This document shows positions 1 to 55,322 of a stretch of DNA of 55,322 bases, piece by piece. Both the position numbers and the translations under genes were made by a program. Numbering within the stretch: the stretch's first letter is position 1; every line of letters starts with the position of its first letter. The stretch spans positions 1 through 55,322 of the forward strand of contig JAJZZH010000120.1 of NCBI GenBank assembly GCA_021797675.1. The letters run 5' to 3'. Under the pieces are notes generated by a model. That model had not been told where the DNA came from and searched no databases. It saw only the letters and a list, made by a program, of their open reading frames with translations. Origin of the DNA: Bacillota bacterium. GTDB taxonomy: Bacteria; Bacillota; Sulfobacillia; Sulfobacillales; Sulfobacillaceae.

Positions 1-123
1 AAGCAACCAGAGACCTTCGGGCGACTGGATAGGGGGTGTTTGGCTCACCCCTTTGCGAGTAAAGCTCACGTGAGTGGGTTCCTCGTATAAGAATCCCCCG
101 CCTTTACGCGAGGGGAGCGTCAA
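1..123 (+). mobile_element. Right end of a TnpB-type IS200/IS605 element, with omega-RNA 3' end
   Basis: Positions 91-123 have the layout typical of the right end of IS200/IS605 elements carrying tnpB. A short hairpin (95-98 with 112-115, and 99-101 with 108-110, A111 bulged, loop CTTTAC) is followed a few bases later by TCAA at 120-123. A second stem-loop lies near 32-52 (AGGGGGTG pairing with CTCACCCC). In this family the same sequence is the scaffold of the omega RNA (reRNA), and the bases just after TCAA act as guide. A frame open from base 1 to a TAA at 88-90 could be the last residues of TnpB, but it is too short to prove. The rest of the element lies outside the window. Reading it as IS605-type is recognition of structure, not a database match. 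Confidence 0.65.
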
Positions 124-606
124 GAGGTGCTGACGAAGAAGCCGTCTCATATGTGTGCATAGGTTGGTTGCTTTGCCTACGTAGGCAAGCCCCATGGCAA
201 TCGGCAAATTGTCATCAAGAACATCCGATCAAGCCATTCTGCCGCGCCCCCCGGAAGGTGCGGGCCGGCGATCCGCCGCGCTTGGCGCACGCTTCAGGGT
301 TGGACACGGCGGCCAACCCTGAAGGCCCAACGGACGCCTGCGTCAGAATGCAGAACTTCTGGGCCACCACCGCAACACCCCTGCAATGGCGTAGGGTTCT
401 GGGGTGATACGTTTTCGCGGGGACCCCCAAACGGACATCGCGTGACCTGGCTTGGAGCCAACGTCGCCCGGGGAGCGGGAAACCCAAAGGCTAAGCCTTG
501 TCGGAGGGATATTGTGGCTAGTCGCTGACCATTCGAAGAGGCCCAAAAACCTCACGCGCCCGCAGAGCATCCGACCTCCATGCCCTGCGGGCGCCGCCGA
601 TCCCTT
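124..606. other. Gene-poor flank of the IS end
   Basis: No convincing gene. Three overlapping short ORFs on both strands have no recognisable domain or SD site. A perfect 11-bp inverted repeat lies at 293-303 and 313-323 (TTCAGGGTTGG / CCAACCCTGAA, 9-base loop). The citrate synthase gene ends at 607 reading toward this stretch, but the repeat is nearly 300 bases beyond it and has no T-run, so it is a poor candidate for that gene's terminator. Confidence 0.4.
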
Positions 607-1734
607 TTAGCGTTCGGCGAGCGGTTTATACGCTAGATGCGTAGGTCCGGTGTACTCAGCCCGCGGGCGAATCAAACGATTGTTGTGATATTGTTCTAAG
701 ATATGGGCGGTCCAGCCCGCGATCCGACTAATGGCAAATACGGGCGTAAAGATGTCGGCAGGAATTCCCATCATTCGGTACACGGAACCCGAGTAAAAGT
801 CCACGTTCGGATGCAGCTGCTTCCTCTCGCGCACGTAAGCTCCAATCGCCTCCAGCAGCTGGTATACGGTCAAGGTCCCCGCCGTCTCTCCCATCTCGTA
901 GGAAATCCGGCGCAAGACGACGGCTCGAGGGTCGTCCGTTTTATACACTCGATGGCCAAAACCCATGATTTTGCGCTTTTCCGCAAATGCCCGGTCCAAC
1001 CACGGCCGCACATTGTCAAGCGTTTCAATCGCGTCCACCATCCGCATCACCTGCTCGTTGGCCCCTCCATGCAACGGTCCCTTGAGCGTCCCGATGGCGG
1101 AGGTGACTGCCGAATAGATGTCCGACAACGTCCCCGCAGTGACCCGGGCCGAAAAGGTGGAGGCGTTCAGTTCGTGGTCCGCGTGCAGGATTAAGGCGGT
1201 GTCCAATGCCTTCACAGACTGCTCGCTAGGATTCTGACCTGTCAGCATATACAAAAAATTCCCCGCTAGGGAAAGCTGGGGATTGGGGCGGAGGACCTCT
1301 CGACGGTGCCGGGACTGTTCAAAATACGCGACGATCGTCGGAATTTGGGCCACTAGGCGCACTGCCTTGCGATGGTTGGCCTCGGGATCCATAGCGTTTC
1401 CATCGGGGTCATAGATTCCGGCCAAACTCACCGCCGTCCGCAAGACGTCCATTGGAGCCGTGTTCACCGGCAGGGAGGCAATCAAGTCGCGCACTGCCGA
1501 GTGCGGGTCACTGCTTTCCGCCAATTCCCGCCGCAGCGCGGACAGTTCCGTCTCATTGGGCAGACGTCCGTACCACAGCAAAAACACCACTTCTTCAAAA
1601 CTCGCGTGCTGAGCCAAGTCCACCGCGTCGTAGCCTCGATAGACCAAGCGTCCTTCCTTTCCGTCGATGAAGCATATGTCCGAGGTTAACGCCACAACGT
1701 CCTCTAACCCGGACTTAAATCCTGCGTCAGCCAT
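607..1734 (-). CDS. Citrate synthase (citrate/2-methylcitrate synthase family)
   Basis: Condenses acetyl-CoA (or propionyl-CoA in the methylcitrate branch) with oxaloacetate in the cytoplasm, the entry step of the TCA cycle. The 375-residue length is usual for the short type I bacterial enzymes. The catalytic triad is visible: His222 in LHGGANEQ, His261 in GFGHRVYK and Asp312 in HPNVDFYSG. The ATG start is preceded by AAGGAGG at good spacing. It is the last gene on this strand before the IS end, and no other TCA gene is adjacent. Sequence alone does not separate citrate synthase from 2-methylcitrate synthase; absence of prp genes nearby favours citrate synthase. Confidence 0.93.
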   Translation of the reverse strand: MADAGFKSGLEDVVALTSDICFIDGKEGRLVYRGYDAVDLAQHASFEEVVFLLWYGRLPNETELSALRRELAESSDPHSAVRDLIASLPVNTAPMDVLRTAVSLAGIYDPDGNAMDPEANHRKAVRLVAQIPTIVAYFEQSRHRREVLRPNPQLSLAGNFLYMLTGQNPSEQSVKALDTALILHADHELNASTFSARVTAGTLSDIYSAVTSAIGTLKGPLHGGANEQVMRMVDAIETLDNVRPWLDRAFAEKRKIMGFGHRVYKTDDPRAVVLRRISYEMGETAGTLTVYQLLEAIGAYVRERKQLHPNVDFYSGSVYRMMGIPADIFTPVFAISRIAGWTAHILEQYHNNRLIRPRAEYTGPTHLAYKPLAER

Positions 1735-1873
1735 TGATGGTTACCTCCTTGAATGCGTGTGTTAACGTGCGGTCCGGCATCCAGGACCACACGCTACAAA
1801 CCGGCTCCGTCTCCAATACGGCCCCACGGCACAGCCGTAAGCTTTTTCTCTCAGCCGTGCTTAGGGGCGAGCG

Positions 1874-2308
1874 TCATGAGCGATGGGTAACCTCCCTCTC
1901 CGCTCTGTCCACCTGCCACGCCCGATGACCGTTGAGCTGCATGCCTTTCGGAGGCAGCGAGCCACTTTGCATATGGAGACGGACCTCGGTCAGCGCAAAC
2001 TCGGCTATTTTCTGTTCCAGTTCTTCGTGATTTTTATGTGGTGGGGGGGCAGGTACCTCAACTATCCGCACGGGATAATGCTCCTTCTGGTACACTCCCT
2101 CATACACGCGCAAATCGACGAGCCAGCGCTCTCCCGATTCGGAGACGACGTTTACGCTCAAACCCAATACGAACTCCCCCTTGCTCACCGCCCTAGGAAC
2201 ATTGTAACCGTTTCTCGAATTTTGGAAAGCAAAATCCCCTGAGCCGACGCGTAGCGGGTAATTTTCCACCAAATTCGACAATCCATACCCCCAAGCGCTC
2301 AGATGCAA
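1874..2308 (-). CDS. Hypothetical protein
   Basis: An open frame of up to 144 residues, not recognised. The composition is protein-like: a middle section with regular beta-type spacing (residues about 45-80), then a proline run followed by a probable helix rich in Glu and Lys (about 90-120). The furthest start is a TTG with a weak SD; TTG at about 2281 or a GTG near 2272 are equally possible. It sits 139 bases upstream of citrate synthase on the same strand and is divergent from the Nudix gene. No signal peptide or membrane segment is seen. Confidence 0.5.
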   Translation of the reverse strand: MHLSAWGYGLSNLVENYPLRVGSGDFAFQNSRNGYNVPRAVSKGEFVLGLSVNVVSESGERWLVDLRVYEGVYQKEHYPVRIVEVPAPPPHKNHEELEQKIAEFALTEVRLHMQSGSLPPKGMQLNGHRAWQVDRAEREVTHRS

Positions 2309-2416
2309 CGGCGGTCGGCCTTGAACGGATCGTCACCGTTCGCCTTACGGAGGGGGTCGCCGCCACCGTAATCCACCCTAATCCTTCCACTTTTCCCCAA
2401 GCTGCGGTGAAATGGT

Positions 2417-2422
2417 TATAAT
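2417..2422 (+). promoter_or_regulatory. -10 element of the Nudix gene
   Basis: A perfect TATAAT. The -35 region about 17 bases upstream is poor (T-rich, no clear TTGACA). Because transcription would start near 2429, the upstream in-frame ATG at 2412 cannot be the initiator, which supports the GTG at 2457. Confidence 0.6.
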
Positions 2423-2456
2423 ATGCATAAGCGTGGTTGGTGAGGAGTATAACATC

Positions 2457-2993
2457 GTGCTAAGAAACCGAATACGGAGAGTGCCCGTCACTGTACGGGG
2501 CACGCATTATATCCACGAGTATCTGGTTTTGCCCGACGTCTGTGCAGTCGTCGCCGAAACTGCAGAAGGAGTCGTTTTGGTGGAGCAATACCGGCCCGCG
2601 CTGGGCCGCCGCATTTTGGAATTGCCGGCCGGCCGGCTCCATCGGGGTGAAGAACCCGTGCAAGGCGCCCGTCGAGAATTGCAGGAAGAGACGGGGTACT
2701 GCGCGGGAGATCTTCGGTTGCTTTCACGTTTTTATCCCTCGGTTGGCCTGTCCAAGCATAAAGTTCACCTGTACTATACGGTGGACCCCACACCGGGAGA
2801 AATGCACTGGGACGCAACCGAAGAGATCGTGGTGAAAATCATACCCGCGGGCGAAGTGCCAAACCTGTTGGTCGAAGGGCGGGCGGCCGATGCCAAAACG
2901 CATCTGGGACTGGTGTATTTCTTGAATTCGCGCGGGTGGGTGTTCAAACGGGGCCGTTGGAGGCCGGAAAGCAACGACGCGACTCCCCTTTAA
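2457..2993 (+). CDS. Nudix hydrolase, ADP-ribose pyrophosphatase-like
   Basis: Nudix hydrolases cleave nucleoside diphosphates linked to another moiety; the ADP-ribose pyrophosphatase group makes AMP and ribose 5-phosphate. The Nudix box spans residues 59-81 of the 178-residue product (G59, E65, R73, E74, E77, E78, G80 all in place). It is preceded by EQYRPALGRRILELPAG, typical of the NudF/ADPR-ase branch. The GTG start at 2457 is chosen because TGAGGAG lies 7-9 bases upstream and the -10 box overlaps the longer reading frame. The gene is a single transcription unit ending at the hairpin at 3003-3030. Confidence 0.9.
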   Translation: MLRNRIRRVPVTVRGTHYIHEYLVLPDVCAVVAETAEGVVLVEQYRPALGRRILELPAGRLHRGEEPVQGARRELQEETGYCAGDLRLLSRFYPSVGLSKHKVHLYYTVDPTPGEMHWDATEEIVVKIIPAGEVPNLLVEGRAADAKTHLGLVYFLNSRGWVFKRGRWRPESNDATPL

Positions 2994-3002
2994 TCCGTTC
3001 GT

Positions 3003-3036
3003 AAGGCACGGTTTGCACAAACCGTGCCTTAATTTA
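3003..3036 (+). terminator. Rho-independent terminator of the Nudix gene
   Basis: A perfect 12-bp stem (AAGGCACGGTTT at 3003-3014 with AAACCGTGCCTT at 3019-3030), loop GCAC, followed by TTAATTTAC. It lies 10 bases after the Nudix stop codon. Confidence 0.85.
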
Positions 3037-3130
3037 CTATGGAATATATTTTTTCTGCCTGCTCCGATTTGATTGTTCTCTGTTATGATACGTATTAAGA
3101 TTATTTTTTATTTAGGAGGGATGGTGTGCG

Positions 3131-3394
3131 ATGGGCAGGGAGTGGAGTTCGATGATCTGTCGGCAATGCGGCGCTTCCTTGACATCGAATGAAACCCGTT
3201 GTCACCAATGTGGCTACGATCCGCAGACGACGGAACCTCGGCAACCGGCTAAGGTTATCTCCTTTGCTCAACGCCGGCGTACGGCGCGCAAGGCGGCACG
3301 GCCCCGTCGTCCGATGAATCCCACCCTATGGTGGCTGATGGTGATCGTAGCCCTCAGTCTTCTAGTGCCCTATGTTCTCCCTATTCACGGCTAG
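3131..3394 (+). CDS. Zinc-ribbon protein with C-terminal membrane anchor
   Basis: An 87-residue protein. Residues 10-27 form a zinc ribbon with two CxxC knuckles (C10/C13 and C24/C27). A basic, arginine-rich linker follows (about 40-62), then one hydrophobic segment (about 66-85) ending five residues from the C terminus. This suggests a tail-anchored membrane protein with the ribbon in the cytoplasm. AGGAGG at 3114-3119 sits 11 bases before the ATG; nearer GTG codons are out of frame. It is convergent with spoVR, with only 12 bases between the two stops. The partner and function are unknown. Confidence 0.8.
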   Translation: MGREWSSMICRQCGASLTSNETRCHQCGYDPQTTEPRQPAKVISFAQRRRTARKAARPRRPMNPTLWWLMVIVALSLLVPYVLPIHG

Positions 3395-3406
3395 GGGCCA
3401 GTCCCG

Positions 3407-4648
3407 CTAGCCTCGCGTTTCGGTCACGGTTTCATCATGGCACCGCACCCCGTCGTGCCGCAGTTGGTGGACAACGCCCCGGTGTCGGGTTGTCAGGAAG
3501 ATTTCGCCGTGCCAAATCTCACGGGCCACCAAGCCCAGCGCTTCACTGGCCAGCGACAGATCCAAGTCTTTGCCCGTGTGTCGGTGACGCAACCTTAGGG
3601 TCTTCGGCGCTGGGAGCACGTCATGGTGCTCAACTTCCAGATATGGCAGGCCGCCGTGTTCGACCTCCTTGAGCAGCCGATCCTTGACGCCCGACCAGGC
3701 AAGTTGGGTCGGCTGAGCGGCCGCCAAGAAGGACACGCCGGCCAACTGGGTTTCGCGTTCGTGGCAATACTGCCGTATCAATTCGAGGTCGGTGAGCAGA
3801 CTCTGAACGCGCTGAAGGCCCGATTCGCCGTCTTGTTGAAAGGCCCCGTCCACCATGACGTAGCCGATCCGATAGGGGTTGAGCTGCGGCGGGGTAGCCT
3901 GCACGAGTTCCGCATTCATCTTGGCGACCTGTACCACTTCCGTGGGATGGAGATTCATCCTCCGCAATATTCTTCGGTGCCAAAACGTGGCAAATCCCTC
4001 GTTGCCAATTTTCGTCATCACTTGCGGCCAAAAGTAGCGTGCCTCCTGGTGAATCATGCCTAAGATCCGCCGTTGCCAAGGCCGTAGGTCAGGCGCGAAG
4101 CGCGCCGCATAGCCGAGCAAATCATCGGCGGTCTCGCCATCGGTGACCGCACGCAGGCTGTCACCCGTATAGTCCGCCAACACCAGGCCGGCATCGAGCA
4201 TGCGTTCCACCGCCTCTTCCCCCCAATTCCGCATGAATCCCTCCATGGCGCGACGGTGGCGACTCATATGCGCGATTTGGTCATCGAGCGTGCAGCGAAA
4301 GGCAAAATGCGACTTGAAATACGCGACGTGCGCCAAGACGTGGGCGATAACCAAGAGCGCTTGCGCGGGCGGCATGGTGCGATCCAAGAAGGCATAGCAG
4401 GGATCATGGTTCACCACCATTTCGTAAATCCGACTCTGCCGATAATCATAGGCCGACTGATAGTGACCCCATTCCTTGCCGAACGCCCAATGACGGTATC
4501 GCACGGGCATCCCGGAATAGGCGGCCAAACGATTCAACTCAGCATTGGTCACCAGCTCAAAATGCGTTGGATACAGCCGCAATCCCAATTGGGCGGCGAC
4601 CTCCGCAACCCGGTCGACCGCCTGGGCCAGCGTAGTCTGATTGATCAC
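3407..4648 (-). CDS. spoVR: SpoVR family protein
   Basis: SpoVR proteins are associated with spore cortex formation in Bacillus and with stress responses in other bacteria; the biochemical activity is not settled. The hallmark N-terminal region is present (LGLRLYPTHFELV, then GMPVRYRHWAFGKEWGH and YEMVVNHDPCYAFL, and HVLAHVAYFKSHFAF). The GTG at 4648 is chosen: AAAGGA lies about 7 bases upstream and the conserved domain begins soon after, giving 413 residues. The frame stays open upstream to 4861, overlapping yhbH, but that part is proline- and basic-rich and unlike the family. It is the third gene of the prkA-yhbH-spoVR group. Confidence 0.9.
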   Translation of the reverse strand: MINQTTLAQAVDRVAEVAAQLGLRLYPTHFELVTNAELNRLAAYSGMPVRYRHWAFGKEWGHYQSAYDYRQSRIYEMVVNHDPCYAFLDRTMPPAQALLVIAHVLAHVAYFKSHFAFRCTLDDQIAHMSRHRRAMEGFMRNWGEEAVERMLDAGLVLADYTGDSLRAVTDGETADDLLGYAARFAPDLRPWQRRILGMIHQEARYFWPQVMTKIGNEGFATFWHRRILRRMNLHPTEVVQVAKMNAELVQATPPQLNPYRIGYVMVDGAFQQDGESGLQRVQSLLTDLELIRQYCHERETQLAGVSFLAAAQPTQLAWSGVKDRLLKEVEHGGLPYLEVEHHDVLPAPKTLRLRHRHTGKDLDLSLASEALGLVAREIWHGEIFLTTRHRGVVHQLRHDGVRCHDETVTETRG

Positions 4649-4796
4649 CGTCGGTTCCTTTCCTGGTTTGAGCGCGTCACCGGCCCGGGCCCGCACCGCT
4701 GGCGGCCTCAGGATCCGCCCCGGATCCGTCGTCGGCGTCTTCTTGGGGACCGTCGATCGATGCGGCGTATCCCCGGCCCCCGGCACGCCCTCCTGG

Positions 4797-5942
4797 CTAT
4801 GAGCTGGACCGCAGCGAATCACCGTTGCTACCAAAAAACCGCACCAGCGCAGCCAGGACATCGGCCTTGGATCGGAGCATCACAGCCGGCTGACCCGCCG
4901 CGACAAACTGTTGAAACAGTTGCGACGGCGCGCGGTCGGTGTCGTGGATTTCCCCGTAGCCAAATAGGTTCACGCGTTGACCGAGGGCCATTCCCATCTC
5001 CAGGGCCAGCGGATTGTCGGAAGTCAGATTGCCGCCATCGCTGAAATGAAACGCGTAGGCATTATATTGGTCCGCCGGGTAGCGCTCTTCAAGGATTTCC
5101 TGGGCAAGCCGGTAGGCGGAAGAGGACACCGTCCCTCCCGAAGCTCCCCGATGAAAGAAGGTGGATTCATCCACCTCACGAGCCCGCACGTCGTGAGCAA
5201 TAAAGACGACATCCACTCTGGGATAGTATTGGCGCAAAAACTCGGTGGTCCAGAAAAAGAAGCTCTTGGCCATGAATTTTTCGAAGCTTCCCATCGAACC
5301 GGACGTGTCCATGAGGGCCATGACGACCGCACCGCCATCGGCAGCCTTGGCCTCGCACCACTGCCAAAAACGCAAATCCTCCGGTTCTAGCCTCCCGTAC
5401 CCGCCTTGGCCAGTTCTTAGGCGCCGCAGCAGATGTGCCCGCAAGGTCGGGAGTTTGGCCCAGTTCCCGCCGACCCGGGCCAGGTCCTGGATTTCCCACC
5501 GCGGCGCGTCTCCTGGCGCCAAGCGCGCTGGATCCAGGCCGGGCAAAACCATCCCCTCAAAAATGGTGTGCGCTAGCTCCTCGACGGTGAACACGCCGTC
5601 CTCACGATCGTCTCCCGGCTGAGTCCCTGCTCGCTGGTTACCGTGCTCCGACGTGCTCGCCGGATCTTCTGGGCCAGCCCCCCCGGCTTCCTTAGGTTCT
5701 CTTGCGCCGATCGCTGGCCGGTCATAACGGATGCGATATTCCCTCAGCGCCTCCACGGAGGCCTGAATGGACTGCCTGCCTCGGCTGACCAACACGACCT
5801 CGTGCGCCACCATGTCAACCAAGTTTTCCGCCAATGCCCGTCGAACCCTCTCCCGATGGCGTTTTTCGTCCTGGCGCACCGGATTTAGCCAAGGCTCGAT
5901 GCCCTCGGCGCCAACGGTAAAGGGGATTTTCCGATCCGTCAA
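4797..5942 (-). CDS. yhbH: YhbH/DUF444 family protein with VWA-like domain
   Basis: This family (UPF0229/DUF444, YeaH in Escherichia coli) accompanies PrkA and SpoVR and is needed for sporulation in Bacillus; it probably works with the kinase. The C-terminal half is von Willebrand A-like, with the metal-site motif DTSGSM and a following FHFSDGGN. The N-terminal part has the family pattern KRHRERVRRALAENL. The middle (about residues 85-125) is a low-complexity Gly/Glu/Pro linker. The TTG at 5942 overlaps the prkA stop by the TTGA arrangement; a GTG at 5987, 15 codons upstream, is the alternative. Neither has an ideal SD, so coupling to prkA translation is likely. Confidence 0.88.
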   Translation of the reverse strand: MTDRKIPFTVGAEGIEPWLNPVRQDEKRHRERVRRALAENLVDMVAHEVVLVSRGRQSIQASVEALREYRIRYDRPAIGAREPKEAGGAGPEDPASTSEHGNQRAGTQPGDDREDGVFTVEELAHTIFEGMVLPGLDPARLAPGDAPRWEIQDLARVGGNWAKLPTLRAHLLRRLRTGQGGYGRLEPEDLRFWQWCEAKAADGGAVVMALMDTSGSMGSFEKFMAKSFFFWTTEFLRQYYPRVDVVFIAHDVRAREVDESTFFHRGASGGTVSSSAYRLAQEILEERYPADQYNAYAFHFSDGGNLTSDNPLALEMGMALGQRVNLFGYGEIHDTDRAPSQLFQQFVAAGQPAVMLRSKADVLAALVRFFGSNGDSLRSSS

Positions 5943-7783
5943 CGCCTCAGCACCGCGCCAACCTGGCGAATCGATCGCGTGGCGCACACGGAGCAGTATC
6001 CCTTGGAGGCCACCAAATTTGCCGCTGCCCGTTCAATCCAGGCCAGATCGCCCCCATCCGGTCGACTCAATTGAATCACGTCCCGCAAGTCATCGAACAA
6101 TTTGTCTTCGAGCGCTCCGCGCAATAAGGAATTTTGGATCAGGAAACTGGCGGCTGCGCCGCGGGTGTCCAAGTCCTGGTAGGCGACATAGATTTCTTCC
6201 CGGAATTGGTGCTTTTGACTTTCACTGACCTCAAGCCGCGTCTCGATGGCACGCAATAGGCGCTCGTCGGCAGCCCCGCTCCCGGTGTGCTCGACGGAGC
6301 GCACCACCTGGTCCATGTAATTTTGGTAAAGGGCATAAAGGGCCCCTTCACCCTCGCACAAAAATGCTTTCCGCACCTCAGCTTCAATCTCCGTGTAAAG
6401 TCGGCGCTCAGCCACATTCGCCCACTCCTCGACCGATTCGCGCCATTTCGGATCCACAAACGGGTCGCGGGTTACGCCCTCGACCAAGGCCCGAATGACC
6501 TCCATCGCGTCCACACATTCATTGCTGGCCGAGATAGCGTGTGCCATTCGATTCATTACGTAGCGCGGGTCAAGCCCGCTAAACCCCTCTCCCGGCACCC
6601 GATCGTCCGCTTCGGTGGCGGGCGCGATCAACTGCTCCAGTCGACTCATGCGATCGTGCTGCGGTCGGGGATCGTCCGGAATTCTCGATAGCACGGCAAA
6701 TATGGCTGCCGTCCGCAGCGCCTGCGGGGCAACGTGTTGACCCCGCTTTTTATAGGGTAGCAACTGCTTTTCATAGATGCGCACTTCGTCCCTCACGCGA
6801 AGATTATAGGGCACGGGAATCACCACCATCCGGGACAGTAAGGCCTGGTTGCTCGGATGGTGCTTAAATGCCCGGTACTCGTGTTCATTGGTGTGGCCTA
6901 CGATGACCTCGTCGGCCGAGATCAGTTGGTAGCGCGCAGTCTTGAAGTTTCCTTCCTCGCTGAGCGACAAGAGGTGATAGAGAAATCGTTCGTCGAGCTT
7001 TAACATCTCTTGGAACTCCACCAGGCCCCGGTTGGCGATATTCAGCTCACCGTCAAAGCGGAATGCCCGGGGGTCCGACTCACTGCCGTAGGTAGCAATC
7101 CGGGCAAAATCCACGGAACCGGTTAATTCGGCCACATCCTGGGACTTGGGATCGGAGGGTGCATAACTGCCGATACCGCACCGACGTGCCTCTGACAGCA
7201 CGATGCGCTCGACTTCGAAATCGTCCGCCCGGCCGTTAAATTCATGCTCCAGGCGCCAGCGGCAATAGGGGCAGAGGTCTCCTTCCAGCAAGCGCGGATT
7301 GCCCGCCGCGGCGGCCAGACTCTCGCGCTCCACTATCGGCAACAAATGGGCTGGCTCTTCATGCATGGGACAGCCCACGATGGCATATAGGGCGCCCTCG
7401 CGGCTCGACGTAAAGCGCTCGAGTCCACGCTTCAGCAGGGCCACGATGGTAGACTTTCCGCTACCCACCGGACCGACCAAGAGTAGGATGCGACGCCGTA
7501 CGTCAAATCCCATGGCGGCTGGCCGGATATAGTCTTCCGTCAGACGCTGGATGGTATCGTCAATACCCAAAAGCGCGTGGCTGAAAAATGGATACGGATG
7601 TCCCTCGGTGTCCGCCGTGCCCTCCGCCGCGACCATCCGCCACAGGCGCTGATGGGCATTTTCGGCCAGCCGGCCGTTTTGTTTGACGCGCTCCACATAA
7701 TGGGCTAGCGGGAGGCGTTCCAGTCTACCGAGGGGGGGTCCGTCCGGCGAACCTTCCCAAGCCAGCGAATCGTTAGGGGCCAT
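5939..7783 (-). CDS. prkA: PrkA family serine protein kinase
   Basis: A 614-residue member of the PrkA family, AAA+-like proteins described as serine protein kinases (Bacillus PrkA, E. coli YeaG). Walker A is GPVGSGKST at residues 104-112, followed by the long AAA-like N domain and the C-terminal PrkA domain. Other family patterns are visible, such as GLVEFQEMLK and a zinc-finger-like CPYCRW. GGAAGGAT stands directly before the ATG. It is the first gene of the three-gene set with yhbH and spoVR, which are produced in starvation and sporulation in known organisms. No sigma-factor-specific promoter could be read with confidence. Confidence 0.93.
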   Translation of the reverse strand: MAPNDSLAWEGSPDGPPLGRLERLPLAHYVERVKQNGRLAENAHQRLWRMVAAEGTADTEGHPYPFFSHALLGIDDTIQRLTEDYIRPAAMGFDVRRRILLLVGPVGSGKSTIVALLKRGLERFTSSREGALYAIVGCPMHEEPAHLLPIVERESLAAAAGNPRLLEGDLCPYCRWRLEHEFNGRADDFEVERIVLSEARRCGIGSYAPSDPKSQDVAELTGSVDFARIATYGSESDPRAFRFDGELNIANRGLVEFQEMLKLDERFLYHLLSLSEEGNFKTARYQLISADEVIVGHTNEHEYRAFKHHPSNQALLSRMVVIPVPYNLRVRDEVRIYEKQLLPYKKRGQHVAPQALRTAAIFAVLSRIPDDPRPQHDRMSRLEQLIAPATEADDRVPGEGFSGLDPRYVMNRMAHAISASNECVDAMEVIRALVEGVTRDPFVDPKWRESVEEWANVAERRLYTEIEAEVRKAFLCEGEGALYALYQNYMDQVVRSVEHTGSGAADERLLRAIETRLEVSESQKHQFREEIYVAYQDLDTRGAAASFLIQNSLLRGALEDKLFDDLRDVIQLSRPDGGDLAWIERAAANLVASKGYCSVCATRSIRQVGAVLRR

Positions 7784-7911
7784 ATCCTTCCGTCTCCTCG
7801 CATATGCATACTTTCACGGGTAACGCCGTGAGGCCATGTTCTTGGAATCTGCTATGAGTCTTCCCAATTTTTTCTTGCCTAACCATCGATCGGCCAGCGC
7901 TTGGCGGGGCG

Positions 7912-8853
7912 CTATCGACTGTTGGCGCGGTGTTTCATGTAGATCAATACGAGTCCGGTGGCGACGGCCATCAACAGCAAGGAATAGTAGTATCCGAAGC
8001 GCCAGTGGACCTCGGGAATGTAGAAGTTCATTCCGTAAATGGACGCGATGGTCGTCGCCGGCAGCGCCAGCACGGTAATCACCGTCAGCACTCGCATCAC
8101 CTTGTTAATTTCGTTTGATTGCAATGACGAGTACGCCTCCACGGCTTCCGCCAGGCCTCCACGATAGTCATCGAGGTCATTCACCACCTCCTGCATCCGG
8201 TCGGCCAGATCAACGAAAAACAACCTGTTGTCGTCTTCCAAATAGGGAAAATTTTCGCTGGCCAACAGCTTGAACACCTCCTGTTCCGGCCTGGTCGCGC
8301 GCCACAGCGCCATGGTTCGACGGCGCAGGGCGAGAATCTGGTGGGACAAGTTGTGATACGGATGACGCAGCATCATCCCGTGGATTTTCTCATATTCGCG
8401 GCTGATTTCAGCCAGACACCGATGATAGCCGGAAAGGTGGCGAGTCAGGTAACGATAGAGGGCCATATCAGGAGTGCGCACGAGGGATTGATCCCTGACA
8501 ATCTGCTCAAACGCCTCGTCCAACCAGACGTTGGGCCCATCAAGGTGCGTGGTCACCAGAAATGCCCGACCCAGAAAAAGACCGACCGATTCCGCGCGCA
8601 ATCCGGGCTCCGCCTCGTTGGTGTCGCGGACGGTACAAACCACCGCTTGGGGTTCAACAATCAGGCTCGGCGAACGATCCCTGGCGTTCAGCATCTTTTC
8701 GACCACTGCCGGATGGGCTGGGTACAGCCGCTGAAGGATGTCGTTCAAGCGGTCCCGGTCATCCGGTCCGACGTCGACCCATAGGCTCTCGGCATCGTCC
8801 GGCCACGACTCCGTCTGATGCGTTCCGCCCTCTTTGCCGTACACAATCCTCAC
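7912..8853 (-). CDS. CorA family divalent cation transporter
   Basis: A membrane channel for Mg2+ or related divalent cations. The C terminus carries the CorA signature GMN (in ASIYGMNFYIPEVHW) between two hydrophobic segments, the last ending in a basic tail. The N-terminal three quarters form the cytoplasmic funnel domain. The start is ambiguous: an ATG at 8907, an ATG at 8871, or a GTG at 8853, which alone has AAGGAG at 9 bases and gives a natural N terminus (MRIVYGKEG) for a product of 313 residues. It is transcribed divergently from the YIEGIA gene, with no partner in an operon. Confidence 0.88.
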   Translation of the reverse strand: MRIVYGKEGGTHQTESWPDDAESLWVDVGPDDRDRLNDILQRLYPAHPAVVEKMLNARDRSPSLIVEPQAVVCTVRDTNEAEPGLRAESVGLFLGRAFLVTTHLDGPNVWLDEAFEQIVRDQSLVRTPDMALYRYLTRHLSGYHRCLAEISREYEKIHGMMLRHPYHNLSHQILALRRRTMALWRATRPEQEVFKLLASENFPYLEDDNRLFFVDLADRMQEVVNDLDDYRGGLAEAVEAYSSLQSNEINKVMRVLTVITVLALPATTIASIYGMNFYIPEVHWRFGYYYSLLLMAVATGLVLIYMKHRANSR

Positions 8854-9007
8854 ATTCCTTCGCTCCTTCATCCGCTCGCCGCCATCGACCCGCACTGGCG
8901 GCAACATGGTCGATGGTCATTGTTTCCGTCTGCCATTCGGGGTATGCGATGGGCCGTGGCTAGTCACACTAGCTCGGAAAGCCTATACCCATAAGGAGTG
9001 ATCAGTA

Positions 9008-9937
9008 ATGCCCTCGTCGTCTGCTCCCATCGACTGGACCCCGATGATCATTGGATTCATTGCCGGCTTGGTCTCACGACTGTGGTCTCTGCGTAGCGGG
9101 CGCGATCATTTTCCCGGCTACCCCTCGGGCTATGTTTCCCAGGTCGCCCTCGCCACCATCGCGGCGATGATCGGATCGTCTATCCTCACCGCCTTAGAGG
9201 GCAAGGAGTTTACCGCAGCCACTTTCTTGACCCTGGCCGCTACCCAGTTTCGCGATGTCCGCAACACCGAACGCAGAACGCTGGAGTCGGAAGAGAACCT
9301 CATTCTGGTGCCTCGGGGCGCCGGATACATCGAAGGCATCGCCGTTACCTACGAGGCACGCAATTACCTGGCGATGCTGGTAGCGTTGGTGACTTCGGCC
9401 GGTGTCCAATTATTCGGCGCCCTCATTGGAATCGCGATCGGCATTTTGGCCCTCATCGTGAGCGAGATCATGATGTCGGGACCCACCGTGGGAGAAGTCA
9501 TCGACGTGCGCCCCGCCAAAATTCACTTTGAAAAAGGCTCGCTACTTTACGCGGGCGCCGTGATGCTGATGGAGGTGGGCCTGCCCCACACCCGCCAGCG
9601 CTGGCTGGATGACGGCCTGGGGGTCGAACTCCTCCCCAAGAATCGTCGCGGCCAAGTGGTGCTGTGGAACGTTGCCCAGCGCGCCGCTATCACCCACTCC
9701 GCCGCCGCCGCGGTGGGCGTGCAAAAAGACGTCGGCTATCCTGATCAAATGCCACTTTGCCGAATGGAACTGCCCACGCCCAGCGGCAACGCGGGATTGG
9801 GGATTTTACCGATAGACCGCGATATGGATCGCCTGATTGAGGCCATCCGCCACACACCTGTCCTGGAGTCCGGCAAGTGGAGCCCCATGCGCAATACCGT
9901 GAAGCATCGAGAGAAGTCGAGCGAAAGCCAAATCTGA
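9008..9937 (+). CDS. YIEGIA family membrane protein
   Basis: Contains the literal family signature GYIEGIAVTYEARNYLAML. The family is widespread in spore-forming Bacillota; a precise role is not established. About four hydrophobic segments are visible (residues 10-22, 40-62, 115-140 and 140-160), followed by a soluble C-terminal region of about 140 residues ending in a charged tail. AAGGAGTG precedes the ATG at good spacing. In related genomes a small partner gene often lies beside it; none is evident here. A GC-rich hairpin follows the stop. Confidence 0.82.
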   Translation: MPSSSAPIDWTPMIIGFIAGLVSRLWSLRSGRDHFPGYPSGYVSQVALATIAAMIGSSILTALEGKEFTAATFLTLAATQFRDVRNTERRTLESEENLILVPRGAGYIEGIAVTYEARNYLAMLVALVTSAGVQLFGALIGIAIGILALIVSEIMMSGPTVGEVIDVRPAKIHFEKGSLLYAGAVMLMEVGLPHTRQRWLDDGLGVELLPKNRRGQVVLWNVAQRAAITHSAAAAVGVQKDVGYPDQMPLCRMELPTPSGNAGLGILPIDRDMDRLIEAIRHTPVLESGKWSPMRNTVKHREKSSESQI

Positions 9938-9948
9938 ATGGCATCCGT

Positions 9949-9982
9949 GCCGGAGGACCACTTCGCCTAGCTAGCCTCCGGC
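9949..9982 (+). terminator. Possible terminator after the YIEGIA gene
   Basis: GCCGGAGG at 9949-9956 can pair with CCTCCGGC at 9975-9982, with an 18-base loop, followed by GTTCAATTTG. The stem is strong but the loop is long and the T-run is poor. Confidence 0.4.
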
Positions 9983-10263
9983 CGTTCAATTTGTGTTGCC
10001 AAACCACCGCAGACGTTGTTTGTTTCGGCGATAGCCGCGCATCCCTTCCGCTTTCCTGCTTTGACATTGCTCTTGGCTTGCCACCAGGGCGCGTTAGCTC
10101 CAGTGGAATCCAGCCGCTCGGCGACGCGGCGGAGACGCTCTCAGGCGCAACTGTGAAGCCATGCCTACCGCAAGTATGATAACATGGCTAGGACTGTCAG
10201 CATTTCCTTTTTCCTTGGCTGATGTAACGCCGTACGGATGTATTATGTAGGGAGGCGTTGAGC
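9983..10263. other. Intergenic, upstream of nitroreductase
   Basis: No gene seen. The only short open frame (9877-10179) has no SD and no domain. GGGAGG at 10250-10255 is the ribosome-binding site of the next gene. A TATGAT near 10177 could be a -10 box, but no matching -35 is visible. Confidence 0.4.
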
Positions 10264-10821
10264 GTGGAGCTAGTGGAGGCCATCCGGGGACGGCGATCGA
10301 TTAATCAATTTGAGTCCGACCCCGTCCCCGATTCTATCCTTAAGGAGATGCTCCAGACCGCCGTCTGGAGCCCCAATCATCATCTCTCCGAACCCTGGCA
10401 GTTCGTTGTCATTCGCGGCCAGAGTCTTCGTCAAATGGCGGAGTTTCGCAAGGAGGCGGTATTGGCCAAGAACCGCGAGAAACCCCATGCGGAGCGCAGG
10501 GCGGAAAAGGCCCGCGACGACCTGTTGAAGGTCCCCTGCGCCATCGTTGCCGTGCAGACGGTAGACGAAAATCCCTATCGGGCCGAGGAAGACTACGCCG
10601 CCATGACGATGGCGGTGTACAATCTGACGTTGGTGGCCTATAGCCATCACGTGGGCACCTACTGGCATACGGGTCCGCTCGTGGTTTTTGAGCCGTTTCG
10701 GAAATGGCTGGGGCTCCGCGCCGATCAGCGTATCGTCGCGTATCTTCGGGTGGGGTACCCGCACCTCATTCCGCAAGGGCGTCGCACCGATGGTCTGGAG
10801 CGGACGCGCTGGTTGGATTGA
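10264..10821 (+). CDS. Nitroreductase family protein (YdjA-like)
   Basis: An FMN-dependent NAD(P)H oxidoreductase of the nitroreductase fold. Visible family features are RGRRSINQFE at the N terminus (phosphate/FMN binding), SPNHHLSEPWQFVVI, and the C-terminal YLRVGYP. Length is 185 residues. The GTG at 10264 is preferred over the in-frame TTG at 10258 because GGGAGG (10250-10255) is then 8 bases away instead of 2. The physiological substrate cannot be told from sequence. It stands alone on the plus strand. Confidence 0.88.
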   Translation: MELVEAIRGRRSINQFESDPVPDSILKEMLQTAVWSPNHHLSEPWQFVVIRGQSLRQMAEFRKEAVLAKNREKPHAERRAEKARDDLLKVPCAIVAVQTVDENPYRAEEDYAAMTMAVYNLTLVAYSHHVGTYWHTGPLVVFEPFRKWLGLRADQRIVAYLRVGYPHLIPQGRRTDGLERTRWLD

Positions 10822-10936
10822 CCCGATCATATTCAGCGTGTCAGCGGTCGCCAACCTTGGTTCAATGTGCCAGCAGCCGACGATTCCCGGGGCTGGTACA
10901 ATCATTGCAGGATTTGGTCCGGAGGGGGCTTGCTGA

Positions 10937-11845
10937 ATGGTTGCGGCCAGGCGGCCGGCGTCCCGTCCCGGGAACTGGCGACGGGCCGCCGTGGTGATCG
11001 TAACGATGGTCTTACTAACCCTGGTATCGTGGGGATCCGTCGCCCGCGGCATTTACAACGCGCGCCGGAGAATCGACGTCTGGCGACAGGAGCTTGCCCT
11101 CTCACCCTACCGCCGTCGTGCATTTCCGCATTTCGTATTCTATTACCCACGGGCTTGCCGAGCCGACATCCCCTGGATGGCTGCCCTTGCCGAAAAGAGC
11201 TATCGGATCGAGACCAGGGATTTAGCTGTTCACCCCCAAGTCCCCATCCCCGTAGTTATCGAACCCTCCCTTACCGCCCTCAACCGCTCCGTTGGTCTTC
11301 CCGCCCAGCAGGGGAACCTGGGTCTTTATTGGGGTGGGGTTATTCGCATCTTAAGCCCCCAGGCATGGCTCGGCGAGGGTCGGCTGGTGCCCCGCCTGTA
11401 TCGCCGTGACGGGCCCCTGCCCCACGAGTTGGGCCATGCCCTCCTCAATTTTGCAGCTGAGCAAAACTATCCCGCTTGGTTTAACGAGGGAGTTGCCCAA
11501 TGGGAAGACTGGCACGTCACGGGGTATCGCTGGATCACCCTCACCAACCGTCTCACGGGACACGTCTATTCGATGCGAAAAATCTCGCACGCCTTCTATC
11601 ACTTGCCCAATCAGGCGCTAGCATACCACGAAGGCCTGGCCTTGGTCCGTTTCCTGCACACGATGGGCAAGGGGCGTTGGCATGCCTTTTTGGCCCAACT
11701 GGGCTCGGGCATCCCCTTTAACCGGGATCTGCAGGAGACATACCACTTTTCCTCGCCTCAACGACTGTTTCGCGTCTGGCGCCAGCGACTCGCGGACACC
11801 CAAAGGATGTCGGCCGATCAGCACCCCGTGCATAGCTCTCCGTAA
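10937..11845 (+). CDS. Membrane-anchored gluzincin metalloprotease (peptidase MA-like)
   Basis: A 302-residue protein with one N-terminal membrane segment (about residues 16-36) after a basic start, so the rest is probably outside the cytoplasm. Zinc-site residues are HELGH at 163-167 and the downstream glutamate in WFNEGVAQWED (E184), the HExxH plus NExxA layout of the gluzincin/peptidase-MA clan. Its substrate is unknown. GGAGGGGG lies about 9 bases before the ATG. The next gene starts 36 bases later and is probably co-transcribed. Confidence 0.82.
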   Translation: MVAARRPASRPGNWRRAAVVIVTMVLLTLVSWGSVARGIYNARRRIDVWRQELALSPYRRRAFPHFVFYYPRACRADIPWMAALAEKSYRIETRDLAVHPQVPIPVVIEPSLTALNRSVGLPAQQGNLGLYWGGVIRILSPQAWLGEGRLVPRLYRRDGPLPHELGHALLNFAAEQNYPAWFNEGVAQWEDWHVTGYRWITLTNRLTGHVYSMRKISHAFYHLPNQALAYHEGLALVRFLHTMGKGRWHAFLAQLGSGIPFNRDLQETYHFSSPQRLFRVWRQRLADTQRMSADQHPVHSSP

Positions 11846-11881
11846 TCCGGGCACAAGCTATAACCCAGGGAGGTGCGCGCT

Positions 11882-12241
11882 ATGGGCCCCTATGGAATGT
11901 TGGTCAGGACCTGTGCGACGGTTTTGCTCGTACCGGGCGTCATGTTTGTCTATGTCGTGTGGACCGAGGAACGCCCGCTACTGACCGGCCCCTTGCTGTG
12001 GACCGGAGTGATCGCCGGCCTTTGCGCCGGCCTAATCGGCAGTTCCTTGGAATCCTATGGCAGGTATCGCGGGACGGCGGGCGGCCGGTTCGTATTCTGG
12101 ACCATACTCACCGCAGCCGTGGGATATCTCACCCGCTGGTTCGATCCCTTCTGGCCGCTTACGCCGCTCGGCGCGATCATCATGGGGACCGTCGTGGGCC
12201 TGGTCCAGTTGACCCTTTCGCCGCGCTTAATGCGTCATTAG
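11882..12241 (+). CDS. Small integral membrane protein
   Basis: A 119-residue protein with about four hydrophobic segments (roughly 8-24, 36-54, 70-84 and 92-110). No family recognised. The ATG at 11882 is chosen over the in-frame GTG at 11873 because AGGGAGG ends just before or inside that GTG and is 8 bases from the ATG. It follows the gluzincin gene closely and overlaps the convergent O-methyltransferase gene by 4 bases. Confidence 0.7.
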   Translation: MGPYGMLVRTCATVLLVPGVMFVYVVWTEERPLLTGPLLWTGVIAGLCAGLIGSSLESYGRYRGTAGGRFVFWTILTAAVGYLTRWFDPFWPLTPLGAIIMGTVVGLVQLTLSPRLMRH

Positions 12242-12945
12242 GCCGGGCCCGGAGCCACGACCTCGGCTACCACCAGTCCATCGCCGATGGGTAACAAAAG
12301 CGCCCGCAATCTGGGATCGGCTGCCGCTAGCTGATTGAACCGACGGACCGCCTCGGTGCTGGGTTCGCGATGTTCGACCGCGTAGACACGACCGCCCTGC
12401 AGCGCATTGTCGGCCACGATAATGGCCCGGGGCGCGGCTAGACGAACACACCACTGGAGATATTCCGGGTAGTTTTCCTTGTCCGCATCGATCAAAAAAA
12501 AGTCAAATCGCGCGTTTTCGCGATCGAGCTGCTGCAGACTCTCCAACGCGGGTCCGACACGGTACTCCACCACGTCTCCCAATCCTGCCTTCGTTAAATG
12601 GGACTCCGCCACCCGCGCGTACTCGGGATTCAGTTCCAAAGAAACCAGCCGTCCCCCGGGCTGACGCAGCGCGCGGGCCAACCACAGCCCGGAATAGCCA
12701 CCAAGGGCGCCAATCTCCAGGATCGCCTGGCTGTCATGGCTTTTGGCCATCCAATGGATAAACGCACCCACCACGGGAGGCACAAAAATAGCCGGCATGC
12801 CCCGCGCGCGGATGTCTTCTTTAATTTCCTTCAGATAGCGATCTTCCTGAACGAATACCGCTTCGGCATAGCTCTGCGCATCCATATCACGATCTGTCAC
12901 TCCGTCCCGGTCCTCGCCGGGTCGCTCTCTGCCGATCAGGGCCAC
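12238..12945 (-). CDS. O-methyltransferase, class I SAM-dependent (COMT-like)
   Basis: A SAM-dependent methyltransferase of the catechol/caffeoyl-CoA O-methyltransferase group. Residue runs support this: ILEIGALGGYSGLWLARAL (SAM-binding motif I), LVSLELNPEYA, and FDFFLIDADKENYPEYL with the acidic metal-binding patch. The C-terminal DGLVVAEV is also typical. The GTG at 12945 has AAGGAG 4 bases upstream; a GTG at 12900 and ATG at 12885 are alternatives closer to the conserved start. Substrate unknown. Confidence 0.88.
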   Translation of the reverse strand: MALIGRERPGEDRDGVTDRDMDAQSYAEAVFVQEDRYLKEIKEDIRARGMPAIFVPPVVGAFIHWMAKSHDSQAILEIGALGGYSGLWLARALRQPGGRLVSLELNPEYARVAESHLTKAGLGDVVEYRVGPALESLQQLDRENARFDFFLIDADKENYPEYLQWCVRLAAPRAIIVADNALQGGRVYAVEHREPSTEAVRRFNQLAAADPRLRALLLPIGDGLVVAEVVAPGPA

Positions 12946-13355
12946 TCATCTCCTTGTGTCGCCGGTATGTGGTTCCCTACGCGGGGAACCGTGCCTGCTA
13001 GCTCCCTTCGATACGCTGAAGGGCCATGCTGCGTGGCCGTTGCGCTCCGGGGCTGGTGGGAAGGAACTCCACACGGCCTTAAACGGAAAGGATTCCGCCG
13101 ACCCGGACGCATCGAAATCCTAGCAACCAGCCATAGCCCACCAGCTCCCGAGATCCCCAAACTTGCCGTCTCGTGCCTCTACCCAGGGATACCACACCCC
13201 CTGCCGGTTGTCAAAACCCGCTCCCTGGGAGCAGCTCGGAAGCATGAAGTTCCATACGATGGTGATTCAGGGAGGTGCTTGGCGAGTTTCCCGGATGCCC
13301 CGGATGGTGCCCTGGGCCCGCGTTCGAGGGCGCTCGGCTACAACCCGGTGGGCTG
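12946..13355. other. Non-coding stretch with small hairpins
   Basis: No gene recognised. A 7-bp hairpin at 12971-12990 (GGTTCCC / GGGAACC) lies upstream of the O-methyltransferase. It is single and is not part of an array. Confidence 0.35.
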
Positions 13356-13889
13356 TTAGGCCAGGGCTTCGAGCGAATGCCCCGCATGAAAGCCTCGCTC
13401 CTGGGAATACCGAAGCTGGTCGTGCCTCCCGAAGTGTCTTTGGTCAGCATAGGCTCTTCCAGATCCCAGCGGCGGCGATCCTTGCGCCGGCACCGGTCCA
13501 CCACGTGGGCGCGGGACAGAGGACGGGCGCACGGACACGAGCGTGCCGGAGTGTTCGCCCTCCGCAGGCGTCCAGGTTTCTTCGCTGATCCGATCATGCC
13601 GCAGCAGGGTGGGATCGTTCCGTGCATGCTCGAGATGGTTGAGCCACCAGAAACTTTGGGTTCGACCGCCCCAGGAAATTCGATGGACATTCAGCCCTTG
13701 ATCGGGTTGTCTCGGCGTGAGGATCTAAGCAAGCCGTTCGATCCCGCCGCAGAGCCACGTACATAGCGTCTCGAACCAGGCCTCGGTGTCCGCTTGCCCC
13801 ATCTGCCGTTCCTCGGCACGGGTGGCATCGGGACTTTTCCAATGGGGATAGGGGTTGGGATGAAGTTCTTCAGGGGTTGGCCATGCCAA
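13356..13889 (-). pseudogene. Unknown gene with one in-frame amber stop
   Basis: A TTG at 13889 with AAGGAG 4 bases upstream opens a frame of 178 codons to a TAA at 13356, interrupted once by TAG at 13725-13727. The sequence on both sides looks coding: tryptophan- and acid-rich (HPNPYPHWKSPDATRAEER before the stop; GGRTQSFWWLNHLEHARND after it). The last third (from about 13520) becomes proline/glycine-rich, and a different frame there reads more like protein, so a later frameshift may also exist. No family recognised. Most likely a decaying gene; readthrough or a sequencing error cannot be excluded. Confidence 0.5.
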
Positions 13890-14380
13890 CGTACTCCTTC
13901 ACCGGATGCGTCATCCGACCCGCTTGAGGCCGTTGCAGGCGAATTATTGTAGACCGTTTGGATCGGTATCAGACCCTTTTGCGAGAAACATTTCTCGTGG
14001 AAACCGCCACCTCGTACGTGGCGGCAGCTTTCTCCTTCATGCTGCAGGTTTCAGAGCCGTTCCGAGCATACTGGGTTCGGGAACCCGGATGATCTCCATC
14101 CATCGCGGCGTGCATGTTTCTTCGTCGCCAGATCCTCATTGTCATGTCGCTGGGTGCCACCAAAATGGGGCATCGAGAACGCTTCCAGCTTTCACCGGCG
14201 TCCTTTTCATGGCCAAGAACCGTGTTCATCCTTTTAACGCCGATGCTTGCCATTGCTGAACGCATGCTCCGGGTCGAGCGTGCTTGCATGGAGTGATCGT
14301 GGTCACGGTTGCCTCAATCCAGCAGCCGGATAATAATAGCGATTAGCATGCGATGCGCCATGGTCCGCGAAAACCTGCCA
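13890..14380. other. Non-coding stretch with tandem hairpins
   Basis: No gene seen. Two perfect hairpins lie side by side: 13982-13997 (CGAGAAA / TTTCTCG) and 14004-14024 (CCGCCAC / GTGGCGG). A third weaker one lies at about 14079-14096 (CTGGGTTC / GAACCCGG). Short ORFs on both strands have no SD and no known domain. Confidence 0.4.
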
Positions 14381-14432
14381 GGAAGGAAGGAAGGAAGGAA
14401 GGAAGGAAGGAAGGAAGGAAGGAAGGAAGGAA
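14381..14432 (+). repeat. Tetranucleotide microsatellite, 13 perfect GGAA units
   Basis: Thirteen uninterrupted GGAA units followed by GGAG (14433-14436). The last copy forms AAGGAG, the SD of the iron-sulfur assembly gene, 7 bases before its GTG. Each unit is 4 bases, so a change in copy number shifts the frame of anything translated through the repeat and alters the length of purine-rich mRNA before the start. Confidence 0.95.
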
Positions 14433-14443
14433 GGAGAACCATC

Positions 14444-14749
14444 GTGAGGGAGATTACTCAAGACGTGGTTAAAGAAGCGTTGAAGGATGTGATTGACCCC
14501 GAGCTGGGGTACAACATTGTCGACTTGGGATTGATATATGGGGTTACCATTCGGGGCGTCCACGTTGATGTGGTAATGACGATGACGACCCCGGGATGTC
14601 CAGCTACCAATTATATCCAAGAGGGGGCACATGAGCGGTTGCTGTCTATCGAGGGAGTCAAAGACGCTGCAGTGAATGTTGTTTGGTCTCCGCCTTGGGA
14701 GCCCGCCATGATGTCCGAAGATGCGAAGCGGTATTTCGGTTTCGCCTAA
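14444..14749 (+). CDS. Metal-sulfur cluster biosynthetic protein (MIP18/DUF59, SufT/PaaD-like)
   Basis: A single-domain protein of about 101 residues in the MIP18 (DUF59) family, which helps assemble or deliver Fe-S clusters in the cytoplasm. The family pattern DVIDPELGYNIVDLGLIY and the cysteine motif MTTPGCPATN are intact. The GTG at 14444 is chosen because AAGGAG is 7 bases upstream and the domain begins at once. The frame is open upstream through the GGAA repeat, so an extended form from ATGs at 14348 or 14360 is possible in the present repeat phase, but these have no SD. No suf genes are adjacent. Confidence 0.88.
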   Translation: MREITQDVVKEALKDVIDPELGYNIVDLGLIYGVTIRGVHVDVVMTMTTPGCPATNYIQEGAHERLLSIEGVKDAAVNVVWSPPWEPAMMSEDAKRYFGFA

Positions 14750-15226
14750 TTTGGGCTAACTGCAATCTAGGGTTGGATGGTCTCCTGCCTCATCACCAGT
14801 GATTCGGCCTGTTTTGTGCAAAATCTGGTGGATTGGGCCTTCGGAATCATCCGTATGTATTGTGCAAGACATGGTTGAACTAGATGCTCGAGTTGAGGGT
14901 CGTTAATGTTAATCGGCCGCATAGCAGGTCATTCGGATCGTTAAGTAAGGTGGCGATCGGTGATGGATATCGGCCCTGTGGAGCACAAATACTCCGGACC
15001 CTCCGGTTTCCGCCAATTCCCTTGGGTCCCAATTCCAGGAATAATTTTGGCATGCTACACTACTTGCCGGAATTGTAGGTACAAATGTGTGAAACCGGGG
15101 AGCTTATCCAGAGGTGATGGCGATGGCCCCCTCTCAATCCCACGCACTTTTTTCTCGGGCTGGCAGAGAAATCGTCGTTTCGGTCCGTAGTAACGGGTGG
15201 AGAGTCGAGCGAGTGGAGGTCAGTCC
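14750..15226. other. Intergenic, upstream of sigma factor
   Basis: No gene, terminator or clear promoter seen. Short open frames (14884-15190) lack an SD and resemble no family. GGAGG at about 15215-15219 serves the sigma gene. Confidence 0.35.
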
Positions 15227-15805
15227 TTGGACATCACGCCAACGAACGTCATGCGATCATTATGCGATCGCGTGCCCGACGCTTTGACCTTTCTAATCGA
15301 CCAGCACGAACGGGTGATTTCGGCCCTGGTGGCCCAGATTCTCGCGGGGGTAGGCACGGCAGAGGATGTGGAAGAGTGCGTTAGCGATGTGTTTGTCGCC
15401 GCCTGGCGCCGAGCCTCCCAATATGATCCCGCACGGGGAACCGTTCGTACATGGCTATTGATGCTCGCCAAATACCAGGCCCTGGACATGCGACGACAAT
15501 TGACCCCGCAGGAGCATCTGGGGCTGGACCTCTTCGCGCCGACCGCCGATCCCGTGGTAGAGGCAGTGTTGTCCCGAGAGAGGCAGCAAGCCCTAGTGGA
15601 GCACATTGAGCGGCTGGAACCCGGCGTGCGCGCGGTGGTCGTCCGCCGGTATCTGGCGGCGATGGCAATTCCCGCCATCGCAGAGGATCTGGGCATCGCC
15701 CGGAGCGCGGTGGACAACCGGCTATTCCGCGGACGCCGTCAGCTCCGAGACTTCTTGGCCGCCGAAGACGAAGGAGGGCACTCGGTTGGCAACAGACGAC
15801 ATTGA
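15227..15805 (+). CDS. ECF-type RNA polymerase sigma factor
   Basis: A 192-residue extracytoplasmic-function sigma factor. Region 2 is seen in the DVEECVSDVFVAAWRR and RGTVRTWLLMLAKYQALDMRR stretch. Region 4 is the helix-turn-helix AIPAIAEDLGIARSAVDNRL followed by a basic recognition tail. The TTG at 15227 has GGAGGT about 7 bases upstream; the longer frame from 15197 has no SD. The next gene, a membrane protein, starts inside its 3' end, the usual sigma/anti-sigma arrangement. Confidence 0.9.
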   Translation: MDITPTNVMRSLCDRVPDALTFLIDQHERVISALVAQILAGVGTAEDVEECVSDVFVAAWRRASQYDPARGTVRTWLLMLAKYQALDMRRQLTPQEHLGLDLFAPTADPVVEAVLSRERQQALVEHIERLEPGVRAVVVRRYLAAMAIPAIAEDLGIARSAVDNRLFRGRRQLRDFLAAEDEGGHSVGNRRH

Positions 15806-17159
15806 CGAACGATTGTCACAAACCCTGAATCGGTTGGACGACGATCTCGAGGCCCGTCTTTGGGCGGTCTTCGACTCGGATGAACCGGTCGACGCCGCGT
15901 CCGCACGACGTATGCGTATTCGGAAACGTGCCTTTCACAAGCTGGGGATCGCCGAGGAGCCCTGTTTGCCACGCCGCGGCCGTCGGCTGCGATGGGTCGC
16001 GGGGGTAGCGGCTTTGCTGGTGGCGACGACGGCGATGACCCCGCATACCTTGCTCGCCGCGCTCCAACAGGTGTTCAGTTTCGTGCCCGGCATCGGGATT
16101 GTGCACCGCTCCCCCAAAGGTTCGCCGGTGGCGATTCTACTGCAACCGGTCGCGAGTAGGTGGAAGGGGACATCAGTGCAGGTGACCGGAGCGATGGCCA
16201 CGGAGACGGACCTGATGGTCACCCTCAGTGGACCTGGCATGAATACGCCGACCCATGTGGCCTTTCGCCTGGCGGATGGGAAAACTATCCTTCTCGCGGG
16301 CCGCGCGGTGGGCGCGGCCGGTCTCCATGGCGCATCGTGGAGCGGGATCTACGGCGCAACAGGGAATTTTCGTCCCCTGCCTCACCACCCGACGGGCATC
16401 GTGATGATCGGGTCAACCCGCATTCCCATCAACTTGCATTGGGCCTCCAATGCTCACGTTTTGTCGGCCATCGGTTCAACTCAAACCCATCATGGCGTCA
16501 GCCTGACGGCCGTCGCGTCCCGCATGGGGTCGCGGGTGCAGTTGACGCTAGTGCCGGACTATCAAGGGAAATTCTACGTGTTCGACGTGACCCCCTCACC
16601 CGGCGTCACCAGCAAACCGGGTCTCACCATTATCGATCAGGCGGGACACGACTATGACGTGACCCCCATTATGACCGTCGGACCAAATAACGAGTTCACG
16701 TTCACGCCAACGCCCGGCGTCACGCGCTATACGGTCACCGTTCCTCAGGTCGCTGCCCAATTCAGCGGCCAGGCACGGGTCACCGTACCGGTGCCCGTCC
16801 ACGGCAGTCAAACGCTGGACCAGATTGTGAACCTCGGCGGATTTCCTGTCGAGATTACCCGCGTGCAACGAGTGTATGGGGGATGGGACGGTACCCCTCA
16901 TTCTGGGCCCGGTCTGCGACTCGACCTGCAATTGCCGCGATCCCCTGCGCGCGTGTTGCAGACCTTTTCGCTCATGAACCAGAATTCGGTCGGGACCCTC
17001 GACCCGAGGACCGGCGTGCTCCGATCCCTGGCCGTCTCGATCAAGCCCCACCAACGGTCAGTGACCCTAACGCTGAGGCAACCGAGCGTCTACATTCCCG
17101 GCCCATGGGTCCTGCCCATCAAGCTGGTGGGCATCGAAACGGGCAAACCCACGCCATGA
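15786..17159 (+). CDS. Probable anti-sigma factor with large extracytoplasmic domain
   Basis: A 457-residue single-pass membrane protein. Residues 1-68 are charged and presumably bind the sigma factor. One hydrophobic segment follows (about 70-86). The remaining 370 residues are outside, rich in Thr, Val, Gly and Pro with beta-type spacing, like DUF4179-type anti-sigma proteins, although I do not see a motif that proves the family. The TTG at 15786 has AAGGAGG about 8 bases upstream and overlaps the sigma gene by 20 bases, indicating translational coupling. No zinc anti-sigma motif (HxxxCxxC) is present. Confidence 0.78.
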   Translation: MATDDIDERLSQTLNRLDDDLEARLWAVFDSDEPVDAASARRMRIRKRAFHKLGIAEEPCLPRRGRRLRWVAGVAALLVATTAMTPHTLLAALQQVFSFVPGIGIVHRSPKGSPVAILLQPVASRWKGTSVQVTGAMATETDLMVTLSGPGMNTPTHVAFRLADGKTILLAGRAVGAAGLHGASWSGIYGATGNFRPLPHHPTGIVMIGSTRIPINLHWASNAHVLSAIGSTQTHHGVSLTAVASRMGSRVQLTLVPDYQGKFYVFDVTPSPGVTSKPGLTIIDQAGHDYDVTPIMTVGPNNEFTFTPTPGVTRYTVTVPQVAAQFSGQARVTVPVPVHGSQTLDQIVNLGGFPVEITRVQRVYGGWDGTPHSGPGLRLDLQLPRSPARVLQTFSLMNQNSVGTLDPRTGVLRSLAVSIKPHQRSVTLTLRQPSVYIPGPWVLPIKLVGIETGKPTP

Positions 17160-17503
17160 ACAGCGATTCGGTGGGAGCTCCCAGGAGGCAGTAGGCTGGT
17201 TGAGATCAAGGAGACACGGATCGCGCAAGTCAGGTTCGACAGAGGAACACAACCCAATGGCCATGGAACCGCAAAGACTTGACGCGAATGGCCTGTGTTC
17301 GGGTGCGTTAGCGCACTAGTACCTCGCGTCAACCCATCGACGAGCAACTACTCCATCACGAAGCCGTCCGCTTGAGTTTCCAACCCGCGAGTCATGCAAA
17401 TCCTTGCAAGCACAGAGTGGCCATTCCAACCTGGGTCGGAATGGCCGAAGAGGGCGGCTCGGGCTAAAAAACGGGAAAATCCAACCTCAAACTGCACATA
17501 GCC
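17160..17503. other. Intergenic
   Basis: No gene supported. ORFs here are short and without SD. A small hairpin lies at about 17421-17447 (CATTCCAACC / GGTCGGAATGG), a possible terminator far downstream of the anti-sigma gene. Confidence 0.3.
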
Positions 17504-17863
17504 CTAATTTGTTGAACTGAGAGATCCTGATCGTCTATGTACGAAAGTTATTTCATCCGTCAGCAATTCGCAATTTACGTCGTTGACCAACTTCATCGCT
17601 GTGGAGGTTTTTCCCGCCCTGCGTTCACCAAGGATTAGTAATCCGTTGCCAGAGGGTTCTTGCGCTTGCGGAATGCAACCCGACAAAACCATCAACCAGT
17701 GGGGGCACACAAAGCGGGGGAAGCGGCGGGTCCCTGAATGCCCCGGCCTAATTGCCGTCTCGCCGAACACTTGCACCGTCACGCATGGCGTCGACGTCTT
17801 GACGCCGGAACAAGAATCGCGACCAGGTTTTAACCGGTGAACCACCATCGGCGTTACCTTCAC
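17504..17863 (-). pseudogene. Fragment of an HPr-kinase-like ATPase
   Basis: The last third of this frame carries a recognisable Walker A and following strand of the HprK-like kinase fold (GNGLLILGERRAGKTSTAM, then CELLTDEITFV), as in the HPr kinase-like proteins of lasso-peptide and PqqD-type clusters. The frame ends 12 residues after the acidic LTDE strand, so most of the catalytic domain is missing. The upstream part does not give a convincing N terminus or SD. A truncated remnant is the best reading; none of its usual partners is nearby. Confidence 0.5.
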
Positions 17864-17959
17864 GTGGAACCCGTTTGGTTACTGATTTACCGCGTTGACC
17901 ATGCCCAGCACGAATTGATTTAGTTACGCACCGGCACCCATGCAGATATTATCGAGGAA

Positions 17960-18370
17960 TAATGTCCAGCTCACCACGACCACGGGCACTGTCGTACCTC
18001 ATGACACCGTCGCCAGCATCCCGGGAAACTCTACGCCGGCATGGCCGTGCAAACCCCGCAGGCCGCGCTCTGGTTCGGCCACCTCGCGCTCCCGTTTCCG
18101 ATCGCCAACCGCGCCATGCAGACCCGTTATCGCTTGCGTCACTGCCGCCGGTATCGCAAGACACGGCCACGGCCCAAGCGCTTTGCCCATCGCACGCGAT
18201 GCAAAGTGCCTCCCAACATTCGCGGCAGCCGCAATCTCGAATGGCGTGTTCTCGAGGATCTCGCAAAGATTTACCCGATTGCGCATGTGGCCTATGAAGT
18301 CGTCTTCCGCCAAGGCCCTTCGGGGCTTTGGCGGCTTTGTGAGCGTACATTTCACCGCCAATCTGTGGCA
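17960..18370 (+). pseudogene. Remnant of an IscB/IsrB-like (RRXRR) RNA-guided nuclease
   Basis: From about 18020 the frame reads HPGKLYAGMAVQTPQAALW, matching the RuvC-I region of RRXRR/IscB-type proteins (normally DPGK...G). It continues with an arginine-rich bridge-like stretch (RRYRKTRPRPKRFAHR) and CKVPPNIRGSRNLEWRVLED then AKIYPIAHVAYEVV. The catalytic aspartate of RuvC-I is replaced by histidine (codon CAT). An earlier piece (LTTTTGTVVPHD) is in another frame and a TGA lies between them. Everything after the first third (HNH, RuvC-II/III) is missing. The N-terminal PLMP part is not recognisable. Assignment rests on my recall of the family pattern. Confidence 0.6.
18307..18361 (+). other. 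Two mutually exclusive hairpins
   Basis: CCGCCAAGGCCC (18307-18318) pairs with GGGCTTTGGCGG (18323-18334), twelve pairs including one G-T, closed by a TTCG tetraloop. The same TTGGCGG (18328-18334) can instead pair with a second CCGCCAA at 18355-18361. The structure lies at the 3' end of the IscB-like remnant, and TCAA occurs just after at 18374-18377. Confidence 0.6.
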
Positions 18371-18470
18371 TAATCAAGCAAGCCCGTCGCCACGTTAAAT
18401 TTCCGCTGACGGCGGATCTTTTCTAGTTCTTGCCACGTTGATCCGCCGGGGATCCGGGAGGTGAGCCGCC

Positions 18471-19004
18471 ATCCAGCTCCGCTTCGCCCAGGTCGACGAT
18501 CCCGTCTGGCCGCGGGCCGTTTTCGATCCTGACCAACACTATCGCTATTGGTGGGCACGGCGCTGGGATCCCACGCTGCCGGTGCTCAATTTTCTGATGC
18601 TCAATCCCAGCACCGCCGATGCCGAACGCAGTGATCCCACGGTAACGCGCTGTGTGCACTATGCCCAAGCCTGGGGGTTCGGGGCGCTGATCGTCACCAA
18701 TCTGTTCGCCCATCGATCCACCGATCCCCGGGCGTTAAAGGTCGTTGACGATCCCGTGGGGCCGGACAACGATGCCTGGATTCTGCGCGCCGCCCAGAGC
18801 GTGCACCGTGTTGTCGTGGCCTGGGGCGTCCACGGCACGCTCCTCGACCGCGATACGCACGTCTTGGCGTTGTTGGCAGATTGCCCGCTTTACCGGTTGG
18901 GCCAATCCCGAGCCGGCCATCCCCGGCATCCGTTGTATCTTCCGCGCAATGCTCAGCTCGAACGATTGCCTCACGACATGATTGTTCCGAAGCGGCCATC
19001 GTAA
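18471..19004 (+). CDS. DUF1643 family protein
   Basis: The core matches DUF1643: LMLNPSTADAERSDPTVTRC, then GFGALIVTNLFAHRSTDP and VGPDNDAWI. Members are small and often found in mobile or phage contexts; no activity is established. Family-like residues (HYRYWWARRWDP) extend upstream of the first standard start (GTG at 18582), back to about 18471. There a GGGAGG (18456-18461) stands 9 bases before an ATC codon, directly after a TGA. Either an ATC codon initiates, or the gene has lost its proper start and uses GTG 18582 (140 residues). Confidence 0.72.
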   Translation: MQLRFAQVDDPVWPRAVFDPDQHYRYWWARRWDPTLPVLNFLMLNPSTADAERSDPTVTRCVHYAQAWGFGALIVTNLFAHRSTDPRALKVVDDPVGPDNDAWILRAAQSVHRVVVAWGVHGTLLDRDTHVLALLADCPLYRLGQSRAGHPRHPLYLPRNAQLERLPHDMIVPKRPS

Positions 19005-19106
19005 TTGTCCATTGAGGAGAGGTGGCGCCCGCGCTGCGCGCCTTGGAGCAGAAATGTTTAACAGACCGATCATACTTTGGTTGCCTTAAAAAAGGAGGGG
19101 GGGAAT

Positions 19107-19349
19107 GTGCAAGCCATCATCCAGCTTGCGCTGACCGATGCCAACACCGAACGCTATGCCGTGCGTCGCGAAGCCATCGCGGGACTTGCGCAACCCGATA
19201 TCGCCTTCTTCCAAATGGTATCGTTGCGTGCCGAGAACCTGGAAGGCCCCGGAAACTCGGTGGAGTTTCACTGCGCAGTGCGGGCGGCATTCCCGACCAC
19301 GGAAGTCGAAGCCATGGCGTTCTTCAGCGTGTGCATCCTATTTGCTTAA
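19107..19349 (+). CDS. Small hypothetical protein
   Basis: An 80-residue product not recognised. The GTG start at 19107 has a strong AAGGAGG 8 bases upstream. The sequence appears to be real protein (ITDANTERY-like start, then a beta-rich second half ending in hydrophobic FFSVCILFA). It follows the DUF1643 gene by about 100 bases on the same strand. A longer C terminus may have been lost, since the frame stops abruptly in a hydrophobic stretch. Confidence 0.5.
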   Translation: MQAIIQLALTDANTERYAVRREAIAGLAQPDIAFFQMVSLRAENLEGPGNSVEFHCAVRAAFPTTEVEAMAFFSVCILFA

Positions 19350-19466
19350 AAGCGCCGAACACCTCTTAAGTAAACTCCTTCAGCGTGGAAAGCTCTTCAT
19401 CTGTCAAAACGAATCGTGCAAACCGTGGAGCGCGATTCCACAAATTTAAGCTGCACCCCCGTCCTG

Positions 19467-20015
19467 CTACCCGTCGACCGCAAATAGCGGCAACTTGCTG
19501 CGTTGCCACAACAGGAGCGCCCAAAGCATCCCCAAGACGCCAAAGCAGACGATCACGGCGATACCCAGGCGAGCCAGCCAAGCCACCCCGGTGATGGCGC
19601 TAACCCAGGGAATCCATCGGCCTGGCCAAAACTTAAAACAGTGATATTCCTTGGCAGCCATAACCGCACTTGCCGCCAGAACGCCGCCCCAAAGGAAAAG
19701 CGGCAGGCTGAAAGCCCATCCCATCAGTCCAACCCAGGCTAGGCCGCGCACCGTCCATCGCCAGGAAGGCATCCAGACCAAAAAAGTCCAAGCCGCCACC
19801 AGATTCGCCAGCGTGCCTCCCGCGGCCGCCGCCTCGGCCAAGCCGCGACTGGAGATCACCATAGCCGCAGTCAAGGCGAGCAGCGATCCCGACAAGGTCC
19901 ACAGGCTCGTCCGGTAGACGACGTCGCGCGCCGCCGGATAGGGCGGCACCGAAGCGCCTGCCGGAGGCGTCAGATGTTCGATCAATCGCTGGCGGCTTAT
20001 CGTCTTGCGACCCAT
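19467..20015 (-). CDS. Integral membrane protein, possibly DUF2301 family
   Basis: A 182-residue protein with about five hydrophobic segments between residues 40 and 175. The motif AAKEYHCFKFWPGRWIPW resembles the conserved KExxCF stretch of DUF2301 membrane proteins; this is tentative. The ATG at 20015 has a GGAGGAGGAGAAGG run immediately upstream, lying inside the 3' end of dnaE, so the two genes overlap by 19 bases and are probably translated from one message. Function unknown. Confidence 0.65.
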   Translation of the reverse strand: MGRKTISRQRLIEHLTPPAGASVPPYPAARDVVYRTSLWTLSGSLLALTAAMVISSRGLAEAAAAGGTLANLVAAWTFLVWMPSWRWTVRGLAWVGLMGWAFSLPLFLWGGVLAASAVMAAKEYHCFKFWPGRWIPWVSAITGVAWLARLGIAVIVCFGVLGMLWALLLWQRSKLPLFAVDG

Positions 20016-22792
20016 TCCTTCTCCTCCTCCACACCACATATTACACGGCCGACTTGGTCCAGCCCCCTAAGCTCAGCCAACGCGCGATAATGCGCCGATG
20101 CGGTGCCCAACCGCCGCCCACGGCCGCGTCCGACCACCAGGATGACAGCGACGCCGCCGGGGTGTCGCCTCATCCAAGCCCTAAGCTGTCCCTCCACCCT
20201 ATCCCCGGCCGCCCGGCGCGGGTCGGACTCCACGTAAATGGGCCCGAGCGGCTGCGGCCACGACAAGCCGAAGGCGGCGAGACAATCAATCCGGCGCGGG
20301 CCAGCGCTGGCCTGATGGCTGGGCGTGAACCACGTCATCTGCGCCCCCCCGGTCGATTCTCCAATTTCACGAAACACCCCGGCCGTGTGCAGAGCGCTCT
20401 CTGTCCGCGCATCGATTCGTCGCCCTATCCGTTGGTAGTAGTCTGGATAGCCGGTGAACGCCCCTCCGTGCTCACGCTCGTCGACGATCTGGCGCGCGAT
20501 TTCACTGTTGACACCCCGGATCATTCCCAGACCGGCCCAAATCGATCCCTGCTCCCCCGGTTCGCCATCGTCCGCATCGGCTTCGAAGCCGACCCCGCTA
20601 TGATTGATTTCCGGCGGCCAGAGAGGAATCCCCGCAGCGACCGCCTGCCGCATCGCATGAATCAGCCGATCGCCCGCCGCGCCCATCAGCGAACTGAGTT
20701 CCGCCGCCCAGAAAGTGAGCGGCCAATGTGCCTTGAGATATGCCAGATAATAGGCCAAGAGGCCATAGGCGGCAGCATGCGATTTGTTAAACCCATAATC
20801 CCCAAACGCGTGGATCTGCTCCACCCAGGCCCTGGCTTGCGCGGGCTCCATCGCCCTGGCGGTTAAACGCTCCCGGAAGGCGTGCTCCGCGCGGTCCATT
20901 AAGGCGTGATCCTTCTTGCTGATGGCCCGCCGGAACTGATCGGCCTCGGCCCACGAATAACCGGCCAACGTCCGCACGATGGCCATCAGCTGCTCTTGGT
21001 ACACCATGACCCCATACGTTTCCGCCAAGATGGCCGACACGGGGTCGTCGCTCGCTGCGGGTGGGTTTTCCCGCTGCTTCAGGTACCGGGGAATGGCGTC
21101 CATCGGCCCCGGGCGATAAAGGGCAACCACCGCCATGACTTCACGCAAATGGCGCGGCCGCATCTCGCGCAACAGCCGCCTAACCCCGTCACCATCCAAT
21201 TGGAACACGCCATCGGTGTCGCCGCGGCCCAACAACTGCAACGTCTCGGCATCATCCGGTGGCACCGACACAATGTCGACGCTTAGGTGACGGCGCCGCA
21301 ACCGCTTCTCGATGGTTTCCACGACCCCTAGCGTTCTGAGGCCCAGCACATCGAGTTTGACCAATCCCAGCCGTTCGACGGATTCCATTTCCATCTGGGT
21401 GATCAGTGCATCGCCGTCCCGACCGGCCGGCACCCAGTCAGCCACCTGTCCGGGAACAATAACGACGCCCGCTGCATGCGTGGAAGGATGGCGGGGCAGC
21501 CCTTCCAGGCGTTCAGCCAGGTCAATCCAGTCGCCATCGGGATCAAATGGGGCCAACAATGGCTCCACGCGGACGCGTTGTTCGGCCAGAGTCTTACCCG
21601 GATCGACCTCAATCGCGCGCATCGCTTGCTGCACGATTTCTGGCGGAATGCCCTTCACCCGTCCGACATCCCGCAAGACCGCCCGGGCCGCTAAGGTTCC
21701 ATAGCTACCGATCTGCGCTACCCGCTGGCTGCCCCAGTGTTGGCGCAAATGGGCCAGGACATCGCCTCGCCGGGTAAAGTCCACATCGAGATCGATATCG
21801 GGCAGGCCCCCCCGTTCAGGATTGAGAAATCGCTCAAAGATGAGTCCATAGGCCAGTGGATCGACGGCGGTGATGCCCATCCCATAGGCTACAATGGACC
21901 CCGCCGCGGAACCGCGACCAGGCCCAATGGGAATTCCCTGCGCGCGGGCCCAGGCCGCAAGTTCCCCCACCAGCAGGAAATACCCTTGAAAACCCAATTG
22001 GCGGATTACCGCCAATTCATGTTCCAGCCGCGCCTGCGCCTCGGCCCTGTGCGGCGGGGGATATCGCCGTCCGATACCATCCTCGCTCCAACGGCGCAAG
22101 CGTTGAAACTCGTCCTCAAGGCTCGTGCCGATCTGCGGAATACGATAGCCGGGGGCAGGGAATACCCTGGGAGCATGCGCCAATGGCCATTCAGCCAGGC
22201 CCACAAATTGTTGCTGCCATTCCTCCCGCGACGGCAGTCCCCGCGCGTCTGCCTCAGGCGCATAATCCCCTATCCGCACCAGGGTGTGATACGCTGTCCG
22301 ATCGTCGGCAGTCAAAAACCGTACCGGCCAGTAGGGCACGGTCCACCGGGTACGCGGCGCGCAGCCGGGAGCCACCGCCTCGACCACCCGGCCAAATTTC
22401 TGTTCATAGTCCCAACCGGCGAGCGGTGCCTGCGCCTCGGGGGGCAACAACAACAAGAGATCGCGACTGGCCAGATCGTCCAGCGCCGGCGCGGCGCCAA
22501 CCTCCAGCATGGCACGGCACAACTGGCGATATCCCTGGGGATTCAAGGCATACAGCAACACCGCCACCCGCACCCCGGACCGAGCAACGACCGGCAACGT
22601 CACCCCCAGCCATGGTTCCAGGCCCAACCGGCGTGCAGCCCGGTCGAATCGTTCTACCCCCGCCATGGTTTGAAAGTCCGCTAATCCTACGTGCCGAAAT
22701 CCCTGCTCGGCAAGCCGCTCCAGGCCGCGTTCAATGGGCCACATTGAGCGCAACAGCGAATAGCCGGAGAAAATCGTCAAAAGCGGCCACAT
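19997..22792 (-). CDS. dnaE: DNA polymerase III alpha subunit, DnaE type, with degenerate PHP domain
   Basis: A C-family replicative polymerase. The catalytic aspartates are present in PDIDLDVDF (residues 331-339) and in LVKLDVLGLRTL; the palm/fingers motifs GPGRGSAAGSIVAY and FGDYGFNKSHAAAYG are intact. At 931 residues it is shorter than most (about 1100). The N-terminal PHP domain aligns with Bacillus DnaE (which begins HLQVHSGYSLL) but reads LLTIFSGYSLL, and ADFQTM replaces TDDHVM, so the metal ligands are gone. In Bacillota, DnaE acts beside PolC. It begins 2 bases after typA and has a weak SD, implying coupling. Confidence 0.9.
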   Translation of the reverse strand: MWPLLTIFSGYSLLRSMWPIERGLERLAEQGFRHVGLADFQTMAGVERFDRAARRLGLEPWLGVTLPVVARSGVRVAVLLYALNPQGYRQLCRAMLEVGAAPALDDLASRDLLLLLPPEAQAPLAGWDYEQKFGRVVEAVAPGCAPRTRWTVPYWPVRFLTADDRTAYHTLVRIGDYAPEADARGLPSREEWQQQFVGLAEWPLAHAPRVFPAPGYRIPQIGTSLEDEFQRLRRWSEDGIGRRYPPPHRAEAQARLEHELAVIRQLGFQGYFLLVGELAAWARAQGIPIGPGRGSAAGSIVAYGMGITAVDPLAYGLIFERFLNPERGGLPDIDLDVDFTRRGDVLAHLRQHWGSQRVAQIGSYGTLAARAVLRDVGRVKGIPPEIVQQAMRAIEVDPGKTLAEQRVRVEPLLAPFDPDGDWIDLAERLEGLPRHPSTHAAGVVIVPGQVADWVPAGRDGDALITQMEMESVERLGLVKLDVLGLRTLGVVETIEKRLRRRHLSVDIVSVPPDDAETLQLLGRGDTDGVFQLDGDGVRRLLREMRPRHLREVMAVVALYRPGPMDAIPRYLKQRENPPAASDDPVSAILAETYGVMVYQEQLMAIVRTLAGYSWAEADQFRRAISKKDHALMDRAEHAFRERLTARAMEPAQARAWVEQIHAFGDYGFNKSHAAAYGLLAYYLAYLKAHWPLTFWAAELSSLMGAAGDRLIHAMRQAVAAGIPLWPPEINHSGVGFEADADDGEPGEQGSIWAGLGMIRGVNSEIARQIVDEREHGGAFTGYPDYYQRIGRRIDARTESALHTAGVFREIGESTGGAQMTWFTPSHQASAGPRRIDCLAAFGLSWPQPLGPIYVESDPRRAAGDRVEGQLRAWMRRHPGGVAVILVVGRGRGRRLGTASAHYRALAELRGLDQVGRVICGVEEEKEWVARR

Positions 22793-22794
22793 GA

Positions 22795-24633
22795 CTACAC
22801 CGGGCGGCCGAGCTTGGCTTGGCGTTTACGGATGGTGCGATCAAGCGTGGCCTTGCGTAATCGCACGTGATTCGGTGTAATTTCCACCAATTCGTCACCC
22901 TTGACGTACTCCAGCGCTTGGTCCAGCGTCAATACCCGGGGCGGGGTGAGTCGAACGCCCTCCTCGGCATTCGACGAGCGCATATTGGTGACGTGTTTGC
23001 GCTTACAGATGTTGAGCTCCAAATCGACGGGCCGACTGTTTTCGCCCACCACCATCCCCACGTACACCGGCGTGCCGGGTCCAATAAACAGTACCCCGCG
23101 CTCTTGGGCATTGTCGAGTGCGTACGACGTCGCGATCCCAGTTTCCATCGCCACCAGCGCCCCGCGGGGCATTTCTTCGATTTCTCCCAGAAAGCTCGAA
23201 TAGCCCTCAAAGAGATGGTTCATCACCCCGTAGCCGCGCGTCTGATTAACAAATGCGGAGCGGAATCCCAGCAGACCACGCGCGGCAATGACGAATTCCA
23301 TATGAGTGTGGCCAGGTCCAGCAGCTCCCATGGCTTGCATTTCTGCCTTGCGCGGGCCCAAAAGTTCCATGACCGGCCCCACGCTTTCGTCGGGAACATC
23401 CAAATAGAGCCGCTCCATCGGCTCCATCCGCCGTTCTGGCGTATCGTGAAAAATGACTTCCGGCTTGGACACCTCCATCTCATATCCTTCGCGCCGCATT
23501 TGTTCCAGAAGAATGCCGAGATGGAGCTCACCACGACCGGATACGCGAAACACGTCGGCGTCCTCCGTGGTTTCCACGCGCAGAGCCACGTTCCGTTCGG
23601 CTTCGCGAAAGAGTCGGTCGCGCAATTGCCGGGACGTTACAAACTGACCATCCTGGCCGGCAAAGGGGCTCGTATTGACTCCAAGCAAGATGGTCAGCGT
23701 AGGCTCGTCAACCACTATCGGCGGCAGCGGGGACGGGTTCTCGGCATCGGTCACCGTCTCGCCGATGGTCACGCCGCCTAATCCGGCTAAGGTCACGATG
23801 TCGCCCACGGCGGCGCGCTCCAGTTCCACCCGTTTAAGTCCCATGCGGCCAAAAATCTTCGTAATCCGGTTACGCGTCACCGATCCGTCGTGCGCCACCA
23901 CCGCCACCGTCTGATTCGCCTGCAGACGACCCTGGCGCACGCGACCAATCGCCATCCTTCCCAGATAGTCATCATGGTCGAGGGTGGTGACAAGACATTG
24001 CAGGGGGGCATCGGCATCGCCGTGGGGAGTCGGGATGGCGTCAATAATCGTCTCAAACAAACAGCGCAGATCGTTCGACGTGCTCAAGGCCGCGGAATCA
24101 TAGGCCGCAATCCCCTGTTTGGCACTGCCGTAGACCACTGGGAAGTCCAGTTGCGCGTCGGTCGCCTCGAGGTCGATAAACAGCTCCAGCACCGAATCCA
24201 ACACCTCCACCGGACGCGCCCCCGCGCGGTCCAGCTTATTGAGCATCACCACCGGCTTGAGCCCCGACGCAAGAGCCTTTTTCAACACATAGCGAGTCTG
24301 GGGCATGGGCCCCTCGACCGCGTCGACCACGAGCAAGGCCCCATCCACCATCGATAAAATCCGCTCGACTTCACCCCCGAAATCCGCGTGTCCGGGCGTA
24401 TCGACGATATTAATGGTGACCCCTTGGTAGACGACTGCCGTCGTCTTGGACAAAATGGTAATACCCCGTTCGCGCTCCAGGTCGTTCGTGTCGAGCACAC
24501 GCTCAGCCACTTGCGCGGGCGCGCGAAAAATGCCGCTCTGCTTCAACATGGCGTCGACCAGCGTGGTCTTACCATGATCCACATGCGCGATGATGGCAAT
24601 GTTCCGTAAATCCTTTCGTTCGGCTACCGACAA
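22795..24633 (-). CDS. typA: Ribosome-associated translational GTPase TypA/BipA
   Basis: A 612-residue GTPase of the elongation-factor family that acts on the ribosome in 50S assembly and in stress or cold adaptation. G1 is [10 protein letters not shown]2 is RERGITI, G3 is [12 protein letters not shown] and G4 is NKLDR. The C-terminal BipA-specific domain ends [10 protein letters not shown]. The start is a TTG with GGAGG about 10 bases upstream. It is the gene before dnaE on the same strand and follows murD by 53 bases. Confidence 0.95.
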
Positions 24634-24686
24634 AGAAATAAACCTCCAGGCTTGAACAACTTGGTTCCGGCACTAGCCTAACTGTA

Positions 24687-26054
24687 CTACAGCCGCCCCA
24701 CAATTTCTTGAAACCGGCGACCTCGTTCCTCAAAATTAGTAAACATGTCATAGCTGGCCGCGGCTGGTGACAAGAGCACGGTATCGCCAGGCCGAGCGGC
24801 GCGGTAGGCGAGTTCCACCGCCTGGTCAAAATCGCCCGCCAAGGTCACGCTACACCTGGCCTCCGCCTCGCGCAGCGCGCGGGCGATTTTTTCGGCCGTC
24901 TGTCCTACCAGCACCACGGCGCGCACGGGAGCGGCGGCAATCTTCCGTCCCAGCTCGGCATAGTCGAGATGTTTGTCGTAACCGCCGGCAATCAGCACGA
25001 TCGGCCCTGCGGTGGCGTCAAGGGCCGCCGACGTTCGGTCGGGCGCCGTGGCTATCGAATCGTTAATAAAGGTAACCCCCTCGACTTCCGCCACGCGCTC
25101 CAACCGGTGCGGCACTCCGGCAAAGGTGCGCGCCACGGCGGCGACGGCGCCGGATTCAGCCCCGGCCAATAGGCTGGCCGCCGTGGCAGCCAGCACATTA
25201 TGCAGATTATGGCGCCCTGGCAACCGCACGTCATCAACGCCCATGATGGCCACCGGGGTCGCCTCGGCAGGCTGCCACCAGATCTTTCCCGATGCGACAT
25301 AGGCGCCCGCCGACACCGGGTGATCCAGACTGAACAGATACCGGCGGCCACCGAATCCCCCAGCGGCATCGGAGACCGCTTGACTGTCGGCGGGCATAAC
25401 GACCCAATCTTGGACCACGTCCTGAAACTCAAGGATATGACGCTTGGCCGCGGCGTACGCGGCATAGGTGCCATGAATATCCAGGTGATTGGGAGACAAA
25501 TTCAGCCACACCGCTCCCCGTGGACTATGGCGGACCAGATCGAGCTGAAAGCTCGACAATTCCGTGACCGCCCACCCAGACGGCGACAGCCGATCGAGTT
25601 CGGGCAGCAATGAGCGTCCGATATTGCCGCCCACCACGGTGGCAATACCGCTCCTCCGAAGAATTTCGCCAATCAGGGTCGTCGTCGTGGTCTTCCCTGC
25701 AGATCCGGTGACGCCCAACACCGCCGCTGGCGACTGGCTCAAGAAGAGGTCGGTTTCACACGTTAGGGTAACGCCCTGCGCAGCCATTTGGCGCAATTGC
25801 GGAAGGTGCTTGATCATCCCGGGAGTGACGTAGGCAGTCTGCAGGCCCCTGGGTTCAACCAAACGGTCCAGATAATCGGCGCCCCCGAGAATCGTCAGGT
25901 CCTTTCCCCGCCATGCAGCGAGTTCCGCTTCCAGGACTCCCGGCGGGCGCCTATCCGCCACCACCACCCGCCTGCCCCGCGACAAAAAATAGGGCACCAA
26001 GGGGCGATTGTTCACCCCACAACCGATGATGGCAACCGACCCAGCCTGGGTCAT
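24687..26054 (-). CDS. murD: UDP-N-acetylmuramoyl-L-alanine--D-glutamate ligase
   Basis: Adds D-glutamate to UDP-MurNAc-L-Ala in the cytoplasmic phase of peptidoglycan synthesis. Mur ligase features: ATP loop VTGSAGKTTTTTL, TELSSFQLDLV, NLSPNHLDIHGT, and the C-terminal GVPHRLERVAEVEGVTFINDS. Length (455 residues) is normal. The ATG overlaps the aminotransferase stop by 4 bases (ATGA). The usual dcw cluster neighbours (murE, mraY, ftsW, murG) are absent, so this is either a relocated or a second copy. Confidence 0.92.
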   Translation of the reverse strand: MTQAGSVAIIGCGVNNRPLVPYFLSRGRRVVVADRRPPGVLEAELAAWRGKDLTILGGADYLDRLVEPRGLQTAYVTPGMIKHLPQLRQMAAQGVTLTCETDLFLSQSPAAVLGVTGSAGKTTTTTLIGEILRRSGIATVVGGNIGRSLLPELDRLSPSGWAVTELSSFQLDLVRHSPRGAVWLNLSPNHLDIHGTYAAYAAAKRHILEFQDVVQDWVVMPADSQAVSDAAGGFGGRRYLFSLDHPVSAGAYVASGKIWWQPAEATPVAIMGVDDVRLPGRHNLHNVLAATAASLLAGAESGAVAAVARTFAGVPHRLERVAEVEGVTFINDSIATAPDRTSAALDATAGPIVLIAGGYDKHLDYAELGRKIAAAPVRAVVLVGQTAEKIARALREAEARCSVTLAGDFDQAVELAYRAARPGDTVLLSPAAASYDMFTNFEERGRRFQEIVGRL

Positions 26055-27247
26055 TGCGAACCCAAGAGTCGCTCTAAGCGGTCCATCGCATCGGCCAAGA
26101 GGTCGTTCGACGTGGCATAGGAAATCCGAAAGTGGTCATCAACCCCGAAGCCGGAACCGGGCACCACTCCCACGCCGGCTTCCTCCAAGAGCACAAACGC
26201 CAGGTCGTCGCTATGGGTCACCAAGCGGCCGCGGATCTCCTGCCCGATCCACGCGTGCATGTCAACCCACAGGTAAAAGGCGCCTCGAGGAGACGGAGCG
26301 ACAAGCCCGCGAATGCGGTTCAACCGTCCGAGCGTATAGCGCCGCCGCTCATCGAAGTGGCGACGCATCGCCTCGACCGGCGCCTGATCGCCGGTGAGAG
26401 CCTCCACCGCCGCCGCTTGGGCGATGCTGGTAGGATTAGACGTCGACTGCGACTGCAAGTTGGCCATCGCCGTGATCACCGGCCGCGGTCCCGCGGCGTA
26501 TCCGATGCGCCACCCCGTCATGGCGTAAGCCTTGGACACCCCGTTGACCACGATGGTGCGCTCCCGCAAACCGGGGAAGGCGGCGATCGAACGCTGCGCC
26601 GTGTCCTCATAGATCAAGCGACCGTAGATTTCGTCGGAAATCACCCAAAGGTCGTGATCCACAACAAATTCAGCAATCGCTGCCAGGCCGTCGGGCTCAA
26701 TCACCGCGCCGGACGGATTGCACGGAGAATTCAGGATTAAACCCCGCGTGCTTTCGCTAACCTTGGCTGCCAGGTCCTCGACGGCTAGCACTCCCCGGCG
26801 CTCGGGAGCAATCGGCACCGGCTCAACCACGCCGTCCGCGAGTCGCACTTGCTCCGGGTAGGTCACCCAGTAGGGCACGGGCACCAGCACCCCGTCGCCG
26901 GGGGCCACCAATGCCATCATGGCGTTGTAGAGCGAATGCTTGGCCCCCACCGACACCAAGATCTCCTCAGGCGCGTAGGCGATCCCGGTATCCGCCTCAA
27001 GCCGTGCCGCCACGGCCCGCTTGAGTTGAGCCGTTCCCCCTGCGGGGGTGTAGCGGGTCTCGCCGTGCTCCATCGCCGCCACCGCCGCATTCCGAATCGC
27101 CTCGGGGGTATCGAAGTCGGGTTCGCCTGCGGTCAGATTGACGACGTCTTTACCCTCTTGCAACAAACGTTTAACCTTGGCGTCAATCGCCATCGTCGGG
27201 GATGGACTGAGTCGGGCGAGCCGCTCAGTGATTTTCAGTGGAACCAT
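26051..27247 (-). CDS. Class I pyridoxal-phosphate aminotransferase (aspartate aminotransferase type)
   Basis: A 398-residue fold-type I aminotransferase. The PLP lysine is in VNGVSKAYAMTGWRIGY; NSPCNPSG and the YWVTYPEQ substrate-site region fit subgroup I-gamma aspartate aminotransferases. The ATG at 27247 has GAGGGG 8 bases upstream; an in-frame ATG 15 codons earlier has no SD and lies inside the creatininase gene. It overlaps murD by 4 bases and the creatininase gene by 23 bases. Specificity (aspartate, or other amino acids) cannot be fixed. Confidence 0.9.
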   Translation of the reverse strand: MVPLKITERLARLSPSPTMAIDAKVKRLLQEGKDVVNLTAGEPDFDTPEAIRNAAVAAMEHGETRYTPAGGTAQLKRAVAARLEADTGIAYAPEEILVSVGAKHSLYNAMMALVAPGDGVLVPVPYWVTYPEQVRLADGVVEPVPIAPERRGVLAVEDLAAKVSESTRGLILNSPCNPSGAVIEPDGLAAIAEFVVDHDLWVISDEIYGRLIYEDTAQRSIAAFPGLRERTIVVNGVSKAYAMTGWRIGYAAGPRPVITAMANLQSQSTSNPTSIAQAAAVEALTGDQAPVEAMRRHFDERRRYTLGRLNRIRGLVAPSPRGAFYLWVDMHAWIGQEIRGRLVTHSDDLAFVLLEEAGVGVVPGSGFGVDDHFRISYATSNDLLADAMDRLERLLGSQ

Positions 27248-27989
27248 CGGTCGTCCCCCTCGTTTCTTCAAACAAGCGATCCGCCCACACATCTTCCATC
27301 AGTTGGACCAGTCGCTGCTCAACCGTCTTCAAGATGGCCTCGCCCTTTTCGCGACTTCCGCGTTTGGGATTGCCGGCCACCGCATGTCTCATCGCCTTGT
27401 CCAAGAGATCTTCGGAAATGACCAGCACTCTGCGCAGCCGGTAAGGATTGCTTTCCGCGTCCCCCATCCGCACAAGGTCCTGGCGAACGGCCAGCATCAC
27501 CGAAGTCTCATCTTCGCTGGCATGACCGGTCTCCGTGACCACCTGAAGAATATCGTCGCGAAAGTCGATCCACCAGTTGATTAGGACAGCCCGCGAACCC
27601 ACCTCGGCGACCCGTTCCATGGCCTCGGTCAACGGTCCGATATTGCCGCCATGTCCGTTGATAAACACCACATGGCGCATTCCCCAGCCAGCCAACTGCT
27701 CGCCGACCTCCGACGCATAGGCGGCCACCAGACGGCTCGATAGGGATATGGTCCCCGGCCAGCGGGCTAGCCCCCAACTGTGGCCATAGGCCAACGTGGG
27801 CGCAATCAGGACGCGATCGGGAAAGTGGGCTTCCAAACGCCGGCACAAGGCCTCAGGAACATAGCTGTCGGACCCTAAGGGCAAATGCAACCCATGCGCC
27901 TGTACACTGCCGACCGGAATGAGGACGGTATCCATATGCCCCACCGCGTGGTCGGCAAACGTCTTCGTCGTCATCTCTTGCCAATACAC
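27225..27989 (-). CDS. Creatininase family protein
   Basis: A 254-residue member of the creatininase (creatinine amidohydrolase) superfamily, metal-dependent amidases of varied specificity. Family motifs: GSVQAHGLHLPLGSD, then VFINGHGGNIG and HASEDETSVML. In the usual GS.EQHG.HLPLG.D motif the glutamate is a metal ligand; here it is Gln. The start is a GTG with GGAGG 10 bases upstream. It overlaps the downstream aminotransferase gene and follows the spore protein gene by 30 bases. Confidence 0.85.
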   Translation of the reverse strand: MYWQEMTTKTFADHAVGHMDTVLIPVGSVQAHGLHLPLGSDSYVPEALCRRLEAHFPDRVLIAPTLAYGHSWGLARWPGTISLSSRLVAAYASEVGEQLAGWGMRHVVFINGHGGNIGPLTEAMERVAEVGSRAVLINWWIDFRDDILQVVTETGHASEDETSVMLAVRQDLVRMGDAESNPYRLRRVLVISEDLLDKAMRHAVAGNPKRGSREKGEAILKTVEQRLVQLMEDVWADRLFEETRGTTDGSTENH

Positions 27990-28019
27990 TGGTTATATTC
28001 CTCCAGCGCCGGCGACCGG

Positions 28020-28220
28020 CTAGTGCTTCTCCCCATCTTCCCCGGACTGATCGTTATGCAGTCGGTGGGTGATAAAGGCTCCGATCGATCCCGTCTCGCG
28101 GCTGGTCAAGCTTCCCCATCCCTCGGCAACCACTTTGTCCCATAAACCGAGGGCTCTAGCGGCAGCCATCCTGCGCTCCGCCTTCTCGGCACGTCCGCCA
28201 CCGTCTACCTGTCTGGTCAC
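28020..28220 (-). CDS. Small acid-soluble spore protein, alpha/beta type
   Basis: A 66-residue protein that would bind and protect DNA in the dormant spore. It shows the alpha/beta SASP layout: a first helix (AERRMAAARALGLW), then the hallmark GSLTSRETGSIGAFITHRL, close to the G.(L/I)T.R..G..GG.... motif of the family. The LWDKVVAEGWG segment recalls the SspF branch. The GTG start has GGAGGG about 7 bases upstream. It is the best single marker in the window for a spore-forming organism. Expression by a forespore sigma factor would be expected but no promoter was read. Confidence 0.85.
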   Translation of the reverse strand: MTRQVDGGGRAEKAERRMAAARALGLWDKVVAEGWGSLTSRETGSIGAFITHRLHNDQSGEDGEKH

Positions 28221-28508
28221 AATCCTGCCCTCCGATATGTACCTAGTCAGCCATCGGCTGGCTTAATCGTTCTCCTCCGCCCACCCGTGTTTCATCCGCG
28301 GAGTCGCGCGGCAACCTCAAGTATAACGGCTCCAGACCCCAATGGAAAGTGCTGGCCCAGCGTGCCAGGCCTGACGCATGAAGGTTCGATCCGAGGCTCA
28401 TTGCGTGGGGTCTCTGCTTAACGATTGGGAAGTTTTGGGTTTCCGGGATTCTCCAGCTTTTGGGATCCCGGGTTAGTTCACCGATTATCCCGACGCAGGG
28501 AATCGAAA
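28221..28508. other. Intergenic
   Basis: No gene supported; the long minus-strand frame that crosses this stretch is a shadow of the Rieske gene and has no SD. Direct short repeats of GGATTC/GGGATTC-type sequence occur near 28440-28470. Confidence 0.3.
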
Positions 28509-28670
28509 GACTTTCTTGCGGTCGGCCAAGTTGCCAAACGGTTGCGCGCGACGCCGGAAACGATTCGCCGGCGGCAAAAGAACGGAACAATCCAAGCGGT
28601 TCGGTCCCCGACGATCGCCGCCGGTATCGTGTGCGAGAAGTCAACGGATTTGCGGGAGCTGCCAGACCGA
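28509..28670 (+). pseudogene. Frameshifted HTH (MerR/excisionase-type) fragment
   Basis: The plus strand reads DFLAVGQVAKRLRATPETIRR then QKNGTIQAVRS, a clear winged helix-turn-helix of the excisionase/MerR type. The expected following strand (DDRRRYRVREV) is present but in another frame, so one frameshift near 28608 breaks the gene. Nothing recognisable follows. Candidates are the N-terminal domain of an IS607-type serine recombinase or a stand-alone excisionase. Confidence 0.5.
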
Positions 28671-28813
28671 ACAGGTCGCCCCGGCGGGCGACACCTCCAG
28701 CATCGTGGCCGCCTCCCGACCTTGCACCGGATGGCCGATCATCAACCTGACATTGACGGCGGTCCCGACGAATCCGGATACCTGCTCCGATGCCCATATC
28801 TCCCACCGCTCGC

Positions 28814-29305
28814 TTACCAGAGTCTGACCCACAGCACCGTTCCCCGCACGCTCCATGGCATTCGGCCAAGGGGAGCCTCACCGGGGCCAGCGCATACCCG
28901 GCCCTCACTGGTGTAGCGGCCGCCGTGACAGGGACAGTAAAATTCGTCTCGATCGGGTACAAAAACCACCCTCGCCCCTTGATGCGTGCAGTAGGGCGAG
29001 AAGACCGCCAAACCCTCAGCACCGCCAACAAACCGAACAAATACGAAATCCTGCCCTCCCTGCGGTCGCCGGTACGGCACCTGGATGATCTGCCCGAGGT
29101 TGGCCGCCGATCCCAGGCCAGCCTGCGACTGCGCAATGATACGGTCAACGCTTCCGAGCGGCACCCATCGGGTGGAGGGTCCCCGCGTGGTTCTTCCGGC
29201 CCGGTTCCGCCAGCCGCCTAACGCGCCGGCGGTTAAAACCCACGCCCCGGCCGCGAGAAACTTGCGCCGGCTCAGGCGCCGGGGAACCTCTTCCTGCAGA
29301 CCCAT
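28814..29305 (-). CDS. Rieske 2Fe-2S protein with TAT-type signal
   Basis: A 163-residue exported or membrane-bound Rieske protein. The N terminus has a twin-arginine-like signal (SRRKFLAAGAW followed by a hydrophobic stretch). Cluster ligands are CTH in PYCTHQGA and CPCHGG in EFYCPCHGGRY. Such proteins belong to cytochrome bc or bf-type complexes or arsenite-oxidase-like enzymes, but no cytochrome b gene is adjacent, so the partner is unknown. It lies 45 bases downstream of the antiporter gene. Confidence 0.88.
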   Translation of the reverse strand: MGLQEEVPRRLSRRKFLAAGAWVLTAGALGGWRNRAGRTTRGPSTRWVPLGSVDRIIAQSQAGLGSAANLGQIIQVPYRRPQGGQDFVFVRFVGGAEGLAVFSPYCTHQGARVVFVPDRDEFYCPCHGGRYTSEGRVCAGPGEAPLGRMPWSVRGTVLWVRLW

Positions 29306-29350
29306 GATTGCCTCCTTCGCCGGTAGAGTCTGCTCACGCTCTTGGCGCAG

Positions 29351-30343
29351 TCAATGGACGCCAAGTTTCTCCATGGCCAAGCCCAAAAACGCCAAGTAAA
29401 TAGCCATCCCGTAAATCAGATGGCGACGTTTGAGCTCCGGCCCCCGGGAAGCCCAGAGCACCCACAGCGCCCCCATCCAGGCCGCCACCGCCGTCACCAA
29501 CTCTTGGTCGGACAGCTGCCATCGGGTTACCAGCATCCCCAGCGCCGGCACCACACTCGCCTGAAACGCCATCGCCCCGGTGACGTTGCCCAAGGCCAGA
29601 GTATCCCGTCCACGGCGTATCCAGATGACACTGTTAAAGACCTCCGGCAACTCCGTCGCCACCGGCGTAATCAGCACGGATAGCAAGAATTCGGAGATAG
29701 GGATGGTTCGGGTCATCTGGTCGAGTCCCAGGACGAAAAAATGCGCCCCCAACACCATCCCAAACAGGGCAATCAACACCTGGAGCAGGGCCATGGGCAC
29801 CCCCGGACTCGGGCGTGCGTACAAATGCAACCGCCGGGCAGGCTCCGGGGCTGGGGGGGCGGCGCCCGGTCGCGCCTTGAGCACCCTCTTCGCGCGCCAG
29901 CCATAGAGCACCACCAAGACTCCCGCGGCCAGCGGGTGCACCGCCGATGGCAAGAGAGCCACCAACAAGGATAATCCAAACGCCATCAGAAAAAAGATGA
30001 GGTCACCGCGAAATGCCCGCGTCCGACCGATGTCCAAGGTCGGACGCCGGGCTCCCCAAAGGCCGGCTCCGATCACGAAGAAGCCAACCGTGGCTAGCAT
30101 CAACGGCGCCCCAAAGATAGCCCCCAAGCTGATCGCGGTCTTGGGCGAAGTCCCACCAAAGTAAATTGCCGCCACCGGAACCAGGGTCTCCGGCAGGGCG
30201 GTCCCCATCGCCGCCAGCAGCGACCCGGTGGCCCCCTCATTCACGTGGCCCAGAAACCCCAGCCATTCGATCCCGTTGGTAAAGTAATCCGCCGACAACA
30301 CGATCAGCACCATCCCGCTCAGCAACACTAACCAGAGGGACAC
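29351..30343 (-). CDS. Sodium/calcium exchanger family membrane protein (CaCA)
   Basis: A 330-residue transporter with about ten hydrophobic segments in two inverted halves. The alpha-repeat signatures are visible: AAMGTALPETLVP in the first half and ITPVATELPEVFNSV in the second. A Pro/Ala-rich cytoplasmic loop (about residues 155-172) separates them. AAGGAGG precedes the GTG start by about 8 bases. The ion cannot be fixed from sequence; Ca2+ or another divalent cation against Na+ or H+ is usual. Confidence 0.87.
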   Translation of the reverse strand: MSLWLVLLSGMVLIVLSADYFTNGIEWLGFLGHVNEGATGSLLAAMGTALPETLVPVAAIYFGGTSPKTAISLGAIFGAPLMLATVGFFVIGAGLWGARRPTLDIGRTRAFRGDLIFFLMAFGLSLLVALLPSAVHPLAAGVLVVLYGWRAKRVLKARPGAAPPAPEPARRLHLYARPSPGVPMALLQVLIALFGMVLGAHFFVLGLDQMTRTIPISEFLLSVLITPVATELPEVFNSVIWIRRGRDTLALGNVTGAMAFQASVVPALGMLVTRWQLSDQELVTAVAAWMGALWVLWASRGPELKRRHLIYGMAIYLAFLGLAMEKLGVH

Positions 30344-30425
30344 CCCCGGACCTCCTTCATTGGGGACCAGACCCCCTTGGACAGTATATGGTCAGCGGTT
30401 GGCGGAAAATGCGCGGCCGCTCTCG

Positions 30426-30923
30426 CTACCTTGGGTGCAAGCCGGGAAATCCCAACTGGCGCAGCGCCTCAAAGACGACGACGGCCACCGCATTGGAGAG
30501 ATTGAGGGAACGGACGCCTGGAGTCATGGGGATTTGCCGCAAGTGTTCGCGGTAGCGGTCGAGCCACTCCGGCGGAAGTCCGGTCGATTCCCGCCCGAAC
30601 ACCAGCACCGCATCTTGCTGATAGGAAGCCTCGGTATACAAACGGCCGCCATGCGAGGTAAAAAAGTGAAACTGCCCATTGGCCGGGTCTTGGGCCATAT
30701 GGTCCAAAAATGCCTGCCACGATGGATGCCGCCGCACATCAACCAGATGCCAGCAGTCCACTCCCGCCCGCCGCAGGTAACGGTCTTCCAAGCTGAACCC
30801 GAGCGGTTCCACGAGATGCAAGGTGCTGTGGGTTGCGGCACACGTGCGCGCAATGTTTCCCGTATTGGGAGGAATTTCCGGTTCAATCAAAACCACATGC
30901 ACGGCGGCCGTTCTCCCGCTCAC
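30426..30923 (-). CDS. trmL: tRNA (cytidine/uridine-34-2'-O)-methyltransferase
   Basis: A SPOUT-family methyltransferase of 165 residues that modifies the wobble base of leucine tRNAs. Features: IEPEIPPNTGNIARTCAAT at the N terminus, LVFGRESTGLP, and the knot region MTPGVRSLNLSNAVAVV. The GTG start overlaps the class IV aminotransferase stop by 4 bases (GTGA). Length and motifs are those of TrmL. Confidence 0.93.
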   Translation of the reverse strand: MSGRTAAVHVVLIEPEIPPNTGNIARTCAATHSTLHLVEPLGFSLEDRYLRRAGVDCWHLVDVRRHPSWQAFLDHMAQDPANGQFHFFTSHGGRLYTEASYQQDAVLVFGRESTGLPPEWLDRYREHLRQIPMTPGVRSLNLSNAVAVVVFEALRQLGFPGLHPR

Positions 30924-31765
30924 TCGCCAGGATGGCCGGCGCAGTCGTGCAATGCCGCCAACAATCGCTGGCTGACCGGCCCCACGCTCGCAATCAGATG
31001 CCCGTCTACCTTTCGGATGGGCATCACCTCGGTCAGCGTCCCGGTCAGAAACACTTCGTCACTGTGCAACATGGTTTCCATCACAAAAGGTCGCAAGTCA
31101 ATGTCCAGACCCATGGTGGCAGCCAAGTCCAACACAACCTGGCGGGTGATTCCCGGCAAAATATAGTTGGTCACCGGAGCCGTTTGCAATCGTCCCTGAC
31201 GGACAATAAAAACGTTGGCGCTGGTCGCTTCGGTGACGATACCGTCACGCACAAAGAGGGCGTCGAAGGCGGCGCGTTCGTGCGCGGCCTGCTTGGCCAA
31301 CACATTCGGCAAGAGGCCCACCGTCTTGATCCAAACCTTTGCCCAGCGGTCGTCGGCGACCGTAATCACATCGACCCCTTGGCGCACCAATTCGGGGGGA
31401 AATGGTGTCAGCGGCCGTACCCAGAGGAGCACGGTGGATGGGGTACCTGCGGGCGGAAACAGATGCGATCGCGGCTGAACGCCCCGGCTGATTTGAATAT
31501 AGACGGAGGATTCCGGGGCTCCGGTTTCCGACACCAGGGTTTCGGCGGCCGTTTTGAGTGCGCCGAGATCCACGGGACCGTAGCCAAGCTCCTGCATGCC
31601 TTCGGCCAATCGGGTCATGTGCAAATCCCAGGCAAACAGATGGCTTCCGTACACGTGAATCACTTCGTATACCGCATCCGCAAACAGGAACCCACGGTCA
31701 TCCATGGAAATGTGCGCCTCAGCCTGCGGCACGATCTGGCCGTTAAGAAATACCCGCACCGACAC
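30920..31765 (-). CDS. Class IV aminotransferase (D-amino acid aminotransferase-like)
   Basis: A fold-type IV PLP enzyme. The PLP lysine is in VWIKTVGLLPNVLAKQ; ATSANVFIV and FLTGTLTEVMPI are family landmarks. It resembles D-amino acid aminotransferases more than branched-chain enzymes, consistent with D-alanine/D-glutamate supply, but the specificity is inferred. The start is a GTG at 31765 or 31759, each a few bases after GGAAGGAGAAGG; the longer frame to 31804 lacks an SD. Coupled to trmL. Confidence 0.88.
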   Translation of the reverse strand: MSVRVFLNGQIVPQAEAHISMDDRGFLFADAVYEVIHVYGSHLFAWDLHMTRLAEGMQELGYGPVDLGALKTAAETLVSETGAPESSVYIQISRGVQPRSHLFPPAGTPSTVLLWVRPLTPFPPELVRQGVDVITVADDRWAKVWIKTVGLLPNVLAKQAAHERAAFDALFVRDGIVTEATSANVFIVRQGRLQTAPVTNYILPGITRQVVLDLAATMGLDIDLRPFVMETMLHSDEVFLTGTLTEVMPIRKVDGHLIASVGPVSQRLLAALHDCAGHPGE

Positions 31766-31885
31766 CCTTCTCCTTCCGAAAATCCCACGCCACACGTTGC
31801 CCACCCGTCTGCACCCACCAGCACCTCCCCCACGAGCTCGACCGTCTCTACCCGGGGTTAAGGCGAGGCGGACAGCCCGTCGGGC

Positions 31886-33655
31886 CTAGGAAGAACGCGG
31901 CCTCGACGCGGTGTCCACGTAGATCAATCCACGCTTGGAATCAACCGTCACGGTTTGCCCCGGCCTGAGCCGGTCATGGGCATTCGCCACCGAAACCACC
32001 GTGGGAATGCGGTAGTTGATGCCCAAAATCGCCACTGGCGAGGTTAGTCCGCCATTTTCCGTAATCAGTGCACTCGCTTCCCGAATCAGGTCCACACGGT
32101 CCGAATCCGAGGCAAAAGCGACCAACACATACGGCGCCGTCGGTCGATCCCCATCGTGCAGATCGCGAAGATGGATGACGCGCCCGCGCACGACTTCGCC
32201 CACCGCAATTCCCTGCCCGCGCAGAGTGGACGGCGCGACCACGGTTTCGATCCGCATCAGATTCGTGGTTCCCGGCACCCCCGCCGGAACCCCAGCCGTA
32301 CAGACCACCAGATCCCCCAAGTTAATCAGCTTGGCATCCAGTGCGACCTGCACCGCCTTTTCCATCATGTCGTCGCTGTCCATCGCTGGATCCATCAAAA
32401 GCGGGGTGACTCCCCACAATAAGTGCATCCTGCGCACCACTCGAATATCCGTGGACAGGGCAACAATGGGCGCCCGCGTGCGCGACCGGCTAACCATGCG
32501 GGCGGTATAGCCCGATTGAGTCACGGTCAAAATGGCATCGGCCGACAACCCTTCGGCGGCCTCGGCCGACGCCTTGGCCACTGCCTCGCTGACCTGTACG
32601 ACATGCCAAGGCACACGGTGCAGGTATTCGGGATGGGCGTCGGCGTTAGCAGCAAGCTTGGCCATCACGGTCACGGCTTCAACGGGGAATTTGCCCGACG
32701 CGGTTTCCGCCGACAACATGACCGCGTCGCTACCGTCCCAGATCGCGTTCGCCACGTCGGTGGCTTCCGCTCGGGTAGGGAAGAGCTGGTGGACCATGGA
32801 TTCCAACATCTGGGTGGCCGTAATCACGGGAATTCCTTGCCGGTTGGCCGCCTGAATGATCGCCTTTTGCAGATCGGGCACCTGCTCCGCCGGCACCTCG
32901 ACCCCGAGGTCGCCACGCGCCACCATGACGCCGTCCGAACCGCGAATAATCTCGTCCAGATTCTTAATGGCCTCCGGACTTTCTATCTTGGAAATGACCA
33001 ACGCGTCCGAATGCAACTCCTCTAACGCACGGCGAACCTCGGTCAAATCGCCCTGATTACGGATGAAGGAGGCGGCCACAAAGTCCATTCCCAGTTCGGC
33101 ACCCATCGCCAGGATTTCACGGTCCGTCTCGCTTAGCGCGGGCAACGGCCAAACGCTGCCCGGAGCGTTGACCTTTTTACGGTCCAACAGCCGACCGCCC
33201 ACCAGCACCTCAAGTTCCAGATCTTCGTCCGTTTTATCGACGACGCGCATCAATAAGTTTCCGTCATCCAGCAACAACGTGGCGCCAATGTCGCTCATGG
33301 CGATCAGTCCCGGCCAGTTGACACCGATGCCCGTCGCCGTCCCCTCGCGACCGTCGGCGTACAAGCGGAAGTGGTCGCCCGCATTCAGCATCACCCCGCC
33401 TTGGGCAAAACTTCCAATGCGCACTTCAGGTCCCCGGGTGTCCAGCATGATGCCGACGGTTGACCCTACGTCTTGACAGACCGACTGGACGCGCAGAATC
33501 AACTCCCGGTGCGACGCCACACCGCCATGGGACAAGTTCAAACGAAATACATCCACCCCCGCAGCCAACAGAGCCCGCAGGCCCTCCACACTATGCGAAC
33601 TAGGCCCCAATGTCGCGATGATCTTTGTTCGACGCAATCTGTTGCTCACCCGCAT
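31886..33655 (-). CDS. pyk: Pyruvate kinase with C-terminal PEP-utilising-type domain
   Basis: Converts phosphoenolpyruvate and ADP to pyruvate and ATP. The core has RTKIIATLGPSS, FRLNLSHG, MVARGDLGVE and ITATQMLESM. At 589 residues it is longer than the 470-residue core because it carries the extra C-terminal domain seen in Bacillus-type enzymes (about 480-589). The ATG start has only a loose GGAGAG at 14 bases; a GTG two codons on is possible. A small conserved protein gene lies upstream on the same strand. Confidence 0.95.
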   Translation of the reverse strand: MRVSNRLRRTKIIATLGPSSHSVEGLRALLAAGVDVFRLNLSHGGVASHRELILRVQSVCQDVGSTVGIMLDTRGPEVRIGSFAQGGVMLNAGDHFRLYADGREGTATGIGVNWPGLIAMSDIGATLLLDDGNLLMRVVDKTDEDLELEVLVGGRLLDRKKVNAPGSVWPLPALSETDREILAMGAELGMDFVAASFIRNQGDLTEVRRALEELHSDALVISKIESPEAIKNLDEIIRGSDGVMVARGDLGVEVPAEQVPDLQKAIIQAANRQGIPVITATQMLESMVHQLFPTRAEATDVANAIWDGSDAVMLSAETASGKFPVEAVTVMAKLAANADAHPEYLHRVPWHVVQVSEAVAKASAEAAEGLSADAILTVTQSGYTARMVSRSRTRAPIVALSTDIRVVRRMHLLWGVTPLLMDPAMDSDDMMEKAVQVALDAKLINLGDLVVCTAGVPAGVPGTTNLMRIETVVAPSTLRGQGIAVGEVVRGRVIHLRDLHDGDRPTAPYVLVAFASDSDRVDLIREASALITENGGLTSPVAILGINYRIPTVVSVANAHDRLRPGQTVTVDSKRGLIYVDTASRPRSS

Positions 33656-33957
33656 GCCAGCGCAAACTCTCCACAGCTGATCGCCGCCCCCGCGACACGC
33701 CCGCTACCTATCCCACCAAAGGACGTGCCGATCGGCGGTTTTCACCGGAAAAACGCTGACTTCCCCCTTTTTTTTGCGCTTGCGCGCAATTTTTCATACG
33801 GCTGGGCCAAAGCCGTCAACCTGAGACGACCGACCCGAAACCATGGCAACCCTTGGCCAGCACATGGATACCGTGCGGACGTATCCTCCTGCTATCTCAC
33901 GTCCCCATGTCCGCTGTTTGGCGTCCGCCGGTCCTGCGCGGACGGTTCCCACGCCGT
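33656..33957. other. Intergenic with a T-run hairpin
   Basis: No gene. On the plus strand TTGCGC (33774-33779) pairs with GCGCAA (33784-33789) and is followed by TTTTT, a terminator-like shape, but no plus-strand gene lies upstream. It may simply be an AT-rich leader structure of pyk. Confidence 0.35.
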
Positions 33958-34161
33958 CTAGCGTATCCGTCCGAGATGCTGGGTAATAATTTCGTGGGCT
34001 TCTTCAGCCTCGCCTTCCGGCACTTGCACCTCGATGCTGCCCCGACCGTCGCCGTCGACCTCGACCGTCTTCAAATTGACCAACAGTCCCTCTTCAGTCA
34101 AGACTTGACGCAGTTTATCGGCAGCACTCGTACTTGGCGCAATGTACACTACTGTCCACAT
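33958..34161 (-). CDS. Small conserved protein
   Basis: A 67-residue protein starting MWTVVYIAPSTSAADKL, of a kind found near pyk, pfkA or acc genes in other Bacillota and often annotated without function (sometimes wrongly as glutamate decarboxylase). It looks like a beta-alpha-beta fold: strand 1-8, helix 12-24, strands 27-35 and 42-48, helix 51-63. The ATG has a GGGGG about 9 bases upstream. Location 300 bases before pyk fits that conserved neighbourhood. Confidence 0.72.
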   Translation of the reverse strand: MWTVVYIAPSTSAADKLRQVLTEEGLLVNLKTVEVDGDGRGSIEVQVPEGEAEEAHEIITQHLGRIR

Positions 34162-34338
34162 GGGAGAGCCCCCAGTTCTTGTCGGTTTACCTCATTGTAG
34201 CGTATGTTTCGCGGCGGACAACCCCGCTTGACGGGCAAAAACCAAGAAAGACGTCCCTGCGCCCGGCTTTCCCAATATACTTCGGCGATCGGTCGACCCG
34301 CCTGTTCACCTCTGGCCAAAGCCCTGCGCTCGGGCCGT

Positions 34339-35847
34339 TCAAATATCTATCATCGTGGGCTCAGAACGGCCCCGATCGCTCCGGCTTTGGCGGTCGGAAC
34401 CGGTCCGCATCAGGGACAACAGTGCTGCCGCCACGGATAGCATAACCAGCACCAAAATCGTGCTGTGCAGGGCTGGAATCCAGGCCCGGTGTGGACCTCC
34501 GCCAAGCAGGTCCGCTCCCCGGGAAGCCAGCAAGGCCGCCAAAATGCTCAGCGACACCGCCGTGCCCATGGCCATGCCCAGCGAGCGAGCCATATTGAGA
34601 ATGCCGCCCCCCACCCCCAACCGCGAGCTGGGTAGCGATCCCATCACGGAGCTATTGTTGGGGGGGGTGAATACCCCGAGTCCGACCCCCACCATGAACA
34701 GTTCAATCACGAGCGGGACGACGTGGGGAGTCATGTTCACCGTCACCGCCGCGAGCAGAGCGCCCACCGCGGTCAGGCCCATGCCGGTGGACGTCAACAG
34801 CCGCGGACCGAACTGGTCCGCCAATCGACCCGCGGTCGGCGCGGCCAGGGTCATCCCCAAAGGCACCGGCGTCATGATCAGGCCCACCAAGGCTGTAGGG
34901 TACCCCCCCACGCGCTCGAAGTAATACGGCATGACCACCAACACCCCAAACATGACCAGATAGGACAGCAGGCCGGTGAAATTTCCGATCGTAAACACGG
35001 GAATCTTAAACAACCGCATATCGATGAGGGGAGCCGGTGTGCGCCGTTCCCACCACACGAAAACAATGCCTAACACCAACGCCAACGCAAACAGACCGAG
35101 GACCCGAATCGACGTCCAACCCCAGGCATCTCCCTGTTCCAGGCCGAGCATGACCGCCACCAAGACGGGGCTGAACAGCGCCGTCCCCAACCAGTCAAAT
35201 ACGGCTTTTTTGGTGGCCAGGCGATCCTTGGGCAGAATGAGAGCGCCCGCCAGCGTACCCAACAAGCCGACCGGCACGTTCACATAAAAGATGGCCCGCC
35301 AACCAAAGAGTCCGATCAATGCCCCCCCCACCGCGGGACCCACCGATAGCCCGATGGCTTGGGCAGAACCTTGAAACCCAATGGCGCGCCCGCGCATATT
35401 GGACGGCACGGCGGCCGTGATGATGGCAACCGAATTAGCTTGCAACATGGCTGCCCCCGCAGCCTGAAAGACCCGCGAAACGATCAACATCGTCATGTTC
35501 ATCGCCGCACCGCATGCGGCGGAACCGACAATAAAGACCAAAAATCCCAACGTATAGAGGGGTTTACGCCCAAACAGATCGGCTGCTCGTCCAAACAGGG
35601 TCAACATAGTCGCCAATGTCAACAAATATGAGATAAGGACCCAACCCACCGTTGAACCCGCGTGATAATACGTCCCCAAATCTGGCAGCGCAACATTCAC
35701 AATGCTCGCGTCCAACGCCGCCATGAATGCGCCGACACACACGGTGCCCACCACCAGCCAAATATAATTCGTCCGTTGGGTCACCCGCTGTGTTGGCAAC
35801 GAAGACCACCAAGTGGTTAGACTATGCCCACCGGTTCGAGTTGACAA
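34339..35847 (-). CDS. MFS drug transporter, DHA2 (14-helix) family
   Basis: A proton-driven efflux pump with about 14 hydrophobic segments. Signature motif A-like is GRAADLFGRKPLY, with LDASIVNVALP in helix 1 and the motif C-like GLSVGPAVGGALIGL. The start is uncertain: TTG at 35847 has GGAGGGG 7 bases upstream and is preferred; TTG 35799 and GTG 35784 are nearer helix 1 but have no SD. The frame stays open to 36144. A separate SD-preceded small ORF overlaps this start (35817-35885). Confidence 0.88.
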   Translation of the reverse strand: MSTRTGGHSLTTWWSSLPTQRVTQRTNYIWLVVGTVCVGAFMAALDASIVNVALPDLGTYYHAGSTVGWVLISYLLTLATMLTLFGRAADLFGRKPLYTLGFLVFIVGSAACGAAMNMTMLIVSRVFQAAGAAMLQANSVAIITAAVPSNMRGRAIGFQGSAQAIGLSVGPAVGGALIGLFGWRAIFYVNVPVGLLGTLAGALILPKDRLATKKAVFDWLGTALFSPVLVAVMLGLEQGDAWGWTSIRVLGLFALALVLGIVFVWWERRTPAPLIDMRLFKIPVFTIGNFTGLLSYLVMFGVLVVMPYYFERVGGYPTALVGLIMTPVPLGMTLAAPTAGRLADQFGPRLLTSTGMGLTAVGALLAAVTVNMTPHVVPLVIELFMVGVGLGVFTPPNNSSVMGSLPSSRLGVGGGILNMARSLGMAMGTAVSLSILAALLASRGADLLGGGPHRAWIPALHSTILVLVMLSVAAALLSLMRTGSDRQSRSDRGRSEPTMIDI

Positions 35848-35885
35848 TCCGACCCCTCCGCATTTCGATTGGTGATTTGAAACAT
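35817..35885 (-). CDS. Possible 22-residue leader ORF of the DHA2 pump
   Basis: AAGGAGGGG stands 2-5 bases before an ATG at 35885 that opens a frame of 22 codons ending in TAA at 35817. It is out of frame with the pump and overlaps its preferred start. It may be a leader peptide that governs pump translation, or a remnant start of the pump gene separated by a frameshift. Confidence 0.4.
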   Translation of the reverse strand: MFQITNRNAEGSDCQLEPVGIV

Positions 35886-36165
35886 CGCCCCTCCTTATTG
35901 GAAAATTTTCTTGGCTGGCCTCATTATCGCACTCGTCCAACCAAAAATCCACGTCCCGGACGGCTTTCCGAGGGCACGCCGAACGACCCTCGCCGGCAGC
36001 TCGCGTTGGTCGTCCGCCACCAGGCTGATTCTCCGGCTCGCTTCGTGTACGATAATAGCGAGGCGATCGAATTTTGGCCCGCCTCATCGCGCGTGGCAGT
36101 TTTGGAACCCCGACCGGGGCCCACAGGTCCGCGGCGTGAGTCACCGTGTGAAGGAGCGCCAGAAG
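35886..36165. other. Divergent intergenic region, DHA2 pump / rqcH
   Basis: No gene seen. A TACGATAAT at 36048-36056 could hold the rqcH -10 box, with a poor -35. AAGGAG at about 36151 is the rqcH ribosome-binding site. Confidence 0.4.
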
Positions 36166-37791
36166 ATGCCTATAGACGCCTTGCTGCTCAGAAGATTGGC
36201 TGCCGAATGGAACCGTACGCTGATTGGCCTCACCTGGACCAAAGCCGAATACGACCCTGGGAGAGTACGATTAATCGGGCGCCAGGGTGCGGACAACCGC
36301 GTCGTCGAATTGCTCTTTGTGCTGGCTCCCGGCTTGGCGCGTATTCATCGCACGGCCACCTCCCGCGGCAAGCACTCCAAACCCAGACCGCTCCCTCCTT
36401 TTTTTGACCACTTGTTGCCCGCCACCGTGCAGGAAGTTTCCGTTGTCCCCTGGGAGCGCATCGTCCACTTTCACCTGCAGCAACCCGGCGACTTGGGCGA
36501 CGTGCGGCACGTCACGCTGATTGCCGAGTTGGCGGGACACATGACCAATCTCATCCTGGTGAGTCCCGCCGGCATCGTAATCGATGCCCTAAAGCGTTCC
36601 GCCGCCAAGAATGCTAAACGGGCCATCGCGCCCGGGCTCAGATATGTGCCGCCGCCCCCGTTTGAGGATCCTTGCGCGTCCCGCGACCCAAGTCACCTGC
36701 CGCCTTTGGCCCGACAACGACTGGCCGAAGCCGGACCTAAATTTTGGGACACACTGTGCCAAGATTATGCCACCGGGCAATTTCCGTCGTACCTATTGCA
36801 CAATCCTGACGATCAACGGGATGATGTGTGGGTATATCCTCTGCAGGGCTGGGAAGCGACGCCGGTAACCGACCTCGAAGCAACCATTGCCCGCGTATTC
36901 GCCGAAAAAGAGGAGAAACTGCGGCGCGACGGTGAGCGCCGGCAATATCTGGCCCGATTGAACGACCGTATTCGCCATCTTTTGCTGCGCATCCAGGAAT
37001 GGGAACAGTGGGCCAACCAAGACGGCAGCGTCGAACGCGAGCTGGGCGACTTGTGGCTAACTCACCAACACCGTTTCGCCAATGTGGATACGGGTGAAAT
37101 CACCGTGCCTCGCTTTAGCAACCCCGAGGCTACGGTCGTGCTCCGTCTGGAACCAGGTACCCTGCCCCACGAAATGGCACAACACGCCTACCGCCGATAC
37201 AAAAAGCTCCGGAACCGGCGCGAAGCCGCCTTGCGCATGCTTGAGCTAGCCCGGGCCCAACTTCAGCATTGGCAGCAGGAGTACGCAGCCCTGGAGGCGG
37301 GGGAACTCTCGCCGGAACATATCTCCCGAACGGTCAGGGAACTGCACTCCAGCGATCGCGACCGCAAACCCAAAGATGCCAAGGTAGGATACCGGCGCTT
37401 CGAAAGCGCCCACGGCTACCCCATCTGGGTAGGCCACAACCGCGAAGAAAATCATCGCCTCACTTTTCGCGAGGCACGACCCGATGATTTGTGGTTTCAC
37501 GTCAAACAGGTGCCCGGCTCGCACGCAGTCCTGTTTTGCGGTAAAGACGCCCCTGCCCTCGACGATCTCCTGGACGCGGCAGAACTCGTCGTGTTTTACA
37601 GCACCGCCCAGCATTCGTCCATGGTTCCGGTGGACTATACGCGCCGAAAGTTTGTCAGAAAACGACCCCACGGAGCCCCCGGCGAAGTTCTTTACCGACA
37701 GGAAAAAACCCTGTACATCACGCCCGATGCCGCGCGCCTGCGGCGGCTGGGAGCGGTGAAAGAACGCCTGGCCGACGTCGACCCCGGATAG
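36166..37791 (+). CDS. rqcH: Ribosome quality control protein RqcH (NFACT family, Rqc2 homologue)
   Basis: Binds obstructed 50S subunits and recruits alanyl-tRNA to add C-terminal alanine tails that mark stalled peptides for degradation. The NFACT-N, coiled-coil (about residues 230-400) and NFACT-R parts are all visible, the last with RFESAHGYPIWVGHNREENH and DDLWFHVKQVPGSHAVL. At 541 residues it is slightly short. The functional Asp97-Arg98 pair of Bacillus RqcH reads Glu97-Arg98 here (PWERIV). The ATG at 36166 has AAGGAG 9 bases upstream; the open frame further up has no SD. Confidence 0.93.
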   Translation: MPIDALLLRRLAAEWNRTLIGLTWTKAEYDPGRVRLIGRQGADNRVVELLFVLAPGLARIHRTATSRGKHSKPRPLPPFFDHLLPATVQEVSVVPWERIVHFHLQQPGDLGDVRHVTLIAELAGHMTNLILVSPAGIVIDALKRSAAKNAKRAIAPGLRYVPPPPFEDPCASRDPSHLPPLARQRLAEAGPKFWDTLCQDYATGQFPSYLLHNPDDQRDDVWVYPLQGWEATPVTDLEATIARVFAEKEEKLRRDGERRQYLARLNDRIRHLLLRIQEWEQWANQDGSVERELGDLWLTHQHRFANVDTGEITVPRFSNPEATVVLRLEPGTLPHEMAQHAYRRYKKLRNRREAALRMLELARAQLQHWQQEYAALEAGELSPEHISRTVRELHSSDRDRKPKDAKVGYRRFESAHGYPIWVGHNREENHRLTFREARPDDLWFHVKQVPGSHAVLFCGKDAPALDDLLDAAELVVFYSTAQHSSMVPVDYTRRKFVRKRPHGAPGEVLYRQEKTLYITPDAARLRRLGAVKERLADVDPG

Positions 37792-37841
37792 GCGGCACGG
37801 CGCGTCGTCAGCGGGGACCGGCGGTCTCCCGCCGTGCCGCC
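37791..37841. terminator. Possible shared terminator of rqcH and the pyr operon
   Basis: GGCGGCACGGCG (37791-37802) is perfectly complementary to CGCCGTGCCGCC (37830-37841), 12 bp with a 27-base inner region. It overlaps the last codons of pyrE and follows the rqcH stop. No T-run is present, so a bidirectional structural stop is only suggested. Confidence 0.4.
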
Positions 37842-38404
37842 TTGGGCCGCACCAAAGGCAAGTCCCCCGCGCACAGCGGGCAGGCGTCGGCAGGCCATGA
37901 TGGAGCCTGCAGGTGGACCACCGACAACAAGGGCACCGTACCTAGACTATCTCCTCCGGTGCGGTTGACCAGCGCCGCCACCACGCGTACCACGGCGCCC
38001 GAGGCTTCCACCGCTTGCATCACTTGGCCCACCGAGGACCCGGTCGTCACCACGTCTTCGACCACGGCCACCGGTTCGCCGGGTTCCAGCGCAAATCCCC
38101 GGCGGAACACCATGCCGCCATCTTCTTTTTCCGCAAATAGGGCCCGCACGCCACGCATTTCCTGGGCCACCGCGTAGGCCGGGATGACGCCTCCCATCGC
38201 CGGGCCGACCACCGTGCTCACTGGACCCACGGCGGTCACCTGGCGGGCCAGTTCCTGCGCCCACCGCGCCAGCACCCAGGGCCGTTCGGTCAAGCGGGCC
38301 AGCAGAAAAAAGGTGGCGCTGTGCCGTCCGGTGGTCAACTGAAAATGTCCGCGCAAGAGGGCGCCCACGCGTTCCAACTCCTCAATCCAGACGCTATCGC
38401 TCAT
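37808..38404 (-). CDS. pyrE: Orotate phosphoribosyltransferase
   Basis: Forms orotidine 5'-phosphate from orotate and PRPP. The PRPP motif is VAVVEDVVTTGSSV; GPAMGGVIPAYAVA and ALFAEKEDGGMVFRRGF are also typical. The ATG at 38404 has GGAGG 4-5 bases upstream and gives 198 residues; the longer frame starting at 38473 lacks an SD. The C-terminal tail carries an extra CPLC pair. It is the last gene of the pyr operon, separated from pyrF by 172 bases. Confidence 0.93.
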   Translation of the reverse strand: MSDSVWIEELERVGALLRGHFQLTTGRHSATFFLLARLTERPWVLARWAQELARQVTAVGPVSTVVGPAMGGVIPAYAVAQEMRGVRALFAEKEDGGMVFRRGFALEPGEPVAVVEDVVTTGSSVGQVMQAVEASGAVVRVVAALVNRTGGDSLGTVPLLSVVHLQAPSWPADACPLCAGDLPLVRPKAARRETAGPR

Positions 38405-38482
38405 ATGTCCTCCATGCTTCCTGTGGGTAAATCGCTGCAACGGTCTTTTCTCTTGGACAGGGATCTTCGCCACGCTTTCGGC

Positions 38483-38551
38483 CTAGACTCGACCCCGGCG
38501 AAACCCGCGCTCTTTACGTCCACTCAGGGTCACGTCGCTGGCCATGGCCAT
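38483..38551 (-). CDS. Possible 22-residue ORF between pyrF and pyrE
   Basis: GGAGGG lies 5 bases before an ATG at 38551, which opens 22 codons (start MAMASDVTLSG, then basic) ending in TAG at 38483. No homology recognised. Its place in the only large gap of the pyr operon suggests a leader peptide or a chance SD. Confidence 0.3.
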   Translation of the reverse strand: MAMASDVTLSGRKERGFRRGRV

Positions 38552-38576
38552 CGCGACCCTCCGACCAGAGACGCCC

Positions 38577-39245
38577 TCACGTCGCCAGGCGTTTCAATGC
38601 TTCGAGCCGACCCACGGGGTCCGCAGTCTGCCACAATCCGCGACCGAGTACCAAATCCGTGCCCCCTTGGGCCACTATCGCCTCCGGCTGGCCTACCCGC
38701 TTCTGGTCGTCGGCGGCCTCCCCCGGCCAACGAATCCCGGGCACCACCAACCGTGCTCGCGGCCACTCCCGCTGTATGGCCGGCAACTCCGGGGCGGAAA
38801 CCACCACGCCAGCCAGTCCTGCCACCCGAGCGGTTTGCGCATAGAGCGCCACCAGTTCCGGCAGCGACGACGTATAGCCAAGGCCGGCCAGATCCTCCGA
38901 TCCCAGGCTGGTAAGCACCGTCACCCCAATCAGGCTTGTCGAAGGTGCGGCTTCGCGGGCGGCTTCCAGCATTTGACGTCCTCCGCTAACGTGCAGCGTG
39001 ATCAACGACACCCCCAACCTAGCCAGGTTCGCCACGGCACCTGCCACCGTACGCGGAATATCATGGAGCTTCATATCGAGAAAAATCTCATAGCCCTGTT
39101 GCGTCCAGTGCAATACGCCCTCGGGTCCGATGCGGTGGTACAATTCGAGACCGACCTTAAACGTCCGGTGCGGGGCGAGGCAGGCCATCCGCGCTTCCGC
39201 TGCCTCGCGCTCGGAAACATCCAGCGCAACCCACAATGTCGCCAT
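38577..39245 (-). CDS. pyrF: Orotidine 5'-phosphate decarboxylase
   Basis: Decarboxylates OMP to UMP. The catalytic DxKxxDI motif is present in FLDMKLHDIPRTVAG, with the N-terminal WVALDVSE and phosphate-binding LVLGRGLW. Length 222 residues is below the usual 230-240 but within range. It starts 46 bases after pyrD. Confidence 0.94.
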   Translation of the reverse strand: MATLWVALDVSEREAAEARMACLAPHRTFKVGLELYHRIGPEGVLHWTQQGYEIFLDMKLHDIPRTVAGAVANLARLGVSLITLHVSGGRQMLEAAREAAPSTSLIGVTVLTSLGSEDLAGLGYTSSLPELVALYAQTARVAGLAGVVVSAPELPAIQREWPRARLVVPGIRWPGEAADDQKRVGQPEAIVAQGGTDLVLGRGLWQTADPVGRLEALKRLAT

Positions 39246-39291
39246 CCGGCATCACCTCCCATCGACTCGCCGCTATGCCGTCGGCCTCGAG

Positions 39292-40218
39292 CTACAACCG
39301 TCCAGGCAGGGCTTGCCCAATCAACTCGATCGGTGTTGTCACGCCCAAACGTTCGAGGCACTCCGGCAAGTCATCGATAATGCGCTCCATCGTGGTGGGA
39401 TCCGCGAAAGTCGCCGTGCCCACCATCACCGCACTCGCACCCGCCATCAGAAACTCCGCCACGTCCTCGGCGGTGCGAATGCCGCCGATGCCAACGATGG
39501 GAATATCCACGGCCTGTGCCACCTGGTAGACGACACGCAGCGCGATCGGCTTGATCGCTGGGCCCGAGAGTCCCCCGCTGAGGCCGCCCAGCGCCGGCCG
39601 CCGCCGCTTCAGGTCAATCGCCATTCCCAACACGGTGTTGATGGCGGTAACCGCGTCGGCGCCGGCCGTTGCCACAGCCTCGGCAATTCGCTCCGGCTCC
39701 GCTACGTTGGGGGAAAGCTTGACCCAAAGCGGCCGCCGCGTGATCGCGCGCACCGCCGCCGTGACTTCAGCCGCATGGATGGGGTCTTGCCCAAAGGTCA
39801 GGCCGCCTTCCTTGATATTTGGACAGGAGATGTTTAATTCGATGGCATCGACCGCCGATTCGGCTTCGAGTCGTTCGACCACCCGGCAGTACTCGTCGAC
39901 CGTATGCCCAATCACATTCACGACCACCCGGGTGCCCGCCGCGGCCAGGAACGGCAAATCCTCACGGCAAAACACCTCTACCCCCGGATTTTGCAGCCCA
40001 ATCGAGTTGAGCAGGCCGGATTCGGTTTCCCAGACCCGCGGCGGGGGATTACCCGGCCAAGGGTCGGGTGAGACGCCTTTGGCGGCAATGCCGCCCAGGC
40101 GCGACAAGTTTACCAGATCGGCGTATTCCGGACCAAAACCGAAGGTTCCCGAAGCCGCCATGACAGGGTTGGCCAAGCGAACGGCGCCCACCGCCACCTC
40201 CAAGTTAACCCCCTTCAC
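39292..40218 (-). CDS. pyrD: Dihydroorotate dehydrogenase, class 1B catalytic subunit
   Basis: Oxidises dihydroorotate to orotate with FMN; the class 1B enzyme passes electrons to NAD+ through PyrK. The catalytic cysteine is in ELNISCPNIKEGG, and NPVMAASGTFG and GIGGIRTAED are family marks. The start overlaps the pyrK stop by 4 bases, consistent with a two-subunit complex. Confidence 0.95.
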   Translation of the reverse strand: MKGVNLEVAVGAVRLANPVMAASGTFGFGPEYADLVNLSRLGGIAAKGVSPDPWPGNPPPRVWETESGLLNSIGLQNPGVEVFCREDLPFLAAAGTRVVVNVIGHTVDEYCRVVERLEAESAVDAIELNISCPNIKEGGLTFGQDPIHAAEVTAAVRAITRRPLWVKLSPNVAEPERIAEAVATAGADAVTAINTVLGMAIDLKRRRPALGGLSGGLSGPAIKPIALRVVYQVAQAVDIPIVGIGGIRTAEDVAEFLMAGASAVMVGTATFADPTTMERIIDDLPECLERLGVTTPIELIGQALPGRL

Positions 40219-40991
40219 CAGATCAGCTCCTCTGCCGCAAATACGGGACCGTCATGGCAGACTCGCCGCCACTCGGGCCCGTGCTTACCCTGAGCCAAGA
40301 CTACGCAGGCGAGACATGCGCCCATCCCGCAACCCATCCGTTGTTCGAGCGCCAGATAGACGTGTTCGACGCCTTGACACACTTGAGCCACCTGGGCCAA
40401 CATGGCGGTTGGGCCGCAGGCATAGACCTGTCCGTTCGGATTTTGGGCACGCCAATGCGCCAGCGGTCCCAAAACCGTTCCCCGGCCGCCTCGACTGCCG
40501 TCATCAGTGGTGATCCGGACGTCGTCGATCCGGTCGCGGAAATCGTCTCCCATGGTCAGCAAGTCCTCCCGCCGTGCCCCCAGCACGGCCGTAATCGGCG
40601 CTTGCACGACATCCTGCCACGCCTCCAAGGCCGCGAACACGGGGGGAATGCCGACCCCTCCCCCCACCAAGCACCAAGGGCGGTCGGCCTGAGGCGCCGG
40701 AAACCCGTGGCCCAGGGGGCCCAAGACGTCGAGTTGGCTTCCCGCCGGCTGTTCGCTGAGCCATCGGGTACCGGCCCCAACGACCTGCCAGAGGATACCC
40801 ACCCGTCCCTGCGCTCGATCAAGGCGGGAAAAAGAGATCGGACGCCGCAGCGTTCCCGGGGTGCGCACGTGCACAAACTGCCCAGGTATCGCCGCCGCCA
40901 ATTCCCGAGAATCCAGCCGCACCTCAAAATGGCCGGTCGCCACGGCGGTGATCGAATGGATGGTGGCTTTGATGATTAGAGGTCTGATCAT
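40215..40991 (-). CDS. pyrK: Dihydroorotate dehydrogenase electron transfer subunit
   Basis: Carries FAD and a 2Fe-2S cluster and links PyrD to NAD+. The flavin motif is RRPISFSR; the cluster cysteines are in CGMGACLACVV and VCHDGPVF. GGGAGG is a few bases before the ATG at 40991; the frame extends five codons further without SD. Starts 33 bases after carB. Confidence 0.94.
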   Translation of the reverse strand: MIRPLIIKATIHSITAVATGHFEVRLDSRELAAAIPGQFVHVRTPGTLRRPISFSRLDRAQGRVGILWQVVGAGTRWLSEQPAGSQLDVLGPLGHGFPAPQADRPWCLVGGGVGIPPVFAALEAWQDVVQAPITAVLGARREDLLTMGDDFRDRIDDVRITTDDGSRGGRGTVLGPLAHWRAQNPNGQVYACGPTAMLAQVAQVCQGVEHVYLALEQRMGCGMGACLACVVLAQGKHGPEWRRVCHDGPVFAAEELIW

Positions 40992-41024
40992 GCTGGCTCC
41001 TCCCAAGTGCCCAAGCTGGGGTGT

Positions 41025-44000
41025 TCAGTGCACCATATCAACGTTCAGCCATTCATTCAGCGAGCGGACGGAAACGCTTTTTTGGTGCCGACCCTGCAGC
41101 GCGGTGACCGCTGCTCGCAGGGTGTCCAGTGATGTCAGGCACATGATGCCACGCTCGACCGCAGTCCGCCGAATGAGAAAACCTTCACTCTCCTCGCGGC
41201 CCCCGTGCGTAATCGTGTCCACCACCAAGTCAAACGTTCCCTGTCGAATGAGGTCAATGATGTCGGGATGACGCACGCCGATCCGGTGCACCGGAGTGGC
41301 CGGAACCCCTGCCAACGATAGACGGGCCAGGGTCCCCCCTGTCGCATAAAGCGCATAGCCCATCGCTTCGAGCGCGCGCAGCAGCGGAGTCGCTTCCTCC
41401 TTGTCGACATCGGCGATGGTGGCCAATACCTTGCCGCCTGCCGGCAGCCGGAATCCTCCAGCTAACAGCGCTTTGTACAATGCCCCCGACGCGTCGGTGT
41501 CGATCCCCATCGCCTCGCCGGTCGACTTCATCTCGGGACCTAAGGCGGCGTCGACTTTGCTCAGTTTGGCAAACGAGAATACTGGCATTTTCACGGCGAC
41601 ATGTTGAGGCGGGCTCGCCAAACCATATCCGTAGCGATCAGGCAGGCGACCGTTGAGGGCGACCTCAATCGCCAGATCGACCAGCGGAATGCCGGTGGCC
41701 TTGATGAGAAACGGCACCGTGCGCGACGAGCGGGGATTCGCTTCGATCACGTAGAGCGATTCGCCCACGGCCACAAACTGGATGTTAATGAGTCCCCGCA
41801 CAGCTAGCGCCCGACATAACGTCTCGGTGTAGCGGACGACTTTGGCGATCAAGGCGGCCGAGGCGCGCAGGGGCGGCAAGACCGCTAGCGAGTCTCCCGA
41901 GTGCACCCCGGCCCGCTCGACATGCTCCATCACGGCCGGAATGAGGACGCGTTCGCCGTCGCTGACCGCGTCGACCTCCAATTCCAGTCCGTTCAAATAC
42001 CGGTCGACCAACAACGGCTGGTCAGGACCGATTTCGACCAATTGATCCAGATACTGCTCCAATTGCTCAGCGTTGTCGACGATGCGCATGGCCCGCCCGC
42101 CCAGCACGAAGGATGGCCGTACCAGCACGGGGAATCCGATGACCTCGGCGGCTCGCCTGGCGTCGGCCACGGTCAGCGCCGTCATCCCCGGTGGACGCTC
42201 AATATGGTACCGTTCCAACACGGCATCAAACAACCGGCGGTCTTCGGCCGCGGTCACCCCCGCCAGCGGCGTCCCCAAGATCTTGACGCCGTGCGCATCC
42301 AGTCCAGCCGCCAAATTTATCGCCGTCTGGCCTCCGAACTGCACCATCACCCCGATTGGGTGTTCTTTGGTCACGACGTTCAACACGTCCTCCAAGGTCA
42401 GGGGTTCGAAGTACAGGCGGTCGGACTCGTTAAAATCGGTCGACACCGTCTCGGGATTGCTGTTAATCATGATGGCCCGCAAATTCCGGGCCCTGAGCGC
42501 CTTCAAGGCATAGACCGATGCGGCGTCGAATTCAATGCCCTGGCCAATGCGAATCGGTCCCGAGCCTAACACGATGACCCGGTCGCCCTCGAGGGGAAGG
42601 GCTTCGTCTTCGAGGTCGTAGGTTGAGTAAAAATAGGGGGTCCGGGCGGGGAATTCGCCGGCACACGTATCCACCATCTTGTACGCGGGTTCGATGGCAC
42701 TTTCCCGTCGAGCCGTGGCCACCACATCCGGCTCTACTCCAGCCAGGGCAGCGATGCGTGCGTCGGAAAAGCCTTCTTCCTTCAGCTGACGGAGATTTTC
42801 CCGCCAACGTGCCGGATCCTTTTCGAGGGTTCGGTCCATCGCCGCGATGCGGGCAATTTCATGCAAAAACCAGGCGTCAATGCGCGTCGCTGGTTCCAGT
42901 TCGTCCACTCCGCCGCCGCGTCGCAAATATTCAGCCAAATAAAACAGACGGTCGTCGGTGGCCGCCACCGCGCGCCGCCGGATCTCGCTGTCCGGCATCT
43001 GGGCCGGCACGGCGCCGAACAGGCTCGGTTGCTTAATGTCCAGCGATCGCACGGCTTTTTGCAGGGCACCGGTAAAGGTGCGGTCGATGGCCATCACTTC
43101 CCCGGTCGCCTTCATCTGGGTGCCCAGTTGGCGGTCCGCGTGCGGAAACTTGTCAAACGGCCAGCGGGGGATCTTGACGACTGTATAGTCGAGGGCGGGC
43201 TCGAAGGCCGCCGATGTTTTCGCCGTCACCGGGTTGGGAATCTCGTCGAGGGTCAAACCAATGGCGATTTTGGCCGCGATGCGGGCAATGGGATATCCGG
43301 TGGCCTTGGAAGCCAATGCGCTGGAGCGGGACACCCGCGGATTGACCTCAATCACTCGGTAATCTCCGTCGCGGTTCAGCGCCAGCTGGACATTGCAGCC
43401 TCCCTCCACTTGGAGGCTGTCAATGATGTTCAAGGACACCGTCCGGAGTTTCTGGTACTCCTCGTTGCTCAACGTCTGGCTGGGCGCAACCACGATCGAA
43501 TCGCCCGTATGCACCCCCACCGGATCGAAGTTTTCCATGTTGCAGACGGTGACCGCATTGCCGTGACCGTCTCGGATCACCTCGTACTCGATCTCCTTCC
43601 AGCCGGCAATCGATTCTTCGATCAATACTTGGCCGATCGGGCTGAGAGCCAGTGCTTTGGGCAGCCGTTCCAGCATCTCGCGGTCATGGGCGACGAAACC
43701 GCCCCCGCTCCCGCCCAAGGTGTAAGCAGGGCGCAAGACCAAAGGATACCCGGCTTCCGCCGCAAACGCCAAGCCCTCCTCGAGCGCGGTGACGCTCCGA
43801 CTACGGGGAATCGGGTGCCCGAGGCGCAGCATGAGTCGGCGAAATGCTTCGCGATCCTCAGCCTGCTCAATCGCCCTCAGCGGGGTGCCTAAAATTTCTA
43901 TCCCCAAGTCGGTCAAAATCCCCGTGCGCGCCAATTCGGTGGCCAAATTCAATCCGAGTTGGCCGCCCAGGGTGGGGACCACGCCGTCGGGTCGCTCCTT

Positions 44001-44237
44001 ACCCAGGACATAGGCCAAAAACGACACCGTCATGGGTTCAATGTAGACCGTGTCCGCCACCGACAAGTCGGTCATGATGGTGGCGGGATTGCTGTTAACC
44101 AGAACCACCCGGACCCCTTCTTCTTTCAGTGCTCGGCACGCCTGCGACCCCGCGTAGTCGAACTCGGCCGCCTGGCCAATCACGATGGGTCCTGACCCGA
44201 TGACCAACACCTTTTGAATGTCCTTACGCTTCGGCAC
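41025..44237 (-). CDS. carB: Carbamoyl-phosphate synthase large subunit
   Basis: Makes carbamoyl phosphate from bicarbonate, ammonia and two ATP. The two ATP-grasp halves are both complete (VLVIGSGPIVIGQ near the start, VIVLGSGPIRIGQ at about residue 545), followed by the MGS-like allosteric domain (about 925-1070). GAGGAGG lies 7 bases before the GTG at 44237, giving 1070 residues and a 14-base overlap with carA. Confidence 0.96.
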   Translation of the reverse strand: MPKRKDIQKVLVIGSGPIVIGQAAEFDYAGSQACRALKEEGVRVVLVNSNPATIMTDLSVADTVYIEPMTVSFLAYVLGKERPDGVVPTLGGQLGLNLATELARTGILTDLGIEILGTPLRAIEQAEDREAFRRLMLRLGHPIPRSRSVTALEEGLAFAAEAGYPLVLRPAYTLGGSGGGFVAHDREMLERLPKALALSPIGQVLIEESIAGWKEIEYEVIRDGHGNAVTVCNMENFDPVGVHTGDSIVVAPSQTLSNEEYQKLRTVSLNIIDSLQVEGGCNVQLALNRDGDYRVIEVNPRVSRSSALASKATGYPIARIAAKIAIGLTLDEIPNPVTAKTSAAFEPALDYTVVKIPRWPFDKFPHADRQLGTQMKATGEVMAIDRTFTGALQKAVRSLDIKQPSLFGAVPAQMPDSEIRRRAVAATDDRLFYLAEYLRRGGGVDELEPATRIDAWFLHEIARIAAMDRTLEKDPARWRENLRQLKEEGFSDARIAALAGVEPDVVATARRESAIEPAYKMVDTCAGEFPARTPYFYSTYDLEDEALPLEGDRVIVLGSGPIRIGQGIEFDAASVYALKALRARNLRAIMINSNPETVSTDFNESDRLYFEPLTLEDVLNVVTKEHPIGVMVQFGGQTAINLAAGLDAHGVKILGTPLAGVTAAEDRRLFDAVLERYHIERPPGMTALTVADARRAAEVIGFPVLVRPSFVLGGRAMRIVDNAEQLEQYLDQLVEIGPDQPLLVDRYLNGLELEVDAVSDGERVLIPAVMEHVERAGVHSGDSLAVLPPLRASAALIAKVVRYTETLCRALAVRGLINIQFVAVGESLYVIEANPRSSRTVPFLIKATGIPLVDLAIEVALNGRLPDRYGYGLASPPQHVAVKMPVFSFAKLSKVDAALGPEMKSTGEAMGIDTDASGALYKALLAGGFRLPAGGKVLATIADVDKEEATPLLRALEAMGYALYATGGTLARLSLAGVPATPVHRIGVRHPDIIDLIRQGTFDLVVDTITHGGREESEGFLIRRTAVERGIMCLTSLDTLRAAVTALQGRHQKSVSVRSLNEWLNVDMVH

Positions 44238-45303
44238 GGGCGGCCTCCTCTCGGACCCAGTCCACAAATTGATCAAACAGATATACGGAGTCTAGCGGTC
44301 CAGGGCCCGCCTCGGGATGATGCTGAACGGATAAGATCGGGCGCTCAACATGCTGTAAGCCCTCCACCGTGCCGTCGTGAAGGTGGACGAGGCGGACGCG
44401 ATAGCGGTCGAGGATGGGTTTGGGGTCCACCGCATATCCATGATTTTGGGCGGTAATCACGACTTTGCTGGTGTCTTCGTCGCGAAGCGGGTGATTGCCT
44501 CCATGGTGGCCAAATTTCAACGCATAGGTGGTTCCTCCCTCGGCCAAGCCGATCAGTTGATGGCCGAGGCAGATGCCGAAGGTGGGATAGTGATCGAGGA
44601 CATGGCGCACCAACGGCAATAATTCCGGTACGTCGGCGGGATTGCCGGGACCGTTGGACAGGACGATGCCGTGGGGCTTTAGCGCGTCCAGCTCCTGAGG
44701 CGTGGTGGGTGCCGGCACCACGGTAACCTGCAGGCCGCGGTCGGCCAGGGCTTTGACGATGGAATTCTTTGCCCCGTAGTCCACCACCACCGTTCGCGGC
44801 CCATTCCCCGCGACGGTAAACGGCTGCCGTGTCGTCACGCGATAGACGCTTTCCTTCAAGTCCACCGCGGCCAATTGCGACCGCCAGACGTCTTCGGGGG
44901 TCCCCTCGGGCACAACGGTAGCTATTTGCGTCCCCTGCTCCCGGAGATAGCGCGTCAAGGCCCGCGTATCCACATCCACCAGGCCGGGCCGGGTATAGGC
45001 TTGCAGATACCGATCCACCGTCCACGGATTGCCCGGATGCGACGGGGTGGGACTCAGGCGATGGACAATCAAGGCCTCGGCCCAGGGAAAGAGCGACTCG
45101 GCCGCCTCGGGGAAGGTCCCATAGTTGCCGATCAAAGGATAGGTCAAGACCACCAATTGACCCGCATAGGACGGATCGGTCAGGATTTCCTGGTAACCGG
45201 TCATGCTGGTATTGAACACGACTTCGCCCGCTACGACTTTCGGTGTTCCCATCACCCGCCCGTCAAAGCGGGTACCATCCCGAAATATCAGTGCGCCGCG
45301 CAA
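44224..45303 (-). CDS. carA: Carbamoyl-phosphate synthase small subunit
   Basis: The glutaminase subunit that feeds ammonia to CarB. The class I amidotransferase triad is seen as Cys in FGICLGHQ and His/Glu in VQHHPEAGPGP. The TTG start at 45303 has GGGAGGT about 6 bases upstream and overlaps pyrC by 16 bases. 359 residues, normal length. Confidence 0.96.
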   Translation of the reverse strand: MRGALIFRDGTRFDGRVMGTPKVVAGEVVFNTSMTGYQEILTDPSYAGQLVVLTYPLIGNYGTFPEAAESLFPWAEALIVHRLSPTPSHPGNPWTVDRYLQAYTRPGLVDVDTRALTRYLREQGTQIATVVPEGTPEDVWRSQLAAVDLKESVYRVTTRQPFTVAGNGPRTVVVDYGAKNSIVKALADRGLQVTVVPAPTTPQELDALKPHGIVLSNGPGNPADVPELLPLVRHVLDHYPTFGICLGHQLIGLAEGGTTYALKFGHHGGNHPLRDEDTSKVVITAQNHGYAVDPKPILDRYRVRLVHLHDGTVEGLQHVERPILSVQHHPEAGPGPLDSVYLFDQFVDWVREEAARAEA

Positions 45304-46622
45304 GGTAGCACCTCCCCCTCTCGCACCGTCCAGCGACCTCGGTGCATGGCGGCGACCACCTGCCCGCGCAACTCCATGCCGCGCCAGGGCGTGTGCTTGC
45401 CTTGGGAGTACCAGGTCCCAGGATCCACCGTCCAGCGGGCGTCGGGGTCAATCAAGGCGAAATCCGCCCACTCTCCCGGCGTCAAGCCGCGGTACGCAAG
45501 GCCGAGGATCCGGTGCGGCGCCGCGGTCATCCGCTCGAAGAGAGCCAACGGACTCATCGCCAGTTCCCCCAGGCCGACCGTTATCACGGCGGCCACCGCC
45601 GTCTCTAGACCCGAGATGCCAAAGGGGGCATGGTTGTACGGCAGGTCTTTTTCATCTGCGTGGTGGGGAGCATGGTCCGAGGCAATGACGTCGATCAGAC
45701 CGGATTTCATCGCCTGCAACAAAGCTTGCCGGTACGATTCCGGTCGTAGGGGAGGATTGACCTTGGTGGCTGGGCTAAACGCTAGCTCGGCCACACGCTC
45801 GTCGGTAAAAAACAAATGATGCGGGGTGACCTCGGCCGTCACCGAGAGATCGTGCGCCTTGGCCCACTGAATCGCCTCCAAGGCTCCGGGGGTGGACACG
45901 TGGGCGATATGAAGGCGGCCGCCGGTCAAAGCGGCCAGCTGGACGTCTCTCCACGCCACGACCGCCTCGGCCGCTCCCGGCACCCCCGCCAGACCAAGGC
46001 GGCCGGACACCGCCCCCTCATGCATGACCCCCTGACCGCTTAGGGTCAAATCCTCCGCATGCTGAACAATTGGGCGGCTCAGCGTAGCGGAGTAGCTCAA
46101 CGCCGACCGCATCAAGCCGCCGTCGGCGACGGGTCGGCCGTCGTCCGAAAATGCCACCGCGCCCGCCTGTTCCATTTTCCACAGTTCGGCCAGTTCATGG
46201 CCTTGGGACGTTTTGGTGACGGCCCCCGCTGGCAACACATCCACGAGTCCGATGCGCCGGGATTCGGCGATTTGCCAGGAGACTAAACTTGGCGAATCCA
46301 CCACGGGGTCGGTGTTGGGCATGGTCACCACGGCGGAAAATCCGCCGTGCGCCGCCGCCGCCGCGCCCGACGCCAGATCTTCTTTCCATTCCTGACCGGG
46401 GGCACGAAAGTGCACATGCATGTCGAGTAGGCGCGGCACTAACCACAGTCCCCGACCAGCCACGATTTCCACGCGCTCCGTTTCGCCCACGGTCGCCACG
46501 CCGTCTTGAAAGTGACCTTGACCCACGATCACATCACCGAGCCATTCCTGTTGGCGATAGGGATCGATAACGCGAACATCCGTGATTTTCCACCATCCGC
46601 TCCCATCACGGTTGCCATTCAT
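45288..46622 (-). CDS. pyrC: Dihydroorotase
   Basis: Closes carbamoyl aspartate to dihydroorotate; a zinc amidohydrolase. Metal ligands: DMHVHFR, QHAED, HIAHVST and ASDHAPH. The substrate-site MPNTDPVVD is also present. 444 residues fits the class I type. The ATG overlaps the pyrB stop by 4 bases (ATGA). Confidence 0.95.
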   Translation of the reverse strand: MNGNRDGSGWWKITDVRVIDPYRQQEWLGDVIVGQGHFQDGVATVGETERVEIVAGRGLWLVPRLLDMHVHFRAPGQEWKEDLASGAAAAAHGGFSAVVTMPNTDPVVDSPSLVSWQIAESRRIGLVDVLPAGAVTKTSQGHELAELWKMEQAGAVAFSDDGRPVADGGLMRSALSYSATLSRPIVQHAEDLTLSGQGVMHEGAVSGRLGLAGVPGAAEAVVAWRDVQLAALTGGRLHIAHVSTPGALEAIQWAKAHDLSVTAEVTPHHLFFTDERVAELAFSPATKVNPPLRPESYRQALLQAMKSGLIDVIASDHAPHHADEKDLPYNHAPFGISGLETAVAAVITVGLGELAMSPLALFERMTAAPHRILGLAYRGLTPGEWADFALIDPDARWTVDPGTWYSQGKHTPWRGMELRGQVVAAMHRGRWTVREGEVLPCAAH

Positions 46623-47542
46623 TCCATCACCCCTTTTTCGCCAATCAGCCGGTAGAGTACCGCCATACGCACCGCCACTCCATTTTCGACCTGATCTTGG
46701 ATCGCCGAGTGTTTGGGGTCGTCGACCACCGCACTATCGATTTCCACGCCGCGGTTCTGCGGACCCGGATGCAGAACCAGCACTTCGGCGTCGGCCCAAC
46801 TCAGTCGCGCCGGGGTGATGCCCCACCGATCGTGATATTCCCGGAGGCTGGGGATCACGCCCGCCGCCTGGCGTTCACGCTGGATCCTCAGTACCTGCAC
46901 CACCTGGGCCCCCGCCAGCGCCTCTCGCAAATCGGCATACACCCGTACTTGCGGCGAATCCCACCCGCCAGGAATCAAGGCCGGTGGCCCCACCAATCGC
47001 ACCCGGGCGCCCAGTTGAAGCAATCCCTCGATATCGGAGCGGGCCACCCGGCTGTGCAGCACGTCGCCGACAATGGTCACCGTAAGTCCCGCGATTTGGC
47101 CCAGGCGTTCACGAATCGTGAACAGATCCAACAGGCCTTGCGTCGGATGCTGATGGGCCCCGTCCCCGGCGTTGATCACGGGAATGTCGAGGCGGGCGGC
47201 CATCTCTCCCGGAACCCCCTCCGCCTGATGGCGCACGATGACCGCGTCAACACCCATCGCCCACATCGTGCGCACCGTATCCCACAAGGTTTCGCCCTTC
47301 TCCACGCTCGACCCGCGAGCTTGAAAGTTAATGATGTCCGCCCCCAGATATTTTCCCGCTAACTCAAAGGAATTTCGGGTGCGCGTGCTCGCTTCAAAAA
47401 ATACGTTGGCTGCCGCTTTACCTCGCAGCGTGGGAACTTTCTTTACCGGCCGACGGATGATTTCCTTCATCGCCGTCGCCAGGTCCAAGAGGTCCTCGAG
47501 CTCGGCTCGGCTCAAGTCGCCCAAAGCGATTAAATCCCTCAC
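46619..47542 (-). CDS. pyrB: Aspartate carbamoyltransferase catalytic subunit
   Basis: Transfers the carbamoyl group to aspartate, the committed step of pyrimidine synthesis. Carbamoyl-phosphate site FFEASTRTRNSFE and aspartate-site HPGPQNRGVEI are intact; GAHQHPTQGLLDL is also present. The GTG at 47542 has AAAAGGAG 9 bases upstream, giving 307 residues; the frame upstream to 47599 is basic and unlike the family. No pyrI regulatory subunit gene is seen. Confidence 0.95.
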   Translation of the reverse strand: MRDLIALGDLSRAELEDLLDLATAMKEIIRRPVKKVPTLRGKAAANVFFEASTRTRNSFELAGKYLGADIINFQARGSSVEKGETLWDTVRTMWAMGVDAVIVRHQAEGVPGEMAARLDIPVINAGDGAHQHPTQGLLDLFTIRERLGQIAGLTVTIVGDVLHSRVARSDIEGLLQLGARVRLVGPPALIPGGWDSPQVRVYADLREALAGAQVVQVLRIQRERQAAGVIPSLREYHDRWGITPARLSWADAEVLVLHPGPQNRGVEIDSAVVDDPKHSAIQDQVENGVAVRMAVLYRLIGEKGVME

Positions 47543-47602
47543 GCGGATGGCTCCTTTTCCAGGTTTGCGATTACGCGGTTTGGCTGCCAGGCCGACCAAG
47601 CC

Positions 47603-48235
<633 letters not shown>

Positions 48236-48252
48236 TCAAGGAATCTTGTCCC

Positions 48253-48281
48253 ATCATACCCGGAATTACGGCAGTCGTCGA
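48253..48281 (-). promoter_or_regulatory. pyr operon promoter
   Basis: -35 TCGACG at 48281-48276 (four of six consensus bases) and -10 TATGAT at 48258-48253, spacer 17. Transcription would begin near 48246, just before the PyrR-binding hairpin. Confidence 0.65.
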
Positions 48282-48481
48282 GCCCCCATTTTTGTCTGTC
48301 GTGGCCTGCTTTGCCATGTTGCCCTATCGGGCCCCCGGCAATCCATGCCGCCGCACCAGTCTCATAGCGGTTTCGTCCTACTAGGTTATGCGTGGCGCAA
48401 ATATGGGTAGTCGGAGAGGCGAATACCAGTTATAACGTAACTAAGTTCAAAATGGCGTACCACGCACACCAACGGAGGAAG

Positions 48482-49588
48482 GTGAAGACGATACCCGACC
48501 CGGGAATATTCGCCCAAATGCGCTCCCACACAGACGCCTTTTGGGCCAAAACTTGGCGTGAGCGGTCTCGTTGGCTCGTCTACGAAAGGAACCCAGCGCA
48601 TGATGACGGGCAAATCCGACGCATGCTACAAGCCATGCAAGCGCATCGAGAGTTCCATCCGCTTTGGGACCGTCTCGACGAGCTGCACGGACAGCCGGCC
48701 GTCGTGGGCGGCATCAACGCGCTGTTACACGTGAGCTTGCACGCCACCGTCCAGACGCAATGCGAAACCGGAGACCCGGCGCAAGCTCTCCCTGCCCTTC
48801 GCGCGTTGGAAGACGCGGGATTCAGCCACCATCGAGCCGAGCACGTGCTGATGCACGCCCTAACCCTAGAACTGGCGGACGTCATGTCCGACCCGGCGCC
48901 GAGCTCCCCAACCCGTTACGCCGGGCGTCTCGGCCTCATCGAGCTCCGACTGCGCAATCCTCAAGCCTTCGCCAAACGCATCCGCGAGACGGCACGCAAC
49001 GCCCCGTGCATTTGCGGCAGCACGATCAAATTCAAACGCTGCTGCCGCGACTGGCTCTCTCTGCCGCTGGCACCGACCGCATGGGCCATGAGCCTGCCCG
49101 ATGCTCCGCAATATTGTACGACGGAATACCTTGGCCAAGCCGCCGACGATGATCCCACGGTCCTCTTGCAGAACACCGCCGCCGTTGCCTACGCGCTCGA
49201 GCGCCTGGGCGACTTGGAGGGGGGTCTGGCTGCTCTGCGGCAGATGAGCGATCTGGTCGGCGAGGTCGAGGAGACCCGCGACCAGCTTGTCCCGTTCCGG
49301 CACAACGTGTTCCAGCATTTCTGGGACTTCGCGATGAACCATGGTCGGGGTTGCGAGGAGGCCATAGCTCTCGCAGACCGTCTCCTGGCCGCCGGCGGGA
49401 TGGATGCGCAAGCCCGCTTAATCCTCGAACTGGCCCGCGCCGACTTGCTGGCCCGCGCGGGCCAGCGCCGGGAAGCCGATGCCGTCTACACCCGCGCCTT
49501 GACTGGCGCACCTGCACGACTGCAGCAAGAGGTGGCCAGACGGAAAACCAGGCTTGAGTCATTGCTGAAGGCCCGGCACGAGCAGTAG
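48482..49588 (+). CDS. DUF1841-like protein with SEC-C zinc motif and C-terminal helical repeats
   Basis: Product of about 368 residues. The first 130 or so resemble DUF1841 (HREFHPLWDRLDEL, then GINALLHVSLHATVQTQ and HHRAEHVLMHALTLELAD). A SEC-C-type zinc motif follows (APCICGSTIKFKRCC, cysteines at about 176, 178, 187 and 188 from this start). The last 150 residues are helical and TPR-like. Start choice is weak: GGAGG is only 3 bases from GTG 48482; a TATAAC at 48431 argues against the open ATG at 48392. Divergent from the pyr operon. Role unknown. Confidence 0.75.
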   Translation: MKTIPDPGIFAQMRSHTDAFWAKTWRERSRWLVYERNPAHDDGQIRRMLQAMQAHREFHPLWDRLDELHGQPAVVGGINALLHVSLHATVQTQCETGDPAQALPALRALEDAGFSHHRAEHVLMHALTLELADVMSDPAPSSPTRYAGRLGLIELRLRNPQAFAKRIRETARNAPCICGSTIKFKRCCRDWLSLPLAPTAWAMSLPDAPQYCTTEYLGQAADDDPTVLLQNTAAVAYALERLGDLEGGLAALRQMSDLVGEVEETRDQLVPFRHNVFQHFWDFAMNHGRGCEEAIALADRLLAAGGMDAQARLILELARADLLARAGQRREADAVYTRALTGAPARLQQEVARRKTRLESLLKARHEQ

Positions 49589-49590
49589 GG

Positions 49591-50886
49591 CTAGGAGCCG
49601 TGCCGACCGACGGAGCCGGCGTTCGGCTCGGTCGTTGGGCGGGGCTCCCTCTGCGGCTCATAGCCAGCCATCACGGTCAGGAACAAGATGGAATAGGCCA
49701 ATTGGAACCCCGCCGCCAAGACAAACGGCCAGGTCAGGGATCCCAAGCCGATGAGCCATCCCCCGAGCGCGGGACCAATGGCGGCGGGAACGTTCCACGA
49801 CACGGCGTTGAGGCTGCTGGCCAGACCTCTCCGATGCCCGCGGACCAAGCCCATGCTGAAGGCTTGCCGGGCACCGAGCGATCCGCGGTTGACCATCGAT
49901 CGCGCCACATACAAGATGGCAGCGTCCGTAAAATTCGGCATGAAGGGAATGGCAACTAACATGCCCACCCCCAAGAGCCGCGGCCAGACAATAGAACGCA
50001 CTAACCCGACGTGATCTGCAAGCTTTCCCATCATCAAGGAAAACAGCCCCGTCAGGAAGAACGTCAACCCGAACACGGATCCGATCATCCCTGGTCCTAC
50101 CCCGAACCTCAGGTTGAACCAAAAGGGCAGCAATGGCGCGATGAGCCCGATCCCCAGCGAGTTCACCGCATTCACCAGGACTAAGCGCGTCATCGCCCGA
50201 TTTTCCCGATGATATACCCGGTCGTCGTCCGCGCTGGGGTGGGCAAGAGCGGATTCTGGCGCGGCCGATCGCGGCTCGGGCAATCCTGCTATCTGAAACA
50301 AATTAATGACCGCCACCAGGAGATTAAGCCCGAATACGGGCAGGTACACACCGTCACCCTGCAAACCCAAAGCCAGCTTGGGCAGTACCCCGGCCAAGAG
50401 CGAGCCGATGCCCATACCCCAAAATTGCAAACCCGCATTAAAGCTAAAGACCTTGCCGCGCCTACGCTCCGGAACCGCGGTGGCTAACCAGGCTTGTTCC
50501 GCGGGGGCGAACGGGCCCGAGTTGCCGTTGGCCCCCCGGCCCAATCCAAAGATGGCGGCGGTCGCCGCCAAGACCCAGGCCGCACCATTGCCAATCAGAG
50601 CCCCGGTGCCGATGATCAGTCCTATCTCATAAATTAAGAGAAAACTTCTCCGACCCATCCGATCGCTGGCGACTCCGACCACCATACTCAATAGCGCACC
50701 CGAGAGTCCCCCGGCCATGAGCAACAGCCCAATTTCCGGGGCTGACCAATGCCGGGCCCTCAAATACAACGTGAAGTCCACGGCCAGCGCACCCTGCGCC
50801 ACGCTACGCAGAAATCGCGCCGCCATCAATCGGCGCGCCACTAGACTGAGCGACCGCCAACCTCGCCAAAGATCATGCCTCATCAA
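49591..50886 (-). CDS. MFS transporter
   Basis: A 431-residue major facilitator protein with about 12 hydrophobic segments in two halves and a charged central loop (about residues 205-235). Motif A-like GVASDRMGRRSF is in the first half and GKLADHVGLVRS in the second. Substrate unknown; position opposite an ABC-F gene and near a MarR regulator suggests drug export. It ends 2 bases from the convergent DUF1841 gene. No clear SD was seen for the ATG. Confidence 0.86.
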   Translation of the reverse strand: MMRHDLWRGWRSLSLVARRLMAARFLRSVAQGALAVDFTLYLRARHWSAPEIGLLLMAGGLSGALLSMVVGVASDRMGRRSFLLIYEIGLIIGTGALIGNGAAWVLAATAAIFGLGRGANGNSGPFAPAEQAWLATAVPERRRGKVFSFNAGLQFWGMGIGSLLAGVLPKLALGLQGDGVYLPVFGLNLLVAVINLFQIAGLPEPRSAAPESALAHPSADDDRVYHRENRAMTRLVLVNAVNSLGIGLIAPLLPFWFNLRFGVGPGMIGSVFGLTFFLTGLFSLMMGKLADHVGLVRSIVWPRLLGVGMLVAIPFMPNFTDAAILYVARSMVNRGSLGARQAFSMGLVRGHRRGLASSLNAVSWNVPAAIGPALGGWLIGLGSLTWPFVLAAGFQLAYSILFLTVMAGYEPQREPRPTTEPNAGSVGRHGS

Positions 50887-50982
50887 CGCTTGCCACCATC
50901 CGTTTCAGAACGCACGCCGAGGCTCTGAATCCGCCCCGGCTGTCTCGTCGCAGCTCTTCGTTCCCAGTCCCGGCATGGCATT

Positions 50983-50988
50983 ATCATA
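50983..50988 (-). promoter_or_regulatory. -10 element for the MFS gene
   Basis: TATGAT on the minus strand, about 95 bases before the MFS start. The matching -35 region is poor and is overlapped by the palindrome at 51005-51017, which would suit an activator or repressor site. Confidence 0.45.
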
Positions 50989-51004
50989 GCATTCCTATCT
51001 CAAT

Positions 51005-51017
51005 AAGTAACTTACTT
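51005..51017. promoter_or_regulatory. Candidate operator palindrome
   Basis: AAGTAA-C-TTACTT, a perfect 6-bp inverted repeat around one base, in an AT-rich patch between the divergent MFS and ABC-F genes. It is close to the size and style of MarR-family operators, and a MarR gene is two genes away. Confidence 0.45.
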
Positions 51018-51087
51018 TTTCACATTTTGGCAGTGCTGGTGGTCAACCCGTGGATCTTCGGAGAGATACGGGAGCACAGATTTTCGG

Positions 51088-51093
51088 TATAAT
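51088..51093 (+). promoter_or_regulatory. -10 element for the ABC-F gene
   Basis: A perfect TATAAT preceded by a poor -35 (no TTGACA at 16-18 bases). It lies 122 bases upstream of the ABC-F start, leaving an untranslated leader of about 115 bases that could carry attenuation; no leader ORF with SD was seen. Confidence 0.45.
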
Positions 51094-51214
51094 CGGCTAG
51101 AATTCATTCCTTGCGTTCAATCAACGCGTCGACCAAACGCGGCCGGAACCGCTGGCACCCCCGGCCGAACCCAGAGCAGTGCCATGAAAGACTACGTAAG
51201 CAGGAGGCCCTCCG

Positions 51215-52786
51215 ATGGCATGGATGCGCGCGCAGAATTTGACCCTCACGGTCGGAGACGCCGTGTTGGTGAGCCGGGCGACCTTTCGTCTCGATCCGGG
51301 GGACCGGGTTGCCGTCGTTGGCCCCAACGGCATCGGGAAAACCACGATGTTCCGAACCTTGGCGGGATCGCTCGCCGCCACCGACGGCCGCCTGGAAACC
51401 AGCGCCGACCTGCGGCCGGCCGTGCTAGACCAATTGTCGCCTTTGCCCTCGGGAACCGTTTACGAGGTGGCGTATCAAAGCCACCAGACGCTGGCCGCAT
51501 TAAGCCGCGAGCTGCAAACCCTGGAGCAACAGATGGCTGACCCGGCCGCGTCCGATTTAGACGCCGTGCTCGAACGGTACGCCGCGGTCCAGCAGGCGTT
51601 TCAAGACCAGCATGGCTATGACTGGGAAGCCCGGGTACGCCATGAGCTGATGGGAGCTGGGATTGCGCAGACGCGGTTTGCCGACGACGTCCGTCATCTT
51701 TCCGGCGGGGAGCGCCACCGCCTGGCGCTGGTGACGGTCATCTTGTCGGGCGCGAACTTCTGGATATTGGACGAGCCAACCAACCATCTCGACGTGGCCG
51801 CGATTGAGTGGCTGGAGACCACCTTGGCCGAGTTCGACGGGCTCGTGCTGATGACCTCCCACGACCGCAGATTCCTGGACCGCGCAGCGACGCGTATCAT
51901 GTCCTGGGAAGACGGTTTTTTCTGGATGGTTTCCGGGGGTTACCATCACTACCTCGCGCTGCGCGAGGAACGTCTAAAAAACCAACAACGGACTTGGCAG
52001 AAATACCGTGAAGAGCGAACCAGGCTCCTCAGCTTTGTCGAACGCTACCGGTCGGGCAGCCGGGCTCGGCAGGCGAAAAGTCGGATGCTGGCCCTCGCCC
52101 GCCTGAATCCGGAGGTTCCCACCCCGCATCCGGCGCCCGCTACCCGCCTAACCCACGCCGGCCAACCTGCCAAAGGGCTCACGGCGCTGACCGTCAGCGA
52201 TCTCTCGCTGGTGCAAGGTGCTCGGCGCTGGCCGGCCCTCAGCTTTAAAGTGCCGGCCCAAGCTCGTTTATGCATTGCTGGCCCCAACGGGTCGGGGAAA
52301 ACCACGCTGCTGCAAGCCCTGGTTGAAAGTCAAGCGGGGGTCCACTGGCATCCTGGCGCCATGCTCAGCTACTATAACCAGGAAGCCGCTGGTTTGCTGC
52401 CAGAAGACGCCACGGGACTTTCCTTGGCCAACGCAGAAGGGATGGACCGAGAGTTCGCCTACCACTTGGGCGCTCGCTTCGGACTGTTGCCGGCCGTCTT
52501 TGATCGCCCGCTGAAGTCGTGGTCGGGAGGTGAGCGCTCTCGCCTGGCCCTGCTGTTTGCCCTAATGGCCACAGCTAGCGTGCTGCTCCTGGATGAGCCA
52601 ACCAACCATCTGGATATTGCTATGCGCCGGGAGCTGGAAAGCTTATTGCAAAGCTATCCCGGGGCCGTGCTGGTGGTGACCCACGACCGCGCACTCATGG
52701 ATAATATCGGCACCCACCTGCTCTGGTGGGACAGTGGACACTTTCGCTTTCAAGCCGGTCGTTACTCTGAACGGATTGCACACTAA
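51215..52786 (+). CDS. ABC-F family ATPase
   Basis: A soluble protein of 523 residues with two ABC domains and no membrane part, the layout of ribosome-acting ABC-F proteins (translation factors or antibiotic ribosome-protection proteins). Walker A motifs are GPNGIGKTT and GPNGSGKTT; signatures are LSGGERHRLAL and WSGGERSRLAL; both Walker B are followed by DEPTNHLD. The inter-domain linker (about residues 240-310) is helical and basic. AGGAGG is 7 bases before the ATG. Antibiotic protection is plausible from context, but not shown. Confidence 0.92.
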   Translation: MAWMRAQNLTLTVGDAVLVSRATFRLDPGDRVAVVGPNGIGKTTMFRTLAGSLAATDGRLETSADLRPAVLDQLSPLPSGTVYEVAYQSHQTLAALSRELQTLEQQMADPAASDLDAVLERYAAVQQAFQDQHGYDWEARVRHELMGAGIAQTRFADDVRHLSGGERHRLALVTVILSGANFWILDEPTNHLDVAAIEWLETTLAEFDGLVLMTSHDRRFLDRAATRIMSWEDGFFWMVSGGYHHYLALREERLKNQQRTWQKYREERTRLLSFVERYRSGSRARQAKSRMLALARLNPEVPTPHPAPATRLTHAGQPAKGLTALTVSDLSLVQGARRWPALSFKVPAQARLCIAGPNGSGKTTLLQALVESQAGVHWHPGAMLSYYNQEAAGLLPEDATGLSLANAEGMDREFAYHLGARFGLLPAVFDRPLKSWSGGERSRLALLFALMATASVLLLDEPTNHLDIAMRRELESLLQSYPGAVLVVTHDRALMDNIGTHLLWWDSGHFRFQAGRYSERIAH

Positions 52787-52818
52787 TTCTGTCCGCTGTC
52801 GAGCGTCGGAATCGGCGA

Positions 52819-53232
52819 CTAGAGCAGGGATTTAGACTGTGCCGCCCCGCACTCGGGCAAGCGCCCTCCGACCTTTTGCAGCAGGGCCAGTAACTGGGTC
52901 TTTTCCTCGGGAGTCAATGGGCTCAACAAGGCTTCCACACGATTCTCGAAGACGTGTTCGGCCTCGGCCAGAGCTCTGAGGCCGTCCACCGTCGCCCGCA
53001 CGCGCACCACGCGCTGGTCTTTTTCCAGGCTTTGCCGCTCGACGTATCCTTTCACCTGGAGTTTATCGATCATCTGCGTAACCCCTGGCGAGGAGATGTT
53101 GAGCTGGTCGGCCAATTCCGAGACGGTCGGCTGATTTGACGCCACCTTCGCCATCAGACGCAACTGAGGTCGTGAAAGGTCGGCGAACCGGCCTCCCAAC
53201 GCGTCGTAGAGCGCCATCAGCGAATATACCAT
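52819..53232 (-). CDS. MarR family transcriptional regulator
   Basis: A 137-residue winged-helix regulator. The helix-turn-helix is TVSELADQLNISSPGVTQMI followed by the wing with DQRVVRVRATVDG. The ATG at 53232 has GGGAGG 8 bases upstream; the longer frame to 53499 has no such support. Convergent with the ABC-F gene and divergent from the hydrolase gene, it probably regulates one or both and perhaps the MFS gene. Confidence 0.9.
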   Translation of the reverse strand: MVYSLMALYDALGGRFADLSRPQLRLMAKVASNQPTVSELADQLNISSPGVTQMIDKLQVKGYVERQSLEKDQRVVRVRATVDGLRALAEAEHVFENRVEALLSPLTPEEKTQLLALLQKVGGRLPECGAAQSKSLL

Positions 53233-53390
53233 CGGCTGAACCTCCCTCACCGCGGACCCTCCCCCCACGATCCTCCCCATCGTAACACGAAATTCCCGGC
53301 TCGGATTGCCTGCCGCATCCCTCCGCCGCCAACCCTTGCCGTCACCAACCCGAGCGAACATGCATAGATGACTAACGAGGAGGTGCGCAC

Positions 53391-53900
53391 GTGGCTTATC
53401 GGCCCAAGATGCTGACTCCCGGCATGGTAATTCTTTGCCTGCCCGCCAATCATTCACCGATCTGGGATCGGATGCTGGATTGGGCCATTGCCTGGTCAAG
53501 TGGCCCCTTTACCCATGCCGCCGTGGTTGCTTATGGCGAGCTGATCGAACAGGTGGCCACCGTCCGCACCAGCCCGCTAACCAAATATGCGGATATCGGA
53601 TGGGCCTACCAGATCGAGGGGCTTACCTCCGATCGTGCGGCAGCCATGATCGACTGGGCGCGTCACCGCCTCGGTCAGCCTTATGGGGTCAAGGCCATTG
53701 TGGAAGATGGGCTGTTGCTGGACGCCCATGTCTGGCGTCTCCTGCGGGAACATCCTCACTACGTAACCTGCAGCGGCTTTGTCGAGCGCGCGGCCCGTTG
53801 TGGGGCCGGGCTCCCTCTCACGCACATGCCCTTGCCGACGCCCACTGAACTCGCCTTCTCCTGTCGTCTCATCGGTCCCCGTCCATGGGACCGGACCTAG
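53391..53900 (+). CDS. Permuted NlpC/P60-like cysteine hydrolase (YiiX type)
   Basis: A 169-residue protein of the permuted papain-like amidase group. The histidine comes first (GPFTHAAVV) and the cysteine later (YVTCSGFVERA), the order seen in YiiX/YebB-like members. No signal peptide is seen, so it is probably cytoplasmic and acts on lipid or peptide amides; the substrate is unknown. GAGGAGG lies 7-8 bases before the GTG. Divergent from marR with 158 bases between starts. Confidence 0.78.
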   Translation: MAYRPKMLTPGMVILCLPANHSPIWDRMLDWAIAWSSGPFTHAAVVAYGELIEQVATVRTSPLTKYADIGWAYQIEGLTSDRAAAMIDWARHRLGQPYGVKAIVEDGLLLDAHVWRLLREHPHYVTCSGFVERAARCGAGLPLTHMPLPTPTELAFSCRLIGPRPWDRT

Positions 53901-54107
53901 TCCGCCAGCACGGTGTTCCTTGCGATCGCTGGGCGTCGATTAGGTTGAGCTCCACGGGTTTTGGGGTCTGCCCGGTCGATCCGAAGGGGTCCGATGCCTG
54001 GCGCAACCCCTCGGGCGCGAAAACCGATCGCTTGGATGCGGCTACATTGAGCCCGTTGGGCTGGCAAGAGCGCATTTTACGGCGCATTGGACAAAGACTT
54101 CACGACC

Positions 54108-54129
54108 GGCCCATCCGACCGGATGGGCC
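54108..54129. repeat. Perfect 10-bp inverted repeat
   Basis: GGCCCATCCG-AC-CGGATGGGCC. The 2-base centre is too short for an RNA loop without opening a pair, so a DNA-binding site or cruciform is as likely as a terminator. Confidence 0.6.
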
Positions 54130-54820
54130 GAGCCCAATCCCAGAGCCACACGCCCGTGCCTCTGGCGCATGAACAACCTGTCCCATCCAGAGCGCGTGGC
54201 CCACGCGGTCTTGCCCCACTACATGGTGAGGGCCATCCGCTCGGTTCCCGCCGACCACGATTTCCCCCTGCACGCCGCCTCCTTGATGAGATGCCCCCAC
54301 CGACGCACAAGCCCTATTATGGGCCACCCAACGTGGCCGGACCCACCCCTCGACCGGTCCTTTTGGGCTGCAGCGTGTCCCCGTAAGGCGAATCTTTCGC
54401 AGGCGATCGGGTCGCGAGGAGCCAAAGCCCTTTCCTGGGATGGCCCCCATCCCGTCATTTTCACGATAGATGAACGGGTGCGCCGAGTCCTAGCGGTTCG
54501 TCGCAATCTTTGACAAAGTTATCCACCACGGAGACCGGTTTCCCTTCCCATACGTCCACCTGGATTGACGCTGACTGGGCAATTTAACGTCACGGGTTCT
54601 TCCTCAACCGGGGACAACGCGGTTACGAGTTGCCAGACCCACAAATCCCCGGGTGCATTCGCGAAATGGATGTGACCATCGCAATATCTACATCCCTAGA
54701 TAAGTCAGGTTACAGGGCACAGCCTCCACCACCCGCTAAACGAAAGCGCCGGGTAGGATTGCAGGCCTAGCTCTCGGACAAGAAAGTGGCACCAATGTCG
54801 CTGGCGTTTTCGTGGAAATG

Positions 54821-54904
54821 TGTCACCTAGTGACACGACGGCGCTCTCGGGTGTATTTGATACAACTGCGCGGACGCCACCTACCTGCCCCCACGGATAT
54901 CCGT
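54821..54904. repeat. Cluster of three palindromes beside the IS
   Basis: GTGTCAC-CTA-GTGACAC (54821-54837), TGTAT-TTG-ATACA (54852-54864) and ACGGATATCCGT (54893-54904), all perfect, within 84 bases and 59 bases from the transposase stop. Confidence 0.6.
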
Positions 54905-54962
54905 CGTGGCTCGGAGGGAACTTGGTCTTGGGAAGGGTAAACCTAGGGTACGGTCGCCCGCG

Positions 54963-55322
54963 TTAGGTCGCGTTCGGATGCGGCCGAATGGCCTGGCAGG
55001 CCAAGAGCAGGCGATCGGCAATCCGCGTCCCCAGATGCCGGCGATTAAAGCGGTAGGTGAATTCTTCCAAATAGAGCTGGCGCCGGGCGCGTCCGCGCCC
55101 GTGATAGGTCCCATCAATAAACGTTTTCGCGAGGCTTATCACCGTATTGACCCAATGAAAGACCTCGGGCGCCTCGGGATCCCGACTCAAGGCTACCCGG
55201 TGATCCGCGTGATGGGCTTTCGCTCCGGCCGCGTAGATGTCGGCGCCGTCACTCAACCACACCCCGTACTGCTCGACCCGACGTTTAAGCACTTCCAACA
55301 CCGTTTCCTTCTTTAACGACTC
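54963..55322 (-). CDS. IS1595-family transposase (ISXO2-like), C-terminal part
   Basis: The frame is open through the window edge, so the N-terminal part is missing. The visible 120 residues show the ISXO2-type DDE domain end: SDGADIYAAG (an aspartate-bearing strand), FHWVNTVISLAKTFIDGTYH and YLEEFTYRFNRRH, close to the family pattern HTVxSNxKxxxxGTxHG...YLxEFxxRFNRR. The glutamate of the triad is probably in the last motif. Stop is TAG/TAA-type at 54963; terminal repeats were not identified with confidence. Confidence 0.8.
   Translation of the reverse strand, partial: ESLKKETVLEVLKRRVEQYGVWLSDGADIYAAGAKAHHADHRVALSRDPEAPEVFHWVNTVISLAKTFIDGTYHGRGRARRQLYLEEFTYRFNRRHLGTRIADRLLLACQAIRPHPNAT

Follow-up and report, generated by a model that had tools for sequence, protein, structure and literature searches.

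A GGAA microsatellite probably seeded by the Shine-Dalgarno sequence of a duplicated DUF59/MIP18 gene

The window, i.e. the whole stretch of 55,322 nt that was analysed, carries on its forward strand a gene of the DUF59/MIP18 family (FeS_assembly_P; 14444..14749), which starts with a GTG (14444-14446) and encodes a protein of 101 aa. The assignment is based on a match to PF01883 over residues 7-79 (E = 4.5e-20; 72.1 bits, against a curated cut-off of 23.5), the start matches that of the orthologs and, judging from the family, the product would be cytoplasmic. Upstream of the start, on the same strand, the sequence directly reads as a perfect tetranucleotide array of 14 AGGA units (14380..14435; TRF score 112, 100% matches), which spans 56 nt with a period of 4; in the alternative phase it comprises 13 full GGAA units (14381-14432) followed by GGA. 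The last bases of the array, together with the G that follows, make up the proximal Shine-Dalgarno (SD) sequence GGAAGGAG (14429..14436, forward strand), which has the strongest predicted anti-SD pairing in the 5'UTR and is separated from the GTG by a spacer of 7 nt, AACCATC. The reading of the array and the placement of the proximal SD bear out the original prediction, according to which thirteen GGAA units form the ribosome-binding region and the 3' end of the array is the SD of a GTG-started MIP18/DUF59 gene.

The second-longest period-4 run within the window measures 14 nt. In 200 trials of a first-order Markov simulation of the window the longest such run averaged 12.2 nt and never exceeded 17 nt, against the 56 nt observed. 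Elsewhere in the 4.06-Mb assembly, GGAA arrays of at least 16 nt were not found.

A palindrome, GTGATCGTGGTCAC, that resembles an operator of the CRP/FNR type in form is located further upstream (14293..14306, forward strand) and is conserved in front of other copies of the gene: of the 24 DUF59 gene copies, 17 have GTGATCNNGATCAC, with no more than one mismatch, in their upstream region. It is followed after 22 nt by a predicted -10 element, GATAAT (14329..14334, forward strand), and a -10-like hexamer stands at exactly this distance from the palindrome in 11 copies, including the one in the window and its sister copy (see below). The combination of palindrome, 22-nt gap and NATAAT occurs at 13 places in the 42 genomes of the order, mostly at the DUF59 gene, while a reversed control of the pattern gave zero matches in the same genomes. 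Judged by form and position the palindrome is a candidate site for a CRP/FNR-type activator, centred near -41, and transcription is predicted to start near 14341. With the start in the place indicated by the conserved operator and -10 element, the array would belong to the 5'UTR, and the leader would measure about 103 nt, 56 of which are array. No Rfam match to the leader was obtained.

A second DUF59 copy is present in the same assembly (G000:C7:3184-3486) and is 80% identical to the copy in the window. The two group as sisters (support 94/81) in a tree built from 24 sequences, and a dN/dS of about 0.10 between them, at a dS near 1, indicates that the window copy encodes a constrained protein. 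The leader of the sister copy can be aligned on both sides of the array, yet it carries no array but only AGGAAGGAG, which holds two AGGA units and is homologous in position to GGAAGGAG. Since the sister copy has the same 5'UTR with only AGGAAGGAG, the SD itself appears to have been the seed of the expansion from two to 14 units. The sister copy is followed by mrp (an ATPase with the motif ISGKGGVGKST), and a similar downstream gene is found in many relatives, whereas mrp is absent from the window, so that the gene copy with the array is a duplicate that lacks the operon partner. The array had been proposed to make the expression of an Fe-S factor tunable; given the second, intact DUF59-mrp pair, it is not in control of a sole factor. 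Contig C7 measures 4.5 kb, in a draft assembly with a stated contamination of 3.1%, and could come from a near relative binned together with G000, though the tree makes its DUF59 gene the sister copy. Two further orthologs are worth recording: in G016 a stop codon interrupts the gene while the promoter motif is intact (L067, G016:C1:1086034-1086326), and in G039, a member of another family, a degenerate GGAC/GGAA purine tract precedes the start (L023, upstream of 1501), which may be the remains of an expansion at the same site.

Loci in related genomes make slippage a credible origin of the array. The array in front of ylzJ differs in length between two species (8 units in G014 and 4 in G006, plus substitutions), and in a congener two contigs of the same locus, C184 (L060 1-267) and C189 (L110 1-235) of G001, carry 11 and about 4 GGAA units, respectively. 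Over an overlap of about 235 nt the flanks of the two contigs are nearly identical; the locus lies near a transporter ATPase gene and is not in the position of an SD. The difference suggests copy-number heterogeneity in the sampled G001 population, although it could also be an assembly error or sequencing stutter. The original prediction had invoked slipped-strand mispairing as a source of changes in repeat number, and slippage credibly explains the length of the array in a comparison with the 2-unit paralog and with the variable GGAA loci of relatives, the window's species being represented by one genome. Loss of mismatch repair was rejected as the cause on the presence of MutS, the one component considered: the window's genome encodes it, as do 32 of the 34 genomes of the family, and the two that lack it are 63-71% complete.

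GGAA arrays of at least 16 nt were detected in 10 of the 42 genomes of the order, at about 13 distinct loci, whereas control repeats were rarer in the same genomes (GGAC in two, GGCA in none). Four loci with Pfam support have the array in the position of an SD: the DUF59 gene in the window; paaB, where 20 units of AAGG separate paaA from paaB (L063 7294-7373, G008:C118); ylzJ, in the two species mentioned; and a GH4 hydrolase gene (G020, 4 units). Two further arrays, in G010 and G020, precede short ORFs that are unverified. All arrays in SD position are in the sense orientation. The 20 other paaB loci that were compared have a single SD and no such array, so that this expansion, too, is local, and paaB, ylzJ and GH4 share no common theme. 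The binomial chance of finding five or six of 13 loci near starts is below 1e-6, and that of finding four is about 2e-5 (calculated by hand), under a null in which, by a rough estimate, the 26 nt before starts make up about 1.3% of strand positions. Since SDs are purine-rich, this enrichment fits seeding by SDs and is not by itself a sign of selection. At another locus of the congener (G001:C116, L059 4520-4633) at least five GGAC units run straight into about 11 GGAA units; this array lies 44 nt upstream of an ATG belonging to a GNAT/rimI-like gene, which is part of a cluster resembling tsaE-tsaB-rimI-tsaD.

Genomes outside the order very rarely show the strict geometry, and a wide distribution of GGAA-type SD arrays was therefore rejected. 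(GGAA)3GGAG at SD distance from an RTG was found in one of 398 genomes of the phylum, and (GGAA)5GGAG plus a start in eight stretches among about 85,000 genomes, several of them without a convincing gene; the latter pattern was not found in viral contigs. A convincing case is def of Streptococcus infantis SPAR10, whose SD consists of about six GGAA units (L073 1388-1419, reverse strand) and whose product was confirmed as a peptide deformylase. Metagenome-assembled genomes of Accumulibacter contain a dispersed repeat of 14-15 GGAA units with near-identical flanks (L074 4439-4506, L076 141-212, L077 4590-4657), and CAAAAAC, the flank on the 3' side, recurs behind the array of a Sumerlaeota contig (L075).

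What would a change in repeat number do to expression of the gene? The predicted anti-SD energy amounts to -11.0 kcal/mol at the proximal site, against -6.0 kcal/mol at each of the upstream units, and in folding of the leader the energy at the proximal SD was constant over 2-20 units. The predicted openness of the start codon rises from 0.18 at two units to 0.42 at 14 and 0.43 at 15, with a top value of 0.46 over the range of 2-20 units, and around 14 units the accessibility of SD and start shifts by about 0.01 per unit. Because the proximal anti-SD energy stays constant and the openness of the start barely changes around 14 units, a gain or loss of one or two units is predicted to do little. 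It had been proposed that the repeat number alters the purine tract that precedes the start; the operative SD would not change with it, as both GGAAGGAG and the spacer of 7 nt are positioned 3' of any slippage. With the last SD and its spacing unchanged, the copy number should alter only the length of the leader, the number of weak upstream anti-SD sites and the local structure.

In the phase variation of Haemophilus and Neisseria, a repeat array within the reading frame or the promoter toggles expression. The array in the window shares with these systems that it is long, perfect, tetranucleotide and prone to slippage, and like a contingency locus it extends far beyond chance (56 nt, against 17 in simulation). 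It differs in its position ahead of the start, where a change in length affects neither SD nor spacing nor frame: GTG, SD and spacer are all 3' of the variable part, and a single unit toggles neither the frame nor the promoter or SD. The product, moreover, belongs to an Fe-S assembly family rather than being exposed at the surface or in contact with a host or phage.

The leaders of uspA1 and uspA2 of Moraxella are the two studied bacterial cases of a repeat between promoter and start (PMC4679880). In M. catarrhalis the (AGAT)n array of uspA2 has 6-23 copies with effects on expression (Attia and Hansen 2006, as described in PMC4679880 and PMC7302503). The uspA2 tract is the closest precedent, a tetranucleotide array in the 5'UTR between promoter and start; at our locus a conserved operator and -10 element stand upstream of the array, with the transcription start predicted. 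AGAT, however, is not an SD, whereas the unit in the window is the SD itself, and uspA2 encodes a surface protein under contingency selection rather than, as here, a copy of a presumably cytoplasmic Fe-S factor. In marine Beggiatoaceae, TAACTGA heptamers form arrays before start codons, with 169 sets in one genome (PMC4679880); these have little SD character, whereas the window's genome contains a single, SD-derived array of the tetramer AGGA. In the synthetic simple sequence repeats of Egbert and Klavins 2012, as summarized in a citing paper (PMC3749727), the length of a repeat in the ribosome-binding region also acts as a tuning dial, but there the repeat lies between SD and start and changes their spacing, which is fixed in the window. 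A description of an SD that expanded into a microsatellite was not found in a limited literature search, the coverage of which excluded most subscription journals.

The best reading of the locus, to which we assign a probability of roughly three in four, is that of a young microsatellite seeded by an SD: an array in the leader, the 3' end of which serves as SD and which is near neutral or weakly tuning. The ancestral 5'UTR would have carried an SD of the AGGAAGGAG form, already with two AGGA units, and replication slippage on this seed would have led to 14 units in the window copy, whereas the number remained at two in the sister copy. The difference of 2 versus 14 units is seen directly in the comparison; slippage would be the event behind it. 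The array would now lie in the transcribed leader between the operator/-10 promoter and the GTG, its 3' end still acting as SD, and a change in copy number would alter translation only a little, through graded tuning or standby binding, rather than switch it on and off. That related species carry such arrays at genes unrelated to one another suggests mutation seeded by the SD as their origin, and the arrays may be tolerated because a purine-rich, stop-free and unstructured leader does little harm.

That the assembly misstates the array, the real length being shorter or longer than 14 units, is very improbable: contigs of the congener do break at a GGAA array and give two lengths, but the window contig passes through its array unbroken, both flanks match the sister gene copy, and a single short read can span 56 nt. 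Hardly credible, too, is phase variation by frame switching, in which translation would start at an upstream ATG (14348..14350, forward strand) or at a second one at 14360, and a change in unit number would decide whether an extended protein is read in frame. The frame from both ATGs indeed stays open through the array and into the gene at 14 units, as had been predicted, but the extended isoform envisaged along with it is unlikely. Both ATGs, which are probably not starts, lack an SD and, given the predicted transcription start, would fall at about +8 and +20. Nor is the frame kept in other copies: 49 nt separate the equivalent ATG from the start in the sister copy, which puts it out of frame, and the equivalent of 14360 is out of frame in G014 and G006 as well (both determined by hand). 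Frame switching was rejected on these grounds, and every ortholog starts at the GTG position behind its own SD.

Somewhat less remote, though still improbable, is an effect through structure, in which an array of about 14 units folds into RNA G-quadruplexes of two layers, or into a DNA triplex, and thereby masks the SD or influences transcription, so that fewer units would free the SD. The array consists of purines only and is a mirror repeat, and allowing quadruplexes raises the predicted stability of the 14-unit leader at 37 C by about 8 kcal/mol, while no quadruplexes are predicted at four units or fewer. Two-layer quadruplexes are weak, however, and as the predicted gain falls to only 0.5 kcal/mol at 48 C, a structural role of the leader is possible but would be weak. 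A selected rheostat, in which the copy number in the population sets the DUF59 level through standby or non-productive binding at the upstream SD-like sites, as in the uspA2 leader, is unlikely, but less so. The placement between promoter and start parallels uspA2, each unit is a weak anti-SD site (-6.0 kcal/mol) and related loci differ in array length; yet the proximal SD is independent of length with negligible predicted effects near 14 units, the genes affected in relatives have no theme in common, and the gene bearing the array is a duplicate. The 14 uninterrupted perfect units could nevertheless reflect selection and not drift alone. Equally doubtful is the order-wide proposition that SDs repeatedly spawn GGAA microsatellites, some of which are heritable, reversible dials set by the number of tandem SDs rather than by spacing or frame.

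In the preferred reading of a young, SD-seeded microsatellite, the array probably adjusts protein output no more than slightly, and it does not look like an on/off switch. The two gene copies would provide a clear before/after pair (2 versus 14 units) for the birth of a microsatellite from an SD, with independent cases in relatives, and this natural series of tandem SDs would allow testing whether extra upstream SDs help, hinder or do nothing. It also calls for caution, in that a long tetranucleotide array near a start codon is not automatically a phase-variable switch.
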